From Mytilus galloprovincialis (taxonomy: Eukaryota > Mollusca > Bivalvia > Mytilida > Mytilidae): DNA of 64,000 bases. Under the pieces are notes generated by a model, which made no database searches, had not been told where the DNA came from, and saw only the letters and a list, made by a program, of their open reading frames with translations. Every line of letters starts with the position of its first letter. The first letter of the stretch is position 1. The DNA lies in NCBI RefSeq assembly GCF_965363235.1, contig NC_134839.1, positions 113,268,517 through 113,332,516 on the forward strand, in the 5' to 3' direction. The translations under genes were made by a program, and so were the position numbers. Positions 1 through 64,000 of the stretch are shown here, piece after piece.

Positions 1-876
1 ACTGTGAATCAGCTAATCTCTGATATTGTTCAAGTTCCGTCAAGATTTCTGTTTCACGGCTTTGATGAAACATATTTGGTAAGGTTCCGATATCAAAGGT
101 TAAATTTTGGCACATTGGAAATGTATTTTTCTGACAATAAGCGTATATTGGTTGCCTTTTTTTCTTCAGTCTAGGGTATGGCTTCAAACAGTTCTTTTGC
201 TTCTTACGTTTAAGCCCTTTGCATTTTAGTTTTCTTGGCCATTTCATTCCGAGACTTTTCATATCCTTACTACAGCCTTTCTTGGAATAAAAGCAAGTTT
301 CTTTACATGGTAATTCTATTTTTGTTGTGTTTCCTTTAGTTGTACATTTTGGTACTGTTAGTCCACAAGCAAACAGTCTCAAATTATTAGAGCAGCCTCT
401 GTCCATAAAAGGCCAAATCGGTTCCAGAAACCTAAAATAAAGCGAAAAATGAATATTTTAAGTTTTTTTCAATTCTTGTTTTCTGCAAGTTAATATATAT
501 AAGAAATTAGTAACATTATACTTTATTTGAAATGATTATTTTCACTTTATATATGAACTGGTTTTTTTCAACTATTTGATTATAGAAATCCAATGGTAAG
601 CGCACCGACCAAGCATTCAGAAAGATATATGTTACAGTCTTGAAAAATTGTCAAGAAAATCAGAAAAAATAATTTCTTATACATGTAATTTATATTAATT
701 GGTTACCTGTAAACTTGTCTCTGGTGTTTATGCCCAAAACGATTTGGCAGCTTTGTATGAGTATATCCAATGAGACCACGACACATTGGAACCATAATTT
801 CTTCACAGGAATCATCAGCGACACCTGATTTAAAAACAAAAAATAACAATGTCAATACGATTGCCGTCAACGCCAT
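1..876 (-). CDS. Secreted Frizzled-domain (CRD) protein, partial, two exons seen
   Basis: Coding exon 1 is 707-876 and exon 2 is 1-431, which runs off the window. The donor reads AG|GTAACC and the acceptor TTATTTTAG|G; the phases (2 then 1) join cleanly. The ATG at 876 has a good context (A at -3, G at +4) and opens a signal peptide of about 20 residues. Next comes a Frizzled-type cysteine-rich domain: CEEIMVPMCRGLIGYT, then LEPIWPFMDRGCSNNLRLFACG, then a basic, Cys-containing segment. A second CRD-like start follows (CQKNTFPMCQNL ... LPNMFHQSR) just before the edge. Such domains bind Wnt or lipid ligands in Frizzled receptors and in secreted Frizzled-related proteins. Whether a transmembrane domain follows cannot be seen. 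The domain call is strong; the identity of the whole protein is open. It may be a secreted tandem-CRD protein rather than a receptor, because of the second CRD start. Confidence 0.8.
432..706 (-). other. Intron of the Frizzled-domain gene
   Basis: AT-rich intron bounded on the minus strand by GTAACC and TTATTTTAG. I see no other feature in it. Confidence 0.7.
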
Positions 877-1482
877 TTTGATGAACCTTTGTGAATGAAG
901 AATGTTTTATATGGTAAATATCTGTGTAAACCTAAAGTGGCTCTTAAAAGATTAAATCGGAAACGTAGAAAATTATGATGGCCTCTTAAAGATCCCAATT
1001 ACGTGACCTAAATGTTTTGTACTAGAACACCTCTTGACTACATACATTTTTCTTGCCGCAGTGATGCTGTCTAGACACCAACGAGACATAAGAAGACCGC
1101 TTCAGGATCATTAGGTTATAACATACATACGTATTCATGATAACAAAGATATAAGGAAGAATTTACTGTGGCAGAAACCCCTCTCCCCTTTGAAAAAATC
1201 AATAACAACAATAACTAAACAATTGGGAACAAATATAAGACTTCATGTTGGTGAGGACTATGGTTGTCGATTTTCATGCTATTATACTGAATCTTTGTTT
1301 TTAATAGCATTTGTCAACAGATACGTATGTATATTATGATTTTGTTACCTGAAAACATATATTGCTGTTTGTGAAGACATTCAACTGTCTTCTTCTTCTT
1401 CCCGTTACGAGTCGAACACTGTATTAAAGTGTAATTGACTCGGGCGCATCTCAAACAGACAGAAGGCCAAAGGTAAATGATC
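877..1482. other. Intergenic, upstream of the Frizzled-domain gene
   Basis: This stretch should contain the promoter or 5' UTR of the minus-strand gene. I see no reliable TATA box or further coding exon. Small ORFs here have no recognisable motifs. Confidence 0.4.
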
Positions 1483-2966
1483 TTAATTACATCTATGTAC
1501 ACTGGTTATCCTGCTGTCTATTTCAGATGTGGCTGGGTCCAGGGGAATGTTATTCATTCTGGCCCTAAAGTCCTCTAGTGATCCGGACTCCACTACAGAT
1601 TCGAGGAGTTTATTCCATTCTCTAGTTGTTCTTGGAAAGAATGAGTGGTAGTACATATCCCTTTTCACTCTAGTTTGTCTAAGTTTGTGGTTGCCCCTGG
1701 TCTTACTGTCTCCTATTGTGTAGTATTTTGCTGGATCAATGGCAATCAACTGGTGTTGAGTCTTGTAACACAGCACCAGACTCTGTTTCCATCGTCTGTG
1801 CTGCAGTGATTCCCACAGCAGTTGGTCCAGTAGCTTAGTTACACATCTAGGAGAGTTGTCTTGGTAGCAACTATAAACAAAGCGAGCTGCTCGTCTGTGT
1901 TCCTGCTCTATGTCGCGTATGTTGAGGATCCCATACTGGGGAGGCATATTTCAGGGTTGGTCTTAGTAGCGTAGAGTAGGCTGTGGCTTTTGTTGCTGGA
2001 GTACACCTACCAAGATTTCTCCGTAAGAAGACAAGTGTCTTTGAGGCTTTCACTATGGTCTGATTTGTCCTGGTGAGGTCTTTGTTGATGGTGAGCCCCA
2101 GGTATTTCCCGCTGTCTATTGTCTCTAATGTGTGTCCATGGAGTGTGTAGGACGTCTTGTGTTGCTGACGTTGTCCTGAGACTGTCTGTTTTTGTTGGTA
2201 CGTATTTTTCCATGGAATCCTTTATAACTTGTTTTATTGATGTCCACATGTTGTTAATATCATAGAGTTTGTCTTTTTGAAAGTATCAAATTGGCTGTCA
2301 AGGTGTTTTCCTATACTCTCTGGGTATGCTTTCTTCCATAGGTATATTTTTCTCTTTGGTGGTTTCGGTTTGTTGACATTTGCTGATATGTCCATTAATA
2401 CTATGTCGTGATCGCTATTTCCTATAGGTGGCAGTGTTTTACATCTCTCTATGTGTCCTGGGTGGCTAGTAAACATCAGGTCGAGTATGTTGTTTCCTCT
2501 TGTGATGTTGTTGTTTATTTGCTGGATTGACAAGTCAGCTGACATCTGTAAAAATGCTCGATTGATTGTTTGTAGCAGTTGGTTACCTTTAATCTCATTT
2601 CTTTCCCAGCTGATATCAGGTAGGTTAAAGTCACCTCCAAGAAGGACTGTGCTCCTTTTATTGTTGTTTCTCAGATTTTGTATCTCTGTGATTGTTTTCT
2701 CCACATATTAACTACTAGTATCTGTTTTATTTGGTGGTCTATAAAAGCTAGTAATTATATACTGTTCCTATCTTTGTTTTACCTGTTATCATTTCTGCTT
2801 CTTTGCTAATAGATACTTGGCTCAGTTTCAATTCATTCTTTGCGGCTATTAGTACGCCACCAGGAGGGTCTTTTTCACGGTCACGTCTAATGATGTCATA
2901 TCCACGTTCAGGTGGAAAAATTTCTCGATTACCAATTTTTGTTTGATAGCCATGTCTCTGTTCCAA
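1483..2966 (-). pseudogene. Internally deleted non-LTR retrotransposon (LINE, CR1/L2/Jockey-like)
   Basis: On the minus strand the 5' part (2966-2234) encodes an endonuclease/exonuclease/phosphatase domain, with the motifs LLGGDFNLPDISWE and later NSDHDIVLMDI. A linker (WTSIKQVIKDSMEKYVPTKT) is followed almost at once by the end of a reverse transcriptase: KYLGLTINKDL, CTPATKATAYSTLLRPTLKYASPVWDP, then the C-terminal FFPRTTREWNKLLES at 1483-1947. The catalytic RT core (palm motifs with YxDD) is missing, so more than 1 kb was deleted near 2200. The remaining pieces lie in different frames with stops between them. This is a dead copy. The family assignment rests on domain order and C-terminal wording and is approximate. 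Confidence 0.8.
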
Positions 2967-3151
2967 TAATTATATCATGATTGGCGGTTTCTATAAGAAT
3001 TGGTAGTTCAGTTTGTTTGTTCTTTATACTTTGAAAGTTTAAACTCAAAGTTAGCTGTCTATAAAAGAAGTCATGTGAATTACATGTCAGTTATAAGAAA
3101 ACAAAAAACAAAAAAACAATTAGCATTAGCTGAGTTCTCAAATTTTCAAAA

Positions 3152-3608
3152 GTTAGAATGGGTACGTATCAAGACAGAAACATTCACGAAGGGCTCCCTA
3201 AAGTAAAAGTTAGAATGGGTACGTATCAAGACAGAAACATTTACGAAGAGCTCCCTAAAGTAAAAGTTAGAATAGGTACGTATCAAGACAGAAACATTCA
3301 CGAAGGGTCCCTAAAGTAAAAGTTAGAATGGGTACGCATCAAGACAGAAACATTCACGAAGGGCTCCCTAAAGTAAAAGTTAGAATTGGTACGTATCAAG
3401 ACAGAAACATTCACGAAGGGCTCCCTAAAGTAAAAGTTAGAATGGGTACGTATCAAGACAGAAACATTCACGAAGGGCTCCCTAAAGTAAAAGTTAGAAT
3501 TGGTACGTATCAAGACAGAAACATTCACGAAGGGCTCCCTAAAGTAAAAGTGAGAATGGGTACGTATCAAGACCGAAACATTCACGAAGGGCTCCTTAAA
3601 GTAAAAGA
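3152..3608. repeat. 57-bp minisatellite, 8 units
   Basis: Units begin at 3152, 3209, 3266, 3322, 3379, 3436, 3493 and 3550. Seven are 57 bp; the third has lost one base. Because 57 is divisible by three, an uninterrupted run encodes VRMGTYQDRNIHEGLPKVK repeats on the plus strand and FYFREPFVNVSVLIRTHSN repeats on the minus strand. The unit contains the palindrome GTAC within GGTACGTATC. I see no start, splice or domain context that makes it a gene. Confidence 0.9.
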
Positions 3609-3610
3609 AA

Positions 3611-4240
3611 TAAACAGTAATTAGTATTTGTTTCTGCATAACAGGTTCCAATCAATCACTACCACTATCATCAATTACCAACACATTTTAAAATGGGTTC
3701 TTGCTTTTTGTGCTTTGTTCGTAAGATATGTTAAATACATTACTGTGATCAAAAATTGGGAAAAAATTTACCCACACTTTGTAAAGATCTGCTCAAATCT
3801 TTTATTAGTATAGTAAACTGGATTAATATTTATACCGTACAAACGTTTGAGTATGCACGTAAATACCTCTCGAGTTTGATATTTCCGTCACTACTTGACC
3901 TGCTTTTTATTATAAACATAATTATCTAAAGTAGTTCAAACAGCGGTCAACAAGTGAGACATTAAAACATTCTACTGTCCCAATTCAAATGTAAAGATTC
4001 AACCATCAAAAACAGCAGAAGATTTTGAATGCAGCGCAGAGTAAAAATGTCTTCGCTATTAAATATTTCTAAAATTGCTGATACTGTTTTGTATTTAAAA
4101 ATAAGGTACTAAAATCAGCGGCTTATAAAAAACAAATGTTAAATCAAATTATACAGAAACACATCAATTCAGACTAAAATGTACAAACTATTACTATAAT
4201 AAATCAACATCAGTCAATACAATCAATCACGATTCCAAAT
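3611..4240. other. AT-rich non-coding stretch
   Basis: No recognisable gene. Only short, motif-free ORFs are present. Confidence 0.4.
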
Positions 4241-4246
4241 TATTAA

Positions 4247-4480
4247 CTATATGTCAACAAATGTAACTTTGAATAGTCCTATTTTAAATAGTTCTAGCGA
4301 TTGGTCATTTCGAAGATTTGTTGGAAGGCTATTCCAGAGCCTGTCCCGGCCACCACATCGAACCTCTGTTCACCATACATTTTGGTCCGTGCATTTTTTT
4401 GGCTTCTCGATAAAATTTTCAGATCGCAACAATCGTGCTGCTTCGTAAAAATAATAAGTGGACTGAAGATTTGGATATTG
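4247..4480 (-). pseudogene. Degenerate 3' end of a LINE reverse transcriptase
   Basis: Read on the minus strand, one frame gives RCGGRDRLWNSLPTNLRND followed by QSLELFKIGLFKVTF and a stop at 4247-4249. The pattern 'R..WNSLP..LRN..SLE.FK..L' is the usual C-terminus of CR1/L2-type LINE ORF2 proteins. Upstream the frame is broken. Short and decayed, so the call is moderate. Confidence 0.55.
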
Positions 4481-4639
4481 AAGATCATGAATTTTGTATA
4501 ATGTTGAAGGATAACAATTTTTAGTCGAAACTATCGTGATTTCAAAAAAGCACATCGTTGTATTTTTTCAATTCTTATTTTATGACTAAGAAACTTATTG
4601 ATTAAAAGTATATGATGTTTTCAAAAAGGAAATACAAGA

Positions 4640-4770
4640 AAGTAAAATACAAACAACTCCAAGGAAAATTCAAAACAGAAAGTCCTTCCTTATTTTGTCA
4701 AATGGCAAAATTAAAAGCCCAAAAATATCAAACAAATGGAAAACAACTGTAATGCTCCTGGTAATTGTAG
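4640..4770 (-). repeat. Dispersed mussel-type repeat (retroelement 3' tail family), reverse copy
   Basis: Contains 'AATGGCAAAATTAAAAGC', 'ATCAAACAAATGGA' and 'AACAACTGTAATGCTCCTGG'. Clear relatives are at 49980-50250 and 54410-54610 (same orientation), and at 37180-37360 and 57735-57910 (opposite orientation). In 36250-37365 this sequence lies downstream of decayed reverse transcriptase, so it is probably the 3' tail of that retroelement. Confidence 0.6.
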
Positions 4771-6400
4771 TTTTTAAATATGTGTATCATTCGATTAACC
4801 AATCGGTTAAGGGCCTGAAAGTGACGTCATGCAGCAGACAAAATGGATTAAAATCAAAAGGATAACGATTGTGATTGTTTATATCCTAATTTTCATTTAT
4901 TTTTCTGAAGGTAATTTGATCATTTATTTGTTTACACGCTATCATTAAATCAATATTTACCTAAAAGTGTGGTTTTCTATTAATAATTTATTAAGTTATC
5001 ACAGATTATGTAAGCTAAAAGACTGTTCGATGTCGGAAAAATCTCTATTAAAAAATGGGTAAACCCCATGCAATCAATATTTATAACGTCAAAAAAGATA
5101 TATGAAAGTAAGTTATTTTCTACTTCTTTTTATTCTTAATTTAAATTTGCGGGGTTAAACATGTTAGACGGATACTAATCCCCCTAACCTTGGACAGTGG
5201 TGTAACAGTTCAACATAAAATCGAACTATAAAAAAATCAGTTGAAAAAGGCTTAACTCATCAGATGGACAAATAGGAACACATTCAACACAGAGTGGACG
5301 TAGACGAGTACATCCCAACAGGACACTGAGTACTGATCTGAGAGTACTCGCAATTACTGACAGCTAGTTCAAAGCCACTAGGTATAACAGTTAATATTAA
5401 AAAAATGAAACAAAAGATTGTCTTAATATCAAATTGTTTTCACGGAAAGTGTCTAACAAGAAGCAAGTTCTCTTCACTCTCTGGTGTCGCCCCTGCGTGT
5501 TTTTCGTGATCCATGTTTCTTTTTTACTTTTAGTTTTCAGAGTTGATGGTCTATTGTTTGAACTTCAGTCTGTGTCCCGGGTTTGTCTTTTGCTCATTTA
5601 TTGTCCTACTTTATGACAATAGTCTGAGTGTTGATTTTCATTTGTATACGTGTGGTTTTGCAATGTTGCATGCCCACCGATGTCCAGATATTGTGCGAGA
5701 AAATGTTTTAAGAATATACAAGACACAGAAAAAAATGGTCGTTTCTGCATGGAGAATTGAATTTGATATCAAAGAATTCACAACTGGCTTCTTTTGGTTG
5801 ATAAAACTAGATAGCTGACATGGTTGAAATTAAAGTAAGGTCACCAATTTTCCGGTATCAAATAATTTGAAAAAAAAGCAATAATGTATTGCCATATGAC
5901 CATTTCCATTGATGTGTTAAACTTGCATTAAGTCATGTTTAGACCCTTTTACAGAAAATAAAGGAATATGGAGTAAATGTGCACGAAACCTAATCGCACA
6001 CAAAGTCAATGCATAAAAAATACTAATGATCAATCATTTGGTCAAAGTTGCTGGAGGGTCTTCAACAATAAAAGAATCATTAATACCGTAAAACAGGGTC
6101 AAGATGTGTCGATTTAAGCAGTACTAGTATTTAAAGCATAACACTGCACTGTCACTATATTTCAATCTAGTCATAAAAATATCACCAAAGTCTAAGCACA
6201 ATACAAGACTAAATCAGACAGACAGATCCGGTATTAATGATTATGAGAATTACGAATTTTGCTTTGTCCTACATATCGGTCTTTTAATGTTGTCCATAAA
6301 ACCTTAAAGTCTTAAATTACAATGAATCTATGTTTTAGCTTTCAGACCAGAATATTGTCGAAAAAATCTAAAAATTAAGTGCGTTTCAATATCAGAAAGA
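4771..6400. other. Intergenic with decayed dispersed repeats
   Basis: The segment near 5150-5400 shares 'GCGGGGTTAAACATGTT' with the repeats at 13680-14480 and 35945-36180. The segment near 5440-5640 looks like mussel repeat DNA. No gene recognised. Confidence 0.4.
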
Positions 6401-7000
6401 GTCTGGGAAACGCTCAGAATGCACGATTTTGCGTTATTTTTCTCAGAGCTTCTGGGGACCTTGAGCGGTCCCCAGTCCCCTCGCAAAATTTTTTCTCCTC
6501 GCTCCGCTCGGCGATCAATTTTTGCCTCACTATTTGAAGAGGCTAGTTACGGACCTGACTAAATAGTAACTGTTGTGTATGTGAAGATTTGAAAAATAAA
6601 ATGTGTAAAAATTCGTGTTTTATGCCCTGCACACGTAGGAAGGTGCATCAATTGTTACCCGTGTCCGTCCGTCCAAAAAATATTTTCTGTTCTCCTACTA
6701 AAGTTTGCCTCAACCAAATTATATGAAACTGATACACAACGCTTGTTACCACAAAACACAGATCAAATTCGAATATGAGTTGCTTCACTTTTAACGTTCT
6801 TGAGTTATGTCCCTTTATATATAGAAAACTTGCTGAATTTTTCGTTTCTAGTCTCTTTCTTTAGTTTGCCTCGAACAAATATTATCAAATTTATACACAA
6901 TATCCACAATGCTTATTACCACAAAACTCAGTATAAGTTCGAATCTGGGTGAATTTTTCGTTTCCAGTCTACATTTAGATTTATGATGTTAATTAATTTC
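6401..7000. repeat. Dispersed invertebrate-type repeat segments
   Basis: 6420-6540 carries a hairpin-like 'GGGGACCTTGAGCGGTCCCC' followed by 'CTCGCTCCGCTCGGCG', a repeat type I recognise from molluscs. 6620-6960 has two related halves: 'TTACCACAAAACACAGATCAAATTCGAATATG' near 6750 recurs as a variant near 6918. Non-coding. Confidence 0.45.
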
Positions 7001-7249
7001 AAAATTTATCATGTAAATAACGCGCACGACAGGAATTTTGACGATTTAAATCAAACAATCATTCATTCCGATTAATAACATTTTAAAACGTGTTTGAGAA
7101 ATGCAAAATAAAATTAAAATGTCAATTGTTCTTGAACAATTGAGAGGTCTTTCCTTTTCGTAATGTAAAATAATGTTCCAATAGTCGTAGAATGCATTGA
7201 AAAGCTCTCAAACACACATAAAACCGTTAAAATATGACAAAAACAACAA

Positions 7250-7935
7250 ATTCTCTTTTTAGGACATGACCTTGACTTTTGACCTTGTGACCTTTGTAAA
7301 GGTCATTGCTCCACAATGTCATTATAAAAGACCCCATAGGTCTAGTACCTTTGGTTCAAGAGTTAAAGCTAATTTTGTCTTTTCAGAAACCGTTAACGGG
7401 GGTTATGCCCCTTAAGGGTATGTCAAAGCTCTTCGGTCAAACTGTAAAAAAGTTGCGCCTTAGTCAACTCAACATTTTTCACTATTTACTATTTCTGTAA
7501 GTATAATCGTTTTTGAGATATCCAATAAAAAGTTGAAAGGTCAAAGGTCAAGGTCAACCTTAAAAAGCTTGAAAACACACTAAAAATCCTTTATATAGGT
7601 TAAAAACACTAAATTCTCTATCTGGGACATGACCTTGACCTTTGACCTTTTGACCTTTGTCAAGGTCATTAGTCCCCAATGTGATTGCTGAAGACCCCAT
7701 GGGTCTAGGACCTTTGGTTATATAGTAAAAGCTGATTTTGTCTTTTCAGAAACCTAAAACAGGGGTTATGCCCCTTACAAAAAGGTCAAATCTCTTCGGT
7801 CAAAATGTAACAAAGTTGCGCCGTAATGACCCAAACATTTTCCACTATTTAAAACTTCTGTAAGTTTAATGGTTGCTGAGATTATCCGGTAACAAGGTGT
7901 TAGGTCAAAGGTCAAGGTCAACATACACATTTGAC
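7250..7935. repeat. Two tandem ~363-bp units rich in AGGTCA half-sites
   Basis: Matching landmarks recur 363 bp apart: GGACATGACCTTGAC near 7261 and 7624; AGACCCCATAGGTCTAG then AGACCCCATGGGTCTAG; GGGGTTATGCCCCTTA in both; AAAGGTCAAAGGTCAAGGTCA at the end of each unit. Direct AGGTCA repeats with 1-bp spacing (DR1) and TCAAGGTCA extended half-sites occur several times on both strands. They are typical nuclear-receptor binding sites, but here they belong to the repeat consensus, so function is unproven. Confidence 0.8.
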
Positions 7936-8370
7936 CTTGAGGTATTTTTCAAAGTCACATGAATTGATGATGAATGGTGAAGATCCTAGGTGTCTACGAC
8001 TTACGGTTTCTGAGTTTGGGTGGCCAACCGACACCGGTTAATTTTAATAGGGGCATAACCCTACCAATGAGTTGTTGAATCCTTTCGATCCAAATGTGAC
8101 GAAGAACCGGGGTCTGGTCCTGAACAAATTTCACCCTTTGTTTTTTTTCTACCTATTACGGTTACGGTGTTGGAACGGTAACAAGGTTTTTGGGTTTCGG
8201 AGGGATTACTCCGAACCGACAAAATATTTCGACTCACAGGGTGAGTTCCAGATAGGTATTCATGACACCGATACAAAGTGTGAACATGAAAGCGACACGT
8301 CTTACGGTTAAGGCTGCTAACTTCGTCAAGGTTTGGCGGAAGAATAATAATAGACAGAAGAAATACAGTA

Positions 8371-8401
8371 AGGTCTTTCCCTTCAGAAAAAGGAAAGACC
8401 T
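8371..8401. other. Short perfect hairpin in a dispersed repeat
   Basis: AAGGTCTTTCC, a loop of about nine bases, then GGAAAGACCTT form an 11-bp stem. The stem sits beside a dispersed repeat (8402-8500) whose 'GACAACAACCCGACCATA' also occurs at 13725-13742. Likely part of a repeat end rather than a gene terminator. Confidence 0.6.
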
Positions 8402-8520
8402 TAATTAAGAATGAAAATGAATGTGTCAAAGCGACAACAACCCGACCATACAGCAGACAACAGCTGAAGGCCACCAATGGGTCTTTAATGTCTTCAAAAA
8501 GTCACACAGAATACAATAAG
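8402..8520. repeat. Dispersed repeat, short copy
   Basis: Shares GACAACAACCCGACCATA, CAGCTGAAGGCCACCAA and GGGTCTTTAATGT-like wording with the longer copy at 13680-14480. Confidence 0.6.
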
Positions 8521-9014
8521 CAATGCCCGAAATCGTAAAATATCAACATTTAAGGACGGACGGCATCTAATTAACCTTAAAAGAATGTTGTTTTGTCTGT
8601 GACCTTTGTAAACATATCATTAACTCGTGCAAAGCTATAATGACAACTGTATGTAAAAAAAAATATTATCTCATTACCTGTATTAAACTGTATAATAATG
8701 ATTTTGTTTTTGCTTGTGGAGAATTAAAGGAAATCGACCTCATTCTTCATTGTTTCACCTTAATTTAACCTTTTTCATTTGACAATTATAACTAAACTTG
8801 CAGACTAGATGTGCAGTGGAAGATCAGGAAATTTTCATAAGAGGGGGTCACTGACTGACATAAGAGGTTACCGTTATCTGCACCAATGATTCCCGAAATG
8901 ATCAAGCACATTTTCCCCACTTAAGACCCTGTATTCACCTTTATTTTTAAATCAGCCTCTGATGCGCTTTCATCTCCAAGTAAGTGCAAATCAAAGGCCG
9001 CATACATTTGAACC

Positions 9015-9290
9015 TTTCTGAGGTCAATTAAAAAGAGGGGCGAAAGATACCAGAGGGACAGTCAAACTCATTGATCGAAAATAAACTGACAACACCATGG
9101 CTAAAAAATAAAATAAGAACAAATAGACAAATAAAAGTACACAAGACACAACATAGAAATCTAACGACTAAGCAACACGAACCCCACCAAAAACTGGGGT
9201 GATCTGATGTGCTCCGGATGGTTAAGCACATACTGATCCACATGTGGCACTCGTTGAGTTGCTCACGCAAATGTCATGCAAGTCTGTAAT
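9015..9290 (-). repeat. 3' end of RT retroelement, 5'-truncated copy
   Basis: Read on the minus strand it ends with wording such as FWWGSCCLVVRFLCCVLCT and EFDCPSGIFRPSF. The same end occurs at 37510-37765 and 39895-40085 (minus) and at 51690-51865 and 60085-60316 (plus). At 59815-60006 and near 40140-40230 it follows directly on the RT C-terminus (KSSLRTFYGRHH, KSAVRKFYGRHH). It is thus a truncated insertion of one retroelement family. Confidence 0.75.
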
Positions 9291-9534
9291 ATATGTGCAA
9301 TGTTTTGGGTCTTTTTACGTCAATTTATATCACATAAGGTGAAGTTTTTGTGTGTGTATGAACGTGCCATTTCCCGTGACAAAATATCGAATCCGGGTCC
9401 TTTTGTTCTAGTTTCTGTTCATCATGGGTAATCTAGCCAATCAATGCTCGAACACATGCAATTAATCTAGAAATATATTTTCATAGTATTTTTATGGCCC
9501 CGCAACGAAGTTGTCGGTGCCATATAGTTTTACC

Positions 9535-9600
9535 CTTGTCCGTAATTCCGTAATTCCGAAATTCCGAAATTCCGTAATTCCGTCATTCCATCATTCCGCA
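9535..9600. repeat. Microsatellite of 9-bp AATTCCGTA-like units
   Basis: Runs of GTAATTCC, GAAATTCC and GTCATTCC units lie at the left edge of the 163-bp satellite array. Confidence 0.8.
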
Positions 9601-10490
9601 ACAAACCATTACACTGATTTTTTTTCTAAATGCCTTCAGATATTGGGCTGATTTTTGGTATGTGAGTTAACCATGATGAGTTACAGATCAAGTTTAAGTT
9701 TTGTTTCGCTCGTCTAATTTTTGCTAAAATTACGGGCTATGGACTTTGATAAATTATTGAAAATCACAGATATACGTACTTTTTTTCTAAACGCTTTCAG
9801 ATATTGAGCTGATTTTTGGTATGCGAGTTCCTCATGATGAGTTACAGATCAAGTTTAAGTTTTGTTCCGATCCGCTTATTTAAATTTGCTGTAATTTAGA
9901 GCTTTAGACTTTGTGAAATGTTTGAAAATCACAGTTATACGGACCTTTTTTCTAAATGCTTTCAGATATTTGGCTGATTTTTGGTATGTGAGCTAACGAT
10001 GATGAGTTACAGATCAAGTTTAAGTTTTGTACCGATCGGCTAATTTTTGCCAAAATTACGGGCTATGGACTTTGATAAATTGTTGAAAATCACAGTTATA
10101 CGGACTTTTTTCTAAACACTTTCAGATATTGTGCTGATTTTTGGTATGCGAGTTACTTATGATGAGTTAGTTACAGATCAAGTTTAAGTTTTGTTCCGCT
10201 CCGCTTATTTAATTTTGCTGTAATTTATGGCTTTGGACTGTGAATTTTTTGAAAATCACAGTTATATGGACCTTTTTTCTAAATGCTTTCAGATATTGGG
10301 CTGATTTTTGGTATGTAAGCTAACGATGATGAGTTACAGATCAAGTTTAAGTTTCGTTCCGCTCAGCTAATTTTTGCCAGAATTAAGGGTTTACAACTTT
10401 TAAAATTATTGAAAATCACAGTTATATGGACATTTTTCTATACGCCTCCAGATTTAGAGCAGATTTTTTATATGTGAGACAACCATCATG
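9601..10490. repeat. ~163-bp satellite-like tandem array, about 6 units
   Basis: The landmark CTTTCAGATATTGGGCTGA recurs near 9631, 9792, 9958, 10118 and 10284, with a decayed form near 10445, giving periods of about 160-166 bp. Each unit continues with TTTTTGGTATG, GATGAGTTACAGATCAAG and GAAAATCACAGTTATA. Units alternate between two subtypes ('CTAATTTTTGC' against 'CTTATTTAA'), suggesting a ~325-bp dimeric repeat. Non-coding. Confidence 0.85.
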
Positions 10491-11560
10491 TTTGTTTTCA
10501 CATGTGTTATTGAAATTGTAGATTTTTTACTTTTTTGAGAAGGGGCCATTCGTGTCGCTTTGACATATCTAGTTTAGAACGGCCTCTTAGGGTGAACGAA
10601 CCTGGACGAACAAGACCTAGGGCGAACATGTACTGAATTATTGCGAACAGACCCGGTTCCCTTACAAATGAGAAACCATCATCGTCACCAACAGTTGTCT
10701 ATATAAGTTGCATCATATTTCTCGGTGAAAAACATTACCGTGGCGTATTTGTCCAATCTTTAATGAATAAGTCGTTCTTGATTGATAGGTACTATGGAGT
10801 TTATAATTCAGTTAAAGAAATGTTTGATGAAGAATTAAACTACCGACAAATACTTAATCTAAATACGCGTATATATTACATATATCATTATAGTCAGGAC
10901 AACATTCGAATGTAAAGTTTTCAATAAAGTTTGACATACAAAGTTGACACAAAATCTCTAGATTATAATTTAATGAAAATGCGTTAGACAGGGTGATGAG
11001 GACATATATGTAGATTTTATGACGAAATTGTTGCAAAAATAATAGAAAGTTTAAAGTCAAATTTAAAACGTTGGAAATCTTTAAAACCGAACGGATTTGA
11101 AAGTGTGTACGTGTAGAGTCAGACGAGACTTTAGTAGGATATTGAATATATCATATAAGTGTACTAATAACTGGGGTGGAAATCCAAATCAGATATTCTA
11201 CCAAATTGAAAGATTCGACAAAGAGGATTTTGATACAGCATCGGCAACGCTTTATGTATCATCAAAATGACACTAATAAACACCAATCCAAATACGTTGA
11301 AAGGGTAGCAGAAATTACACAAAATATGATAGTACACCAGGCCACTCCAAACACCAAACCAATATATAACTGCTCTGGAAAACTGTATTACAAACAACGA
11401 ACAGCACATTTCCTCAGAGACTGACTTGACCTGGAAATGTTTGTTTTGCCACAACGCATACTTCATACTATATGTACATATATTATAATGTAAGTATTTA
11501 AGAAACTATAATAAAAGCTATCTTAAGCCATTATATATATTGTATGATAATATATTTATG
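10491..11560. other. Intergenic, nothing firmly assignable
   Basis: An 82-codon plus-strand frame (11176-11424) overlaps a 100-codon minus-strand frame. Neither shows a domain or splice context I can trust. Confidence 0.35.
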
Positions 11561-11576
11561 TGTCTATTAGAAACAG

Positions 11577-12028
11577 GTTGTGAACATTAACCTTTGTCAC
11601 AGGTCAAATGTTTATCAATCAATTCAAATAACCCTGGACACATTAACGGTAAGAATACTTGTTGTATTGTAAAAATCTACAATCAACAATTATAGTCAAA
11701 TTTATACTTTAATTATTTATTTATACATTTTAATTAATTTTGTTTATCTATATATTGCCTATTTTTAATTATTTACTTAATTAATTATTTATTCATTTTT
11801 TTTCTTCTATTTTACAAACTATTTTATTTACGACGTCTTTTTGCAAATGCTCTGTCATCAACTATCATGTTAGAGGGATACGTCGTTATGTAGAAGTCCC
11901 TATGGGTTTATTATTAAAAGTAATTGTTTGCCATAATATTATGTAAAATAATATATCTTCTTGTCTAATATAGACAGATTGTGAACCTAAGTCACTTGTC
12001 AAATATGCATCACCTGGATAGAACAGCG
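11577..12028 (+). other. Tandem pair of exon-like cassettes
   Basis: Two related blocks each have an AG acceptor-like edge, an open stretch and the same CG|GTAAGAAT donor-like edge. Block A is 11577-11648 (72 nt, VVNINLCHRSNVYQSIQITL...) and block B is 11978-12028 (51 nt, IVNLSHLSNMHHLDRTA). Both are phase 0 and open, and the downstream flanks are also related (CAACAATTAT, ATTTATTTAT). This could be a duplicated small exon of an unseen gene, or a ~400-bp non-coding tandem duplication. Confidence 0.35.
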
Positions 12029-12790
12029 GTAAGAATGTCTGTAGTAGTGAAAAAGAGCTGATTCAACAATTATGTCTTTACACGTACGTACGTCATTTAT
12101 TTATTTATTCATTAGTCAATTAATTAAATTCATTTTTTTTTTATTTTTTTTAAATACTGTAACTGTACAAATAAAAATACAGAGTTAATGTCTTGTGTCT
12201 GTCTTTATGTGGAATTTCAATGGTTCATTATAAATGTTCTACAAAAATTTGATGTAGCTTGTCATGTAATTGTCGATATCTAAGATGATACTTACACGTA
12301 TCAATTATTCAGTTATTTTAAACAGAAATTCCAAACATTATTTTGAGAAAGAATCAACTTATAAAGAGTAAATATGAGGATGTATATTTTTTATATTACT
12401 TCCATGGTACGATAAATATCCAACAGTCTATCTATAAGTGTGAGACATGCACAGATAATAATTAAGAAAGTCGGTAATATTTTGAAGATTGTCAACGTAT
12501 GAAGTATTTACATTTTTTTGATAATACCGACAATGAATTTTTGGTCTCGGTGTGATATTATCATCACAACAATGAGATATTCTGTTGTACATAGCCCCTT
12601 TGACCATACATAGGTTATTAAGATGTTCTAAATGTAGCAACACATCAATCAATATGTCTAATACTCCCACTCATCTATTATTTTGTAATAATAATGACAA
12701 ATTTGGACAATTAAAAAGTGTTCAATTGTTCAATATGTAGGAATAAAACAAGTTTTTTTTGTATGTGTGTATGTGTTGGGGAAAAAAGGG

Positions 12791-12880
12791 GGTGGGGATA
12801 ATTGTGCTATGGTTCTATAAGTATAAACGACAGAGGGTGGGGTAATTGTGCTATGGTTCTATAAGTATAAACGACAGACA
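12791..12880. repeat. Direct duplication of ~45 bp
   Basis: AATTGTGCTATGGTTCTATA plus AGTATAAACGACAGA occurs twice in succession, separated by a GGGTGGGG spacer. Confidence 0.85.
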
Positions 12881-12989
12881 GATAGATAACACTCAATCAA
12901 CAGAAAACTCAAGTTTTTACCACAAAACTCATCAAGATAATATTCTTTATTTCAAAGGTAAACAGTTTAGAGGTATATGTACTATAACT

Positions 12990-13202
12990 TTAAGGGACGA
13001 TATCAAAAGATCGATGTAGGATAAAAAACTTAAATCAAATAGTTTGGGTGGGTGGGGGGTGGGGGGGGGGTAAAATTCTGCAAGTTTTGTATATCTAAAA
13101 TCGATTTTTACATATATTAAAGAGGTGGGTGGTGGGGTCAGTGAAAAAACTATGTGAATTAAGTTTTTTATCCTACATTGAACTTTTGATGTCGTCCCTA
13201 AA
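12990..13202. mobile_element. Foldback MITE (213 bp) with G-quadruplex-forming loop
   Basis: The left arm TTAAGGGACGATATCAAAAG (continuing to TAAAAAACTTAA, ~43 bp) is matched by a right inverted arm TTAAGTTTTTTATCCTACAT ... TTTTGATGTCGTCCCTAA. The loop holds GGGTGGGTGGGGGGTGGGG followed by more G (13046-13070), and a second GGGTGGTGGGG run. Non-autonomous. The superfamily is not determined. Confidence 0.75.
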
Positions 13203-13295
13203 TAAACTCATCATAGATACCAGGACCAAATTTTGTATATACGCCAGACGCGCGTTTCGTCTACAAAAGACTCATCAGTTAAATGTAGTCTTTAT
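13203..13295 (+). repeat. Mussel-type dispersed repeat with CGCGCGTTTCGTCTACA core
   Basis: Contains ACTCATCATAGATACCAGGA, then CCAGACGCGCGTTTCGTCTA and AAAGACTCATCAG. Close copies are at 62885-62965 (plus) and 54235-54330 (minus); diverged ones are at 52148-52286, 52498-52637 and 55255-55325. Confidence 0.75.
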
Positions 13296-13679
13296 ACGAT
13301 TTTAAACAATTTTGAAGCATGGTACATATAAAATAATTTAATATTATCTTGATGCATGATATTAATTAGTACAACGAAATCAATTCTTGTAGTATGCTAT
13401 AAACTTCCAACATTGACGAATGCTTCCGGCAATATGTAAATACTTTCCAATATAATTAATGTATAAACCAAACATATCGTATAAGTTAACATACTGATTG
13501 ATTTCTACAGACGATATAAGGTTTGTACACGTTTAGTAATTTCTTTCATATTTTATAATCCGAAGCTAAAATTAGGCCCTTTGAACAGAATACTTTTACT
13601 CATGACTAGCAAACACCTCTCTCAGTATTGTCATATACTAAGCAATGAATGATCCCGGAATAGAGGCATAGGTAAATGA

Positions 13680-14480
13680 TTATAACCTTAAAGTTGAGAA
13701 TGGAAATGGGGAATGTGCCAAAGAGACAACAACCCGACCATAGAAAAAAACAACAGCAGAAGGTCACCAACAGGTCTTCAATGTAGCGAGAAATTCCCGC
13801 ACCCGGAGGCGTCCTTCAGCTGGCCCCTAAACAAATATATACTAGTTCAGTGATAATGAACGCCATACTAATTTCCAAATTGTACACAAGAAACTAAAAT
13901 TAAAATAATACAAGACTAACAAAGGCCAGAGGCTCCTGACTTGGGACAGGCGCAAAAATGCGGCGGAGTTAAACATGTTTGTGAGATCTCAACCCTCCCC
14001 CTATACCTCTAGCCAATGTAGAAAAGTAAACGCATAACAATACGCACATTAAAATTCAGTTCAAGAGAAGTCCGAGTCTGATGTCAGAAGATGTAACCAA
14101 AGAAGATAAACAAAATGACAATAATACATAAATAACAACAGACTACTAGCAGTTAACTGACATGCCAGCTCCAGACTTCAATTAAATTGACTAAAAGATT
14201 ATGATTTCATCATATGAACATCAGGCACAATCATACCCGTTAGGGGTTTAGTATCATACCATCATAACATATATGCGAAGAACATAACCCGTGTCATGCC
14301 AACAACTGGTTTTTTAATAAATGTGTTTAGTTCCGATACAAAGACCCTATAAGTGAATCAATATTAACGCCAAAATATGCAATCTTTAATGACCTGATGT
14401 AACAGTATCGTAACTATATCCCTTCTTAATAAGTCTATTCAAAGGTTTTGTAAGTTTTTGAGGTGAATACTGACACCTTT
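13680..14480. repeat. Long dispersed mussel-type repeat
   Basis: The block CGGAGGCGTCCTTCAGCTGG ... GCCAGAGGCTCCTGACTTGG ... GAGATCTCAACCCTCCCCCT recurs nearly unchanged at 35945-36180. The later part (ACCCGTTAGGGGTTTAGTAT, CCCGTGTCATGCCAACAACT) recurs in reverse at 58285-58385, and the start resembles 8402-8520. No protein is recognised; it could be a non-autonomous element. Confidence 0.7.
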
Positions 14481-15222
14481 GTGCCCATCTATAACGATAA
14501 AACCTTTCACTACTTCCGGATTACTCAGTCTCTTCTTCTTTGGAGTGTTTGTAAACAATTTTTCTTTTAAGTTTGATGACTTATGGTTCTCTTTTGTTTT
14601 CCCTTAGCTACGTTTTCCCCTTTTGTTTTGTCTTTTTATTGCGCTTCGTATTTTGACCATATTTATATAATTATTTGCGTCTAGAAATGGGTAAAAAGTG
14701 CTGGTTCAAAACTAATGTTTACGACTGAGATGAATATTTCATATTTCTATTGCAATTTTCCATTCACTCAGTGTAATAATTCCAGGAGTGCGTACATTTT
14801 GAAGCACATATATCCTATTTGTTACGATGTTCCGATTGAAGCGTTTCTGGCTATAATGCCTTCATAGCATCCCGTATTGACCCGGTTTCAAAATAAAGTG
14901 TCTTTTTGATTATTAATATTTCCTTGGACTAGTGATTGGTTAGTAGATATTCTTTAATTGTGCGTTTTAGTTTTATGACAGTGTCATATGGTTTAAATGT
15001 GCACTCTGATAGGGGATTGGTGTTGAGGGACACGAAAACATGACGCTTATAGGTGGAAAAGACTTTTTGTATATTGGAAACGTGATACTTCGACATACAT
15101 CCATAACCTTATTTGACACTTTAAAATTGGTGTCAAAGTACCAAAGTCTCGATATACTGATTAAAGACACAAATACTATATAACTTACTACTGATCAATA
15201 GACTAATAGACATTTGCGGAAA
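14481..15222. other. Intergenic
   Basis: No gene recognised. The flank of the next element is ...TTTGCGGAAA. Confidence 0.4.
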
Positions 15223-17702
15223 CCACGGTGGGTATGGTTGTCCTGCGAGAGAACGTAGGGTGCTGGTGGGTCCTGATTCTGTGCTGGTGGGTTTGTTTAC
15301 ATTGTATCAGAACGGCAATAAAACGACTGTTTTGTTGCTTAATTTTTCTCTGATGCGTCATAAGTACCATGCAAAGTATATTACAACAATATAAAATTGC
15401 AAAAGTCGTGCAAGTTCGTTAAACGGAATTGTCCTGACGATGTGCTGGTGATAAGAAAAACGGTCCTGGTTCTGTGCTCCTATGTCCTGGTTCTGTGCCT
15501 TTATATTTTAGTTAAAAGTGGCAAATATTCAGTCAAGATCATTGATGCTGTACTGTTATTGACTACTAGTAATTAACTGTTGTCTGCTTTCTTGAAATTG
15601 ACATTGTTATGAATCTGTTTACTGTTATTATGAGAGAAAAAAAAAACCTATTTTTTATTCTTTTTATAATTAACTGTGATTTTATTTATTGGCCTGTTAA
15701 TGGAACCCTTCTTGCCCCCTTTTAAGATAAGAAAATATGTTTACGATTTTCGGGATTACGATCATTTTGCAAGATCGCCAAAATACGTTGTAATTTATAC
15801 AATACTTATATAAAGTAGATGATGTTGTATGTTTGTTGTCAATGGACAAATTTCCATAAGAAACCAAAGAAAGTATGTGTTAACAACCATACGTCATTGT
15901 ACGACCTTCAACAATAACCCATAAAATAAAAATGTAAAAGATTTTGTATAAAAATGGAGAGCAAAAATATAGAAGAAAGGACTTTCTGAGCGTTTGAATC
16001 ATATGTCTTTAGCAGCTTAAAACACATTTGTTTGTGAAAAATTGAGTGATGACTATAAGAATGACAATAGTATTGCGGGTTTGTTTGTTTGGTTTTTTTT
16101 GGGTGGATGGGGGATAAGTTAGAGCGAGGTTACAGTGAAAGTGTTAAGCTTGGAATAGTTTCCCGTAAGATTTAAAAGTTGTATTTTAAAAGAAAAATGT
16201 ATCTTACAGCTATTAAGAATTACTTGCTGTATCTGTAAGATTTTTTCAACATATTTTTTTTGTCTGAACGGTTATCAGGTATTTTTTTTTCAAAGTTCGA
16301 TAGAACACTAAAAAAATCACTATTTTATGAAAGGGCAGACTAGAATATGTCAGAGAATATGTCAGAGAATGAAGACGAGATAACCTAGAGAACATTAACA
16401 AAACTAAGATTTCTTAGCTTTTTCATTTCAAAATTCCAAAATAAATAAATATTTTTGATAAAGAATTACAGGGGAGGAAGTGAACAATGTGTCCTCCTTT
16501 TCTATATTTAAATATTTTTATGAATAAAAAATCAAATGTGCCTTAACTATGATTGAAAATGAGTAAATGGAAAAACTACCAAACTAAAATACATTTTTAT
16601 TTTAATATTGGTAATATCACTAAGCTTTTAAGTTTTGTGTGTCAAACACACCATCTCTGTAGTAATGACTCCTTATTAAGATATTTCACATCTCCATTTT
16701 TTTCTGCATTTTTTTATATTGTGAATTCTTAGTATTATTATATTAAAATGTAGACTTAATTTATATTTAAAAAAACTGAATCTAAAGCCAGATAAATCAA
16801 ACATTTTTGTTTCTATCTATCCGTTTTCAGGACTTTAACAATCAACGTAACACGCCTGGAAAGTAAAATACGTACTCGGCTGTCTGTAATCGACCATTTT
16901 TAGACACCCTCCTAAAAAACAAGCCGGGGTGGGGGTTCAGAGATGCAAATTAAGTACTTAGATCAATATTTTATATTTTCGTGTATGGTTTATCACCCCC
17001 TCCTGTGGCCTGTCAATTACGAAAATGTGCAAACTGCAATAGTATCAAAACAGCACAGACAATGAATAATAGAGATATAATTTTGTACATATACATGTAT
17101 CAAGGGGAAACTTCTTGCAAAGCATTATTATTTATAGTTCATTATTGTATTTAGTAGAAAAAGAGAATTTGGTGAAAATAAAATCACTATTTTTGTAGAA
17201 AATTCACAGACCTTTGTACAGAAATTTTTGTTATGTTTAGCATGGGATCAACACAAGGGTACATTATCCTTAAAAATCTATTTAAAAGTATTTGAAACTA
17301 ACGTTTGCTTTGTTAATTGTGCCTTCAATTTCAAAAATTAAAATATCTCGTAACTTCATACTACCAATTGAGTATAAAACAAGTAAATAAGTTTAAAAAA
17401 GAAATTCTTAGATTAAACACCTAGATTTAACTTTAAAAAGTCATAACAGTTTAAAACAATACAAATCTACACACACAAATAACTGGCTTAATTTCAACTG
17501 ATTTTCAACCCGAATCACTATAAGAGCATATATAAGCTCAACTGTGTCGAGGGATCGCGTGAGGTTCATTTATTGTCTTGGCGTCCGTATTACAATGACC
17601 AAATGTTACCAAATGATTTTTTCAAGAGTGAATCTAGGAAAAACAATATTCATCAACAAACCAGACCACTGTCTGTTAAAATGTATTCGAGTTTTTAGTT
17701 AC

Positions 17703-17962
17703 AGCCGATTCCATTGAGTATGTAGGCAAATGTTATATCTTTGGTTAGCTTGCTTGTTAGCTAAACCGTGAAGTCATTGTTAGGTAAGGTCTATACCCTC
17801 CTTTCGAATTAGCCTGGTCCTACAGACAGAAAGATGTGTCATTTGTCGGACTAGTCTACTCTTAAAGTAGGGTAGTTTACATAACCTAACAATGACTTTT
17901 CTGTTCAGCAAGCAAGATAACCAAAGATATTCCCTTTGTCTACACACTCATTGAAATCGGCT
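17703..17962. mobile_element. Nested foldback MITE, ~260 bp
   Basis: Long imperfect hairpin. AGCCGATTCCATTGAGTATG and ATATCTTTGGTTAGCTTGCT on the left are matched in reverse by AAGCAAGATAACCAAAGATA and CTCATTGAAATCGGCT on the right. The inner pair GTCATTGTTAGGT / ACCTAACAATGAC continues the stem. No coding capacity. Confidence 0.75.
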
Positions 17963-18654
17963 TTAATATTGCAAATGTTCAAGCAATTAGGGCAAAACTT
18001 ACCGAGTAAAAAAAATCAAAATGTCTATCACCTTGCACATTTCAGAAAATTCAGATCAGATAACGAAACTGGGTCCAGCAACATTTATAAGCAATTTAAG
18101 ATTTTGACCCTCACAGTTTCCATTCACCACAAATATTCTCGTTACAACGAATCAAATACCAGTTGCAGCCTTTTGTTTATCTATTAATATATGTATACGG
18201 ATAAAGTTATGAAAGGCAGCAGGGTCACCAGGGTGAGGAGTCCATGTCATCTGAAATAAATGCTAAGCATAGATCTAGAAAGCGGCAGATAATCATGGCA
18301 TTAAAAAAACTCTCTTCTTTTCGACTTTTTTCGAACAAATTGACACATAAAATGAATTATATAGTATTATGGAATTTTTAACTTGTGTTCAATTCATTGG
18401 TTACACCTTTTACTAGGATAACAGTCCTGTCAAGTATGAGCTGGGTAAAATATTTCAGAAAAGAAGATGGAAATGTGAAAGTTTCTGTGCGTCAGGTGCA
18501 ACAGCATACGAACAGCTAACATGTCTCGTCAGGGTGGAAGCTAAAAGGTCCACGAAAATTTGATTTAAAACCTTTATTCGTTCCAACAAAGATATTGTGA
18601 TTTTGTTGAGGATTTAACCATCTACGACAACAAAATTTCTTTTTTTTTAGAATT

Positions 18655-18934
18655 TACAGCTCTTCTATAAATATATGCAAAGCAAACCATTGATTAAATT
18701 GCTTGCTATGATTGTTTGGATGTTTGTAAACGACAGGTAAGTAGTCTGTTTACTATATACTACAATTTATTTGGAAAATAAACATTAACTTCAATTCCTG
18801 TCAGTTTGTATTTGTCCAATCAAATCCCAGTATGTATTGAAACTCCACCTACCTATTGTTTGAAAACATCCAAGCAACCATAGCAAGCAAGTCAATCAAA
18901 GTTTTTTTTTGCATGCTTTTATAGAAGAGCTGTA
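18655..18934. mobile_element. Nested mariner-like MITE, ~280 bp, TA ends
   Basis: The TIRs read CAGCTCTTCTATAAATATAT on the left and, inverted, GCTTTTATAGAAGAGCTG on the right, extending ~70 bp with CATCCAAACAATCATAGCAA-like inner pairing. Both ends abut TA, consistent with a TA target duplication of Tc1/mariner type. No ORF. Confidence 0.7.
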
Positions 18935-20514
18935 CTATATAATGCAAGGAAGCGTTTAAGTCTTTCGCCAAAAAATACTATCAATTTCTTTTTGTCCTAT
19001 GTAAACTTACGTACCATTTCCTTCCATTCATGATCATTAAATTGAACTGTAAAATATTGCTTGGTACCTTCTTAATTCCTTTATGAGTCTTATGTAAACA
19101 TAATTATGACAATAACTGTTGTGAGAACAAGATTCACTGCACACTTTTAAAGTTCTGCTTCATCAAACATTAAAATGTGAACTTAAGTTTTGAGACTTTT
19201 TTAATCTACACGATTGGGATTTTTGTATATGAGAACATGGTTTATCTATTAGTTGAAAATGCGGCTTTGAACTAGCTTTCAGTACCTGTAAGCATTCGTT
19301 ATTCAATAATGTGTGTCTTTGTGTTATTATTTTGTGTAATAAATTGTTGTGTTGGTACACCACTGTAACAATGAAGGAGGAAATGATGAGGGTTGGTTGG
19401 GTGGAAGTGGGGAGGGGTATGCGGAGCGCTAACAAACATGTCTATGCGGCATTGGCTTTGATCATTGTTGAAGCATCAATGTAAGGGGCATTTAAAATAT
19501 CTTAATAAAACTATTCTTATTTTAGATACTATATATTGTTATCTGATATTGGACGAAAGATGTTGCCCTTTTATGTAATTATTTAATACAAGTTACGATC
19601 ATTTCAAAACACATATTAAACAGCCAAATGGATGCACAAGAGCTAAAATAGGAGTCATAGATCCTATTGACAACAATTATCTGCCCAATTTTATTGATTT
19701 TTTAACATTTGTTTCAAATATGACCAACTTCTTATCCAAAATCACCAGCACCGTATCAGGACCCACCAGCACAATGACAGGACCCACCAGCACAGTATCA
19801 GGACATGAATAAATTTAGAAAATGCTAAATGTCAATAAATTGCAATGTTTTTTCACAAAATAGTTTTGTCGCGTGGATTGCAGTATAGAAAGCGGACTCT
19901 ATGAGCATTTTTGTTTTATTTTTTCAGTTCGAGATTTTCTGAAAATGAGCATTTCTGTGTTACGCTTACTGAAATAGTTTAGAGGGTCAACTTTTTAATG
20001 GTTTACATATGAACCCATAAGAAACAAAATTGAAAAATCTCAACCGTTTTCTTCCATTTTTTATGAGTGAAAACGTCAAAAATCATTATTTTCGTCTTTG
20101 TTTACATTTTTTCATTGATCACCAGCACCCGTCAGGACCAAATCACCAGCACAGTACGTTCTCTCGCAGGACAACCATACCCACCGTGGAAACTGTCATA
20201 CACCTACAATTAGGATTACAGGTAGCATTTAAATCTTGGGCTTTCTCAAAGTATAAATATAAACAGTCGATTCAAAACACTATGACGATAGTGATGTTTT
20301 TCTGTAGTTGAACAACGATTTTTTTTCTAATATATTTGCATCAATGTGTGAACATTAATAATTGTATACGGTGTTATCCAGGTTGAAAATGCACTAACTG
20401 TACGAAGTATGATAGAATAAACTATTGAGTTTTGTAAATTGCATTTCTAAATGTGGCCTTCTGATGAGTTGAGACTTTTTGAACTAATTTTTATAGCTCG
20501 TTCTTATGTTGTAC

Positions 20515-20880
20515 TGCTACACCACTCTCCTGGGCTAGGGGAGGGTTGGGATCCCGCTTACATGTTTTACCCGCTACATTCTGCATGCATGTGCCTGTCC
20601 TAAATCAGGAGCCTGTAATTCAATGGTTGTCGTTTGTTGTTATGTTACATACTAGTATTTGTTTTTCGTTCATTTTTTGTACATGGATAAGGCCGGTAGT
20701 TTTCTCGTTTGAATTGTTTTACATTTGTCATTTCGGGGCCTGTTACAGCTGACTATGCGGTATAGGCTTTGGTCATTATTGAAGGCCGTATGGTGACCTA
20801 TAGTTGTTAATTTCTGTGTCATTTGGTCTCTATTGGAGAGTTGTCTCATTGACAATCATTCCACTTTTTTTATATAACTA
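20515..20880 (-). repeat. Dispersed mussel-type repeat, reverse orientation
   Basis: CTGACTATGCGGTATAGGCT, GTGACCTATAGTTGTTAATT and GAGTTGTCTCATTGACAATC are the reverse of 'GCCAATGAGACAACT...AACTATAGGTCA'. That sequence also occurs at 35875-35945, 41265-41350, 47020-47105 (reverse), 48212-48262, 49305-49340 and 57940-58075. Confidence 0.75.
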
Positions 20881-22501
20881 TTTTCAAAATAAACTTAACA
20901 TGAGACATACAAACAAATCGCAATTGTCGTTGCAGTAGCCAGATTGGGACAATTGCTGAAAAAAGTCAATCATATTGGCATGTTTATTCTAAGACATACA
21001 TACATTTTTTCTTTTATTCTGTTTTAAAGAGAATGAGGAAATACAGCAGACGGGTGGTTTTGAGCTATTTATTCTTCATGAAATTTCACTTGCCGTTCGA
21101 TATATTTTCAAAATCTTTCATTTTTCATGAAGAAGACAAAACCTTTTTCTACGTTATTGGTTTCAATAGAAAAAAAAATCACAACTTTTCGGAAATACAA
21201 TTTAGAATATTCGCCTTTCTCAGTTGAAATGTACGAATTATTGGTGTACTAAAATAGTTAAAACCTTATCTATATATTTCAACATGAGCATTAACACCTG
21301 TTCCGGGACTGACGCTATTTTCATGGAATTGTAATATAGAGTGCACAGACGACGCAGCGTTAGATCCAGCCATTTTCAAAAGTAGATTCCAACTCAGGAT
21401 AAAAAGGGGGAGGGTCCAACCATTTGTCCCCATTCAAAAGCATTGATCGTCAACAAGGGGTGTTCCAACCGGAACAGCCCGGGATCTCTTGTATTTTGTA
21501 TCAGTATTTTTTTTATTTTGTATTTTGAGATGACCCTTTGTTTTTTATCACCTGTAATCGTAAGTCTAAAGTGTAATCCTAGGTATAGACCTAGTTTCCG
21601 CAAATGTCTTATAATCGCAAATGGGTCAGTACTGTTATCTTATAGACCATAGTTTTGGTAATTCATGTCATTGAAGTATCATAGATAACTCATCCACCGT
21701 AATATAATTTAACTGGATATAGGATAACTGAAAAGTGTCGTTTTTTTTTTCTTTACACGGAGCTTTGAATCATATCCATTCAATTCTATTGGACAGCATT
21801 AATAAATCTATTCGGAACGTTAATGAAATCTGTTCGTAAAGGTATAGTTCCAGTATAAAATATATTTTAATGAAATTTCTAAGGAAAGCATAAACAACGC
21901 CCAGACTAATGTTATTTTGAAGCATCATTGCCACTAAAGAAGTCAGCCCTTGGCTAGTTAACACATTTTGATTTTTATATTACCATGTGTATTTTGATAA
22001 CATTATTTTTATAAAATATAAAGATGGCATTGCAATAGGAAGTGTTGGTCACTCTCAACTGAAAATGTTTAAAGCAAGATATATGTTATATTTGATCATG
22101 TTTTCTTACCTTGTGTCTCCCTACCAAATTACGAAGTTCTCTGAACTTATAGAGAACATTTTATTCAATTGTCTTTCCTTTTGAGAGCTATTGTTATATA
22201 TTGGTCTTGAAAATATAAACTTTATAGAACTTTATTTGATTTGGAATACTAAATCTTACCATAGCTTTGACATTGAATAGTTTTGATTTGTTCTAACATC
22301 CTGAGTCCGGTGAAACCGTCAAACCACGTTACGAGAATATCTCTTTAAGGGATCGAAATTGATCATTTTATGAAAATTTAACAAAGAATTGAACCACCAA
22401 AGAAATAATACTTGAACAAACACCTCCTTCAGATATTCACATTACATATTCTTGCGTATGAAGTTAAGTTCTCGGCCAGTAAGGTTTGCTTTGTGTTTGT
22501 G
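20881..22501. other. Intergenic up to the minisatellite
   Basis: No gene recognised. 21365-21490 is a decayed relative of the MITE at 58524-58673 (shared GATCCAGCCATTTT, CATTCAAAAGCATTGATCG and GGGGTGTTCCAAC wording). Confidence 0.45.
21365..21490 (-). mobile_element. Decayed copy of the CAGTGGCGGATCCAG MITE
   Basis: Retains GATCCAGCCATTTT, a G-rich stretch, CCCCATTCAAAAGCATTGAT and GGGGTGTTCCAACCGGAAC, in the same order as the reverse complement of the fresher copy at 58524-58673. The terminal repeat is eroded. Confidence 0.55.
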
Positions 22502-25500
22502 TTTCTCTGGCTCTCATTGTTGGTGTTGTTGTATCTTTCTCTGGCTCTCATTGTTGGTGTTGTTGTATCTTTCTCTGGCTCTCATTGTTGGTGTTGTTGT
22601 ATCTTTCTCTGGCTCTCATTGTTGGTGTTGTTGTATCTTTCTCTGGCTCTCATTGTTGGTGTTGTTGTATCTTTCTCTGGCTCTCATTGTTGGTGTTGTT
22701 GTATCTTTCTCTGCTCTCATTGTTGGTGTTGTTGTATCTTTCTCTGGCTCTCATTGTTGGTGTTGTTGTATCTTTCTCTGGCTCTCATTGTTGGTGTTGT
22801 TGTATCTTTCTCTGGCTCTCATTATTGGTGTTGTTGTATCTTTCTCTGGCCTCTCATTGTTGGTGTTGTTGTATCTTTCTCTGCTCTCATTGTTGGTGTT
22901 GTTGTATCTTTCTCTGGCTCTCATTGTTGGTGTTGTTGTATCTTTCTCCGGCTCTCATTGTTGGTGTTGTTGTATCTTTCTCTGGCTCTCATTGTTGGTG
23001 TTGTTGTATCTTTCTCTGGCCTCTCATTGTTGGTGTTGTTGTATCTTTCTCTGGCTCTCATTGTTGGTGTTGTTGTATCTTTCTCTGGCTCTCATTATTG
23101 GTGTTGTTGTATCTTTCTCTGCTCTCATTGTTGGTGTTGTTGTATCTTTCTCTGGCTCTCATTGTTGGTGTTGTTGTATCTTTCTCTGGCTCTCATTGTT
23201 GGTGTTGTATCTTTCTCTGGCTCTCATTGTTGGTGTTGTTGTATCTTTCTCTGGCTCTCATTGTTGGTGTTGTTGTATCTTTCTCTGGCTCTCATTGTTG
23301 GTGTTGTTGTATCTTTCTCTGGCTCTCATTGTTGGTGTTGTTGTATCTTTCTCTGGCTCTCATTGTTGGTGTTGTTGTATCTTTCTCTGGCTCTCATTGT
23401 TGGTGTTGTTGTATCTTTCTCTGGCTCTCATTATTGGTGTTGTTGTATCTTTCTCTGGCCTCTCATTGTTGGTGTTGTTGTATCTTTCTCTGCTCTCATT
23501 GTTGGTGTTGTTGTATCTTTCTCTGGCTCTCATTGTTGGTGTTGTATCTTTCTCTGCTCTCATTGTTGGTGTTGTTGTATCTTTCTCTGGCTCTCATTGT
23601 TGGTGTTGTTGTATCTTTCTCTGGCTCTCATTATTGGTGGTGTTGTATCTTTCTCTGGCTCTCATTGTTGGTGTTGTTGTATCTTTCTCTGGCTCTCATT
23701 GTTGGTGTTGTTGTATCTTTCTCTGGCTCTCATTGTTGGTGTTGTTGTATCTTTCTTTGGCTCTCATTGTTGGTGTTGTATCTTTCTCTGCTCTCATTGT
23801 TGGTGTTGTTGTATCTTTCTCTGGCTCTCATTGTTGGTGTTGTTGTATCTTTCTCTGGCTCTCATTGTTGGTGTTGTTGTATCTTTCTCTGGCTCTCATT
23901 GTTGGTGTTGTATCTTTCTCTGCTCTCATTGTTGGTGTTGTTGTATCTTTCTCTGGCTCTCATTGTTGGTGTTGTTGTATCTTTCTCTGGCTCTCATTGT
24001 TGGTGTTGTTGTATCTTTCTCTGGCTCTCATTGTTGGTGTTGTTGTATCTTTCTCTGGCTCTCATTATTGGTGTTGTTGTATCTTTCTCTGGCCTCTCAT
24101 TGTTGGTGTTGTTGTATCTTTCTCTGCTCTCATTGTTGGTGTTGTTGTATCTTTCTCTGGCTCTCATTGTTGGTGTTGTTGTATCTTTCTCCGGCTCTCA
24201 TTGTTGGTGTTGTTGTATCTTTCTCTGGCTCTCATTGTTGGTGTTGTTGTATCTTTCTCTGGCCTCTCATTGTTGGTGTTGTTGTATCTTTCTCTGGCTC
24301 TCATTGTTGGTGTTGTTGTATCTTTCTCTGGCTCTCATTATTGGTGTTGTTGTATCTTTCTCTGCTCTCATTGTTGGTGTTGTTGTATCTTTCTCTGGCT
24401 CTCATTGTTGGTGTTGTTGTATCTTTCTCTGGCTCTCATTGTTGGTGTTGTATCTTTCTCTGGCTCTCATTGTTGGTGTTGTTGTATCTTTCTCTGGCTC
24501 TCATTGTTGGTGTTGTTGTATCTTTCTCTGGCTCTCATTGTTGGTGTTGTTGTATCTTTCTCTGGCTCTCATTGTTGGTGTTGTTGTATCTTTCTCTGGC
24601 TCTCATTATTGGTGTTGTTGTATCTTTCTCTGGCTCTCATTGTTGGTGTTGTTGTATCTTTCTCTGGCTCTCATTGTTGGTGTTGTTGTATCTTTCTCTG
24701 GCTCTCATTGTTGGTGTTGTATCTTTCTCTGCTCTCATTGTTGGTGTTGTTGTATCTTTCTCTGGCTCTCATTGTTGGTGTTGTTGTATCTTTCTCTGGC
24801 TCTCATTGTTGGTGTTGTTGTATCTTTCTCTGGCTCTCATTGTTGGTGTTGTTGTATCTTTCTCTGGCTCTCATTATTGGTGTTGTTGTATCTTTCTCTG
24901 GCCTCTCATTGTTGGTGTTGTTGTATCTTTCTCTGCTCTCATTGTTGGTGTTGTTGTATCTTTCTCTGGCTCTCATTGTTGGTGTTGTTGTATCTTTCTC
25001 CGGCTCTCATTGTTGGTGTTGTTGTATCTTTCTCTGGCTCTCATTGTTGGTGTTGTTGTATCTTTCTCTGGCCTCTCATTGTTGGTGTTGTTGTATCTTT
25101 CTCTGGCTCTCATTGTTGGTGTTGTTGTATCTTTCTCTGGCTCTCATTATTGGTGTTGTTGTATCTTTCTCTGCTCTCATTGTTGGTGTTGTTGTATCTT
25201 TCTCTGGCTCTCATTGTTGGTGTTGTTGTATCTTTCTCTGGCTCTCATTGTTGGTGTTGTATCTTTCTCTGGCTCTCATTGTTGGTGTTGTTGTATCTTT
25301 CTCTGGCTCTCATTGTTGGTGTTGTTGTATCTTTCTCTGCTCTCATTGTTGGTGTTGTTGTATCTTTCTCTGGCTCTCATTGTTGGTGTTGTTGTATCTT
25401 TCTCCGGCTCTCATTGTTGGTGTTGTTGTATCTTTCTCTGGCTCTCATTGTTGGTGTTGTTGTATCTTTCTCTGGCCTCTCATTGTTGGTGTTGTTGTAT

Positions 25501-28500
25501 CTTTCTCTGGCTCTCATTGTTGGTGTTGTTGTATCTTTCTCTGGCTCTCATTATTGGTGTTGTTGTATCTTTCTCTGCTCTCATTGTTGGTGTTGTTGTA
25601 TCTTTCTCTGGCTCTCATTGTTGGTGTTGTTGTATCTTTCTCTGGCTCTCATTGTTGGTGTTGTTGTATCTCTGGCTCTCATTATTGGTGTTGTTGTATC
25701 TTTCTCTGGCTCTCATTGTTGGTGTTGTTGTATCTTTCTCTGGCTCTCATTGTTGGTGTTGTATCTTTCTCTGGCTCTCATTGTTGGTGTTGTTGTATCT
25801 TTCTCTGGCTCTCATTGTTGGTGTTGTTGTATCTTTCTCTGGCTCTCATTGTTGGTGTTGTTGTATCTTTCTTTGGCTCTCATTGTTGGTGTTGTTGTAT
25901 CTTTCTCTGCTCTCATTGTTGGTGTTGTTGTATCTTTCTCTGGCTCTCATTGTTGGTGTTGTTGTATCTTTCTCTGGCTCTCATTGTTGGTGTTGTTGTA
26001 TCTTTCTCTGGCTCTCATTGTTGGTGTTGTTGTATCTTTCTCTGGCTCTCATTGTTGGTGTTGTTGTATCTTTCTCTGGCTCTCATTGTTGGTGTTGTTG
26101 TATCTTTCTCTGGCTCTCATTGTTGGTGTTGTTGTATCTTTCTCTGGCTCTCATTGTTGATGTTGTTGTATCTTTCTCTGGCTCTCATTGTTGGTGTTGT
26201 TGTATCTTTCTCTGGCCCTCATTGTTGGTGTTGTTGTATCTTTCTCTGGCTCTCATTGTTGGTGTTGTTGTATCTTTCTCTGGCTCTCATTGTTGGTGTT
26301 GTTGTATCTTTCTCTGGCTCTCATTGTTGGTGTTGTTGTATCTTTCTCTGGCTCTTATTGTTGGTGTTGTATCTTTCTCTGCTCTCATTGTTGGTGTTGT
26401 TGTATCTTTCTCTGGCTCTCATTGTTGGTGTTGTTGTATCTTTCTCTGGCCTCTCATTGTTGGTGTTGTTGTATCTTTCTCTGGCTCTCATTGTTGGTGT
26501 TGTTGTATCTTTCTCTGGCTCTCATTATTGGTGTTGTTGTATCTTTCTCTGCTCTCATTGTTGGTGTTGTTGTATCTTTCTCTGGCTCTCATTGTTGGTG
26601 TTGTTGTATCTTTCTCTGGCTCTCATTGTTGGTGTTGTATCTTTCTCTGGCTCTCATTGTTGGTGTTGTTGTATCTTTCTCTGGCTCTCATTGTTGGTGT
26701 TGTTGTATCTTTCTTTGGCTCTCATTGTTGGTGTTGTTGTATCTTTCTCTGCTCTCATTGTTGGTGTTGTTGTATCTTTCTCTGGCTCTCATTGTTGGTG
26801 TTGTTGTATCTTTCTCTGGCTCTCATTGTTGGTGTTGTTGTATCTTTCTCTGGCTCTCATTGTTGGTGTTGTTGTATCTTTCTCTGGCTCTCATTGTTGG
26901 TGTTGTTGTATCTTTCTCTGGCTCTCATTGTTGGTGTTGTTGTATCTTTCTCTGGCTCTCATTGTTGGTGTTGTTGTATCTTTCTCTGGCTCTCATTATT
27001 GGTGTTGTTGTATCTTTCTCTGGCCTCTCATTGTTGGTGTTGTTGTATCTTTCTCTGCTCTCATTGTTGGTGTTGTTGTATCTTTCTCTGGCTCTCATTG
27101 TTGGTGTTGTTGTATCTTTCTCCGGCTCTCATTGTTGGTGTTGTTGTATCTTTCTCTGGCTCTCATTGTTGGTGTTGTTGTATCTTTCTCTGGCCTCTCA
27201 TTGTTGGTGTTGTTGTATCTTTCTCTGGCTCTCATTGTTGGTGTTGTTGTATCTTTCTCTGGTTCTCATTATTGGTGTTGTTGTATCTTTCTCTGCTCTC
27301 ATTGTTGGTGTTGTTGTATCTTTCTCTGGCTCTCATTGTTGGTGTTGTTGTATCTTTCTCTGGCTCTCATTGTTGGTGTTGTATCTTTCTCTGGCTCTCA
27401 TTGTTGGTGTTGTTGTATCTTTCTCTGGCTCTCATTGTTGGTGTTGTTGTATCTTTCTCTGGCTCTCATTGTTGGTGTTGTTGTATCTTTCTCTGGCTCT
27501 CATTGTTGGTGTTGTTGTATCTTTCTCTGGCTCTCATTATTGGTGTTGTTGTATCTTTCTCTGCTCTCATTGTTGGTGTTGTTGTATCTTTCTCTGGCTC
27601 TCATTGTTGGTGTTGTTGTATCTTTCTCTGGCTCTCATTGTTGGTGTTGTATCTTTCTCTGGCTCTCATTGTTGGTGTTGTTGTATCTTTCTCTGGCTCT
27701 CATTGTTGGTGTTGTTGTATCTTTCTCTGGCTCTCATTGTTGGTGTTGTTGTATCTTTCTTTGGCTCTCATTGTTGGTGTTGTTGTATCTTTCTCTGCTC
27801 TCATTGTTGGTGTTGTTGTATCTTTCTCTGGCTCTCATTGTTGGTGTTGTTGTATCTTTCTCTGGCTCTCATTGTTGGTGTTGTTGTATCTTTCTCTGGC
27901 TCTCATTGTTGGTGTTGTTGTATCTTTCTCTGGCTCTCATTGTTGGTGTTGTTGTATCTTTCTCTGGCTCTCATTGTTGGTGTTGTTGTATCTTTCTCTG
28001 GCTCTCATTGTTGGTGTTGTTGTATCTTTCTCTGGCTCTCATTGTTGGTGTTGTTGTATCTTTCTCTGGCTCTCATTGTTGATGTTGTTGTATCTTTCTC
28101 TGGCTCTCATTGTTGGTGTTGTTGTATCTTTCTCTGGCCCTCATTGTTGGTGTTGTTGTATCTTTCTCTGGCTCTCATTGTTGGTATTGTTGTATCTTTC
28201 TCTGGCTCTCATTGTTGGTGTTGTTGTATCTTTCTCTGGCTCTCATTGTTGGTGTTGTTGTATCTTTCTCTGGCTCTTATTGTTGGTGTTGTTGTATCTT
28301 TCTCTGCTCTCATTGTTGGTGTTGTTGTATCTTTCTCTGGCTCTCATTGTTGGTGTTGTTGTATCTTTCTCTGGCCTCTCATTGTTGGTGTTGTTGTATC
28401 TTTCTCTGGCTCTCATTGTTGGTGTTGTTGTATCTTTCTCTGGCTCTCATTATTGGTGTTGTTGTATCTTTCTCTGCTCTCATTGTTGGTGTTGTTGTAT

Positions 28501-28767
28501 CTTTCTCTGGCTCTCATTGTTGGTGTTGTTGTATCTTTCTCTGGCTCTCATTGTTGGTGTTGTATCTTTCTCTGGCTCTCATTGTTGGTGTTGTTGTATC
28601 TTTCTCTGGCTCTCATTGTTGGTGTTGTTGTATCTTTCTTTGGCTCTCATTGTTGGTGTTGTTGTATCTTTCTCTGCTCTCATTGTTGGTGTTGTTGTAT
28701 CTTTCTCTGGCTCTCATTGTTGGTGTTGTTGTATCTTTCTCTGGCTCTCATTGTTGGTGTTGTTGTA
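22502..28767. repeat. 34-bp minisatellite, left block (about 184 units)
   Basis: The basic 34-bp unit contains GGCTCTCATTGTTGGTG followed by TTGTTGTATCTTTCTCT. Variants lose one G (33 bp), gain one C (35 bp), lose TTG (31 bp) or change GTTGG to ATTGG. Since 34 is not divisible by three and the unit has no plus-strand stop, all three plus frames stay open for kilobases and give the same 34-residue cycle (LALIVGVVVSF, GSHCWCCCIFLW, LSLLVLLYLS). The frames are a by-product of the repeat; I do not call genes. Marker variants (GATGTTG with GGCCCTC and GGCTCTTATTG) recur near 26157, 28080 and 32590, so multi-unit blocks have been copied. Confidence 0.95.
28762..28767. other. Target-site duplication GTTGTA, left copy
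   Basis: GTTGTA ends the left minisatellite block exactly where the inverted repeat AGTAGTAGGGTG starts. Removing the element and one copy restores a normal unit (GGTGTTGTTGTATCTTTC). Confidence 0.9.
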
Positions 28768-29229
28768 AGTAGTAGGGTGTGTGGAGTTTTAGGCACCCCA
28801 AAAACGCAGGGCGCGAGGGCGCAGCCAAATATGGCCAAGCCCCGCCCCTTTATCGAAACGTCCCCTCCGGTTGACCAAATATGGTCAGCTGACTAGGACG
28901 ACTGACCATATAAGGAAAACATGTCCAAATAAGGTCAACACTTGATTTTCACTCAGAAACCGAGATAAACGCACATGACCATATAAGGAAATAACTCAGA
29001 GTATCAAATGACCATATTAGGAAAATATGTCCAAATAAGGTCAACACTTTATTTTCACTCGAAAATCGAAATAAACACACATGTCCATATATGGAAGTAT
29101 GATATGACCATATACGGAAAATATGTTCAGACAATGTATGTCATTCAAAAATCAACCTCTTAAAAGCGATGGAGCGGGGAGGCAACTCGGGAAATGGGAG
29201 ATAACTCTAGACGAACCGACATTGGTCTA
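28768..29229. repeat. Left terminal inverted repeat of the Polinton-like element
   Basis: Matches 31967-32427 in reverse for the full length with about five substitutions and possibly one indel. A GC-rich terminal 100 bp (GCAGGGCGCGAGGGCGCAGC) is followed by spaced CArG-type boxes. An inner duplicated unit (GGTCAACACTTGATTTTCACTC, then GGTCAACACTTTATTTTCAC) repeats at ~107 bp. Confidence 0.93.
28825..29117. promoter_or_regulatory. Array of 8 perfect CArG-type boxes (left TIR)
   Basis: CC(A/T)6GG occurs at 28825 and 28875 (CCAAATATGG), 28906 and 28979 (CCATATAAGG), 28925 and 29031 (CCAAATAAGG), 29012 (CCATATTAGG) and 29085 (CCATATATGG). A ninth, CCATATACGG at 29108, is one base off but perfect in the other TIR. 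This is the consensus of serum response factor. Binding is not shown by sequence alone. Confidence 0.75.
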
Positions 29230-29270
29230 GCATATCATTCTGTTTAATCATATATAGGAAGGAGTGATGT

Positions 29271-29417
29271 ATGGCGTCCACAATAACGACGTGTCTAGTT
29301 TTAAACGTTTATTTATTCACAAACAAATTCATTGGTAAATGTTTTTCAATTCGGATTCGATCGGCTTTGGGTCTCGGGCGGTGGCCGCAGTGGCGGTGGC
29401 GGCGGCTATGGTTATAA
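29271..29417 (+). other. Short leader ORF (48 codons) ending in the GTTATAAGAGG motif
   Basis: The frame from ATG 29271 (MASTITTCLVLNVYLFTNKF ...) ends RRLWL-stop, with the TAA inside GTTATAAGAGG at 29411-29421. This is the same overlap seen at the end of the next gene. It may be the residue of a deleted upstream gene or only chance. The start context is weak (T at -3). Confidence 0.25.
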
Positions 29418-29421
29418 GAGG
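29411..29421 (+). promoter_or_regulatory. GTTATAAGAGG motif, copy 1 (TATA-like, before the capsid-like gene)
   Basis: Lies 38 bp upstream of ATG 29449. An identical 11-bp copy lies 35 bp upstream of ATG 29900. The core TATAAG and constant spacing suggest a compact virus-type promoter. Confidence 0.5.
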
Positions 29422-29448
29422 AAGAGGATCGAATGCTTAATCAAAACC

Positions 29449-29871
29449 ATGGACGAGTTTTACTTATTCGTCAATAGTGGAGACTCGCTCCAACTTTTTC
29501 CCCAGAATAGGGGAGGACAGTTCAGAATACGTTTACCTAGATCACACTTAATGAAAGGAACGTGGGAGTGTGCTCTGTTGGAGATGACCTTTGTACCGGC
29601 TTTTGAAACGTCTACGCAGAGGATGTACGTGTGTTGCGATCTGGTAAGGGATGAATCTTACGTCAGAGACACTTACCTGCCACTGCTTCAATCCGTAGCC
29701 ATCAGAAAAGAAGAGACCACGGAGATAATTTTCGAGAGACCGCTCTACCTCGCGTCGAGGGGAGGCGAGACGGAAATATTGGAAATCACCTTGAGAGACG
29801 ATCGACTTCGCGTGTGCCGTTGCAAAGATGATCACGTGTTCTGCTTGCTTCATTTCCGACAAAAGTTATAA
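29449..29871 (+). CDS. Penton-like minor capsid protein candidate (140 aa)
   Basis: I start the protein at ATG 29449 because its context is ideal (ACC-ATG-G) and it begins MDEFYLFVNSGDSLQLFPQN, the usual opening of the family. An in-frame ATG at 29332 would add 39 residues rich in Gly and basic residues (SGGGRSGGGGGYGYKRKR). Family wording that I recognise: FPQNRGGQFRIRLP, then MKGTWECALLEM, and the end VFCLLHFRQK. Proteins of this kind are common beside packaging ATPase and protease genes in invertebrate Polinton/adintovirus elements and are thought to be the single-jelly-roll penton, which forms capsid vertices. The gene ends 28 bp before the next start, and its stop codon lies in the shared GTTATAAGAGG motif. 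The frame is intact. Family membership is likely; the penton role is inferred. Confidence 0.65.
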   Translation: MDEFYLFVNSGDSLQLFPQNRGGQFRIRLPRSHLMKGTWECALLEMTFVPAFETSTQRMYVCCDLVRDESYVRDTYLPLLQSVAIRKEETTEIIFERPLYLASRGGETEILEITLRDDRLRVCRCKDDHVFCLLHFRQKL

Positions 29872-29875
29872 GAGG
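29865..29875 (+). promoter_or_regulatory. GTTATAAGAGG motif, copy 2 (before the ATPase-protease gene)
   Basis: Identical to copy 1 and overlapping the TAA stop of the capsid-like gene (TTA TAA GAG). Sits 35 bp before ATG 29900, which supports that start over the ATG at 29828. Confidence 0.5.
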
Positions 29876-29899
29876 GAAAGTTCCACCCTTGAAGTGAGG

Positions 29900-31336
29900 A
29901 TGGAGTGTCCTAGCTGTCAAAGAATGTTTTCGAGAAGAGACGTCATGTTGAGACATCATCGAAATAAGCATGGTACTGGCGTACCACCACCGCCGCCGCC
30001 AACGCCGCCACCACCGCCGCCACCACCGCCACCGCCGCCACCGCCGCCACCGCAAAATGCGACGCAAGAAAGTTTTCGTTTTCAACACCCATTCACCATG
30101 ATCGTCTCCGGTCCGACCTCCTGCGGCAAGACGTTTTTCGTGAAGGAAGCATTGCGAAGATCCACGTGCAACCCGGTGCCGGAGAGGATCGTCTGGTTGT
30201 ACCGACGATGGCAACCCCTCTACGACGAGATTCGAAAGACGGTGGTGCCCACCGTGGAATTCGTTCGCGGTATCCCGATCGAGTTGGAAGCCGATCACTT
30301 CTTCGATGCACGGACCAGAAACTTACTCGTGCTGGACGACCTGATGTCGACCTCGGCCAAAGACCGTCGCATCAACGACTTGTTCACGGAAGGATCGCAT
30401 CACCGGAACCTGTCGGTGGTGGCTGTGAATCAGAACCTGTATTTCGGGAAGGATCCGACTCAGAGGAGAAACTGTCACTACCTGGTCCTCTTCGACAATC
30501 CAGTCGATCGCCAGCCCGTCGCCACGCTAGGTAGACAGATGTATCCGAGTCAGAGACACCTCTTGATGCAAACGTTCCGAGAGGCCACGAGGAGACCCTT
30601 CGGATATCTTCTGGTGGATCTGAAGGCCGCTACACCCGAACACTTGAGATTACGTAGCGACGTCTTGGGCGGAGGCGAAAAAGACGCCGAAGCCGAGGAC
30701 GAAGACGTCGATTCCACCGGATGCGAATCGAACACCATGGAATTCGGGGAAGAAGACGTCGGAAGCGAATCGGACCTGATGGCTTGCCGCGCATGCGGAC
30801 TGGTATTTGCGCACGCCCGGGGACTCGAGATCCATCAAGAGAGGGACTGTGGCGACGAACCATCCGCCAAACGATGCAGAACGGAAGACGACGGCGTGGA
30901 GGGAACCTACGGATACGAACTGGAGTGTTATCTCGAAGACCTGCCGGCGACCGTGTGTTGTGTCGATGCACTGCCGGATGAAGTCTCGAACAGGCCCCGT
31001 AGTTTCGTCGTCAACACGGACGACTGCGACGGCAAGGGCATTCACTGGGTGGCATTCCACTTCCCGCGAGAGGGACCCGTCGAATTTTTCGATTCGTTCG
31101 GACGTTCTCCGGAGTATTACCTTCGTCGCTTTAGGAACGTGCTCATCGCCAATGGACCTCAATACAGATTCAGTACGACTCAAGTGCAACCGGGATCATC
31201 CGATACGTGCGGACTCTACTGTGTACATTACGTGAAGATGAGATATAGAAACATTAGCATGGAAGACATTGTGAAAGATTTTTCGTCTAGAGACTTGATG
31301 AGTAACGACGACAAACTGCTTGCATTGTACGAATGA
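29900..31336 (+). CDS. Fusion protein: zinc finger, packaging ATPase, zinc finger, adenain-like protease (478 aa)
   Basis: I start at ATG 29900 (A at -3, G at +4); an ATG at 29828 would add 24 residues and overlap the upstream gene. Order: C2H2 finger (C3, C6, H19, H24); polyproline tract (about 29-51); A32/FtsK-HerA-type DNA-packaging ATPase with Walker A GPTSCGKT (71-78), Walker B LLVLDD (142-147) and a VVAVNQN sensor strand; an acidic linker; a C2HC finger (C296, C299, H312, C317); and a C-terminal adenovirus-type cysteine protease. The protease has GIHWVAF (His382), EFFDSFG (Asp398), and Gln430 seven residues before Cys437 in DTCGLYC, so the catalytic set is complete. In related viruses the ATPase drives genome packaging and the protease matures capsid proteins, usually from separate genes. 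The frame is intact, and AATAAA follows the stop by 5 bp. A fused, dual-finger form is unusual. Confidence 0.88.
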   Translation: MECPSCQRMFSRRDVMLRHHRNKHGTGVPPPPPPTPPPPPPPPPPPPPPPPQNATQESFRFQHPFTMIVSGPTSCGKTFFVKEALRRSTCNPVPERIVWLYRRWQPLYDEIRKTVVPTVEFVRGIPIELEADHFFDARTRNLLVLDDLMSTSAKDRRINDLFTEGSHHRNLSVVAVNQNLYFGKDPTQRRNCHYLVLFDNPVDRQPVATLGRQMYPSQRHLLMQTFREATRRPFGYLLVDLKAATPEHLRLRSDVLGGGEKDAEAEDEDVDSTGCESNTMEFGEEDVGSESDLMACRACGLVFAHARGLEIHQERDCGDEPSAKRCRTEDDGVEGTYGYELECYLEDLPATVCCVDALPDEVSNRPRSFVVNTDDCDGKGIHWVAFHFPREGPVEFFDSFGRSPEYYLRRFRNVLIANGPQYRFSTTQVQPGSSDTCGLYCVHYVKMRYRNISMEDIVKDFSSRDLMSNDDKLLALYE

Positions 31337-31340
31337 ATGT

Positions 31341-31346
31341 AATAAA
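31341..31346 (+). terminator. Polyadenylation signal AATAAA
   Basis: AATAAA starts five bases after the TGA stop (31334-31336) of the ATPase-protease gene. Such tight spacing is typical of compact viral genomes. Confidence 0.6.
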
Positions 31347-31435
31347 TATATATGAAACTGACATCTGCGTTAGTATTTTTTCTATTTGCCCCGAACACGA
31401 TACGATTAATCGGTGATTGATGTTCACATCATGAA

Positions 31436-31590
31436 GAGTTGCTTCCCTTTTTTGTATCAGAGTTCCTCGATACGATCACGTGACCTTGCCTCGTTGAATT
31501 GTCACTCCACGAGAGATATATATACAGAGTTGCTTCCCTTGTTTTGTACCAGAGTTAACGTTCCTCGATACGATCACGTGACCTGTTGTC
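31436..31590. repeat. Direct repeat with CACGTG E-box, two copies
   Basis: GAGTTGCTTCCCTT, GAGTT, CCTCGATACGATCACGTGAC occurs at about 31436-31485 and again at 31528-31583 with a small insertion. ATCACGTGACC matches the E-box of USF/MITF/TFE-type bHLH factors. Confidence 0.75.
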
Positions 31591-31802
31591 CATATATGGT
31601 CATGTATTTTATTTTGATTTTTCAACGGAAATAAGGTTTTTACCAAATTTGGTCATGATTTCCATATATGGTCATAGGTTGTTTTGTCGATTTCCATATA
31701 TGGTCATGTATGTTTATTTTGAGTGAAATTAAGGTTCTTACCAAATTTGGTCATAATTTCCATATATGGTCATAGGGTATTGTGGTCGCTTTCCATATAT
31801 GG
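31590..31802. promoter_or_regulatory. Inner array of 7 perfect CArG-type boxes
   Basis: CCATATATGG at 31590, 31662, 31694, 31760 and 31793; CCAAATTTGG at 31643 and 31741. The intervening text (GAGTGAAATTAAGGTTCTTA) is a diverged relative of the unit inside the TIR (GAGTGAAAATAAAGTGTTGA). The array looks like an older copy of the terminal unit. Confidence 0.75.
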
Positions 31803-31920
31803 AATTCATCATATGGTGGTCCAAGAGTCATACTCCGACATCTGGTGCTTCCGTTTTGATATATAGCCCTTCATACTAGAATTGGCAAAGATCTACGTGA
31901 GTCATACTGTTCATATAACG

Positions 31921-31962
31921 TCAGCGCCTTAGCGCCTTGCGTTTTTGTGGTTGCATAAAACA
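31921..31962 (-). repeat. Decayed internal copy of the element terminus
   Basis: The reverse complement, with GCACAAAAACGCAAGGCGCT-like wording (read ACCACAAAAACGCAAGGCGC), parallels the TIR terminus (CACCCCAAAAACGCAGGGCG). It lies just inside the right TIR. Confidence 0.55.
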
Positions 31963-31966
31963 TCAT

Positions 31967-32427
31967 AGACCAATGTCAGTTCGTCTAGAGTTATCTCCCA
32001 TTTCCCGAGTTGCCTCCCCTCTCCATCGCTTTCAAGAGGTTGATTTTTGAATGACATACATTGTCTGAACATATTTTCCTTATATGGTCATATCATACTT
32101 CCATATATGAACATGTGTGTTTATTTCGATTTTCGAGTGAAAATAAAGTGTTGACCTTATTTGGACATATTTTCCTAATATGGTCATTTGATACTCTGAG
32201 TTATTTCCTTATATGGTCATGTGCGTTTATCTCGGTTTCTGAGTGAAAATCAAGTGTTGACCTTATTTGGACATGTTTTCCTTATATGGTCAGTCGTCCT
32301 AGTCAGCTGACCATATTTGGTCAACCGGAGGGGACGTTTCGATAAAGGGGCGGGGCTTGGCCATATTTGGCTGCGCCCTCGCGCCCTGCGTTTTTGGGGT
32401 GCCTAAAACTCCACACACCCTACTACT
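31967..32427. repeat. Right terminal inverted repeat of the Polinton-like element
   Basis: Reverse complement of 28768-29229 with about five differences. Ends ...CCACACACCCTACTACT directly before GTTGTA. Confidence 0.93.
32078..32370. promoter_or_regulatory. Array of 8 perfect CArG-type boxes (right TIR)
   Basis: Perfect CC(A/T)6GG at 32078, 32155, 32174, 32207, 32261, 32280, 32311 and 32361; a near match CCATATATGA at 32101. Positions mirror those of the left TIR. Confidence 0.75.
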
Positions 32428-32433
32428 GTTGTA
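32428..32433. other. Target-site duplication GTTGTA, right copy
   Basis: Directly follows the last TIR base; the same six bases precede the left TIR. Confidence 0.9.
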
Positions 32434-33017
32434 TCTTTCTCTGGCTCTCATTGTTGGTGTTGTTGTATCTTTCTCTGGCTCTCATTGTTGGTGTTGTTGT
32501 ATCTTTCTCTGGCTCTCATTGTTGGTGTTGTTGTATCTTTCTCTGGCTCTCATTGTTGGTGTTGTTGTATCTTTCTCTGGCTCTCATTGTTGATGTTGTT
32601 GTATCTTTCTCTGGCTCTCATTGTTGGTGTTGTTGTATCTTTCTCTGGCCCTCATTGTTGGTGTTGTTGTATCTTTCTCTGGCTCTCATTGTTGGTGTTG
32701 TTGTATCTTTCTCTGGCTCTCATTGTTGGTGTTGTTGTATCTTTCTCTGGCTCTCATTGTTGGTGTTGTTGTATCTTTCTCTGGCTCTTATTGTTGGTGT
32801 TGTTGTATCTTTCTCTGCTCTCATTGTTGGTGTTGTTGTATCTTTCTCTGGCTCTCATTGTTGGTGTTGTTGTATCTTTCTCTGGCTCTCATTGTTGGTG
32901 TTGTTGTATCTTTCTCCGGCTCTCATTGTTGGTGTTGTTGTATCTTTCTCCGGCTCTCATTGTTGGTGTTGTTGTATCTTTCTCTGGCTCTCATTGTTGG
33001 TGTTGTTGTATCTTTCT
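32434..33017. repeat. 34-bp minisatellite, right block (about 17 units)
   Basis: Continuation of the array at 22502-28767, split by the Polinton-like element. Marker variants (TTGATGTTG, GGCCCTC, GGCTCTTATTG, CTCCGGCTC) are the same as in the left block. The array stops abruptly at TATCTTTCTTATATAATATT. Confidence 0.95.
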
Positions 33018-33244
33018 TATATAATATTATAAAGTATATGATAAACCAGAAAGTAGAAGTACGTATCAAGTGAAATACATGTAGCAAATAATATACAATA
33101 GTGTGCAATTTATGGAAAGTAAACATTGGCGTGAGATAACAAATTTGTAAAAAATATTGCAAAATTCCAATGATTTAGCTCGATATCTTATCAGGGAATA
33201 GACATATAAATTCACATTATGATATTGATTCATACTTAAAGGAA

Positions 33245-33262
33245 TGTTTTCGTTCTTTTCAG
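33245..33262 (+). other. 3' splice site before the FkbM-type coding exon
   Basis: The pyrimidine-rich TTTTCGTTCTTTTCAG ends 3 bases before the ATG at 33266. Therefore a 5' non-coding exon probably lies upstream, possibly beyond the minisatellite, which would then be intronic. Confidence 0.55.
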
Positions 33263-33265
33263 AGA

Positions 33266-34336
33266 ATGCCCCACAATCTAGGATGGACGAAACTTTTAGT
33301 AAAAATGTCTGTTGGGATTATGGTAGCATGTAGCTTACTATACATGACACGATCTCAAATATTACACTATGAAGGTAGAAATAATAGACAGAAACTAGAT
33401 GTTTCAGTGAAATCGAGGTTAAAACAACCATACAAAGAACGAACGCCAAGTAATATTCCACTTGATTTTACGTTTATTGACAATAACTGGAAATTATCTA
33501 AACTATGTAAACCATACAAAATGTTCATGAATACGAGTGACTTCCCTTTAATTAGATATACATCAGATGCTGGTAGCGTGAAAATATTTACACACTCTTT
33601 AGACGATGGAATATCATCTATAATTAACAGAACAGGAGCTTTTGAAGGGAAGACAATAAACCGAATATTATATGAGTTGAGACTAGATCCACATTTAAAT
33701 TTAATTGATATAGGAACAAATATTGGACAGCATTCTATAGCTGCAGCATTAATCGGGCGTGATTCGATTGCAATTGACGCTGCAAAATCAAATATCGAAC
33801 ACGTATGTGCGTCTGCCGATTATTTAAATATTGGATCGCGAATAACATTGATTCATAATATTTTGTCTGATACGCATGGGCAAAGGGAGTTCCGGTACAG
33901 TGCCAGCAACAGTGATTTCGGATCTATACATGTTGATTCTGATGGAATATGGGACAAAATGAAGAAACAATACGATGGATATTTTAAGAATAACACAGTC
34001 AAACAAAATTCCGTCACATTAGATGATCTTTTAAACCTTCCACAAATACATAAGTTTAAAAAGGTATTTGTTAAACTTGATGTTGAGGGTCACGAACACA
34101 GGGTGCTTTTAGGTGGAAACGAATTTTTCAAAAGACTAGATGTGCATGGTATAATAATGGAATGGGCGTGGCATGTTAAGCGACAGTCAGCAGACATAAT
34201 AAAATCTTTTATGACTGAATGGAAATTCAAACCATTTAAGATATCCGAAACTAAAGAGTTTGATCTAAGTGCAATACATTCTGACCAGTGGCCACAAGAT
34301 GTTCTGTGGCTTCCATTAAAGTATTTAAAATTTTGA
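33266..34336 (+). CDS. FkbM-family methyltransferase, type II membrane protein (356 aa)
   Basis: Short cytosolic start, then a single membrane anchor at about residues 9-27 (KLLVKMSVGIMVACSLLYM), a stem region, and a lumenal methyltransferase domain. The SAM-binding motif is LIDIGTNIGQHS (146-157), with an acidic residue in IAIDAAKSN (169-175). The FkbM signature KLDVEGHEHRVLLGG is at about 270-284, followed by GIIMEWAWH. Members of this family methylate hydroxyl groups of small molecules or glycans; in molluscs they are numerous, and the anchor suggests a Golgi glycan substrate (inference). The coding region is one exon, closed by a stop at 34336, with AATAAA near 34425. No frame damage is seen. 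Confidence 0.85.
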   Translation: MPHNLGWTKLLVKMSVGIMVACSLLYMTRSQILHYEGRNNRQKLDVSVKSRLKQPYKERTPSNIPLDFTFIDNNWKLSKLCKPYKMFMNTSDFPLIRYTSDAGSVKIFTHSLDDGISSIINRTGAFEGKTINRILYELRLDPHLNLIDIGTNIGQHSIAAALIGRDSIAIDAAKSNIEHVCASADYLNIGSRITLIHNILSDTHGQREFRYSASNSDFGSIHVDSDGIWDKMKKQYDGYFKNNTVKQNSVTLDDLLNLPQIHKFKKVFVKLDVEGHEHRVLLGGNEFFKRLDVHGIIMEWAWHVKRQSADIIKSFMTEWKFKPFKISETKEFDLSAIHSDQWPQDVLWLPLKYLKF

Positions 34337-35870
34337 ACAAATAGTTATAATCATATAACACTCGTTTTAACACAACTCGTGAAAACGTATACAACGTAAT
34401 GATAGGTAATGTAAGAAAGACAAATAAACAGTTCACAAAAAAACTGCACAAAAATACTAACACGGAAAACACTAATCCCGACAAACACACAAACACTTTT
34501 TGTATGGGTTGACAGTTAAACCGCAATAGTGAAATCCTTCATTTGAAATCAGTTTATGCTTTATTAAATTCTAGACATTTCAAATTTATCAACTGTTTTT
34601 AAATATACATTTTTTGGACAAGATATAAACAAAGACCAATTATATACAGAAACGACAAAGACATTTACAAATAATATTACAAAATACCTAAGAAAGAACT
34701 AAACTAAAGACCATAGTATACTGTCTTGATTTTTCTTAAGTACACTGCTATTGGAGAGATTAATACTTTACTGCACTGTTCGAACATTAATTTCCTTACA
34801 AAAACACAACTTGGAAATATTAAAACCAAGAACTAAGTGTAAGAAAAAAGCAAACAAAACTCTCCCATAGCAACAGCAGTGTTCTGATACTTCAACAATC
34901 GTAGCACATAATGGTTTAGCCGCAATTATTTTGTTTTGGAAGGTGTCAATATATTGGTTAAAACTGTACTTGAGTCTGAAGAGGTGTTTAATACATTTAT
35001 CTGACAAAGATGTTCGATTTTACACTGTGGTAGATGATTCTAAATTTACTCTAAATGAGGAAAAGGGAAGAACATAAAACAAATACCGAACTCTAAAGTC
35101 AAGCTTCAGAATTTTACAGGTTCCATACAATGTGATTATCCTACATTTTATAAAGACCAGTTTACCTTTTAATGAACTTGTAACTTTTGTAGGGGTTTCT
35201 CTTTATTTTTTGTCTAATGTTAAAGTTAATTTAGCGAAACGAAAGATAACTCAAATATTTTGAAAAATAACATTCATAACCTATGTATTATTAGTTTGAG
35301 TATCATGACTGGGCGTCGTGTGGTGCTGTTTCTGAGGATATAATGGAGTAAATATTCACAATTGAATATAAACCTGCAAACAAGGGGCACACTGAGCCCC
35401 ACCAAAATACCAATCCACTAACTTTAAACTTTACAGCGCCCAATTATTTGGTGTCTGATATGTTTCATTGACAATCATGTCACACAATTTAATTATTTAT
35501 GATTTTAAATTCGTAAGTGATATATGAATTCAAATCTCATTATCCCATGCATTTATTATTCACCTTTTTCATTTACTAATTATTCCCACAATGTTAAATG
35601 GACTTAGCGAATGGTCATTTGAAGGACACCATACAAACGCTTTCAGCATACGTATAGACTTATAGAGTAGAAGATATCAAAGTATACATAACACAAAGTT
35701 AAGATCGAAGTTAAGGTGCCAAAAAGGAACATCATAGCATGAATCAACACTAATTATGGTGGTGAAACAAGGAATGTTAGTACAAAACAAAACATTTGTA
35801 TGTCAATTATTCAAAGTAACTACAATTTTGCGACAAAATAGATATTTTAAAAGTTTGAATATAATCATAA
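34337..35870. other. 3' region of the FkbM-type gene and intergenic DNA
   Basis: Contains a likely polyadenylation signal (AATAAA near 34425). Otherwise AT-rich, with no recognised gene. Confidence 0.4.
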
Positions 35871-35874
35871 GAAG

Positions 35875-36180
35875 ATATGATATGATTTCCAATGAGACAG
35901 CTCCCGTAAGAGACCACATGACACAGAAAAAACCAACTATAGGTGATCGTACCCGGAGGCGTCCTTCAGCTGGCCCCTAAACAAATATATACTAGTTTAG
36001 TGATAATGAACACCATACTAAACTCCAAATTGTACACAAGAAACTAAAAGTTAAAATAATACAAGACTAACAAAGGCCAGAGGCTCCTGACTTGGGACAG
36101 GCGCAAAAATGCGGCGGGGTTAAACATGTTTGTGAGATCTCAACCCTCCCCCTATACATCTAGCCAATGCAGAAAAGTAG
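35875..36180. repeat. Dispersed mussel-type repeats, two joined pieces
   Basis: 35875-35945 carries TCCAATGAGACAGCTCC ... AACTATAGGTGATCG. 35945-36180 is a near copy of 13795-14030 (CGGAGGCGTCCTTCAGCTGG, GCCAGAGGCTCCTGACTTGG, GAGATCTCAACCCTCCCCCT). Confidence 0.8.
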
Positions 36181-36249
36181 CATGCTTTTCAAAGTAAAAA
36201 TATTAGCATACGCTATAAATTTATTATTTTGGGATACCAAACTACATAT

Positions 36250-37365
36250 TTTGTTAATACTAAATAAACAGGTAAAACATGCTACAAAGAGGAACAAGTA
36301 TGCGGAAGATTCTTATTGTCAACCTATATGTTGAATTTGGATGTAGACTTGTTCAACAATTTGTCCGCATTCCTATGGGGACGAAATGTGTATCTCTCCT
36401 TTTCGACCTCTTCCTATTTTCATATCAAAAGGATTTTATTCAGACACTTGTCAAAAACAAAAAGACCAAATAGAAGCAAGACCACTTAATTTTCAATTCA
36501 AATATATTGATGCTGTTCTGTCCATTTCATTCTCAGTACCTCAAACTATGGCAAACGAGACAATTTTAAAATTTAAAAACTATCGATTTCCCGTCCTCAT
36601 CTTAGTAGCAATATACCAACTTCGCCTGCTTATGGAAAATATCTTTTGCAACGAATTCGGCATTCAGGAGCTTCATTATTTTTGTGATTTTACTTTATGC
36701 TTCTCAGACATTATATAATATCCCCAGTATCTAAGCCGACAATTGACGAACAAGGGTTATGTCAAAGAACGTCTCATCCTTTTTCTAAAAAAAAAAGTTC
36801 ATTGCAAGATACCAAGACCTTGATGATGAATATTTCATATCAACTTCACAAATAATACACGATGGTCTTGAAATATATGAAATTCTTGAACACGTGTTAT
36901 AGTGTTCTTTTATTTGTTAACTATAGCCTGTTTAGTGCTCTTTTGGCTTGGTTATGTTGTCAATCATCCAGCCATTGTGCTATGCTCATTTTTGATTTTT
37001 TTTTTTTTTTGTGTTTCATTTTTTTCCGTTGTGCTCTGTCTAAACGCCTTTTATTATTTGGTTTTTTTTTACATATTTGTTTATTTGCAACACACTGCTG
37101 ACTGACGTACCCATATTTTGACATTTTTACTTAATATGTCTGTTTTTTGTTTTGTTCATACATTGTTGTCAATATAATAAAATTTTATGCGAATGTCATT
37201 CCAGCGGGAGGTTTAGCTATCTTTAAAACCAGGTTTTACACACTTTTTTTCTATATAAGGAATTGCCTGTATCAAGTCGGGAATATGACAGTTGATTAGT
37301 ATTCGTTTGATGTGTTTGAGCTTTTGATTTTCCCATTTAATAAGGGAATTTTCGTTGGGAATTTA
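36250..37365 (+). pseudogene. Decayed RT retroelement with its 3' tail
   Basis: Across frames the sequence reads EFGCRLVQQFVRIPMGTKC, DLFLFSYQKDFIQ, then FQFKYIDAVLSI (the catalytic YIDD is changed to YIDA), then SNIPTSPAYGKYLLQRIRHS. This is the reverse transcriptase type with IPMGTNC and YIDDV motifs that is common in mollusc genomes (Penelope-like or a related atypical class; I am not certain). Stops and shifts break it. The tail at 37080-37365 (CGAATGTCATTCCAGCGGGA, AATATGACAGTTGATTAGTA) matches the dispersed repeats at 4640, 49980, 54410 and 57735. Confidence 0.7.
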
Positions 37366-37509
37366 TTTAGAGTTCTGTTTTTTTTGTATTGTTAATTTAC
37401 CTTATTCTATATTTATGTTCTCCGATTGAATATATATATACTGTATTTCTGATTTTCATATAAATAACCTTGTAATTGATTTGAGCAGTATGTTTTATTA
37501 AAAAAAAAC

Positions 37510-37765
37510 AGTAACAACATGCTTAAAGCGACGCGAAAGATGAAAAAAAAACATTTAAAGTCATAAGTCGAAAATTTACTGACAACACCATGGCTAAGAA
37601 GAAAAACAAACAAACAACAGTACAAAAAACACAACATAGAAAACTAAAGACATTGGCAATACAAATCCCATAAAAATTGGGGGCGATGTCAGGTGCTCCG
37701 GAAGGGTAAGTAGATCCTGCTTCACATGGGGCACCCGTCGTGTTGCTCATGGTAGTACAAACTCA
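37510..37765 (-). repeat. 3' end of RT retroelement, truncated
   Basis: On the minus strand: GAPCEAGSTYPSGAPDIAP, FLCCVFCTVVCLFFF, matching the ends at 9015-9290 and 60085-60316. Confidence 0.75.
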
Positions 37766-38058
37766 TCAAGAAGTCAATTAACCCTTGATTATCGTATCAA
37801 CAGAGAGAAGATAATTTTTTATATACTCCGTATGCAAACGCTTCTGAAATGTTGCTTCATGGGAAATTCACAATTTGGAAGCTGAAAAGTCATTTATAAT
37901 ACAATTTTACACAAAATTCAAATTTGAATATCATACTGATAAAATTTGAACATTAGGTATTTTAATTTAGTTCAAGCTGAATTGTCACTTTTGTTTGTGA
38001 AATAGCGCTTTTATTCGAAACATTCCGATAATATATTTGAAACAGTTTTTGCGCATAT

Positions 38059-39255
38059 CTATCCTGTTACATTGGTTTCTTGCGAAGAAGAATTACATCT
38101 GCTTTGATAATTTGTTGTTTTTTTGCAGAGAGACAGTATTTCTTTTCTCATTTTTCTGCTCATGCTAATGTAAATTATAAAATTTGATAGACATCCCAAT
38201 AAAATGAAAATTCTGATACCTTCCACCAAAAAAGCAAATGTCATAAATCTGTTCCAATACGAACCATTAACTAGATCTGTATACTTTACAATTAAGCTAG
38301 CAAGAACACGTTGGCAGTTAACAACTAACGATATAGAGACGTCTGTATTGGTAATGATACTGATTATAAAATCACCTGCTGTGTACTTCACACAAAACCA
38401 TAAATACAAAATCAGGATTGGTACCTCCGATAAAAGAAACACCAAGAGGACGATAACTATCATTATGACAGATCGTCTTTCCTGTTTTCTTTGTTCTGTC
38501 ATCCGACCTCGGAATTGGTTGGTGATCAGTTTATAGCTGATGAATATTGTTGACAATATCATAATAAGACAACAACATGCGAGTATTAATGTTTGTATCA
38601 ATAGGTAATATATTGACGTGTATTCCAACACACCGGAGGACGCCATTATCATTGCACACTTGCCCTCAAATTGTTCTCCATTTTGGAAATTGATTGCAAA
38701 ATGGCGAGGAAAACTAATTATAATTGGCAATAAAAAAGTTAACATGCTCCAAATGATAGTTTTGTTTTTAGTCAGATGATATTTTGTCCAAAATGGATAT
38801 TGTATTGCTAATACTTTTTGCATCCCCAGGCTTGTAGTCATCATGTAGGCTATGGTATGGAATGTCATAGATAATATCGACAAATGTACAGCTACAGAAC
38901 AGAATGGGTATGACAAATCACACATTTGACAATCACAACTTATGTCATACTGGCATTTATACTGTGAGTGAAACAAAGGTTCAAGTCCGTAAGACGCAAA
39001 TGTTGTAATACCATCAGCTACAGCTAAACCCTGCATAAGTATTGTTGCAGGAGAAAACAAGTTTTTACGATTCAATATTAAAAATGTTGCAATGTTAAAA
39101 ATGATAGATACATATGAAATAATATATCCTACGGTAATTACGTCCAATAGATATAAATCCTTATCTATAGGAAATTGGTAGATAAAATATCGCATCACAA
39201 AATTTTTCGTCAAAGGTAATTTAATATTTTTCCTATTTGTATTATCGTATTGCAT
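38059..39255 (-). CDS. Class A-like GPCR, invertebrate peptide-receptor type (398 aa)
   Basis: Intronless frame with seven hydrophobic segments at about 38-61, 70-92, 114-146, 166-184, 210-242, 263-289 and 338-365. TM1 has the conserved Asn (IIFNIATFLIL), TM2 the Asp in LAVAD. The end of TM3 reads GMQKVLAIQYPF in place of DRY, and TM7 has SNFIIY in place of NPxxY. That pair of changes is typical of the sex-peptide-receptor/DMSR/Srw-like neuropeptide receptors of protostomes. The third cytoplasmic loop is basic (RGRMTEQRKQERR), fitting G-protein coupling. The Cys-rich second segment (CQYDISCDCQMCDL) before TM3 and Cys200 offer the usual extracellular disulphide. The ligand cannot be told. The frame is complete. 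Confidence 0.82.
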   Translation of the reverse strand: MQYDNTNRKNIKLPLTKNFVMRYFIYQFPIDKDLYLLDVITVGYIISYVSIIFNIATFLILNRKNLFSPATILMQGLAVADGITTFASYGLEPLFHSQYKCQYDISCDCQMCDLSYPFCSVAVHLSILSMTFHTIAYMMTTSLGMQKVLAIQYPFWTKYHLTKNKTIIWSMLTFLLPIIISFPRHFAINFQNGEQFEGKCAMIMASSGVLEYTSIYYLLIQTLILACCCLIMILSTIFISYKLITNQFRGRMTEQRKQERRSVIMIVIVLLVFLLSEVPILILYLWFCVKYTAGDFIISIITNTDVSISLVVNCQRVLASLIVKYTDLVNGSYWNRFMTFAFLVEGIRIFILLGCLSNFIIYISMSRKMRKEILSLCKKTTNYQSRCNSSSQETNVTG

Positions 39256-39479
39256 GGTCTCTATTATTCTCTTAGAGCCAAAGTAATATTACTTCAATCA
39301 CATTCAACTTTAGTAGGATAAATGCTTTAACTAAACTAGTATATGCATGATTATTGATAATGAAATGGTCGTTTGAATTTAAATCCCATTTTCCCATGAT
39401 TATATCATATTAATGAATATTATTATCTGCAAAATCTTTTCAACAGGTCACTTTAGGTGAATAACATTAACCATCAAAG

Positions 39480-39590
39480 TAAATTACTAATGTACTGAAG
39501 GAAAAGAAGGATCGGGTATCTTAACATATAGTAAATTATTAATGTACTGAAGGAAAAGAAGGATCGGGTATCTTAACATATCTTTCTGCT
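39480..39590. repeat. 52-bp tandem duplication
   Basis: TAATGTACTGAAGGAAAAGA, AGGATCGGGTATCTTAACAT occurs twice with 52-bp spacing, upstream of the receptor gene. Confidence 0.85.
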
Positions 39591-39894
39591 TGGTGACCTT
39601 TTGTTGTGAATTGTATCGGAATTGCTTCCCTTCAATAGTAGAAACATAGTCAGACGTAAATGGTTGAGCTACGAAAGCACTTCATTTTTTCAGTCAGTTT
39701 GAGCGCTGTTTTGTAACAGAAAGGACCTGGGTTGGAATCGCAGCGGGAACATGTTGATTTTTTTATTAGAATCAGGTTTTTTTTATGGTTTCACAATATT
39801 AACTTATAAATTACCCTTTATTGACTTACAAAAAATAAAGGGAAAAGTACAGAAAAGCACTTGCATAAGCGTTCTTCCCCTTGAGTGGAGGAGT

Positions 39895-40245
39895 TTAAAT
39901 CTGATACAAAAAGAGGGACGAAACATACCAGAGGGATATTCATACTTGAAAATAAACTGATACTAGTAATGCTATGGCTAAAAAAAGGCCAGCACTGGGT
40001 TGAACTCAGGTGCTCCAGATGGGTAAACAGATCATTCTCCACATGTGGCATCCGTTGGATTGTCAAATTCGGTTGATCACACACAAGAAAAGGGGAAGGG
40101 ATTAGATATACGCCATTAGGAACATATCTGCTATCATCTGTAAAACGAACATTTCACAACGGTCAACCAACTCGTGATGGCGTCCGTAAAATTTACGGAC
40201 TGCTGATTTCAACTTCGCCACTTGGAACTCTTGGTTTTATAGCCT
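39895..40245 (-). pseudogene. C-terminus and 3' end of RT retroelement, decayed
   Basis: The minus strand near 40230-40130 reads KLKSAVRKFYGRHHELVDRC, VLQMIADMFL, followed by the family 3' end (NGCHMW..., EHLSSTQCWPFF). It corresponds to the plus-strand copy at 59815-60316. Confidence 0.75.
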
Positions 40246-41001
40246 ACATGTGAGCAGCAACCAACTATCAAAAAATCATGCTAGGAAGTAAAAGCCATGG
40301 AATATCGAATCAACTGGGAAATATATTTTCCGTATGCAGGCGCTGCTAGAATAATGCTACATAGAAATGGAAAGTTCACAATTAGGAAGTTGAAATCATC
40401 TCTTTGTCGTAATTTTTGATCAACTGACCCTAATTGTAATTTTCTAGGTATGAGGCAGACTTGACTGTATCCTTTATCTCAAGTTTGATGGGAAAGATGC
40501 TTCAACATAGTCACCAAACTTTTGATTGTTTTCTGAGAGAAGATCATCTATATAGAGAAAAGTAAAAAAGTTAAGTTAAAAGATACTGCTTATTTCTTTT
40601 TTTTTTCTTCCTGAGAAGTTCCTGTACAAAGTCAGACTCATATAAATAAAGGAAAAGGTCGACAAGACCAGGGCACAGTTTGTTTCCATGGGAAAGCCGA
40701 TTGTTTAAAAAGCACATCCTCCAAACGTAACAAATATGTTTTCATTCAAGAAATTAACCATCTTCATAATGTCGGTTTCAGTGAATAATTTGTTTGAATC
40801 GAAATGATTTTTAAAAAAATAAGATTTGTCCCTCAAGACAAGATACTTTTTTCTACGTTGGCCTTTCTTTTTTTTTTATGAAAGAAAGCAGGACCAGCAT
40901 CTTCAATTTGTATTTTATTTTGGAATGAGGAATACTTGCATGTGTAACATGCAGAAAAATAAAATGTTTTAAATTTTAATACTATTGTGAGATAAAGAGT
41001 C
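40246..41001. other. Intergenic
   Basis: No gene recognised. The AT-rich sequence includes poly-T runs. Confidence 0.4.
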
Positions 41002-41007
41002 TTAGAT
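41002..41007. other. Target-site duplication TTAGAT, left copy
   Basis: The same six bases follow the right end of the element (47337-47342). Confidence 0.8.
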
Positions 41008-41045
41008 TACGGAAGCCGATAAGGGCCATTCAAAAAAAATAAATT

Positions 41046-41236
41046 ATGTCGTAATTACGACATAGCATGTCGTAATTTCGACATAACATGTCGTTATTAC
41101 GACATCGCTATGTCGTAATTTCGACATAACATGTCGTTTTAACGACATCGCTATGTCGTAATTTCGACATAACATGTCGTAATAACGACATACACTATGT
41201 CGTTTTAACGACATAGCTATGTCGTAATAACGACAT
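41046..41236. repeat. Array of nine 18-bp palindromes, left end
   Basis: Variants of ATGTCGTWATWACGACAT begin at 41046, 41067, 41088, 41110, 41131, 41153, 41174, 41197 and 41219. Start-to-start distances are 21-23 bp, about two helical turns, with 3-5 bp spacers (AAC or CGCT mostly). Confidence 0.92.
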
Positions 41237-41264
41237 CGCTATATATATTTAAAAGAATATGTAT

Positions 41265-41400
41265 TATGATTGCCAAGAGACTAAATGACACAGAAATTAA
41301 CAACTATAGGTCATCATAATGCCCCCAATAATTAGAAAAGCCCCTGCATAGTCAGCTATAAAAGAGGGACGGTCGAAAGATACCAGAGGGAGAGTCCCCG
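41265..41400. repeat. Dispersed repeat captured in the inverted arm
   Basis: ATTGCCAAGAGACTAAATGA, ACTATAGGTCATCATAATGC is a member of the common mussel repeat, and AGATACCAGAGGGAGAGT is the RT-element 3' end. The same pair is present in the right arm (46975-47105), so both were part of the element before or while its arms were copied. Confidence 0.7.
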
Positions 41401-41636
41401 AAATGCTGTGTGGCAGACAGTGTTATTAATTAATTATTAGCTCCCTTGGTAAAACTCCAAATTTCATATTTAATGTATTTCATTGTTAAATAATTACATG
41501 AAGCGTAATAAGTATATATTTGTTAATTGCATAGCTTTTGATATTTGAATTCATTGGTTAAAGATATTTATTTATATTGTAAAGTTTAATTTTTGCATCG
41601 TCGCAAAATCTGTGGTACCTTCTTTGGTTACCTTCT

Positions 41637-41639
41637 GTA
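41637..41639. other. 3-bp target duplication GTA, left
   Basis: GTA recurs at 43702-43704. The uninterrupted right arm reads TTCTGTGAGAAAC, close to the predicted empty site TTCTGTAAGAAAC. Confidence 0.75.
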
Positions 41640-43701
41640 TGCCCGCGTCACACTGTCCCGATTTTTACGCCGATGGCAACACGATAATGGAAATTTTCAA
41701 AATCGGAACTGATCGTATCCAGATCGGGCTATTCGTAGTGCCATCTTTAACCATCGTAGAACCATCGGCCACTTTTTCTAGACTTCGGGGACAACTTCGG
41801 GAAGAGTTCTAAATTTTTTAACATGTTAAAAAATCCCCGAAGGTGCGTCCGATGTTGAGGGTTCGTATTGAGTTCGTATCACCATCCTCACCATCGTAAT
41901 GTCACCGGGAATGCATCTTTGCACATCGTATTGCATTCGTGTTTCCATCGTTTCCATCGGGCAGTTTTGACATTAAGATGTCTACACGAATGAATCACGA
42001 AGATACCCGAAGGTCTTACGATGGCAACACGACTTCGTGAAGACCTCGTAATCCTGTCGTGTTGCCATCGAATAAAAGTACGAAGGCGACAAGATGGAAC
42101 TACGACGGCAATAAATCCAGCTAAATGTAAGTTAATTTTCGCGCTAAAATACATTTAAAGTGTCATGCGCGATATGCACTGGTCAGTCTAATACGACAGT
42201 TAAGAAATACGTTCACAAAACATGGAGCTCATATCATATGATTCTATGAGAACAAGAAAGGCGACAGCGTTGTTTCTATTAATTCAAATGGAACAAGAAG
42301 AGCAGCTATTACAGGCTCAGGATTTACTTTTACAAGTAAAATATTATTTTTTGTCAATTTTTCATATCAAGTAACATAATGAAAATCATAAACGCGCCTC
42401 GTACACCAACACTGCAGGTACACGTATATAGGGAAACCAACTTTTTCTTCATTATTCTGATTTTTTATGTATCGTCTGAGTTGTTGTCACACGAATGTTT
42501 ACTCCATAACCATTTTGTTTTCTATATGTAATATTTTGCCGCATTTGTTGCTTTCCCCACATCCTTCCTTTTGTCTATATTATTATGATAAAAAAATTAT
42601 TCTCCTGGAAAGAGCTCTTTTTGAATAAAAGGGATCAACGAACCCACCTTTTAAGATAGATCAGTAAACATGGGCATAATTATGGGTGATTATTCAGACT
42701 AGTGCACACATTTTACAGTTCAAATAAAGCAATGCCGAGCGTGGCATCCCCTCGTATGTAACATATTGGGGACAAATATGGACACTATAGTTGTATATGA
42801 CACATGCAGAAAATGGTAAATTGAATATGCATATTTGATACATAAACTATTTTTTTTTAAAATCAACCAAAACATTCAGTAACTGGAAATACATTTAATA
42901 TTGTCTTTAGAACCAGCAGGTAAAAAAATGAGCAACCAATTTCCTGTGTATTATGCTATTTCAAGGAGAAAAAACAAGTCCATCTGCATGACCTTGACCT
43001 TTGGCCTTGAACGTAAAAAATGTCAGATCATTACAAGGAGGAACAATATACCAAATGTGGTTAAAATCTTTTGAAGCATATTAGTTTTAGAGTGTCCACA
43101 AGGGTGATATTGCCTTGTATTACAACTGCCACAGTGACTTTGACCTTTGAACTTTAAAGTCAATAGCGCTTAAGATATTCTTAACGAGTAACACCATACC
43201 AAGTTTTGAGCATTTTGGTTCTAGAGTGTCCATAACAATTTTATCTACACGCAACTTACATGTAGTAGGCGAGGGGATAATAAACTAAGTTTTATAAGAA
43301 TTAGACAAAAAGATCGATTTCCCGCCATGCATGGCAGACTTGTACAGAAACGATATGTTGTCGAAATTCTGTTCGTATCTTTTACACATCGTATGGCCAT
43401 CGCGCCATCATCGTAATCCATCGTGTAGCCATCGTAATCCATCGTATAGCCTTCGTGATCAATCGTGAAGGCTTCGGCTGAGATATGAAGCTTAAATACC
43501 CGTCTTCGGTTAACCTTCGTATGTCCATATTTTGCTATCGTATATAATTTCGGCACCATCGTATAGACTTCGTTATTCATCGTACTTACTTCGGTCACTT
43601 TTTGGTATTTTAACGAGATCGGGACCAACTTCGTACGAACTTACAATTTTCGCATTCGGGTGTCCATCGTATATAAAAATCGGGACAGTGTGACGCGGGC
43701 A
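41640..43701. mobile_element. Nested 2.06-kb TGCCCGCG-ended DNA transposon, non-autonomous
   Basis: The terminal repeats TGCCCGCGTCACACTGTCCC (plus GATTTTTA) match perfectly in reverse at the right end. Both subterminal regions are full of CCATCGTA / CGATGG and ACTTCG motifs: 41700-42075 on the left, 43380-43675 on the right. The interior has no transposase; it includes the mollusc-type repeat with ACCTTGACCTTTGGCC near 42990. The 3-bp duplication leaves several superfamilies possible. Confidence 0.8.
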
Positions 43702-43952
43702 GTAAGAAACTTATATATTTTATAGATCCCATTGAAGTTAAACAAAGTTCCGGTCGTGGAAGGACTATATAGCCTGTCAAGGTCAATAAAAACTTCTATT
43801 TGTTTCAGTCCTACCAAGGCAAGCCAAGCTGTCCACCTCCCTGTAAATAAGCGCGAACTACATGGCTTCTTGTAATAAGGGTGAACTGAAGTATTGATTG
43901 CTCTATATCTACTTTCAAACGGTGGGCACGATGTTCCTACAACCCCTAGGAT

Positions 43953-45757
43953 TTAAAACAGAATCTTCAAAATTTCATCCGCAAAACAAAATAAAAATGT
44001 TAGAAAACACGAACCAATATTAAAACAAAATCAATATATGTTTTAAATTATGTTTTTACAGCTCTTCATCATTTAGTAAGTAATACCTAGTTTATTTGAG
44101 GATTAAAATAACAAAGCCATGTGAAAAAACGGATGTCCAACGTTACATTTATGAAAAACTGTTTTAACTCTTATGTAAAGTGATCCTATTTCTTATTCTC
44201 TGATCTTTTTGATTCTTGGCAGGAACAGCGACATGTGTCGGTTCTTTGTGGCGTTAAAGCCGTTATTTTGCCAAATTTCATTTGACTCGGTGGCTGCATA
44301 TTAAGCTGGAATAAGAAAAATGTCCAACGACGTATTTCGTTAACTCAACGACTGAAAGTGAATTTTATAAGTAGATATAACAGAAAATGAATAAAAAGAG
44401 TAAGACACTAATAATATCTAACAAAAGTACAAATATTTGCCTCATTGTTCGTGAGTTCAAATATTACTGATTCAATAAAATCATCTCTTCACAGTCGTTT
44501 TTCTAACGGTAGCCATTTTGTCCAAGTTGATATTTCATTTTCAAAGCAGTTAACGCGTATTTTTTGTAATTGATCAAAACAAAAGTTAGATACACGAAGA
44601 GTAAAAAATGCCAAGATTCTTTTCTTATTAACTACATATTTGGGTCTTCAAGGAATAAAATGATTCCACGCATTACAAAACGGTAGCCAATTTGTCCAAA
44701 CGTCTGAAAACGTCTAAAATCCGAAAGACGCTAATTTCCGACGTTACATGTGCTAAAGTTTCAATTAAATGTTCATGATAATTAACAACAAATCGTGTTA
44801 TGAAATTTGGAAAAAGAGGTTGATGATTGCTGCCGAAAAAAAGAATAGTGCATGTTGCTATAGACTCCGCCCGGGGACATAGGTTCGACACAGGTTAAAT
44901 TTTGCAATTTTTATTAATCGTTTATAGCTTTAAACGATTTATTCAATAGAATGGGGAAATGGAGAAAAAATCACATGATCTTCGTCCAACTTTTGCAAAG
45001 ACAAATTGGAGACACCAAGACAGTCCTCTAAATGTAAAATGCAAATTGAAATTTATGTTGCGGAAGTACTCTGAAATAGACAATTTAAAGTCGTCACTTC
45101 AGTAAGGTGCAATCACCAAACTGAATAATAAAAGACTTAACACCAGTTCACGGAATGTTTTAATTCGCGATTTGTCCTGCTATTCATGTTATAACTGTCG
45201 TGATGAAAGTAATTCCTGTACTATCGAAGCCGGAACTTTTCGTCAATATAAACTTGTGCATGAAATGGGGGTAATTGAAAGACGAATCCCAAACAGCGAC
45301 GAAAACTGTTTCATCGAATTAATAAAAACCCGGGATTATATTAGCCATTTTCGCGGACGATCCAGGAGTAGATTACTATATTTTAAATGTATATCAGAAG
45401 TTGAACACTATAGATGACTTGGGAAATAATTATGCACCTTGAAAGTTAAACATCCTATGATAAAAGTTTTGTACATCTAAAAAAAAAATTTTTTATTGAA
45501 AACCGTATACATGTACTTCCTCCCATCTTTCCTTCCTACATTACTTGCGACAGTTCTGCATTTTTTGTTGAAATAACTTAAAGGATAAACATTATTAAAT
45601 CGAATCATTTCCACAACTTGAGGTAACTTATGATAAAATGACATCACAAAACGAACAGAACCAGAATCAACCAACATATAAAAAACCGAATAAAACTTGC
45701 AAAAATTAATCGAAGTCAAAAACCCTCTTCGACGCCGCATTTTAAGTGTAACGTGGT
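43953..45757. other. Central region of the long-inverted-repeat element
   Basis: Unpaired middle between the arms. It holds only short ORFs (for example 45172-45417, 81 codons, with Cys-rich start SCYSCYNCRDE) with no recognised transposase motif. GGTAGCCATTTTGTCCAA near 44512 recurs as GGTAGCCAATTTGTCCAA near 44682. Confidence 0.45.
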
Positions 45758-45973
45758 GTTGTAGGAACATCGTGCCCAACGTTTGAAAGTAGAAATAGAG
45801 CAATCAATACTTCAATTCACCCTTATCAAGAAGCCATGTAGTTTGCGCTTATTGATTGGGATGTGGAAAGCTGATTTTGCCTTGGTAGGACTGAATGTCA
45901 GTCCACGTATAGTTCCACATATTATTCTTCCAAAATATTGAAGTTTTTAACGTCCTTGACTGACAAAGAAGCC

Positions 45974-46660
45974 TTTTTTTTTTTTTTTTTTTTTATCTTT
46001 ATTCAATTCTTCAACATATATATACAACAGATATATTACATATTACACAAAAATATCACAAAGCAATGTTTTAAGTATAATCACATATATATAATCAGCA
46101 CAATAATTAGAAATTAAATGTTATGACACCTTCGGTTTCTTGTACCAGAATATTATTTTTTAAAAAGTGTTTCTCAAAAACATTTCTCATACATTTTGCA
46201 TCACACAAATATTCATACAGGTAAGTTATATAATGTTTTACAGTGTATTTAAATAGTCTAATAAGATCAACATTACTGTTTAAATTTTTAAGTAAATTCC
46301 TTCTTCTGAAGATACAATATCTCGCTACAGATAACATGAAATTGACAAAACTTACATTTACGCCTTTGATAGATCCAAATAAACCAAACATAAATACCTC
46401 TTCATACACTAAATTATCAATTTTGTCAGAATCAACATTATCAAATAAAACTGACAACTTCTGTTGCATAAACAGATGAAATTCTACTAATTCAGAACAT
46501 AATAGAAATAAATGAGTGATATTTTCTACTTCCTTTTCACATACATCACATACATTGTAATGTATAAGTTTCATAGTCATAAGTTTAGAATTTGTGAAAT
46601 ACAATAATGTGCTATTTTGAAATCTAGATCCATTAAAATAGATGGTTTCCAATAGAGAGT
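45974..46660 (-). mobile_element. 5'-truncated LINE insertion with poly(A) tail
   Basis: The plus strand begins with a run of about 20 T, the poly(A) tail of a minus-strand insertion. AAGCC(TTT) flanks both sides (45969 and 46661), the target duplication. The opposite arm of the host element lacks this segment, proving that it is an insertion. Confidence 0.85.
46107..46652 (-). CDS. LINE ORF2 C-terminal fragment with zf-RVT motif (181 aa)
   Basis: Open frame inside the truncated LINE. It contains CDVCEKEVENITHLFLLC, the zinc-binding 'C..C...E...H.F..C' motif at the C-terminal end of many L1-type and related reverse-transcriptase proteins. After it comes a helical tail ending at 46107. The endonuclease and RT domains are missing because of 5' truncation, so the first Met is not a true start. 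The intact frame indicates a young insertion; the fragment has no enzyme activity of its own. Confidence 0.7.
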   Translation of the reverse strand: METIYFNGSRFQNSTLLYFTNSKLMTMKLIHYNVCDVCEKEVENITHLFLLCSELVEFHLFMQQKLSVLFDNVDSDKIDNLVYEEVFMFGLFGSIKGVNVSFVNFMLSVARYCIFRRRNLLKNLNSNVDLIRLFKYTVKHYITYLYEYLCDAKCMRNVFEKHFLKNNILVQETEGVITFNF

Positions 46661-47129
46661 AAGCCTTTCACAATACGTCGGTAGCTGAATGAACTTTATT
46701 AGGTTCTATAAAATATATAAGTTTCTCACAGAAGGAAACCAAAGAAGGTAACCAAAGATTTTGCGACGATGCAAATATTAAATTTTACAATATAAATAAA
46801 TATCTTTAACCAATGGATTCAAATAGCAAAAGCTATACAATTAACAAATATATACTTATTAAGCTTCATGTAAATTATTTAACAATGAAATACATTAAAT
46901 ATAATCAAATTTGGAGTTTTACCAAGGGAGCTAATAATTTATAAATAACACTGTCTGCCACACAGCATTTCGGGGACTCTCCCTCTGGTATCTTTCGTTC
47001 CTCTTTTATAGCTGACTATGCGGGGGCTTTTTCTAATTATTGAGGGCATTATGATGACCTATAGTTGTTAATTTCTGTGTCATTTAGTCTCTTGGCAATC
47101 ATAATACATATTCTTTTATATATATGGCG

Positions 47130-47297
47130 ATGTCGTTATTACGACATAGTGATGTCGTTATTACGACATGTTATGTCGAAATTACGACATAGCGATGTCG
47201 TTATAACGACATGTCATGTCGAAATAACGACATCGCGATGTCGTAATAACGACATGTTATGTCGAAATTACGACATGCTATGTCGTAATTACGACAT
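47130..47297. repeat. Array of eight 18-bp palindromes, right end
   Basis: Starts at 47130, 47152, 47173, 47195, 47216, 47238, 47259 and 47280, with spacing 21-22 bp. Same family as 41046-41236 in mirrored position. Confidence 0.92.
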
Positions 47298-47336
47298 AAA
47301 ATATTTTTTTTTGAATGGCCCTTATCGGCTTCCGTA

Positions 47337-47342
47337 TTAGAT
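47337..47342. other. Target-site duplication TTAGAT, right copy
   Basis: Directly follows ...GGCTTCCGTA. Confidence 0.8.
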
Positions 47343-48235
47343 TGTATGGATTTTAAAATATATAATTCCTGCCACCTCTTGAATTGACAGTGCCACAATA
47401 ACGTTGAAGCCCGGCTTTGATTGCGGACAAAAAAATGATGTTAATTATTTAAAAAGAGATTCCGTGGAACTATTCGAAGACCCAGCATAAACCGTTGTTT
47501 GTAAGGACACTTATGTAGTAAAAGTATCCAATACAATGATGGAAGATCCAGTTTTTTTTTTTTATCTTTGGTTGAAATTCCATAAGTACATAGAACAGGC
47601 CAATGATTAGCCAGTATTTCTTCTTTGATAAGCGGTGTGGGGTAATGTAGAGTTTCCAAGTGAATTGTCGATACCTTATTCATTTGTCATGCAGTTTATG
47701 TAATGTGGTCCGAGAACACAATTAATTCGTAGTGCAGTTCTTTGAGAACATAAATGAAAATTAAAAATATCCCACGGGCGCTTTCTCAATGAAATTTTCG
47801 AAGTGTGTTGTACTACTTTTTGGAAAAATTATATCAAAATTATAGAAAACTTCATCGGCTCTAACTCAAAATATGGACAATTTTATGTTTAGGGCGTCTT
47901 GAAATCTTTTGACAGCTTCCGAAGTGCTAATTTTTAACCTTTTTCAGCTGGACCAAATTACTACTTTCCTTTAAAATTCTGGACCCAAATTTTTTTACAG
48001 TGTAATTTCACACCGTTCTTGCAATTTGAGGCATCAAACATGGAGAAATAAATTTGGAAGGGGTATAAAAATTAATGGCAAGTAACCCACTGTAAACACT
48101 AGGGACTATATTCGTGAAAATCAAGGGACGACAATTGTGGTCTCGGACCATGTGATAGTTATTGAGGCAGGACATGGGTTTTGAAACATTTTGGTCTTTA
48201 AAGCATGTATAAAGATAGGTATAGGAAGATGTGGT
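47343..48235. other. Intergenic with decayed repeats
   Basis: 47770-48010 (GACAGCTTCCGAAGTGC ... TCTGGACCCAAATTTTTTTA) resembles mussel repeat DNA. No gene recognised. Confidence 0.4.
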
Positions 48236-48239
48236 ATGA

Positions 48240-48710
48240 GTGCCAACGAGACAACTCTTCATACAAATAACAATTTATGAAACCATTCACTTTCTTAAAT
48301 CTGATTTGAAACAACAACCTCACAGAGTTACCCAATTCAAAAAGATAATTTTTCGTCTTCTTTCTCGACTTTTACCCATTACCTGGCTTAATCCTCGACT
48401 AATTCCATCAATATTTTATGACTTCTGATAACACATTTTGCAGAGAAGTTTTGACAATGTGAAGGTCACCGGTAATAACATGACCAGCCAGAATACATGT
48501 GAATGGGGAACTAGCACAGGTGCAATCTCGAGGTTTAAACTTCAAGCCGTCGTCAATTTTGAGAACCTGCAACTCTGTATTTGTAATTAAAAAAATAAGT
48601 AGCAATTGACTTTGTATATGTTTTAGAAATAATAGGTACTGACGGATCTTTGAAAAAGAAGGTATTTTCGAATGAGCTGATTTATGATGAAGATTGTTGC
48701 CCAAGTTGAT
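48240..48710 (-). pseudogene. N-terminal part of RT retroelement protein, decayed
   Basis: The minus frame 48704-48408 contains FKPRDCTCASSPFTCILAGH and VITGDLHIVK. The pattern 'C.C..SPF.....GHVITGDL.IV' is the N-terminal block of the same mollusc RT protein family whose catalytic and C-terminal blocks lie at 36250 and 59815. A stop follows, and the rest is unreadable. Confidence 0.55.
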
Positions 48711-49975
48711 AGCATCGAGTACTTTGTTGGCATACTTTGTTGGCAGAGAAAGTTTAAGAAATAAAATGTTTCATCTTTTCCAGTGTGTACTGTTTTGAAA
48801 CGTTCGTGGTTTGCAATATCTGAAATGATAGTTGTGAGTTTTTATTGGTTCAAGTGGGGATTAGTAACAGTGGTTGGTTGCAAATATAAGTTGTACAGAA
48901 GATAAGTTTTGAAACGGTAATGAACAACACTGTGTGCGAATGGGATGAATGCATAACGAATTCTGGCAGGTCAATAATAGAGACATCATGGAGAGTAGGT
49001 GATTTATAATGATGATGACCATGGCTTTATCTACGTCGAGAGTAGAGTTGAAAACGGTCATCACATTCACCGAGATACAGGAAGAACAATAAAGAATATA
49101 TATACAATCAATGCTGTCAATTCAACCATATGGTGTTGCAGTTTCGTATTGTCAAACACGATAGTCTTTTCTTTTTTCGACGAAGAGTTGTTGCAAGACG
49201 AAAATTGTCAGTCATGTGGTATATTTTGTCGATGATGCAAACTTGCATAGAAAAGATGAAATTATCTGTATCTTACTTTTATACTCCTAATTATAGATAT
49301 ACGAAGATGTGGTATGAGTGCCAATGAAACAGTTCTCCATCTATCTCTTATTAGGCATGTACATATGCATTATGAAATATGTATAATTGTGTGTGTCCTA
49401 TACGAATGCAATTTGGTTTGTTTCGAAATAAAGAAACATATCAACAAATTGAGAAAAAAACACTTACATTTTCCCGATCTGTACAAATTGATCCTTTGTG
49501 ATAAATAATCATCAATGTTCTATAATTGGCAGATATAAAACTATTCAAAAAATAGTAACGAGATATCATGTGTGTACAATATTCTAATTAACAGTCCTCA
49601 GTTTGTGTTAAATCCTATACGATCAGATACTGGGTTTCAAGTTTTGTGCAATTTATGTTTAAACAATTATTCTTTTGACCATGATTTAGTCCAGACAATT
49701 AAAATGAAATTTTAGCATTGAAGAGTTAAATTTGATCCAAAATAAAACCTTAAATTTGAGTTTTTGAACTGTAAGCATAACTTTATTCATTTTTTATTTT
49801 ATTCAAAATCAAGTTTGTTGTTAGAATGTTAAATATTGTTGTGACAAATACAGCAAAATATGCAAAATAACAAGATAATCTTTTGATTTTGTTGGATATA
49901 CTGCTTATATCATGCTTTATTCTTAAGAAAGTTGAATTCCTGAAAGACGTTTTATATTATTTTAACGCTATGATT
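48711..49975. other. Intergenic
   Basis: Includes a fragment of the common repeat near 49305-49340 (AAGATGTGGTATGAGTGCCA). No gene recognised. Confidence 0.4.
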
Positions 49976-49979
49976 TTCT

Positions 49980-50250
49980 TAAACCACATCGGGTTAAAGG
50001 CCTCAAGGGTATATGTAATGAATACAGGCAACAACGAAATCACCGAACAGGAATATTTAAATGGAAAGTGTCTTATCAATGGCAAAATTAAAACCTCGAA
50101 AACATCAAACGAATGGATAACAACTGTCATATTCCTTGCTTGGTACAGTCATTTCATTATGTAGACAATGGTTGATTCAAACCGCTCACTTTTAAGACAA
50201 TCCATGAAAGTCGCATATAATACCATTATATTGATAACGATGTGTGAACA
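49980..50250 (-). repeat. Retroelement 3' tail family, reverse copy
   Basis: AAACATCAAACGAATGGATA, AACTGTCATATTCCTTGCTT and ACCATTATATTGATAACGAT have close relatives at 54410-54610. Confidence 0.7.
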
Positions 50251-51685
50251 AAATAATCAGATATAAGCGGTAATAATGTTAAAGTATTTTATTCAACATC
50301 TTTTATTGATGCGGTAGAGCATATTTCAATTGATATTAAAAAGTACATTTACTTCCTCTCTAAAACGAGAAATTTAATGTCTGCAGTTCTGGACTAAATA
50401 AGAGGGAAAGAGTAAGAAACAAATTCCATAGATAGAAAAAAGAATAATTTTATAAGCATCTTAACTATGACATTTATGTAATAAAAACATCATACTAAAT
50501 AGTCTGTAATAGTAATAGGAAAGTAAATCTGTCACATGAAATAAACAACTCCTTGTGTGAAATATAATAAAAACATCCATTATTACTAAGTATTGATCTG
50601 CCAATGACTTTCTCTATTGTTTTATTTAGTGGAATATTCACCTTTAGATATTGTATATATATAACCAAAACTAATGAAAAACAAATTCATAATCTCAGTC
50701 GGAAAAGAGTAGATGAAAAATCGAATTTATTTGGACTTTTATTTCTTGTAAGGAATACAAAACATCTGGTTGTGTAAGTTTCTAATAACTGCTATTTCTA
50801 AAATAATGTCATTTATACGGTTTAGATATTCAGTTTTCAATAGAATGTTTCGTAGTCAATATTGCCTAGTTATGCGTAATACCTTTTTAGAAATAGATAC
50901 AATGCGTTATAGAAATAAAACTTATTTCTTTACTTTATTTTTCTTTCAATTACAGAGAGGAAATCAGAAAATTGTTTTCAATTTATCTCTGAAATCTTTT
51001 TTTACAGTGCTAATAGTTGCTTTTGAAAATATACAATTATTATTTTGTAAAACCTTGCATATTTGTTTTTTGGTTTATTCAACAATATATGTTTTTAACA
51101 ATTTTCTTCACTAGTCCAGCATTCTAGTGAAGGGTCGCTTTATTTTAAAAAGAAATCCAGGGTTACTCTCTGGTTATCAATAGTGCATTACAATTTATCT
51201 TAATTAAATCATTTCATTTTTGATCGTGAATAAAAAGTATTACAGTAATATACGAAAATTTCAATGTATAGACACTACACTACTATATTTTGTTTCAATA
51301 TAATTTAATTTCAATTTAGGACGCCGTTATTATTTTTCTGATTTAATATAATTTTCTATTTGATTTTTTTAATTTTTTGGTATTTATGATTTTGTTTTAA
51401 AGATACCAAATCTACAAAGATTGCAGGTTTTTGTTTTAAAGATATTAAATCTACAAAGATTACAGTTTTTAGTCAAAAATTGTAATTTATTATTACTGGA
51501 GAAGGGGCTGCTCAGCCTTTTAGTCTCATCTTAAATGAATAGTAAGAATAAAATCTAAGGAGCATCTTATACATATCTTGATTTTACCTATGGTTGTCTT
51601 TCGGTTTAGGTTTGGTATTTTGCGTACAGACTGTCGGTTATGTTCTGACAGTCTTTGTTCCATGTTTATTAAACATTTGACTTAA
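50251..51685. other. AT-rich intergenic region upstream of the four-exon gene
   Basis: Contains a tandem duplication near 51390-51470 (TTTTGTTTTAAAGATACCAA / ATATTAA variants). It must hold the 5' exon and promoter of the gene at 51941, if close, but I cannot place them. Confidence 0.35.
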
Positions 51686-51689
51686 TTTC

Positions 51690-51865
51690 CCCTAGTTTTT
51701 GGTGGGGTTCGTGTTGCTTATTCTGTAGTTTTCTATGTTGTGTCATGTGTCCTATTGTTTGTCTGTTTGTCTTTTTTCATTTTTAGCCATGGCGTTGCCA
51801 GTTAATTTTCGATTTATGAGTTTGACTCTCCCTCTGGTATCGTACGTCCCTCTTTTACACAGCTA
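51690..51865 (+). repeat. 3' end of RT retroelement, truncated
   Basis: CCCCTAGTTTTTGGTGGGGT, TTTCTATGTTGTGTCATGTG, TTTAGCCATGGCGTTGCCAG and CTCCCTCTGGTATC match the ends at 9015, 37510 and 60085. Confidence 0.8.
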
Positions 51866-51940
51866 GCTATCAACTTGAAACAAAGAATTATAATTCAATC
51901 AGTATTATGGTTATAATTATCCATATTTTTCTGTTTCAGC

Positions 51941-54900
51941 ATGGATTGTAAACTACGTTTTTTATTGCTGATGTTAATAGTACCGATATTTTGTTGTAAG
52001 TACACTTTGAATTTGATCAACAATAATATGACAACACTAATAAGTTAACATCTAAACACAAAATTGAACCAGCTATTGCTTTGTTTAATAACATGTGTTT
52101 CTTTTCTTTTCTCATCTCATCTTATTAAATTGGTCTCTTGTGAAGAGTTTGGAACTTTTGGATTATAGCTCTTCATCTTTTATATAAGCTTTGGATTTTA
52201 CATATTTTGGCCACGAGCATCACTGAAGAGACATGTATTGTCGAAATGCGCATCTGGTGCAGAAAAATTGGTACCGTTAATGTTATTACTACCACTGGGT
52301 CGATGCTTCTGCTGGTGGACTGTTAGTCCCCGAGGGTATCACCAGCCCAGTAGCCAGTACTCTGGTACTGGCATGAAAATACGGATATTTTGTGTTATTA
52401 AATTTGCTGTTACAAAATATTAAAAATTATTATAAATTAAGGAATGTACCTCCCTCATGCAAAGCTCTGATTCCTTTCACGGATTTGGCTATACTTTTTG
52501 GAACTTTTGGATTATAGCTCTTCATCTTTTATATGAGCTTTGGATTTTACATATTTTGGCCACGAGCATCACTGAAGAGACATGTATTGTCGAAATGCGC
52601 ATCTGGTGCAGAAAAATTGATACCGTTAATGTTATTGTCTCATTGACAATCATACCACATCTTCTTTTTTATATTCACGGCGAATAAAATTCCAATGATA
52701 AGTGGTATACAGTTATGTGATATGGAGGAATATATGACGAGATAAAGCGACTGCTATTCCGACATATTTGTTCATGTCGATGACACACATGTATTATGTA
52801 GGAATCTCCCGAATGTAGATGGCTCTATAGTAAATACAGGGGGTATCTCGGGAATGTTGTATTCAAACTTTACTTCGTTGTCAATATTTTAATAGTAATT
52901 CATTTTTTTAAAAACATATGACAGAAAAGTAAAAATAAAATAATCGCACAAAAAATTACGTTAAACTGACGGAAGAAACTACTAGTTCGTCCATATAACC
53001 CTTTTCTTTGTGTGTAGAGCTTCCCTCCAGATTGGGTTAGCAAAGAGTCAATATTGATTAAGAAAATCTATTATGTACTTAAAGCGTGTGATGCAACTAG
53101 GCCAATACAAAAAATACAAAATACAAAATTCATAAAGAATGCACAGCCTAGCCATAGGATATGTCAAGCAGGAAATGCACAAGACCACCATTACTCCTTT
53201 TTTCAATTTCTTGAACTTCTTAAATTGTATTTTGCATGTGGTTTGTGCTATAAATAGAAAACGTCATCTTGGTTTTTTTTATTGTTTAAAGGCAATACCG
53301 GAGATTTGAAATGTAAAGAGAGAGAAATGCTTGTGATATTAGAGCTATACAAACATTACAGAGAACTTCAGTTTTATCAAAATATATTGCCACGTAAGGC
53401 AAGGGATGAGTTAGTAAATTCAACCAGATTTGGCGATGTTTCAACGATTGAAAATGTAAACGATTTAATACTGGATACTCCAACAGAAACAACCATTAAA
53501 AGCAGAAAACATTCCGAAAATATACAACTAGATAAAACAATAAAGGAACTGGAATCCATCATAAAGGAAATTAGGAATATTCTTCTACTAATTTTATTAT
53601 CGCCAGGACAGATAGGCGCCAACCAGCTAAAGTAAGTTTCTGTTTTAGTGAGAAGCCCAACAAATAATAACTGACTATAGATACATGTATTGCACGGTTA
53701 TATATACTGGAATATTTTGGAGTGACATTATTGGAAAGAACGCTATGTCAAGGACCTACATTTATTTAAATGCCTTCGTTCATGTACATTGGGAGAATTT
53801 CAAACGCCATATATCAATATTTTCGGATTAAATCATCAACGAGTTGTAAGTGTCACTGTCAAGGTTAGATATGAAAATATGAAGAAAATACAAAATTAAA
53901 ACATTAAAAAAGTGCAGTACAAAATATATAAGATTTCACATGCTTTAACTAATAATCGCAGTAATTTATGTAGTAAATGCAGAATGTAAAAGCTTTATAA
54001 TTCAATAAGGGCGGATTTATCAGGGGTATCACCTGCCCAGTAGTCAGCACTTCGGTGTTGACATGAATATCAATTATATGGTCATTGTTATAAATTTCCT
54101 GTTTACAAAACTTTGAATTTTTCGAAATACTAAGGATTTTCTTATCCCAGGAGTATATTACCTTAGCCGTATTTGGCACAACTTTTTGGAATTTTTGGGT
54201 CCTCAATGCTCTTCAACTTTGTACTTGTTTGGCTTTTTAAATGTTTTGATATGAGCGTCACTTATGAGTCTTAAATAGACGAAACGCGCGTCTGGCGTAT
54301 TAAATTATAATCCTGGTACCTTTGATAACTATTTATCAGGTTGACTAAAAGAATATTTGTGCAGATATTTGTGATCTGGAGAGTCAATGGGAGGACAATC
54401 TTTTATCGGTGTTATCATAATAAAATGGAAATATCAAAAGCTCAAACACATCAAACGAATGGAAACTAACTGTCATATTCCCAATTTGGTACAGATATTT
54501 ATTAATGTAGAAAATTGCGGATTGAACCTGGTTTAATAGATAGCTCAACCTCTCACTTGTATGACAGACACATACAATACCATTATATTGAAATATGTCT
54601 CCTCAACTCATGTTGGTCATTTACGATCCTAGTTTTCATGCAAAGTTGCATTTCATAAATATGAATCAAATTTTGTAAATGTTTCTAATAATCAAAACTA
54701 GGCAAAATTATATTTTCGATACATTTTCCTGCAAACCTTATTTTATCAACGGTGTTGATGGCTATCAAACGTCTTACGAAATTCTAGGTTTTAATTTTGT
54801 TTTAGAAATGAATTTAAAGGATATATTTCTTTAAGTGAAATATTGTTAATATATTCCGTTCAAATTACAATTGAGATAGGAAGATTCAATAAACTCTGAA

Positions 54901-56082
54901 AGTTTTCGAAGAAAAGTGTGATATTCCATACACTTGTAAAAGTAAAAATTGTCTTTTAGGTAAATCATTTGCGCCAACCTTTCAATCATCTTGTAAACTC
55001 CTTCAAAACATGAATACAAATGTAACATAATGTCAAAATTCTTTACCACGTTTCTAAACTGAATTTTGATTCATGCACTGCCTTAAAATAATTTAGCAAT
55101 TTGAAGGAGTTTGGTTAACCTCTGTTATTTATAGCTAGACATGCCGATTTTTACATGTAACGGTAGTTATACTCATTGGTTAAGTTGAGATAATATTACG
55201 GTTGTATTAATTTCTATCGGAAATAGATATTATCAATCCAGCAAAATAGTAGTCTCATTATAGATACCAGGCTTACAGTGATGTACAAGAGACGCGCATT
55301 TTGTTTTCAAAAGTCTCATGAGTCGTGCTTGAATTGAAGTTAAAAAGCTTAATAAATTGAAATAAATATGACTTTCATTGCTTCTTAAAATATCTTTACC
55401 TTGTAGTTTGTCTTGTGTGGGACTGTAACTTTCTTAATTGATATATTTTTTTCAGTATGATTTTAGATGCGTTGTATAAGCCAAAAGAAAATAAATCGAA
55501 ACCACCAGAGTCCCAAAACACAACTCCTAAATCAACGATTATACCATTAGTTTCAACACCAACACCATTGCCGTCTACAACAAAACAGCTTGTAACTACA
55601 GAAGTAGTAAATACAAAATCTATTTCTAAAAATCAAGTCAATGGGGACAAATCGAAAAAGGTCAAAAAGAATAAAAAGAACAAAAAGAATAAAAAACAGA
55701 AAAAAAAACGGAAGAAGTATCCAAAATATATCAGAGAAGCCATGAACGATTTCCGTGATATCTTGACAGAGTATAATGAAGTATGGGCTGAATATCAACT
55801 GATGCAGAGGTTTCTGTAAGTATAAAATAGAATAAAAAAATAAAACTACATTCAAGTATAAATGTATGCATTTGTTTGGTACCTAGAAATAACATAAGTA
55901 TAAATATCTGCTTGTCATTTTTGTCATTTTGTTATCGTGGAAAAATGGTGATATGGGATACACTAGTCAAATTCAAAAAAAAAATAAAAGATGGAACAGA
56001 AGCATATTTCAAAAGACATGATGAGGACCATTGTCGAGAAATGTTTTTAAGGAATTATCACTTACAGTGTATTCGAGTCTAA
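51941..56082 (+). CDS. Secreted helix-rich, lysine-rich protein of unknown function, four coding exons (316 aa)
   Basis: Assembled from splice sites. Exon 51941-51995 follows TTTCTGTTTCAG and ends at GTAAGT. Next come 53292-53631 (TTGTTTAAAG acceptor, GTAAGT donor), 55456-55815 (TTTTTTTCAG, GTAAGT) and 55887-56082 (ACCTAG, stop TAA). Phases 1, 2 and 2 join without a stop, totalling 951 nt. Exon 1 is almost entirely a signal peptide (MDCKLRFLLLMLIVPIFC). The rest predicts four helical segments, roughly one or two per exon: EREMLVILELYKHYRELQF; IKELESIIKEIRNILLLILL; EAMNDFRDILTEYNEVWAEY; WDTLVKFKKKIKDGTEAYF. Between the second and third lies a Ser/Thr/Pro-rich and then Lys/Asn-rich linker (KKVKKNKKNKKNKKQKKKRK). 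A few Cys (C19, C26, four near the C-terminus) suit disulphides. AATAAA is at 56532. I do not recognise the family. The general plan resembles small secreted helical factors. The last acceptor is the weakest junction. Confidence 0.6.
52148..52637 (-). repeat. Two direct copies of a ~140-bp dispersed repeat in intron 1
   Basis: GAACTTTTGGATTATAGCTC ... GAGCATCACTGAAGAGACAT ... CGAAATGCGCATCTGGTGCA is present at 52148-52286 and 52498-52637. It is a diverged member of the CGCGCGTTTCGTCT repeat family. Confidence 0.85.
54005..54330 (-). repeat. CGCGCGTTTCGTCT-type repeat, reverse copy, in intron 2
   Basis: GAGCGTCACTTATGAGTCTT, AGACGAAACGCGCGTCTGGC and CCTGGTACCTTTGATAACT. The preceding part (GGGGTATCACCTGCCCAGTA) also resembles 52330-52360, so the full repeat is longer. 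Confidence 0.8.
54410..54610 (-). repeat. Retroelement 3' tail family, reverse copy, in intron 2
   Basis: ACACATCAAACGAATGGAAA, AACTGTCATATTCCCAATTT, ACCATTATATTGAAATATGT. Confidence 0.75.
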
Positions 56083-57730
56083 AACAGACCATAGGAATGT
56101 AAATGAATACATTTGATATAAAGATTTTAGGTATATGTCAATAAGACAGATACGTTAGGACTTTTGTAAACATAACGGCATCATTTTTAGAGCAACTAGC
56201 TCATTAAGAAACAATTCAGGCTACAGACCAACATAGATATGCTATTTTACACATCATTGTGGTCATAAGTCGTGTAGTATTAGTGCTATCCTGTGCACAC
56301 ATTATAATTTAAATATAACTGGTGCAGATAATCGTTGACATTAATAAGATTGAATTTCACATGATAACTAAAGTTTGTTTTCTTTCTTAGTTTTAGACCT
56401 ATGTTTGGGAAATAACATGAGAAGAGTTTACTTTAGAAAGACTGAATGTGATTATGGATAATAATATGAAGTCTATAATCGTAAAACCTGTAACTTATAT
56501 GACTCTTGGAAGGTGTAGTCTTATTTATATAAATAAAGTTTGACAAAAACATAGCAAGTAGTATATAACAATGGGTAACGTGCAATATGACAATATCAAT
56601 AAATGTATTTAGTACACATTATAAATGATTACATATGGTTAGACCAAAAATAGCATAATAAAAATGACATATGATTATTGCGAATAAATACTCATAGAAT
56701 GTTATATGTATCAATAATATTCATTGTATTAAGAAATTTCGATCGATTAAAAGGTGTGATTTATTGCGGTTATATTAAACGATGTCCCCTTCATGTTAAT
56801 GATTTCAAATGTTTTCATTATTTATCTAAATGTCTATGCAGAAGCCAAGCGTTCGGTTGTACATGTATGAAACTTTATGTTTTGCATCTTTTAACTGAAA
56901 TCATTCAGACCAACAACCACCATAGTATCCTTCATCAAAATAGCAGGTGACATAAAATCTTTATCATATATGGTCCAAAGAGGTCATTCACTATAATTGA
57001 AATTTTGTGCTCCGTTTCTTTTTATCGTAAATAGTAACTAAAATGCTGTCTTAACTTACATGTGAAATCCTACTTATAGTACATTTTGTTTTAAAACACA
57101 AAGCATGTTTTTCATTTCAATGGCACTTTAAACAAATAAGATAACCCATCACCTATATACATTAGATACATGTAAATGTTATATATCTTACTTCAAAAAC
57201 CACATATCTACGTTGTTGTAATTACTTTACTATTACTTTATCGAAACAGACTTTATGTATTTAAAGATATAGTTATTGACGGTATCAGAAATATCTGAAA
57301 TCAACAAATATACCGGAATACTACTTTGTCAGTGTGTAATCTTAGTCCAGTTATGTTTGTTTTGATTTGTATGTTCTACTGTAAGTATTGTTTTATTTAT
57401 TGTTACAAATTGTGTATATTTTTATCATAGTATTTTGCTTTTCTAGTCAAACATATATTTTGGTGGTTTGAGATGTTAACAAACTTTATCTAACTTAAAA
57501 CTATCGCTCTCAACTCTTAACTATATGCTGCTACATTACCTCTTATTCCACGATATTTGAATACTTTCATGACTGAACAATTACAAAATACACAGCACAA
57601 GTTTTTGTTAAATCGTTTATAATCATACTCATTTGTTTACCTCTGCTAGTGAACTTTTATTTTCTGAGGATAACACCAGCTAAGTAGACAGAACCTCAGT
57701 CCTGGCGTAAAAATACGGATACTGTGTTAT
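56083..57730. other. 3' UTR and intergenic region after the four-exon gene
   Basis: AATAAA at 56532-56537 is the first good polyadenylation signal. The rest is AT-rich with no recognised gene. Confidence 0.4.
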
Positions 57731-57734
57731 TGCA

Positions 57735-58075
57735 ATGTGATGTAACAAAATGTCATACAAGTAAGGGTTTGGCCAGCTATAAAACCAGGTTTGATTTACA
57801 TTTTTCTGCAGGAAAAATGCCTGTACAACAACAGATATATGACTCTTGCTATCCATTCGTTAGATGTGTTTGCCCTTTCTTTTGTTATATGATTAGGGAG
57901 TTTCCGTTTTGAATTTTCATCAAAGTTCGGTATATATAAAAAAAGTAGATGTGGTATGATTGCCAATGAGACAACTGTCCACAAGAGACCAAAATGACAC
58001 AGACATTAACAACTATAGGTCACCGTACGGTCTTCAACAATGAGTAAAGCCCATACCACATAGTCAGCTATATGT
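57735..58075 (+). repeat. Two adjacent dispersed repeats
   Basis: 57735-57925 is a plus-oriented retroelement tail (GGCCAGCTATAAAACCAGGT, AGGGAGTTTCCGTTTTGAAT). 57940-58075 is the GCCAATGAGACAACTGTCCA ... AACTATAGGTCACCGTACGG repeat. Confidence 0.8.
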
Positions 58076-58284
58076 TTGTATTTTAACTTATTATATTATT
58101 TTAAATCATTGAATAATTTTTCCTACAGCTTCGAATCCTTGTCCTGCTTTGGTTTTACTTTATGTTCATTTTGGTTTGATTGACTCTTCAAAGTTGGATT
58201 TTCAAACATGTTAGCCTCGAGGATCACTGAATAGACATTTTCAAAATACGCATCTGTTGCCGTCAACTTGCTTACTACATTTAT

Positions 58285-58385
58285 TTAAAAAAAAAAAACA
58301 GTTGTTGGCATGACACGGGTTATATTCTTCTCATATATTTTATGAAAGTTTGATACTAAACCCCTAACGGGGGCCTATAATTTAG
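58285..58385 (-). repeat. Fragment of the 13680-14480 repeat, reverse
   Basis: AGTTGTTGGCATGACACGGG and TACTAAACCCCTAACGGGGG mirror 14240-14320. Confidence 0.75.
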
Positions 58386-58523
58386 TTATTTGCTTTTTGT
58401 TATATCTGTTGCTCAGTTATTGGTTTTACATATATCAATCTATTGGTTGTGATTTTTTCGGATGTACGTCCAACATTTTGTTTGTAGCTAACTATACAGT
58501 TTTGTTATTTCATTTTGTTAAAG

Positions 58524-58673
58524 CAGTGGCGGATCCAGGGGGGGGGGGTCCGGGAGTTGGAACCCCCCTTTTTTGGCCGATCAATGCATTTGAATGGGAG
58601 CATATAGTTGGACCCCCCCCCCCTTTACTCTGTGTTCGGAACCCCCTTTTTAAAATGGCTGGATCCGCCACTG
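58524..58673. mobile_element. hAT-like MITE, 150 bp, TSD TAAAG
   Basis: Ends CAGTGGCGGATCCAG and CTGGATCCGCCACTG are perfect inverted repeats. G-rich and C-rich runs pair to extend the hairpin. TAAAG precedes and follows the element. Short CAGTGGCGGATCCAG elements are widespread in animals and are usually ascribed to hAT-type transposases. Confidence 0.8.
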
Positions 58674-58678
58674 TAAAG

Positions 58679-59810
58679 GTCATACATTAACTTCATTTTT
58701 ACTGAGATTTTCATTTTTTGGACTTTGTTTATTAATTGTCTCTATGTCAATCATACCACAGCTCCTTATTTTATACTAATACAATGAAATCACACTATAC
58801 ATTTGCTACTACAATTTAAATAACAATCCGTTATGGATCGGACTTTAAAACTACAAGTTTACATATGCCTGTAGTCAAAACGCATCCGACCATCGCAAGT
58901 ACACATACATGTAAAGTCACCTGTCCCACTGAAGTACTATGCCCTTGTCTTTTTTATATCAATTTGCATAAAATCATGTAAAACAATAAATTTCAAGTGA
59001 CTTTCATTCTGAAGATTTATTATAAAGGTACAGAAGTTAATTTGCCTACACCTGATGCTAATAAGTAATCAAATTGATGTATACTTATAAGTTAATGCAT
59101 AAAGAGGCGTTAACAGTTGTTTTTCATAATTTAAAATATATGTTTATGCGAGTCAAATTGTATTGTCAATTACTATTGGTTTTAATTAGATACAAATGCA
59201 CTTCTATTTATAAAGAAAAAAAAACTTTGGAATGAACGAATGAGTAATGACATGATCAGGAAATACAACACAATTTATATTTTATTATCTAAATGCATTA
59301 TATTAATGAAAGGAGATGTAGTTTAATTGTCAAATAGAGATACAAATGCTTAAACAATAAAGAGGTCAATTGACGGTCTCCTGTTAATGTCGAACATGTT
59401 TCATACTCGCTGGAGTCTAGACAAGTTAACAGTCTATCAGATGGAAAAAAAATACCACTATCGATCCTGATTTTTCTTGGTAAAATGACATTTAGAGGCA
59501 AAAACATCCCTTACGAAAGTATTGACTTAAGACCGGTACATTCTTATTAACTTTTTTTTAGAGTAGTATCTTATCATCCTACGAATGGTCACAGTAAACG
59601 TTCTGAAATTACTGATCTGTTAACATAGGGATCCCGTCTGTTCTACATCTTAATATATATATAACATGATAATAATCTCTGACAGCGATGACAATCGTCA
59701 CATTGTGCAATGTGTACTTGTGAAACATTTAAATCCAATTGTGAACTTATTTTAGCAACATTCCAGCAGCACCTGTATACGGGGTATATATCTCCCAATT
59801 GATACGATAT
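58679..59810. other. Intergenic
   Basis: No recognised gene. AT-rich with short ORFs only. Confidence 0.4.
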
Positions 59811-59814
59811 TCCC

Positions 59815-60316
59815 GTGCTTGCATTTCCTATCATGATTTCCTTGATAGAGGGTTGCTGCTCACAAGGAAGCTATCAAACCAAGAGTTTCCAAATGGTGAA
59901 ATTAAAATCATCCCTTCGTACATTTTACGGACGCCATCACAAGTTGGTTAACCGTTATGGAATAACCGTTTCACAAATGATATCGGATATGTTCCTTACG
60001 TCGTAACTACAATCCCCTTCCCTTTCATGAATGTGACATACCGAATTAGACTATTTACCGGATTTGTTATCACATAAGCAACCCGACGGGTGCCACATTT
60101 GGAGCAGGATCTGCTTACCCTTCCGGAGCACCTGAGACCACCCCTAGTTTTTGGTGGGGCCCTTGATGTTAATTCTTTAGTTTTCTATGTTGTGTCTTGT
60201 GTACTATTGTTTGTCTGTTTGTCTTTTTCATTTTTAGCCCTGGCGTTATCAGGTTATTTTCGAGTTATTATTGAGTTTGACTGTCCCTTTGGTATCTTTC
60301 GTCCCTCTTTTACACA
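59815..60316 (+). pseudogene. C-terminus and 3' end of RT retroelement
   Basis: VKLKSSLRTFYGRHHKLVNR, YGITVSQMISDMFLTS is the end of the mollusc RT protein. After it come the family 3' segment (GAGCAGGATCTGCTTACCCT, GTTTTTGGTGGGGCCC, TTTAGCCCTGGCGTTATCAG) and the terminus GTATCTTTCGTCCCTCTTTT. The best-preserved example here and the key to naming the other four truncated ends. 5' truncated. Confidence 0.8.
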
Positions 60317-60654
60317 ATATATAAGTTACAGTAAATTAAAAACTATCGAAAATTTTATTCGAAGGTCAGTGGTTCTATCTGGGAACTCCGGGTTCCTCCA
60401 TCAAAATAATACTGACCGCCGCGACATAGCACAACAGAGTTAAACAGAGTTAAAAGTGGCCTTAAACACAAATCAATCAATCAATCATTCCCTATTATTA
60501 ATTTTGGGCTCGAATATTCTATTTTATAATCCACATTCACATCCGTATAAAACCCAATCCGCGCCATTAAAATGATATCAGTTAAAAAATAAAACGCTGG
60601 TGTAATCAAGAAGTAAAAACATACTAAAACATTCCAGACAGAATCTTTTATTTT

Positions 60655-61190
60655 GCAAACAATGCAGTTGCGTTACACCAAATAGTAAATTCTCAATGAT
60701 CATGACAAAGTATATAATAATACACAAAATCCCCGTAATACGTCCAGTAATTCCTCAAGGAATATAACAAAGTTTCTTCTAATTCATAATTATTCCCCGT
60801 AATACGTTTAAATCCTCAAAGATTGGGACAAAGCATCTTCTACTTCACGAACATCCCCCGTCATACGTCCAGTCACACTCAATAGTAAATCCTATATTAA
60901 TATGGCAAAGGATACCCTAGGTCACAAAAATTGCCCGTCACACGAAATAGTAAATTCTCAAAGAACATGACTAACATTCCCTACGTCACAAACATTCTCA
61001 GCAATACAAATGAGTACAAATACTCAAGGAATATTAACATTGCCATCGTCACAAATATAACCCGTCAAAATTTCATTAACATCCTATAGTAAATCCGTGA
61101 GGAATCTGGCAAAGAATCCCATACTTAAAAAAAACGTCAAAAGTCTATTTACACCCAATAGTAAATCCCCAAAGAACATGATAAAACATG
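60655..61190. repeat. Degenerate tandem repeat, period ~75 bp, about 7 units
   Basis: The theme AATAGTAAATCCTCAAAGAA, then ATGACAAAG..TC, then ACGTCACAAA and CCCGTCATACGTCCA returns roughly every 70-90 bp with heavy drift. No reading frame. Confidence 0.6.
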
Positions 61191-62880
61191 ACACACTGCA
61201 CTGATTTCAGCCTTCATGCGACCAATCATATGTAAAAATAAATGTTTTAAGGAACGTGACAAAACAAAGAGGATCAAAGTTACAAACAGTTACATTTGGG
61301 GACTTTGTTCTAAAATACCTAAAAATAACTAGCAAATTGGGAACACAAAATCGTCAAATGATCGTTTGAACTGCCACATAGTTATTTCATTTATTATTGC
61401 TCATATTCGTGTTGAAAAAAGAAATGGATGATAACAGAGCATTCAACTCTATAAACAGTTTACCAAACTGAACAGAAACAAAACAATTCAACTTTTTGGC
61501 TATATGAAATATCTAAATACATATTATTGTGGTTGTGAAATTTCTATTAGTAGTCAACTTCCTGATACTTGATACATACCTCCAAAGTTACAACAACAAA
61601 TGCATCTATACGTTTATGCATTTACGTCTATGGTTTTTTTTTTCGGTAAATAACACTTTTATTTTGATTAATTGATATTTGAGACGTAGGTGTATAATGG
61701 ACCAAGATCAGCAACTCGTCAAGATGATGAATTCCTGTTTTTCTTTCATCTTTGATCTTACTCTTTAGTATCCATGGAGAATAGCTGAACTTATAAGGAT
61801 TTGCCAAGAACATTTGAGGTCAAATGTACAAGGTGGTTATTCAGTTTTTCTTTATCCAAAGAAATGTTAAATCATTATGTGAATTAATAAAATGTACACA
61901 TTGAAACTTGAACCGTGCAACAGAATTCAACAACTTCTGGAAAGATCATTTTTTTTTTCTGAGAATAGCAGAACCTTGACATTATTTAAACCAACAGTTA
62001 CGAGAATACTTCAAAGTGAATCCTATTCTTTTGTTTTCAATTTGATACTCCTCGTGCTTTCCTCTGTACTGTTAAGAACATGCTTCTCTTGGGGTTTTTT
62101 TTTTGTTGAAGCTCATTTTAATTCTGTATGTAATGGTCTTTTTCCAAGCTTTTTCTTTATGTTTTTGAATAAGTTTATCAACCACCTCTTTTCGGGCCAA
62201 AATCGTTTCCTATTCCCTTTTAACGTCATGTTACGGCCAGTCTAGTAGTTTATGTTTACATTAAAGGTCAAGATAATGCAGATATATCTCACATTCTTAA
62301 ATATGGGCTTCATTATTTTCTCTGGATCATATTGCACTAAATAATTGCAAAGATTGGACAGAAATAAAACAACACTTTACGAATTTCATGCGTGCGAATA
62401 TCTTTTTTTATTTACCATTATCAGGAACTTTCAGAGCCGATTATTTGAAAGCCAATGATGTATTAATCTGAATTGTTTAGTCACTCTCCGTAATCAACAT
62501 ATCCTACTTGCGAGGGCCTGAAATCCCAACACGAAAAAAATATCTTTGATTGGTGGCCTAAAAAAGAAGCGATCAATCAGGAATCATCTCAATTTTATTG
62601 AGAAAGGTAAATCCCGCTCAAATTCTGAATTTCTAATGGAAGATTTGGCATTGTCTATTCATTCAGTCGTTAGTGAAGGAATCAGCAGGTTATAACGACA
62701 TAACTATTCGGGTGGAGGATGTATAGGAACAGAAACAATTGAAGAGTTAAATAATCAAGTATTACCTACAATAATAGTAAAATGCATTTATATATTTCTG
62801 ACAGACAAAACAAAATGCATCTTTCAAAGTTCCTTAATTTCATTTTCGGATAATTGATGGTGTTCTGTCACTCAATAACC
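61191..62880. other. Intergenic
   Basis: Nothing recognisable. The 117-codon frame at 61892-62245 has no motif and low-complexity Phe runs. Confidence 0.4.
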
Positions 62881-62884
62881 CAAA

Positions 62885-62965
62885 ATAAACTCATCATAGA
62901 TACCAGAAATGAAGTTATATATTTACGCTAGACGCGCGTTTCGTCTACAAAAGACTAATCAGTGA
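62885..62965 (+). repeat. CGCGCGTTTCGTCTACA repeat
   Basis: ACTCATCATAGATACCAGAA, CTAGACGCGCGTTTCGTCTA, AAAGACTAATCAGTGACGCT. Confidence 0.8.
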
Positions 62966-64000
62966 CGCTAGAATAAAAAAAAAATGATAAAAAGCCAAAT
63001 AAAGTACGAAGTTGATGAGCATTGAGGACAAACAATTCCTATAATTCATTTATCCCATTTAACCTGTATTGAGATCAAGAATACTTCCAAAATTTGGAGA
63101 GGATTCATATCTTGAATTATTTTCCTTGATATTGACACAGATGGACTAAAATGAAACTAGAATCCATAAAAACGGGATGAATTTAACATCCCAATTCGCA
63201 GCAACAACATTCCCTATGCTCAATCGTATGGCGTTTATATATCTTATTAAAAATAGTAACGTGTGTGAATGTTCACAGTCTATGGACTTCATACATAGCA
63301 ATCTGCTCCTTATACAAAAACTTATCCAACATAGTTTTCAGGACGAACGATTTAAATTAACACAATATTACACTTTTGGTCATTGTAAGACTACAGGTTT
63401 TGATCTGTTCAAAATGTTGACATTTCGACTAAGTGTAGACTTGCATGGCGGGTAAACAGATATCAGGAGACTTTATCCTAATAGTCGCAAACGGTATCGC
63501 TACTTTTTGAGCACGCGATTTCTTCTGTTGTTTTATTTTGGCTTGATTCTTCTTTAAACATTTGTAATATTTTGACCATCGATTAACTACTATTGTTGAC
63601 TTTCTAAATTGATAATTTTTGTATAAGATGTATATGCTAACATAGTAATTTGAAAACAAACTATATATATATATATATATATATAATTATTGTGAATACT
63701 ATTAAATTATTGTTTAAACATTAGGTTGGCAAAATTAGTTTTTAAAATATAAATTCTGCAATACTGAAAGGTTTGACATAAAAAGTTTAGAATGATACTT
63801 TTATGTTGCCATATTGAATCATATAAATATGTTTTTAATCTTTTTTCATTACAATTTCTTCAAATTTACTGTCTATTTCTGCTAATTATCCTGTTTGATA
63901 TCTACATGTATATGTCCTGTTACTGTCTGCAATGTTGTGCTGTTTTTGAAAAATATTTTAAGTTGTATATTGATACAAAGTTATTACAAATATGGGTTCT
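62966..64000. other. Intergenic to the window end
   Basis: No gene recognised. A (TA)n microsatellite of about 25 bp lies at 63661-63687. Confidence 0.4.

What the first reader, a model, noticed from the sequence alone, without database searches (positions are those of the whole stretch)
28762..32433. A 3.66-kb stripped-down Polinton/adintovirus-like element keeping only capsid-vertex, packaging and maturation genes
Seen: perfect AG...CT ends, ~462-bp inverted repeats, 6-bp GTTGTA duplication, and two intact genes, a penton-like protein and an ATPase-protease. Known: full Polintons are usually 15-20 kb and carry PolB, integrase and major capsid. Here the replication and integration genes are gone while the packaging and maturation genes are intact, the reverse of an ordinary MITE. 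Inference: it could be a satellite that uses a helper's polymerase and integrase but supplies its own packaging motor and protease, or it could be preserved because the genes were co-opted. The two TIRs are ~99% identical, so the insertion is recent and the frames have had little time to decay.
Basis: partly seen in the sequence, partly recalled or inferred. Interest (0 to 1): 0.9.

Follow-up and report, generated by a model that had tools for sequence, protein, structure and literature searches.

The report
Two-gene Polinton satellite in mussels
A short mobile DNA element in a mussel genome belongs to an old, spreading family that has kept only viral vertex, packaging and maturation genes and shares its ends with full-size virus-like elements in the same genome, so it looks like a parasite of those elements.

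The parts
28762..28767 (.). left copy of the 6-bp target-site duplication GTTGTA
28768..29229 (+). left terminal inverted repeat (462 bp) with 8 perfect CArG boxes (first at 28825, last at 29085)
29449..29871 (+). ORF1, 140 aa, minimal single-jelly-roll penton-like protein
   Evidence: fold comparison; 43% identical to a frame of the full-size C10 and C6 elements
29828..31336 (+). ORF2, 502 aa: C2H2 finger, poly-proline, packaging-type ATPase (A32/IVa2-like), second C2H2 finger, adenain-like cysteine protease (C5)
31590..31802 (.). right internal array of 7 perfect CArG boxes
31966..32427 (-). right terminal inverted repeat (462 bp) with 8 perfect CArG boxes
32428..32433 (.). right copy of the target-site duplication GTTGTA

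Best explanation
The element is one copy of a long-lived, non-autonomous Polinton (Maverick) lineage in Mytilus that keeps three virion genes on two frames (a minimal penton, and a fused packaging ATPase-protease) and has lost polymerase, integrase and major capsid genes. Shown here: anatomy, copy number, shared tips with full-size Polintons in the same genome, same gene pair in diverged subfamilies, low dN/dS between subfamilies. Inferred: full-size Polintons supply the protein-primed polymerase and integrase in trans; the near-identical palindrome arms arise because one arm is copied from the other in a snap-back or panhandle replication intermediate; the kept penton, motor and protease favour packaging of this DNA into capsids built from a helper's major capsid protein, with the motor's zinc fingers perhaps giving preference for its own ends; the terminal CArG arrays act as host-factor (SRF-like) sites or as packaging/replication signals.
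Against: No mobilisation, transcript or particle was seen. Close copies give noisy or higher ratios (ORF1 window-L033 1.7 with 1 synonymous and 6 other changes; ORF2 L034-L040 0.58), and several copies carry stops, as in copies decaying after insertion. Selection could have acted in an unseen full-size lineage with the same ATPase-protease fusion: only 85 of 1984 ORF2 candidates and 83 of 195 polymerase candidates were scored, and the polymerases of the two 16-kb elements were not in that list. ORF1 and ORF2 are only about 40-45% identical to the proteins of the two 16-kb elements, so those need not be the direct helpers. Both 16-kb copies have the polymerase region in more than one open frame, so neither is shown to be active.
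Confidence: 0.6

Rival explanations
1. Ordinary internally deleted Polintons: non-autonomous copies spread by cis ends alone, and the open genes are passengers whose selection signal was inherited from autonomous ancestors.
For: Copies with stops are common; close-copy dN/dS values are noisy or near 0.5; palindromic ATPase-integrase copies without the protease fusion, such as C4 17.62 Mb, show that truncated Polintons of other make-up also spread.
Against: Subfamilies that differ by about 50% in protein share the same derived state (ATPase-protease fusion, no capsid gene), while the two full-size elements have separate genes in the order penton, likely capsid, protease, ATPase; a simple deletion would not fuse them in the order ATPase-protease. 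dN/dS between subfamilies is about 0.2.
Confidence: 0.25
2. Interference or defence: the host or the element keeps penton, motor and protease as dominant interferers with Polinton or virus assembly, as virophages protect protists.
For: The kept genes are all virion-assembly genes; the genome carries many polymerase loci that could be targets.
Against: Dispersed copies with their own tips and duplications look like mobile DNA, not a fixed host locus; no expression data.
Confidence: 0.1
3. The element is an autonomous transposon of an unknown kind and the ATPase or finger protein mobilises it without any Polinton.
For: No helper use is shown directly.
Against: No nuclease or recombinase domain in either frame; tips and 6-bp duplications are those of Polintons in the same genome that do carry an integrase.
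Confidence: 0.05

Closest known systems
Polintons / Mavericks / adintoviruses (full size, 15-20 kb; Krupovic et al. 2014, PMC4028283, passages read)
   Same: AG...CT tips, inverted repeats, 6-bp duplication, packaging ATPase, adenovirus-like protease, single-jelly-roll penton.
   Different: No polymerase, integrase or major capsid gene; 3.7 kb; ATPase and protease fused; CArG arrays. In that paper nine of the Polintons without capsid gene had also lost both protease and ATPase; here those two are kept.
Virophages such as mavirus
   Same: Small DNA element that depends on a larger virus-like helper; penton fold matches the mavirus penton.
   Different: Virophages carry their own major capsid gene (PMC4028283 passages for capsid and penton together); this one does not. 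Dependence is inferred.
Phage satellites such as PICIs (recalled)
   Same: A small element that brings packaging and capsid-modifying genes and relies on a helper's coat.
   Different: Bacterial and unrelated; use of a helper's coat is shown there, only inferred here.
MITEs and fold-back elements (recalled)
   Same: Short, non-autonomous, inverted-repeat rich; several sisters are near-palindromes.
   Different: MITEs carry no selected genes.

Membership tests
Polinton/Maverick | AG...CT terminal inverted repeats and 6-bp target duplication | tested here: met
[quoted passage not shown]
   Peptidase_C5 over cut-off; Pox_A32/IVa2 hits under cut-off but homologous to polinton-type ATPases
Polinton/Maverick | single-jelly-roll penton | tested here: met
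   by predicted fold only:
Polinton/Maverick (autonomous) | protein-primed family B polymerase | tested here: not met
   no such frame in 28768-32427
Polinton/Maverick (autonomous) | retroviral-type integrase | tested here: not met
Polinton/Maverick (autonomous) | major capsid protein | tested here: not met
   no frame of that size besides ORF2
satellite of a Polinton | helper with matching ends in the same genome | tested here: met
   two full-size elements share tips; one shares the terminal 240 bp at 91.7% with a subfamily-B mini-element, and only a 50-bp 82% match with the window element
satellite of a Polinton | mobilised and packaged by that helper | not testable with these tools
   no reads, particles or cells
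MITE | no selected coding capacity | tested here: not met
   dN/dS about 0.2 between subfamilies

The most novel reading that the evidence does not exclude
An animal counterpart of capsid-hijacking phage satellites: mini-Polintons that bring their own vertex protein, packaging motor and protease to take over capsids made of a full-size Polinton's coat protein, replicate through self-complementary palindromes, and carry terminal arrays of SRF-type sites that give them a replication, packaging or transcription advantage over the helper.
Probability: 0.3. Interest if true: 0.92.

Novelty: new variant of a known kind. Interest (0 to 1): 0.75.

Why it matters
Virion formation by Polintons has not been observed directly, as far as the passages and abstracts seen say (abstract of PMC8097293 in the listing). 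A lineage that keeps penton, motor and protease under selection while giving up replication and coat genes would be hard to explain without packaging, so it turns the old question 'do Polintons make particles?' into a testable one in a common, easily obtained animal. It also offers a natural system for palindrome-forming replication and for satellite-helper conflict in animals.

Tried and rejected
One-off deletion: rejected by the copies. Longer relatives as autonomous copies: two long ones that I read whole, L035 (8.7 kb) and L038 (9.5 kb), hold retrotransposon-like frames (gag-like; BEL/Pao-like by my reading), not a polymerase of this kind. Chance for CArG boxes: 23 against a shuffle mean of 0.21, 0 of 2000 shuffles reach it; but boxes lie in duplicated units and in two inverted repeats, so they are not independent. 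Public viral contigs: five scans with ORF1, ORF2 and their alignments found no relative; bacterial genomes none; phage records none for ORF2. RNA families none in the window. A capsid call for the 421-aa frame of the 16-kb elements: no Pfam or PDB-sequence match, so it rests on position. Arm identity as a general clock: within-element identity beats every between-element value in 8 of 11 elements tested; L038, the window element and L031 are exceptions. A second structure job, the viral fold library and a genome-wide ORF1 search did not complete.

Full report
What is there. The window lies in a 1.385-Gb genome of 331 contigs. The element spans 28768-32427, 3,660 bp. Its 462-bp inverted repeats differ at 5 positions, all in the inner third. 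GTTGTA flanks both sides, inside a 34-bp minisatellite. ORF1 (140 aa) and ORF2 (502 aa) are open and overlap by 44 bp.

A family, not an accident. The left repeat finds 80 matches in the genome, with 40 of 75 candidates scored. ORF2 finds 101 matches with 85 of 1984 candidates scored, which I group into 65 loci. Of the 13 matches that cover residues 1-502, nine have no stop. The degenerate tip pattern finds 82 places against 0 in the reversed control, which pair into 29 elements: 27 of 2.2-9.5 kb and two of 15.9 and 16.7 kb. I read 15 of the 27 whole, one in part (L055) and 11 not at all. Of the 15, 10 have perfect 6-bp duplications (one of them, L040, in a tandem repeat where this is ambiguous), 4 have one mismatch and 1 has two. 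L054, whose right tip is mutated and so is not among the 29, is a 4,661-bp element with TSD TTCGCT and the same two frames at 52.5% (ORF1) and 52.3% (ORF2) identity. A M. galloprovincialis gene model in the databases, P0007, also joins an ORF1 relative to the protease end of ORF2.

Selection. With my own Nei-Gojobori script, window against subfamily B copies L042 and L050 gives ORF1 ratios of 0.20-0.21 at dS 0.57-0.69 and ORF2 ratios of 0.23-0.24 at dS about 1.1. Close copies are noisier and higher: ORF1 window-L033 1.7 (1 synonymous, 6 other changes), ORF2 L034-L036 0.49, L034-L040 0.58, window-L031 0.12. L035 and L044 have stops in ORF1. This fits genes selected while elements multiply and decaying once inserted. 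The selection could in principle have acted in an unseen full-size lineage with the same fusion.

Candidate helpers. The two 16-kb elements have the same tips and TSDs ATCCTG and ATGGTG. In order they have frames for integrase (rve over cut-off; tested in the C10 copy), an ORF1 homologue (43%), a 421-aa frame, a protease (45% to ORF2 364-497; Pfam under cut-off), an ATPase (39-40% to ORF2 90-282; Pfam just under cut-off) and, on the other strand, a polymerase (PF03175 over cut-off in the C6 copy; the C10 frame is 76% identical to it over 727 aa). The 421-aa frame is the likely major capsid protein by position only. The polymerase region lies in more than one open frame in both copies; I did not settle whether by decay or introns. 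The terminal 240 bp of the C10 copy are 91.7% identical to subfamily B element L042, while the window element shares only a 50-bp 82% match, and the C6 copy shares tips but no longer DNA match. A genome search found 125 polymerase matches in 74 loci, many with open frames over 1,000 aa; 3 of the 65 ORF2 loci lie within 20 kb of one, two of them (C6 33.29 and 47.01 Mb) ATPase-only matches. Those two polymerases of the 16-kb elements were not in that list, so it is incomplete.

Derived gene order. In the full-size elements protease and ATPase are separate and in the order protease, ATPase. In the mini-elements they are fused as ATPase-protease and the capsid gene is missing. This state is shared by subfamilies that differ by half in protein sequence, so it is old.

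Palindromes. Eight of the 15 delimited elements have inverted arms over 1 kb (1,054-2,289 bp at 95.9-99.8% identity): L033, L034, L036, L037, L038, L041, L042, L043. In several, ORF2 or its end lies on both arms pointing outward, with ORF1 in the middle. In 19 of the 65 ORF2 loci matches lie on both strands, always minus before plus. Within-element arm identity exceeds every between-element value in 8 of 11 elements tested; exceptions are L038, the window element and L031, whose right repeats are identical to each other. The arms therefore tend to be made alike in each copy, as expected if one is copied from the other during replication (inference). A related palindrome at C4 17.62 Mb, about 7.9 kb, carries ATPase and integrase on both arms, TSD TAAGTT, other tips, no protease fusion and no CArG box.

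Chimeras. The window ORF2 is 95-100% identical in DNA to L034 over about the first 1.1 kb, falling to 54-65% at the end, where it is instead 96-98% identical to L042. Subfamilies thus exchange ends.

CArG arrays. The element has 23 perfect CC(A/T)6GG boxes; 2,000 shuffles average 0.21 and none reaches 23, and the other 60 kb of the window have 2 (shuffle mean 4.2 of 30). The other 15 outer dinucleotides give at most 2 in the element. In the 15 delimited elements there are 8-23 each, 246 in all, with 8 distinct cores and 19 bp the commonest spacing, against 2 in 18.1 kb of flanks. Adding L054 with only 3, all 249 lie within 850 bp of an end. Against a general rule: the fetched part of L055 (the right 4.4 kb of a 6.9-kb copy) has one box, none near its right end, and the 16-kb elements have one each. 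CC(A/T)6GG is the serum response factor consensus, and CCATATTAGG the c-fos core (both recalled). Because the arrays sit at ends rather than next to gene starts in palindromic copies, a role in replication or packaging, as adenovirus ends use host factors and repeated packaging motifs (recalled), is as likely as a promoter role.

Comparison with print. In passages of PMC4028283 Polintons are 15-20 kb, and nine Polintons without capsid gene had also lost protease and ATPase: the reverse of this case. Passages of PMC11071308 and PMC8905726 describe nothing like it. Searches for non-autonomous, defective, mini, palindromic or CArG-bearing Polintons listed no paper whose title or abstract start describes such a lineage; most listings were capped and I read no paper whole. 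The adintovirus paper is not held.

Verdict. A new variant of a known kind: a non-autonomous Polinton lineage with a selected packaging kit. Confidence 0.6 for the satellite reading, 0.3 for capsid hijacking.

Noticed in passing
L051, L052, L053 (G000:C4 about 17.622-17.630 Mb): A roughly 7.9-kb near-perfect palindrome with ATPase and integrase on both arms, TSD TAAGTT and other tips: a second kind of truncated Polinton.
   Followed up: partly
window 29828-31336 against L034 and L042: ORF2 is a chimera of two subfamilies with a switch near the protease; terminal modules are exchanged between lineages.
   Followed up: partly
window 22502-33017: The element sits in a 34-bp minisatellite array that is open in several frames and yields spurious frames of up to 2,119 codons.
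   Followed up: no
L055 (G000:C7:8191500-8198500): A copy with ORF2 96% identical whose right end lacks CArG boxes, so the arrays are not needed for insertion or were replaced.
   Followed up: no
protein P0028: An ATPase of this family is filed under a Sedimenticola metagenome bin; probably host DNA in a symbiont bin.
   Followed up: no
window 33179-34336 (+) and 38059-39288 (-): Two long frames outside the element, by my reading methyltransferase-like and receptor-like; not tested.
   Followed up: no
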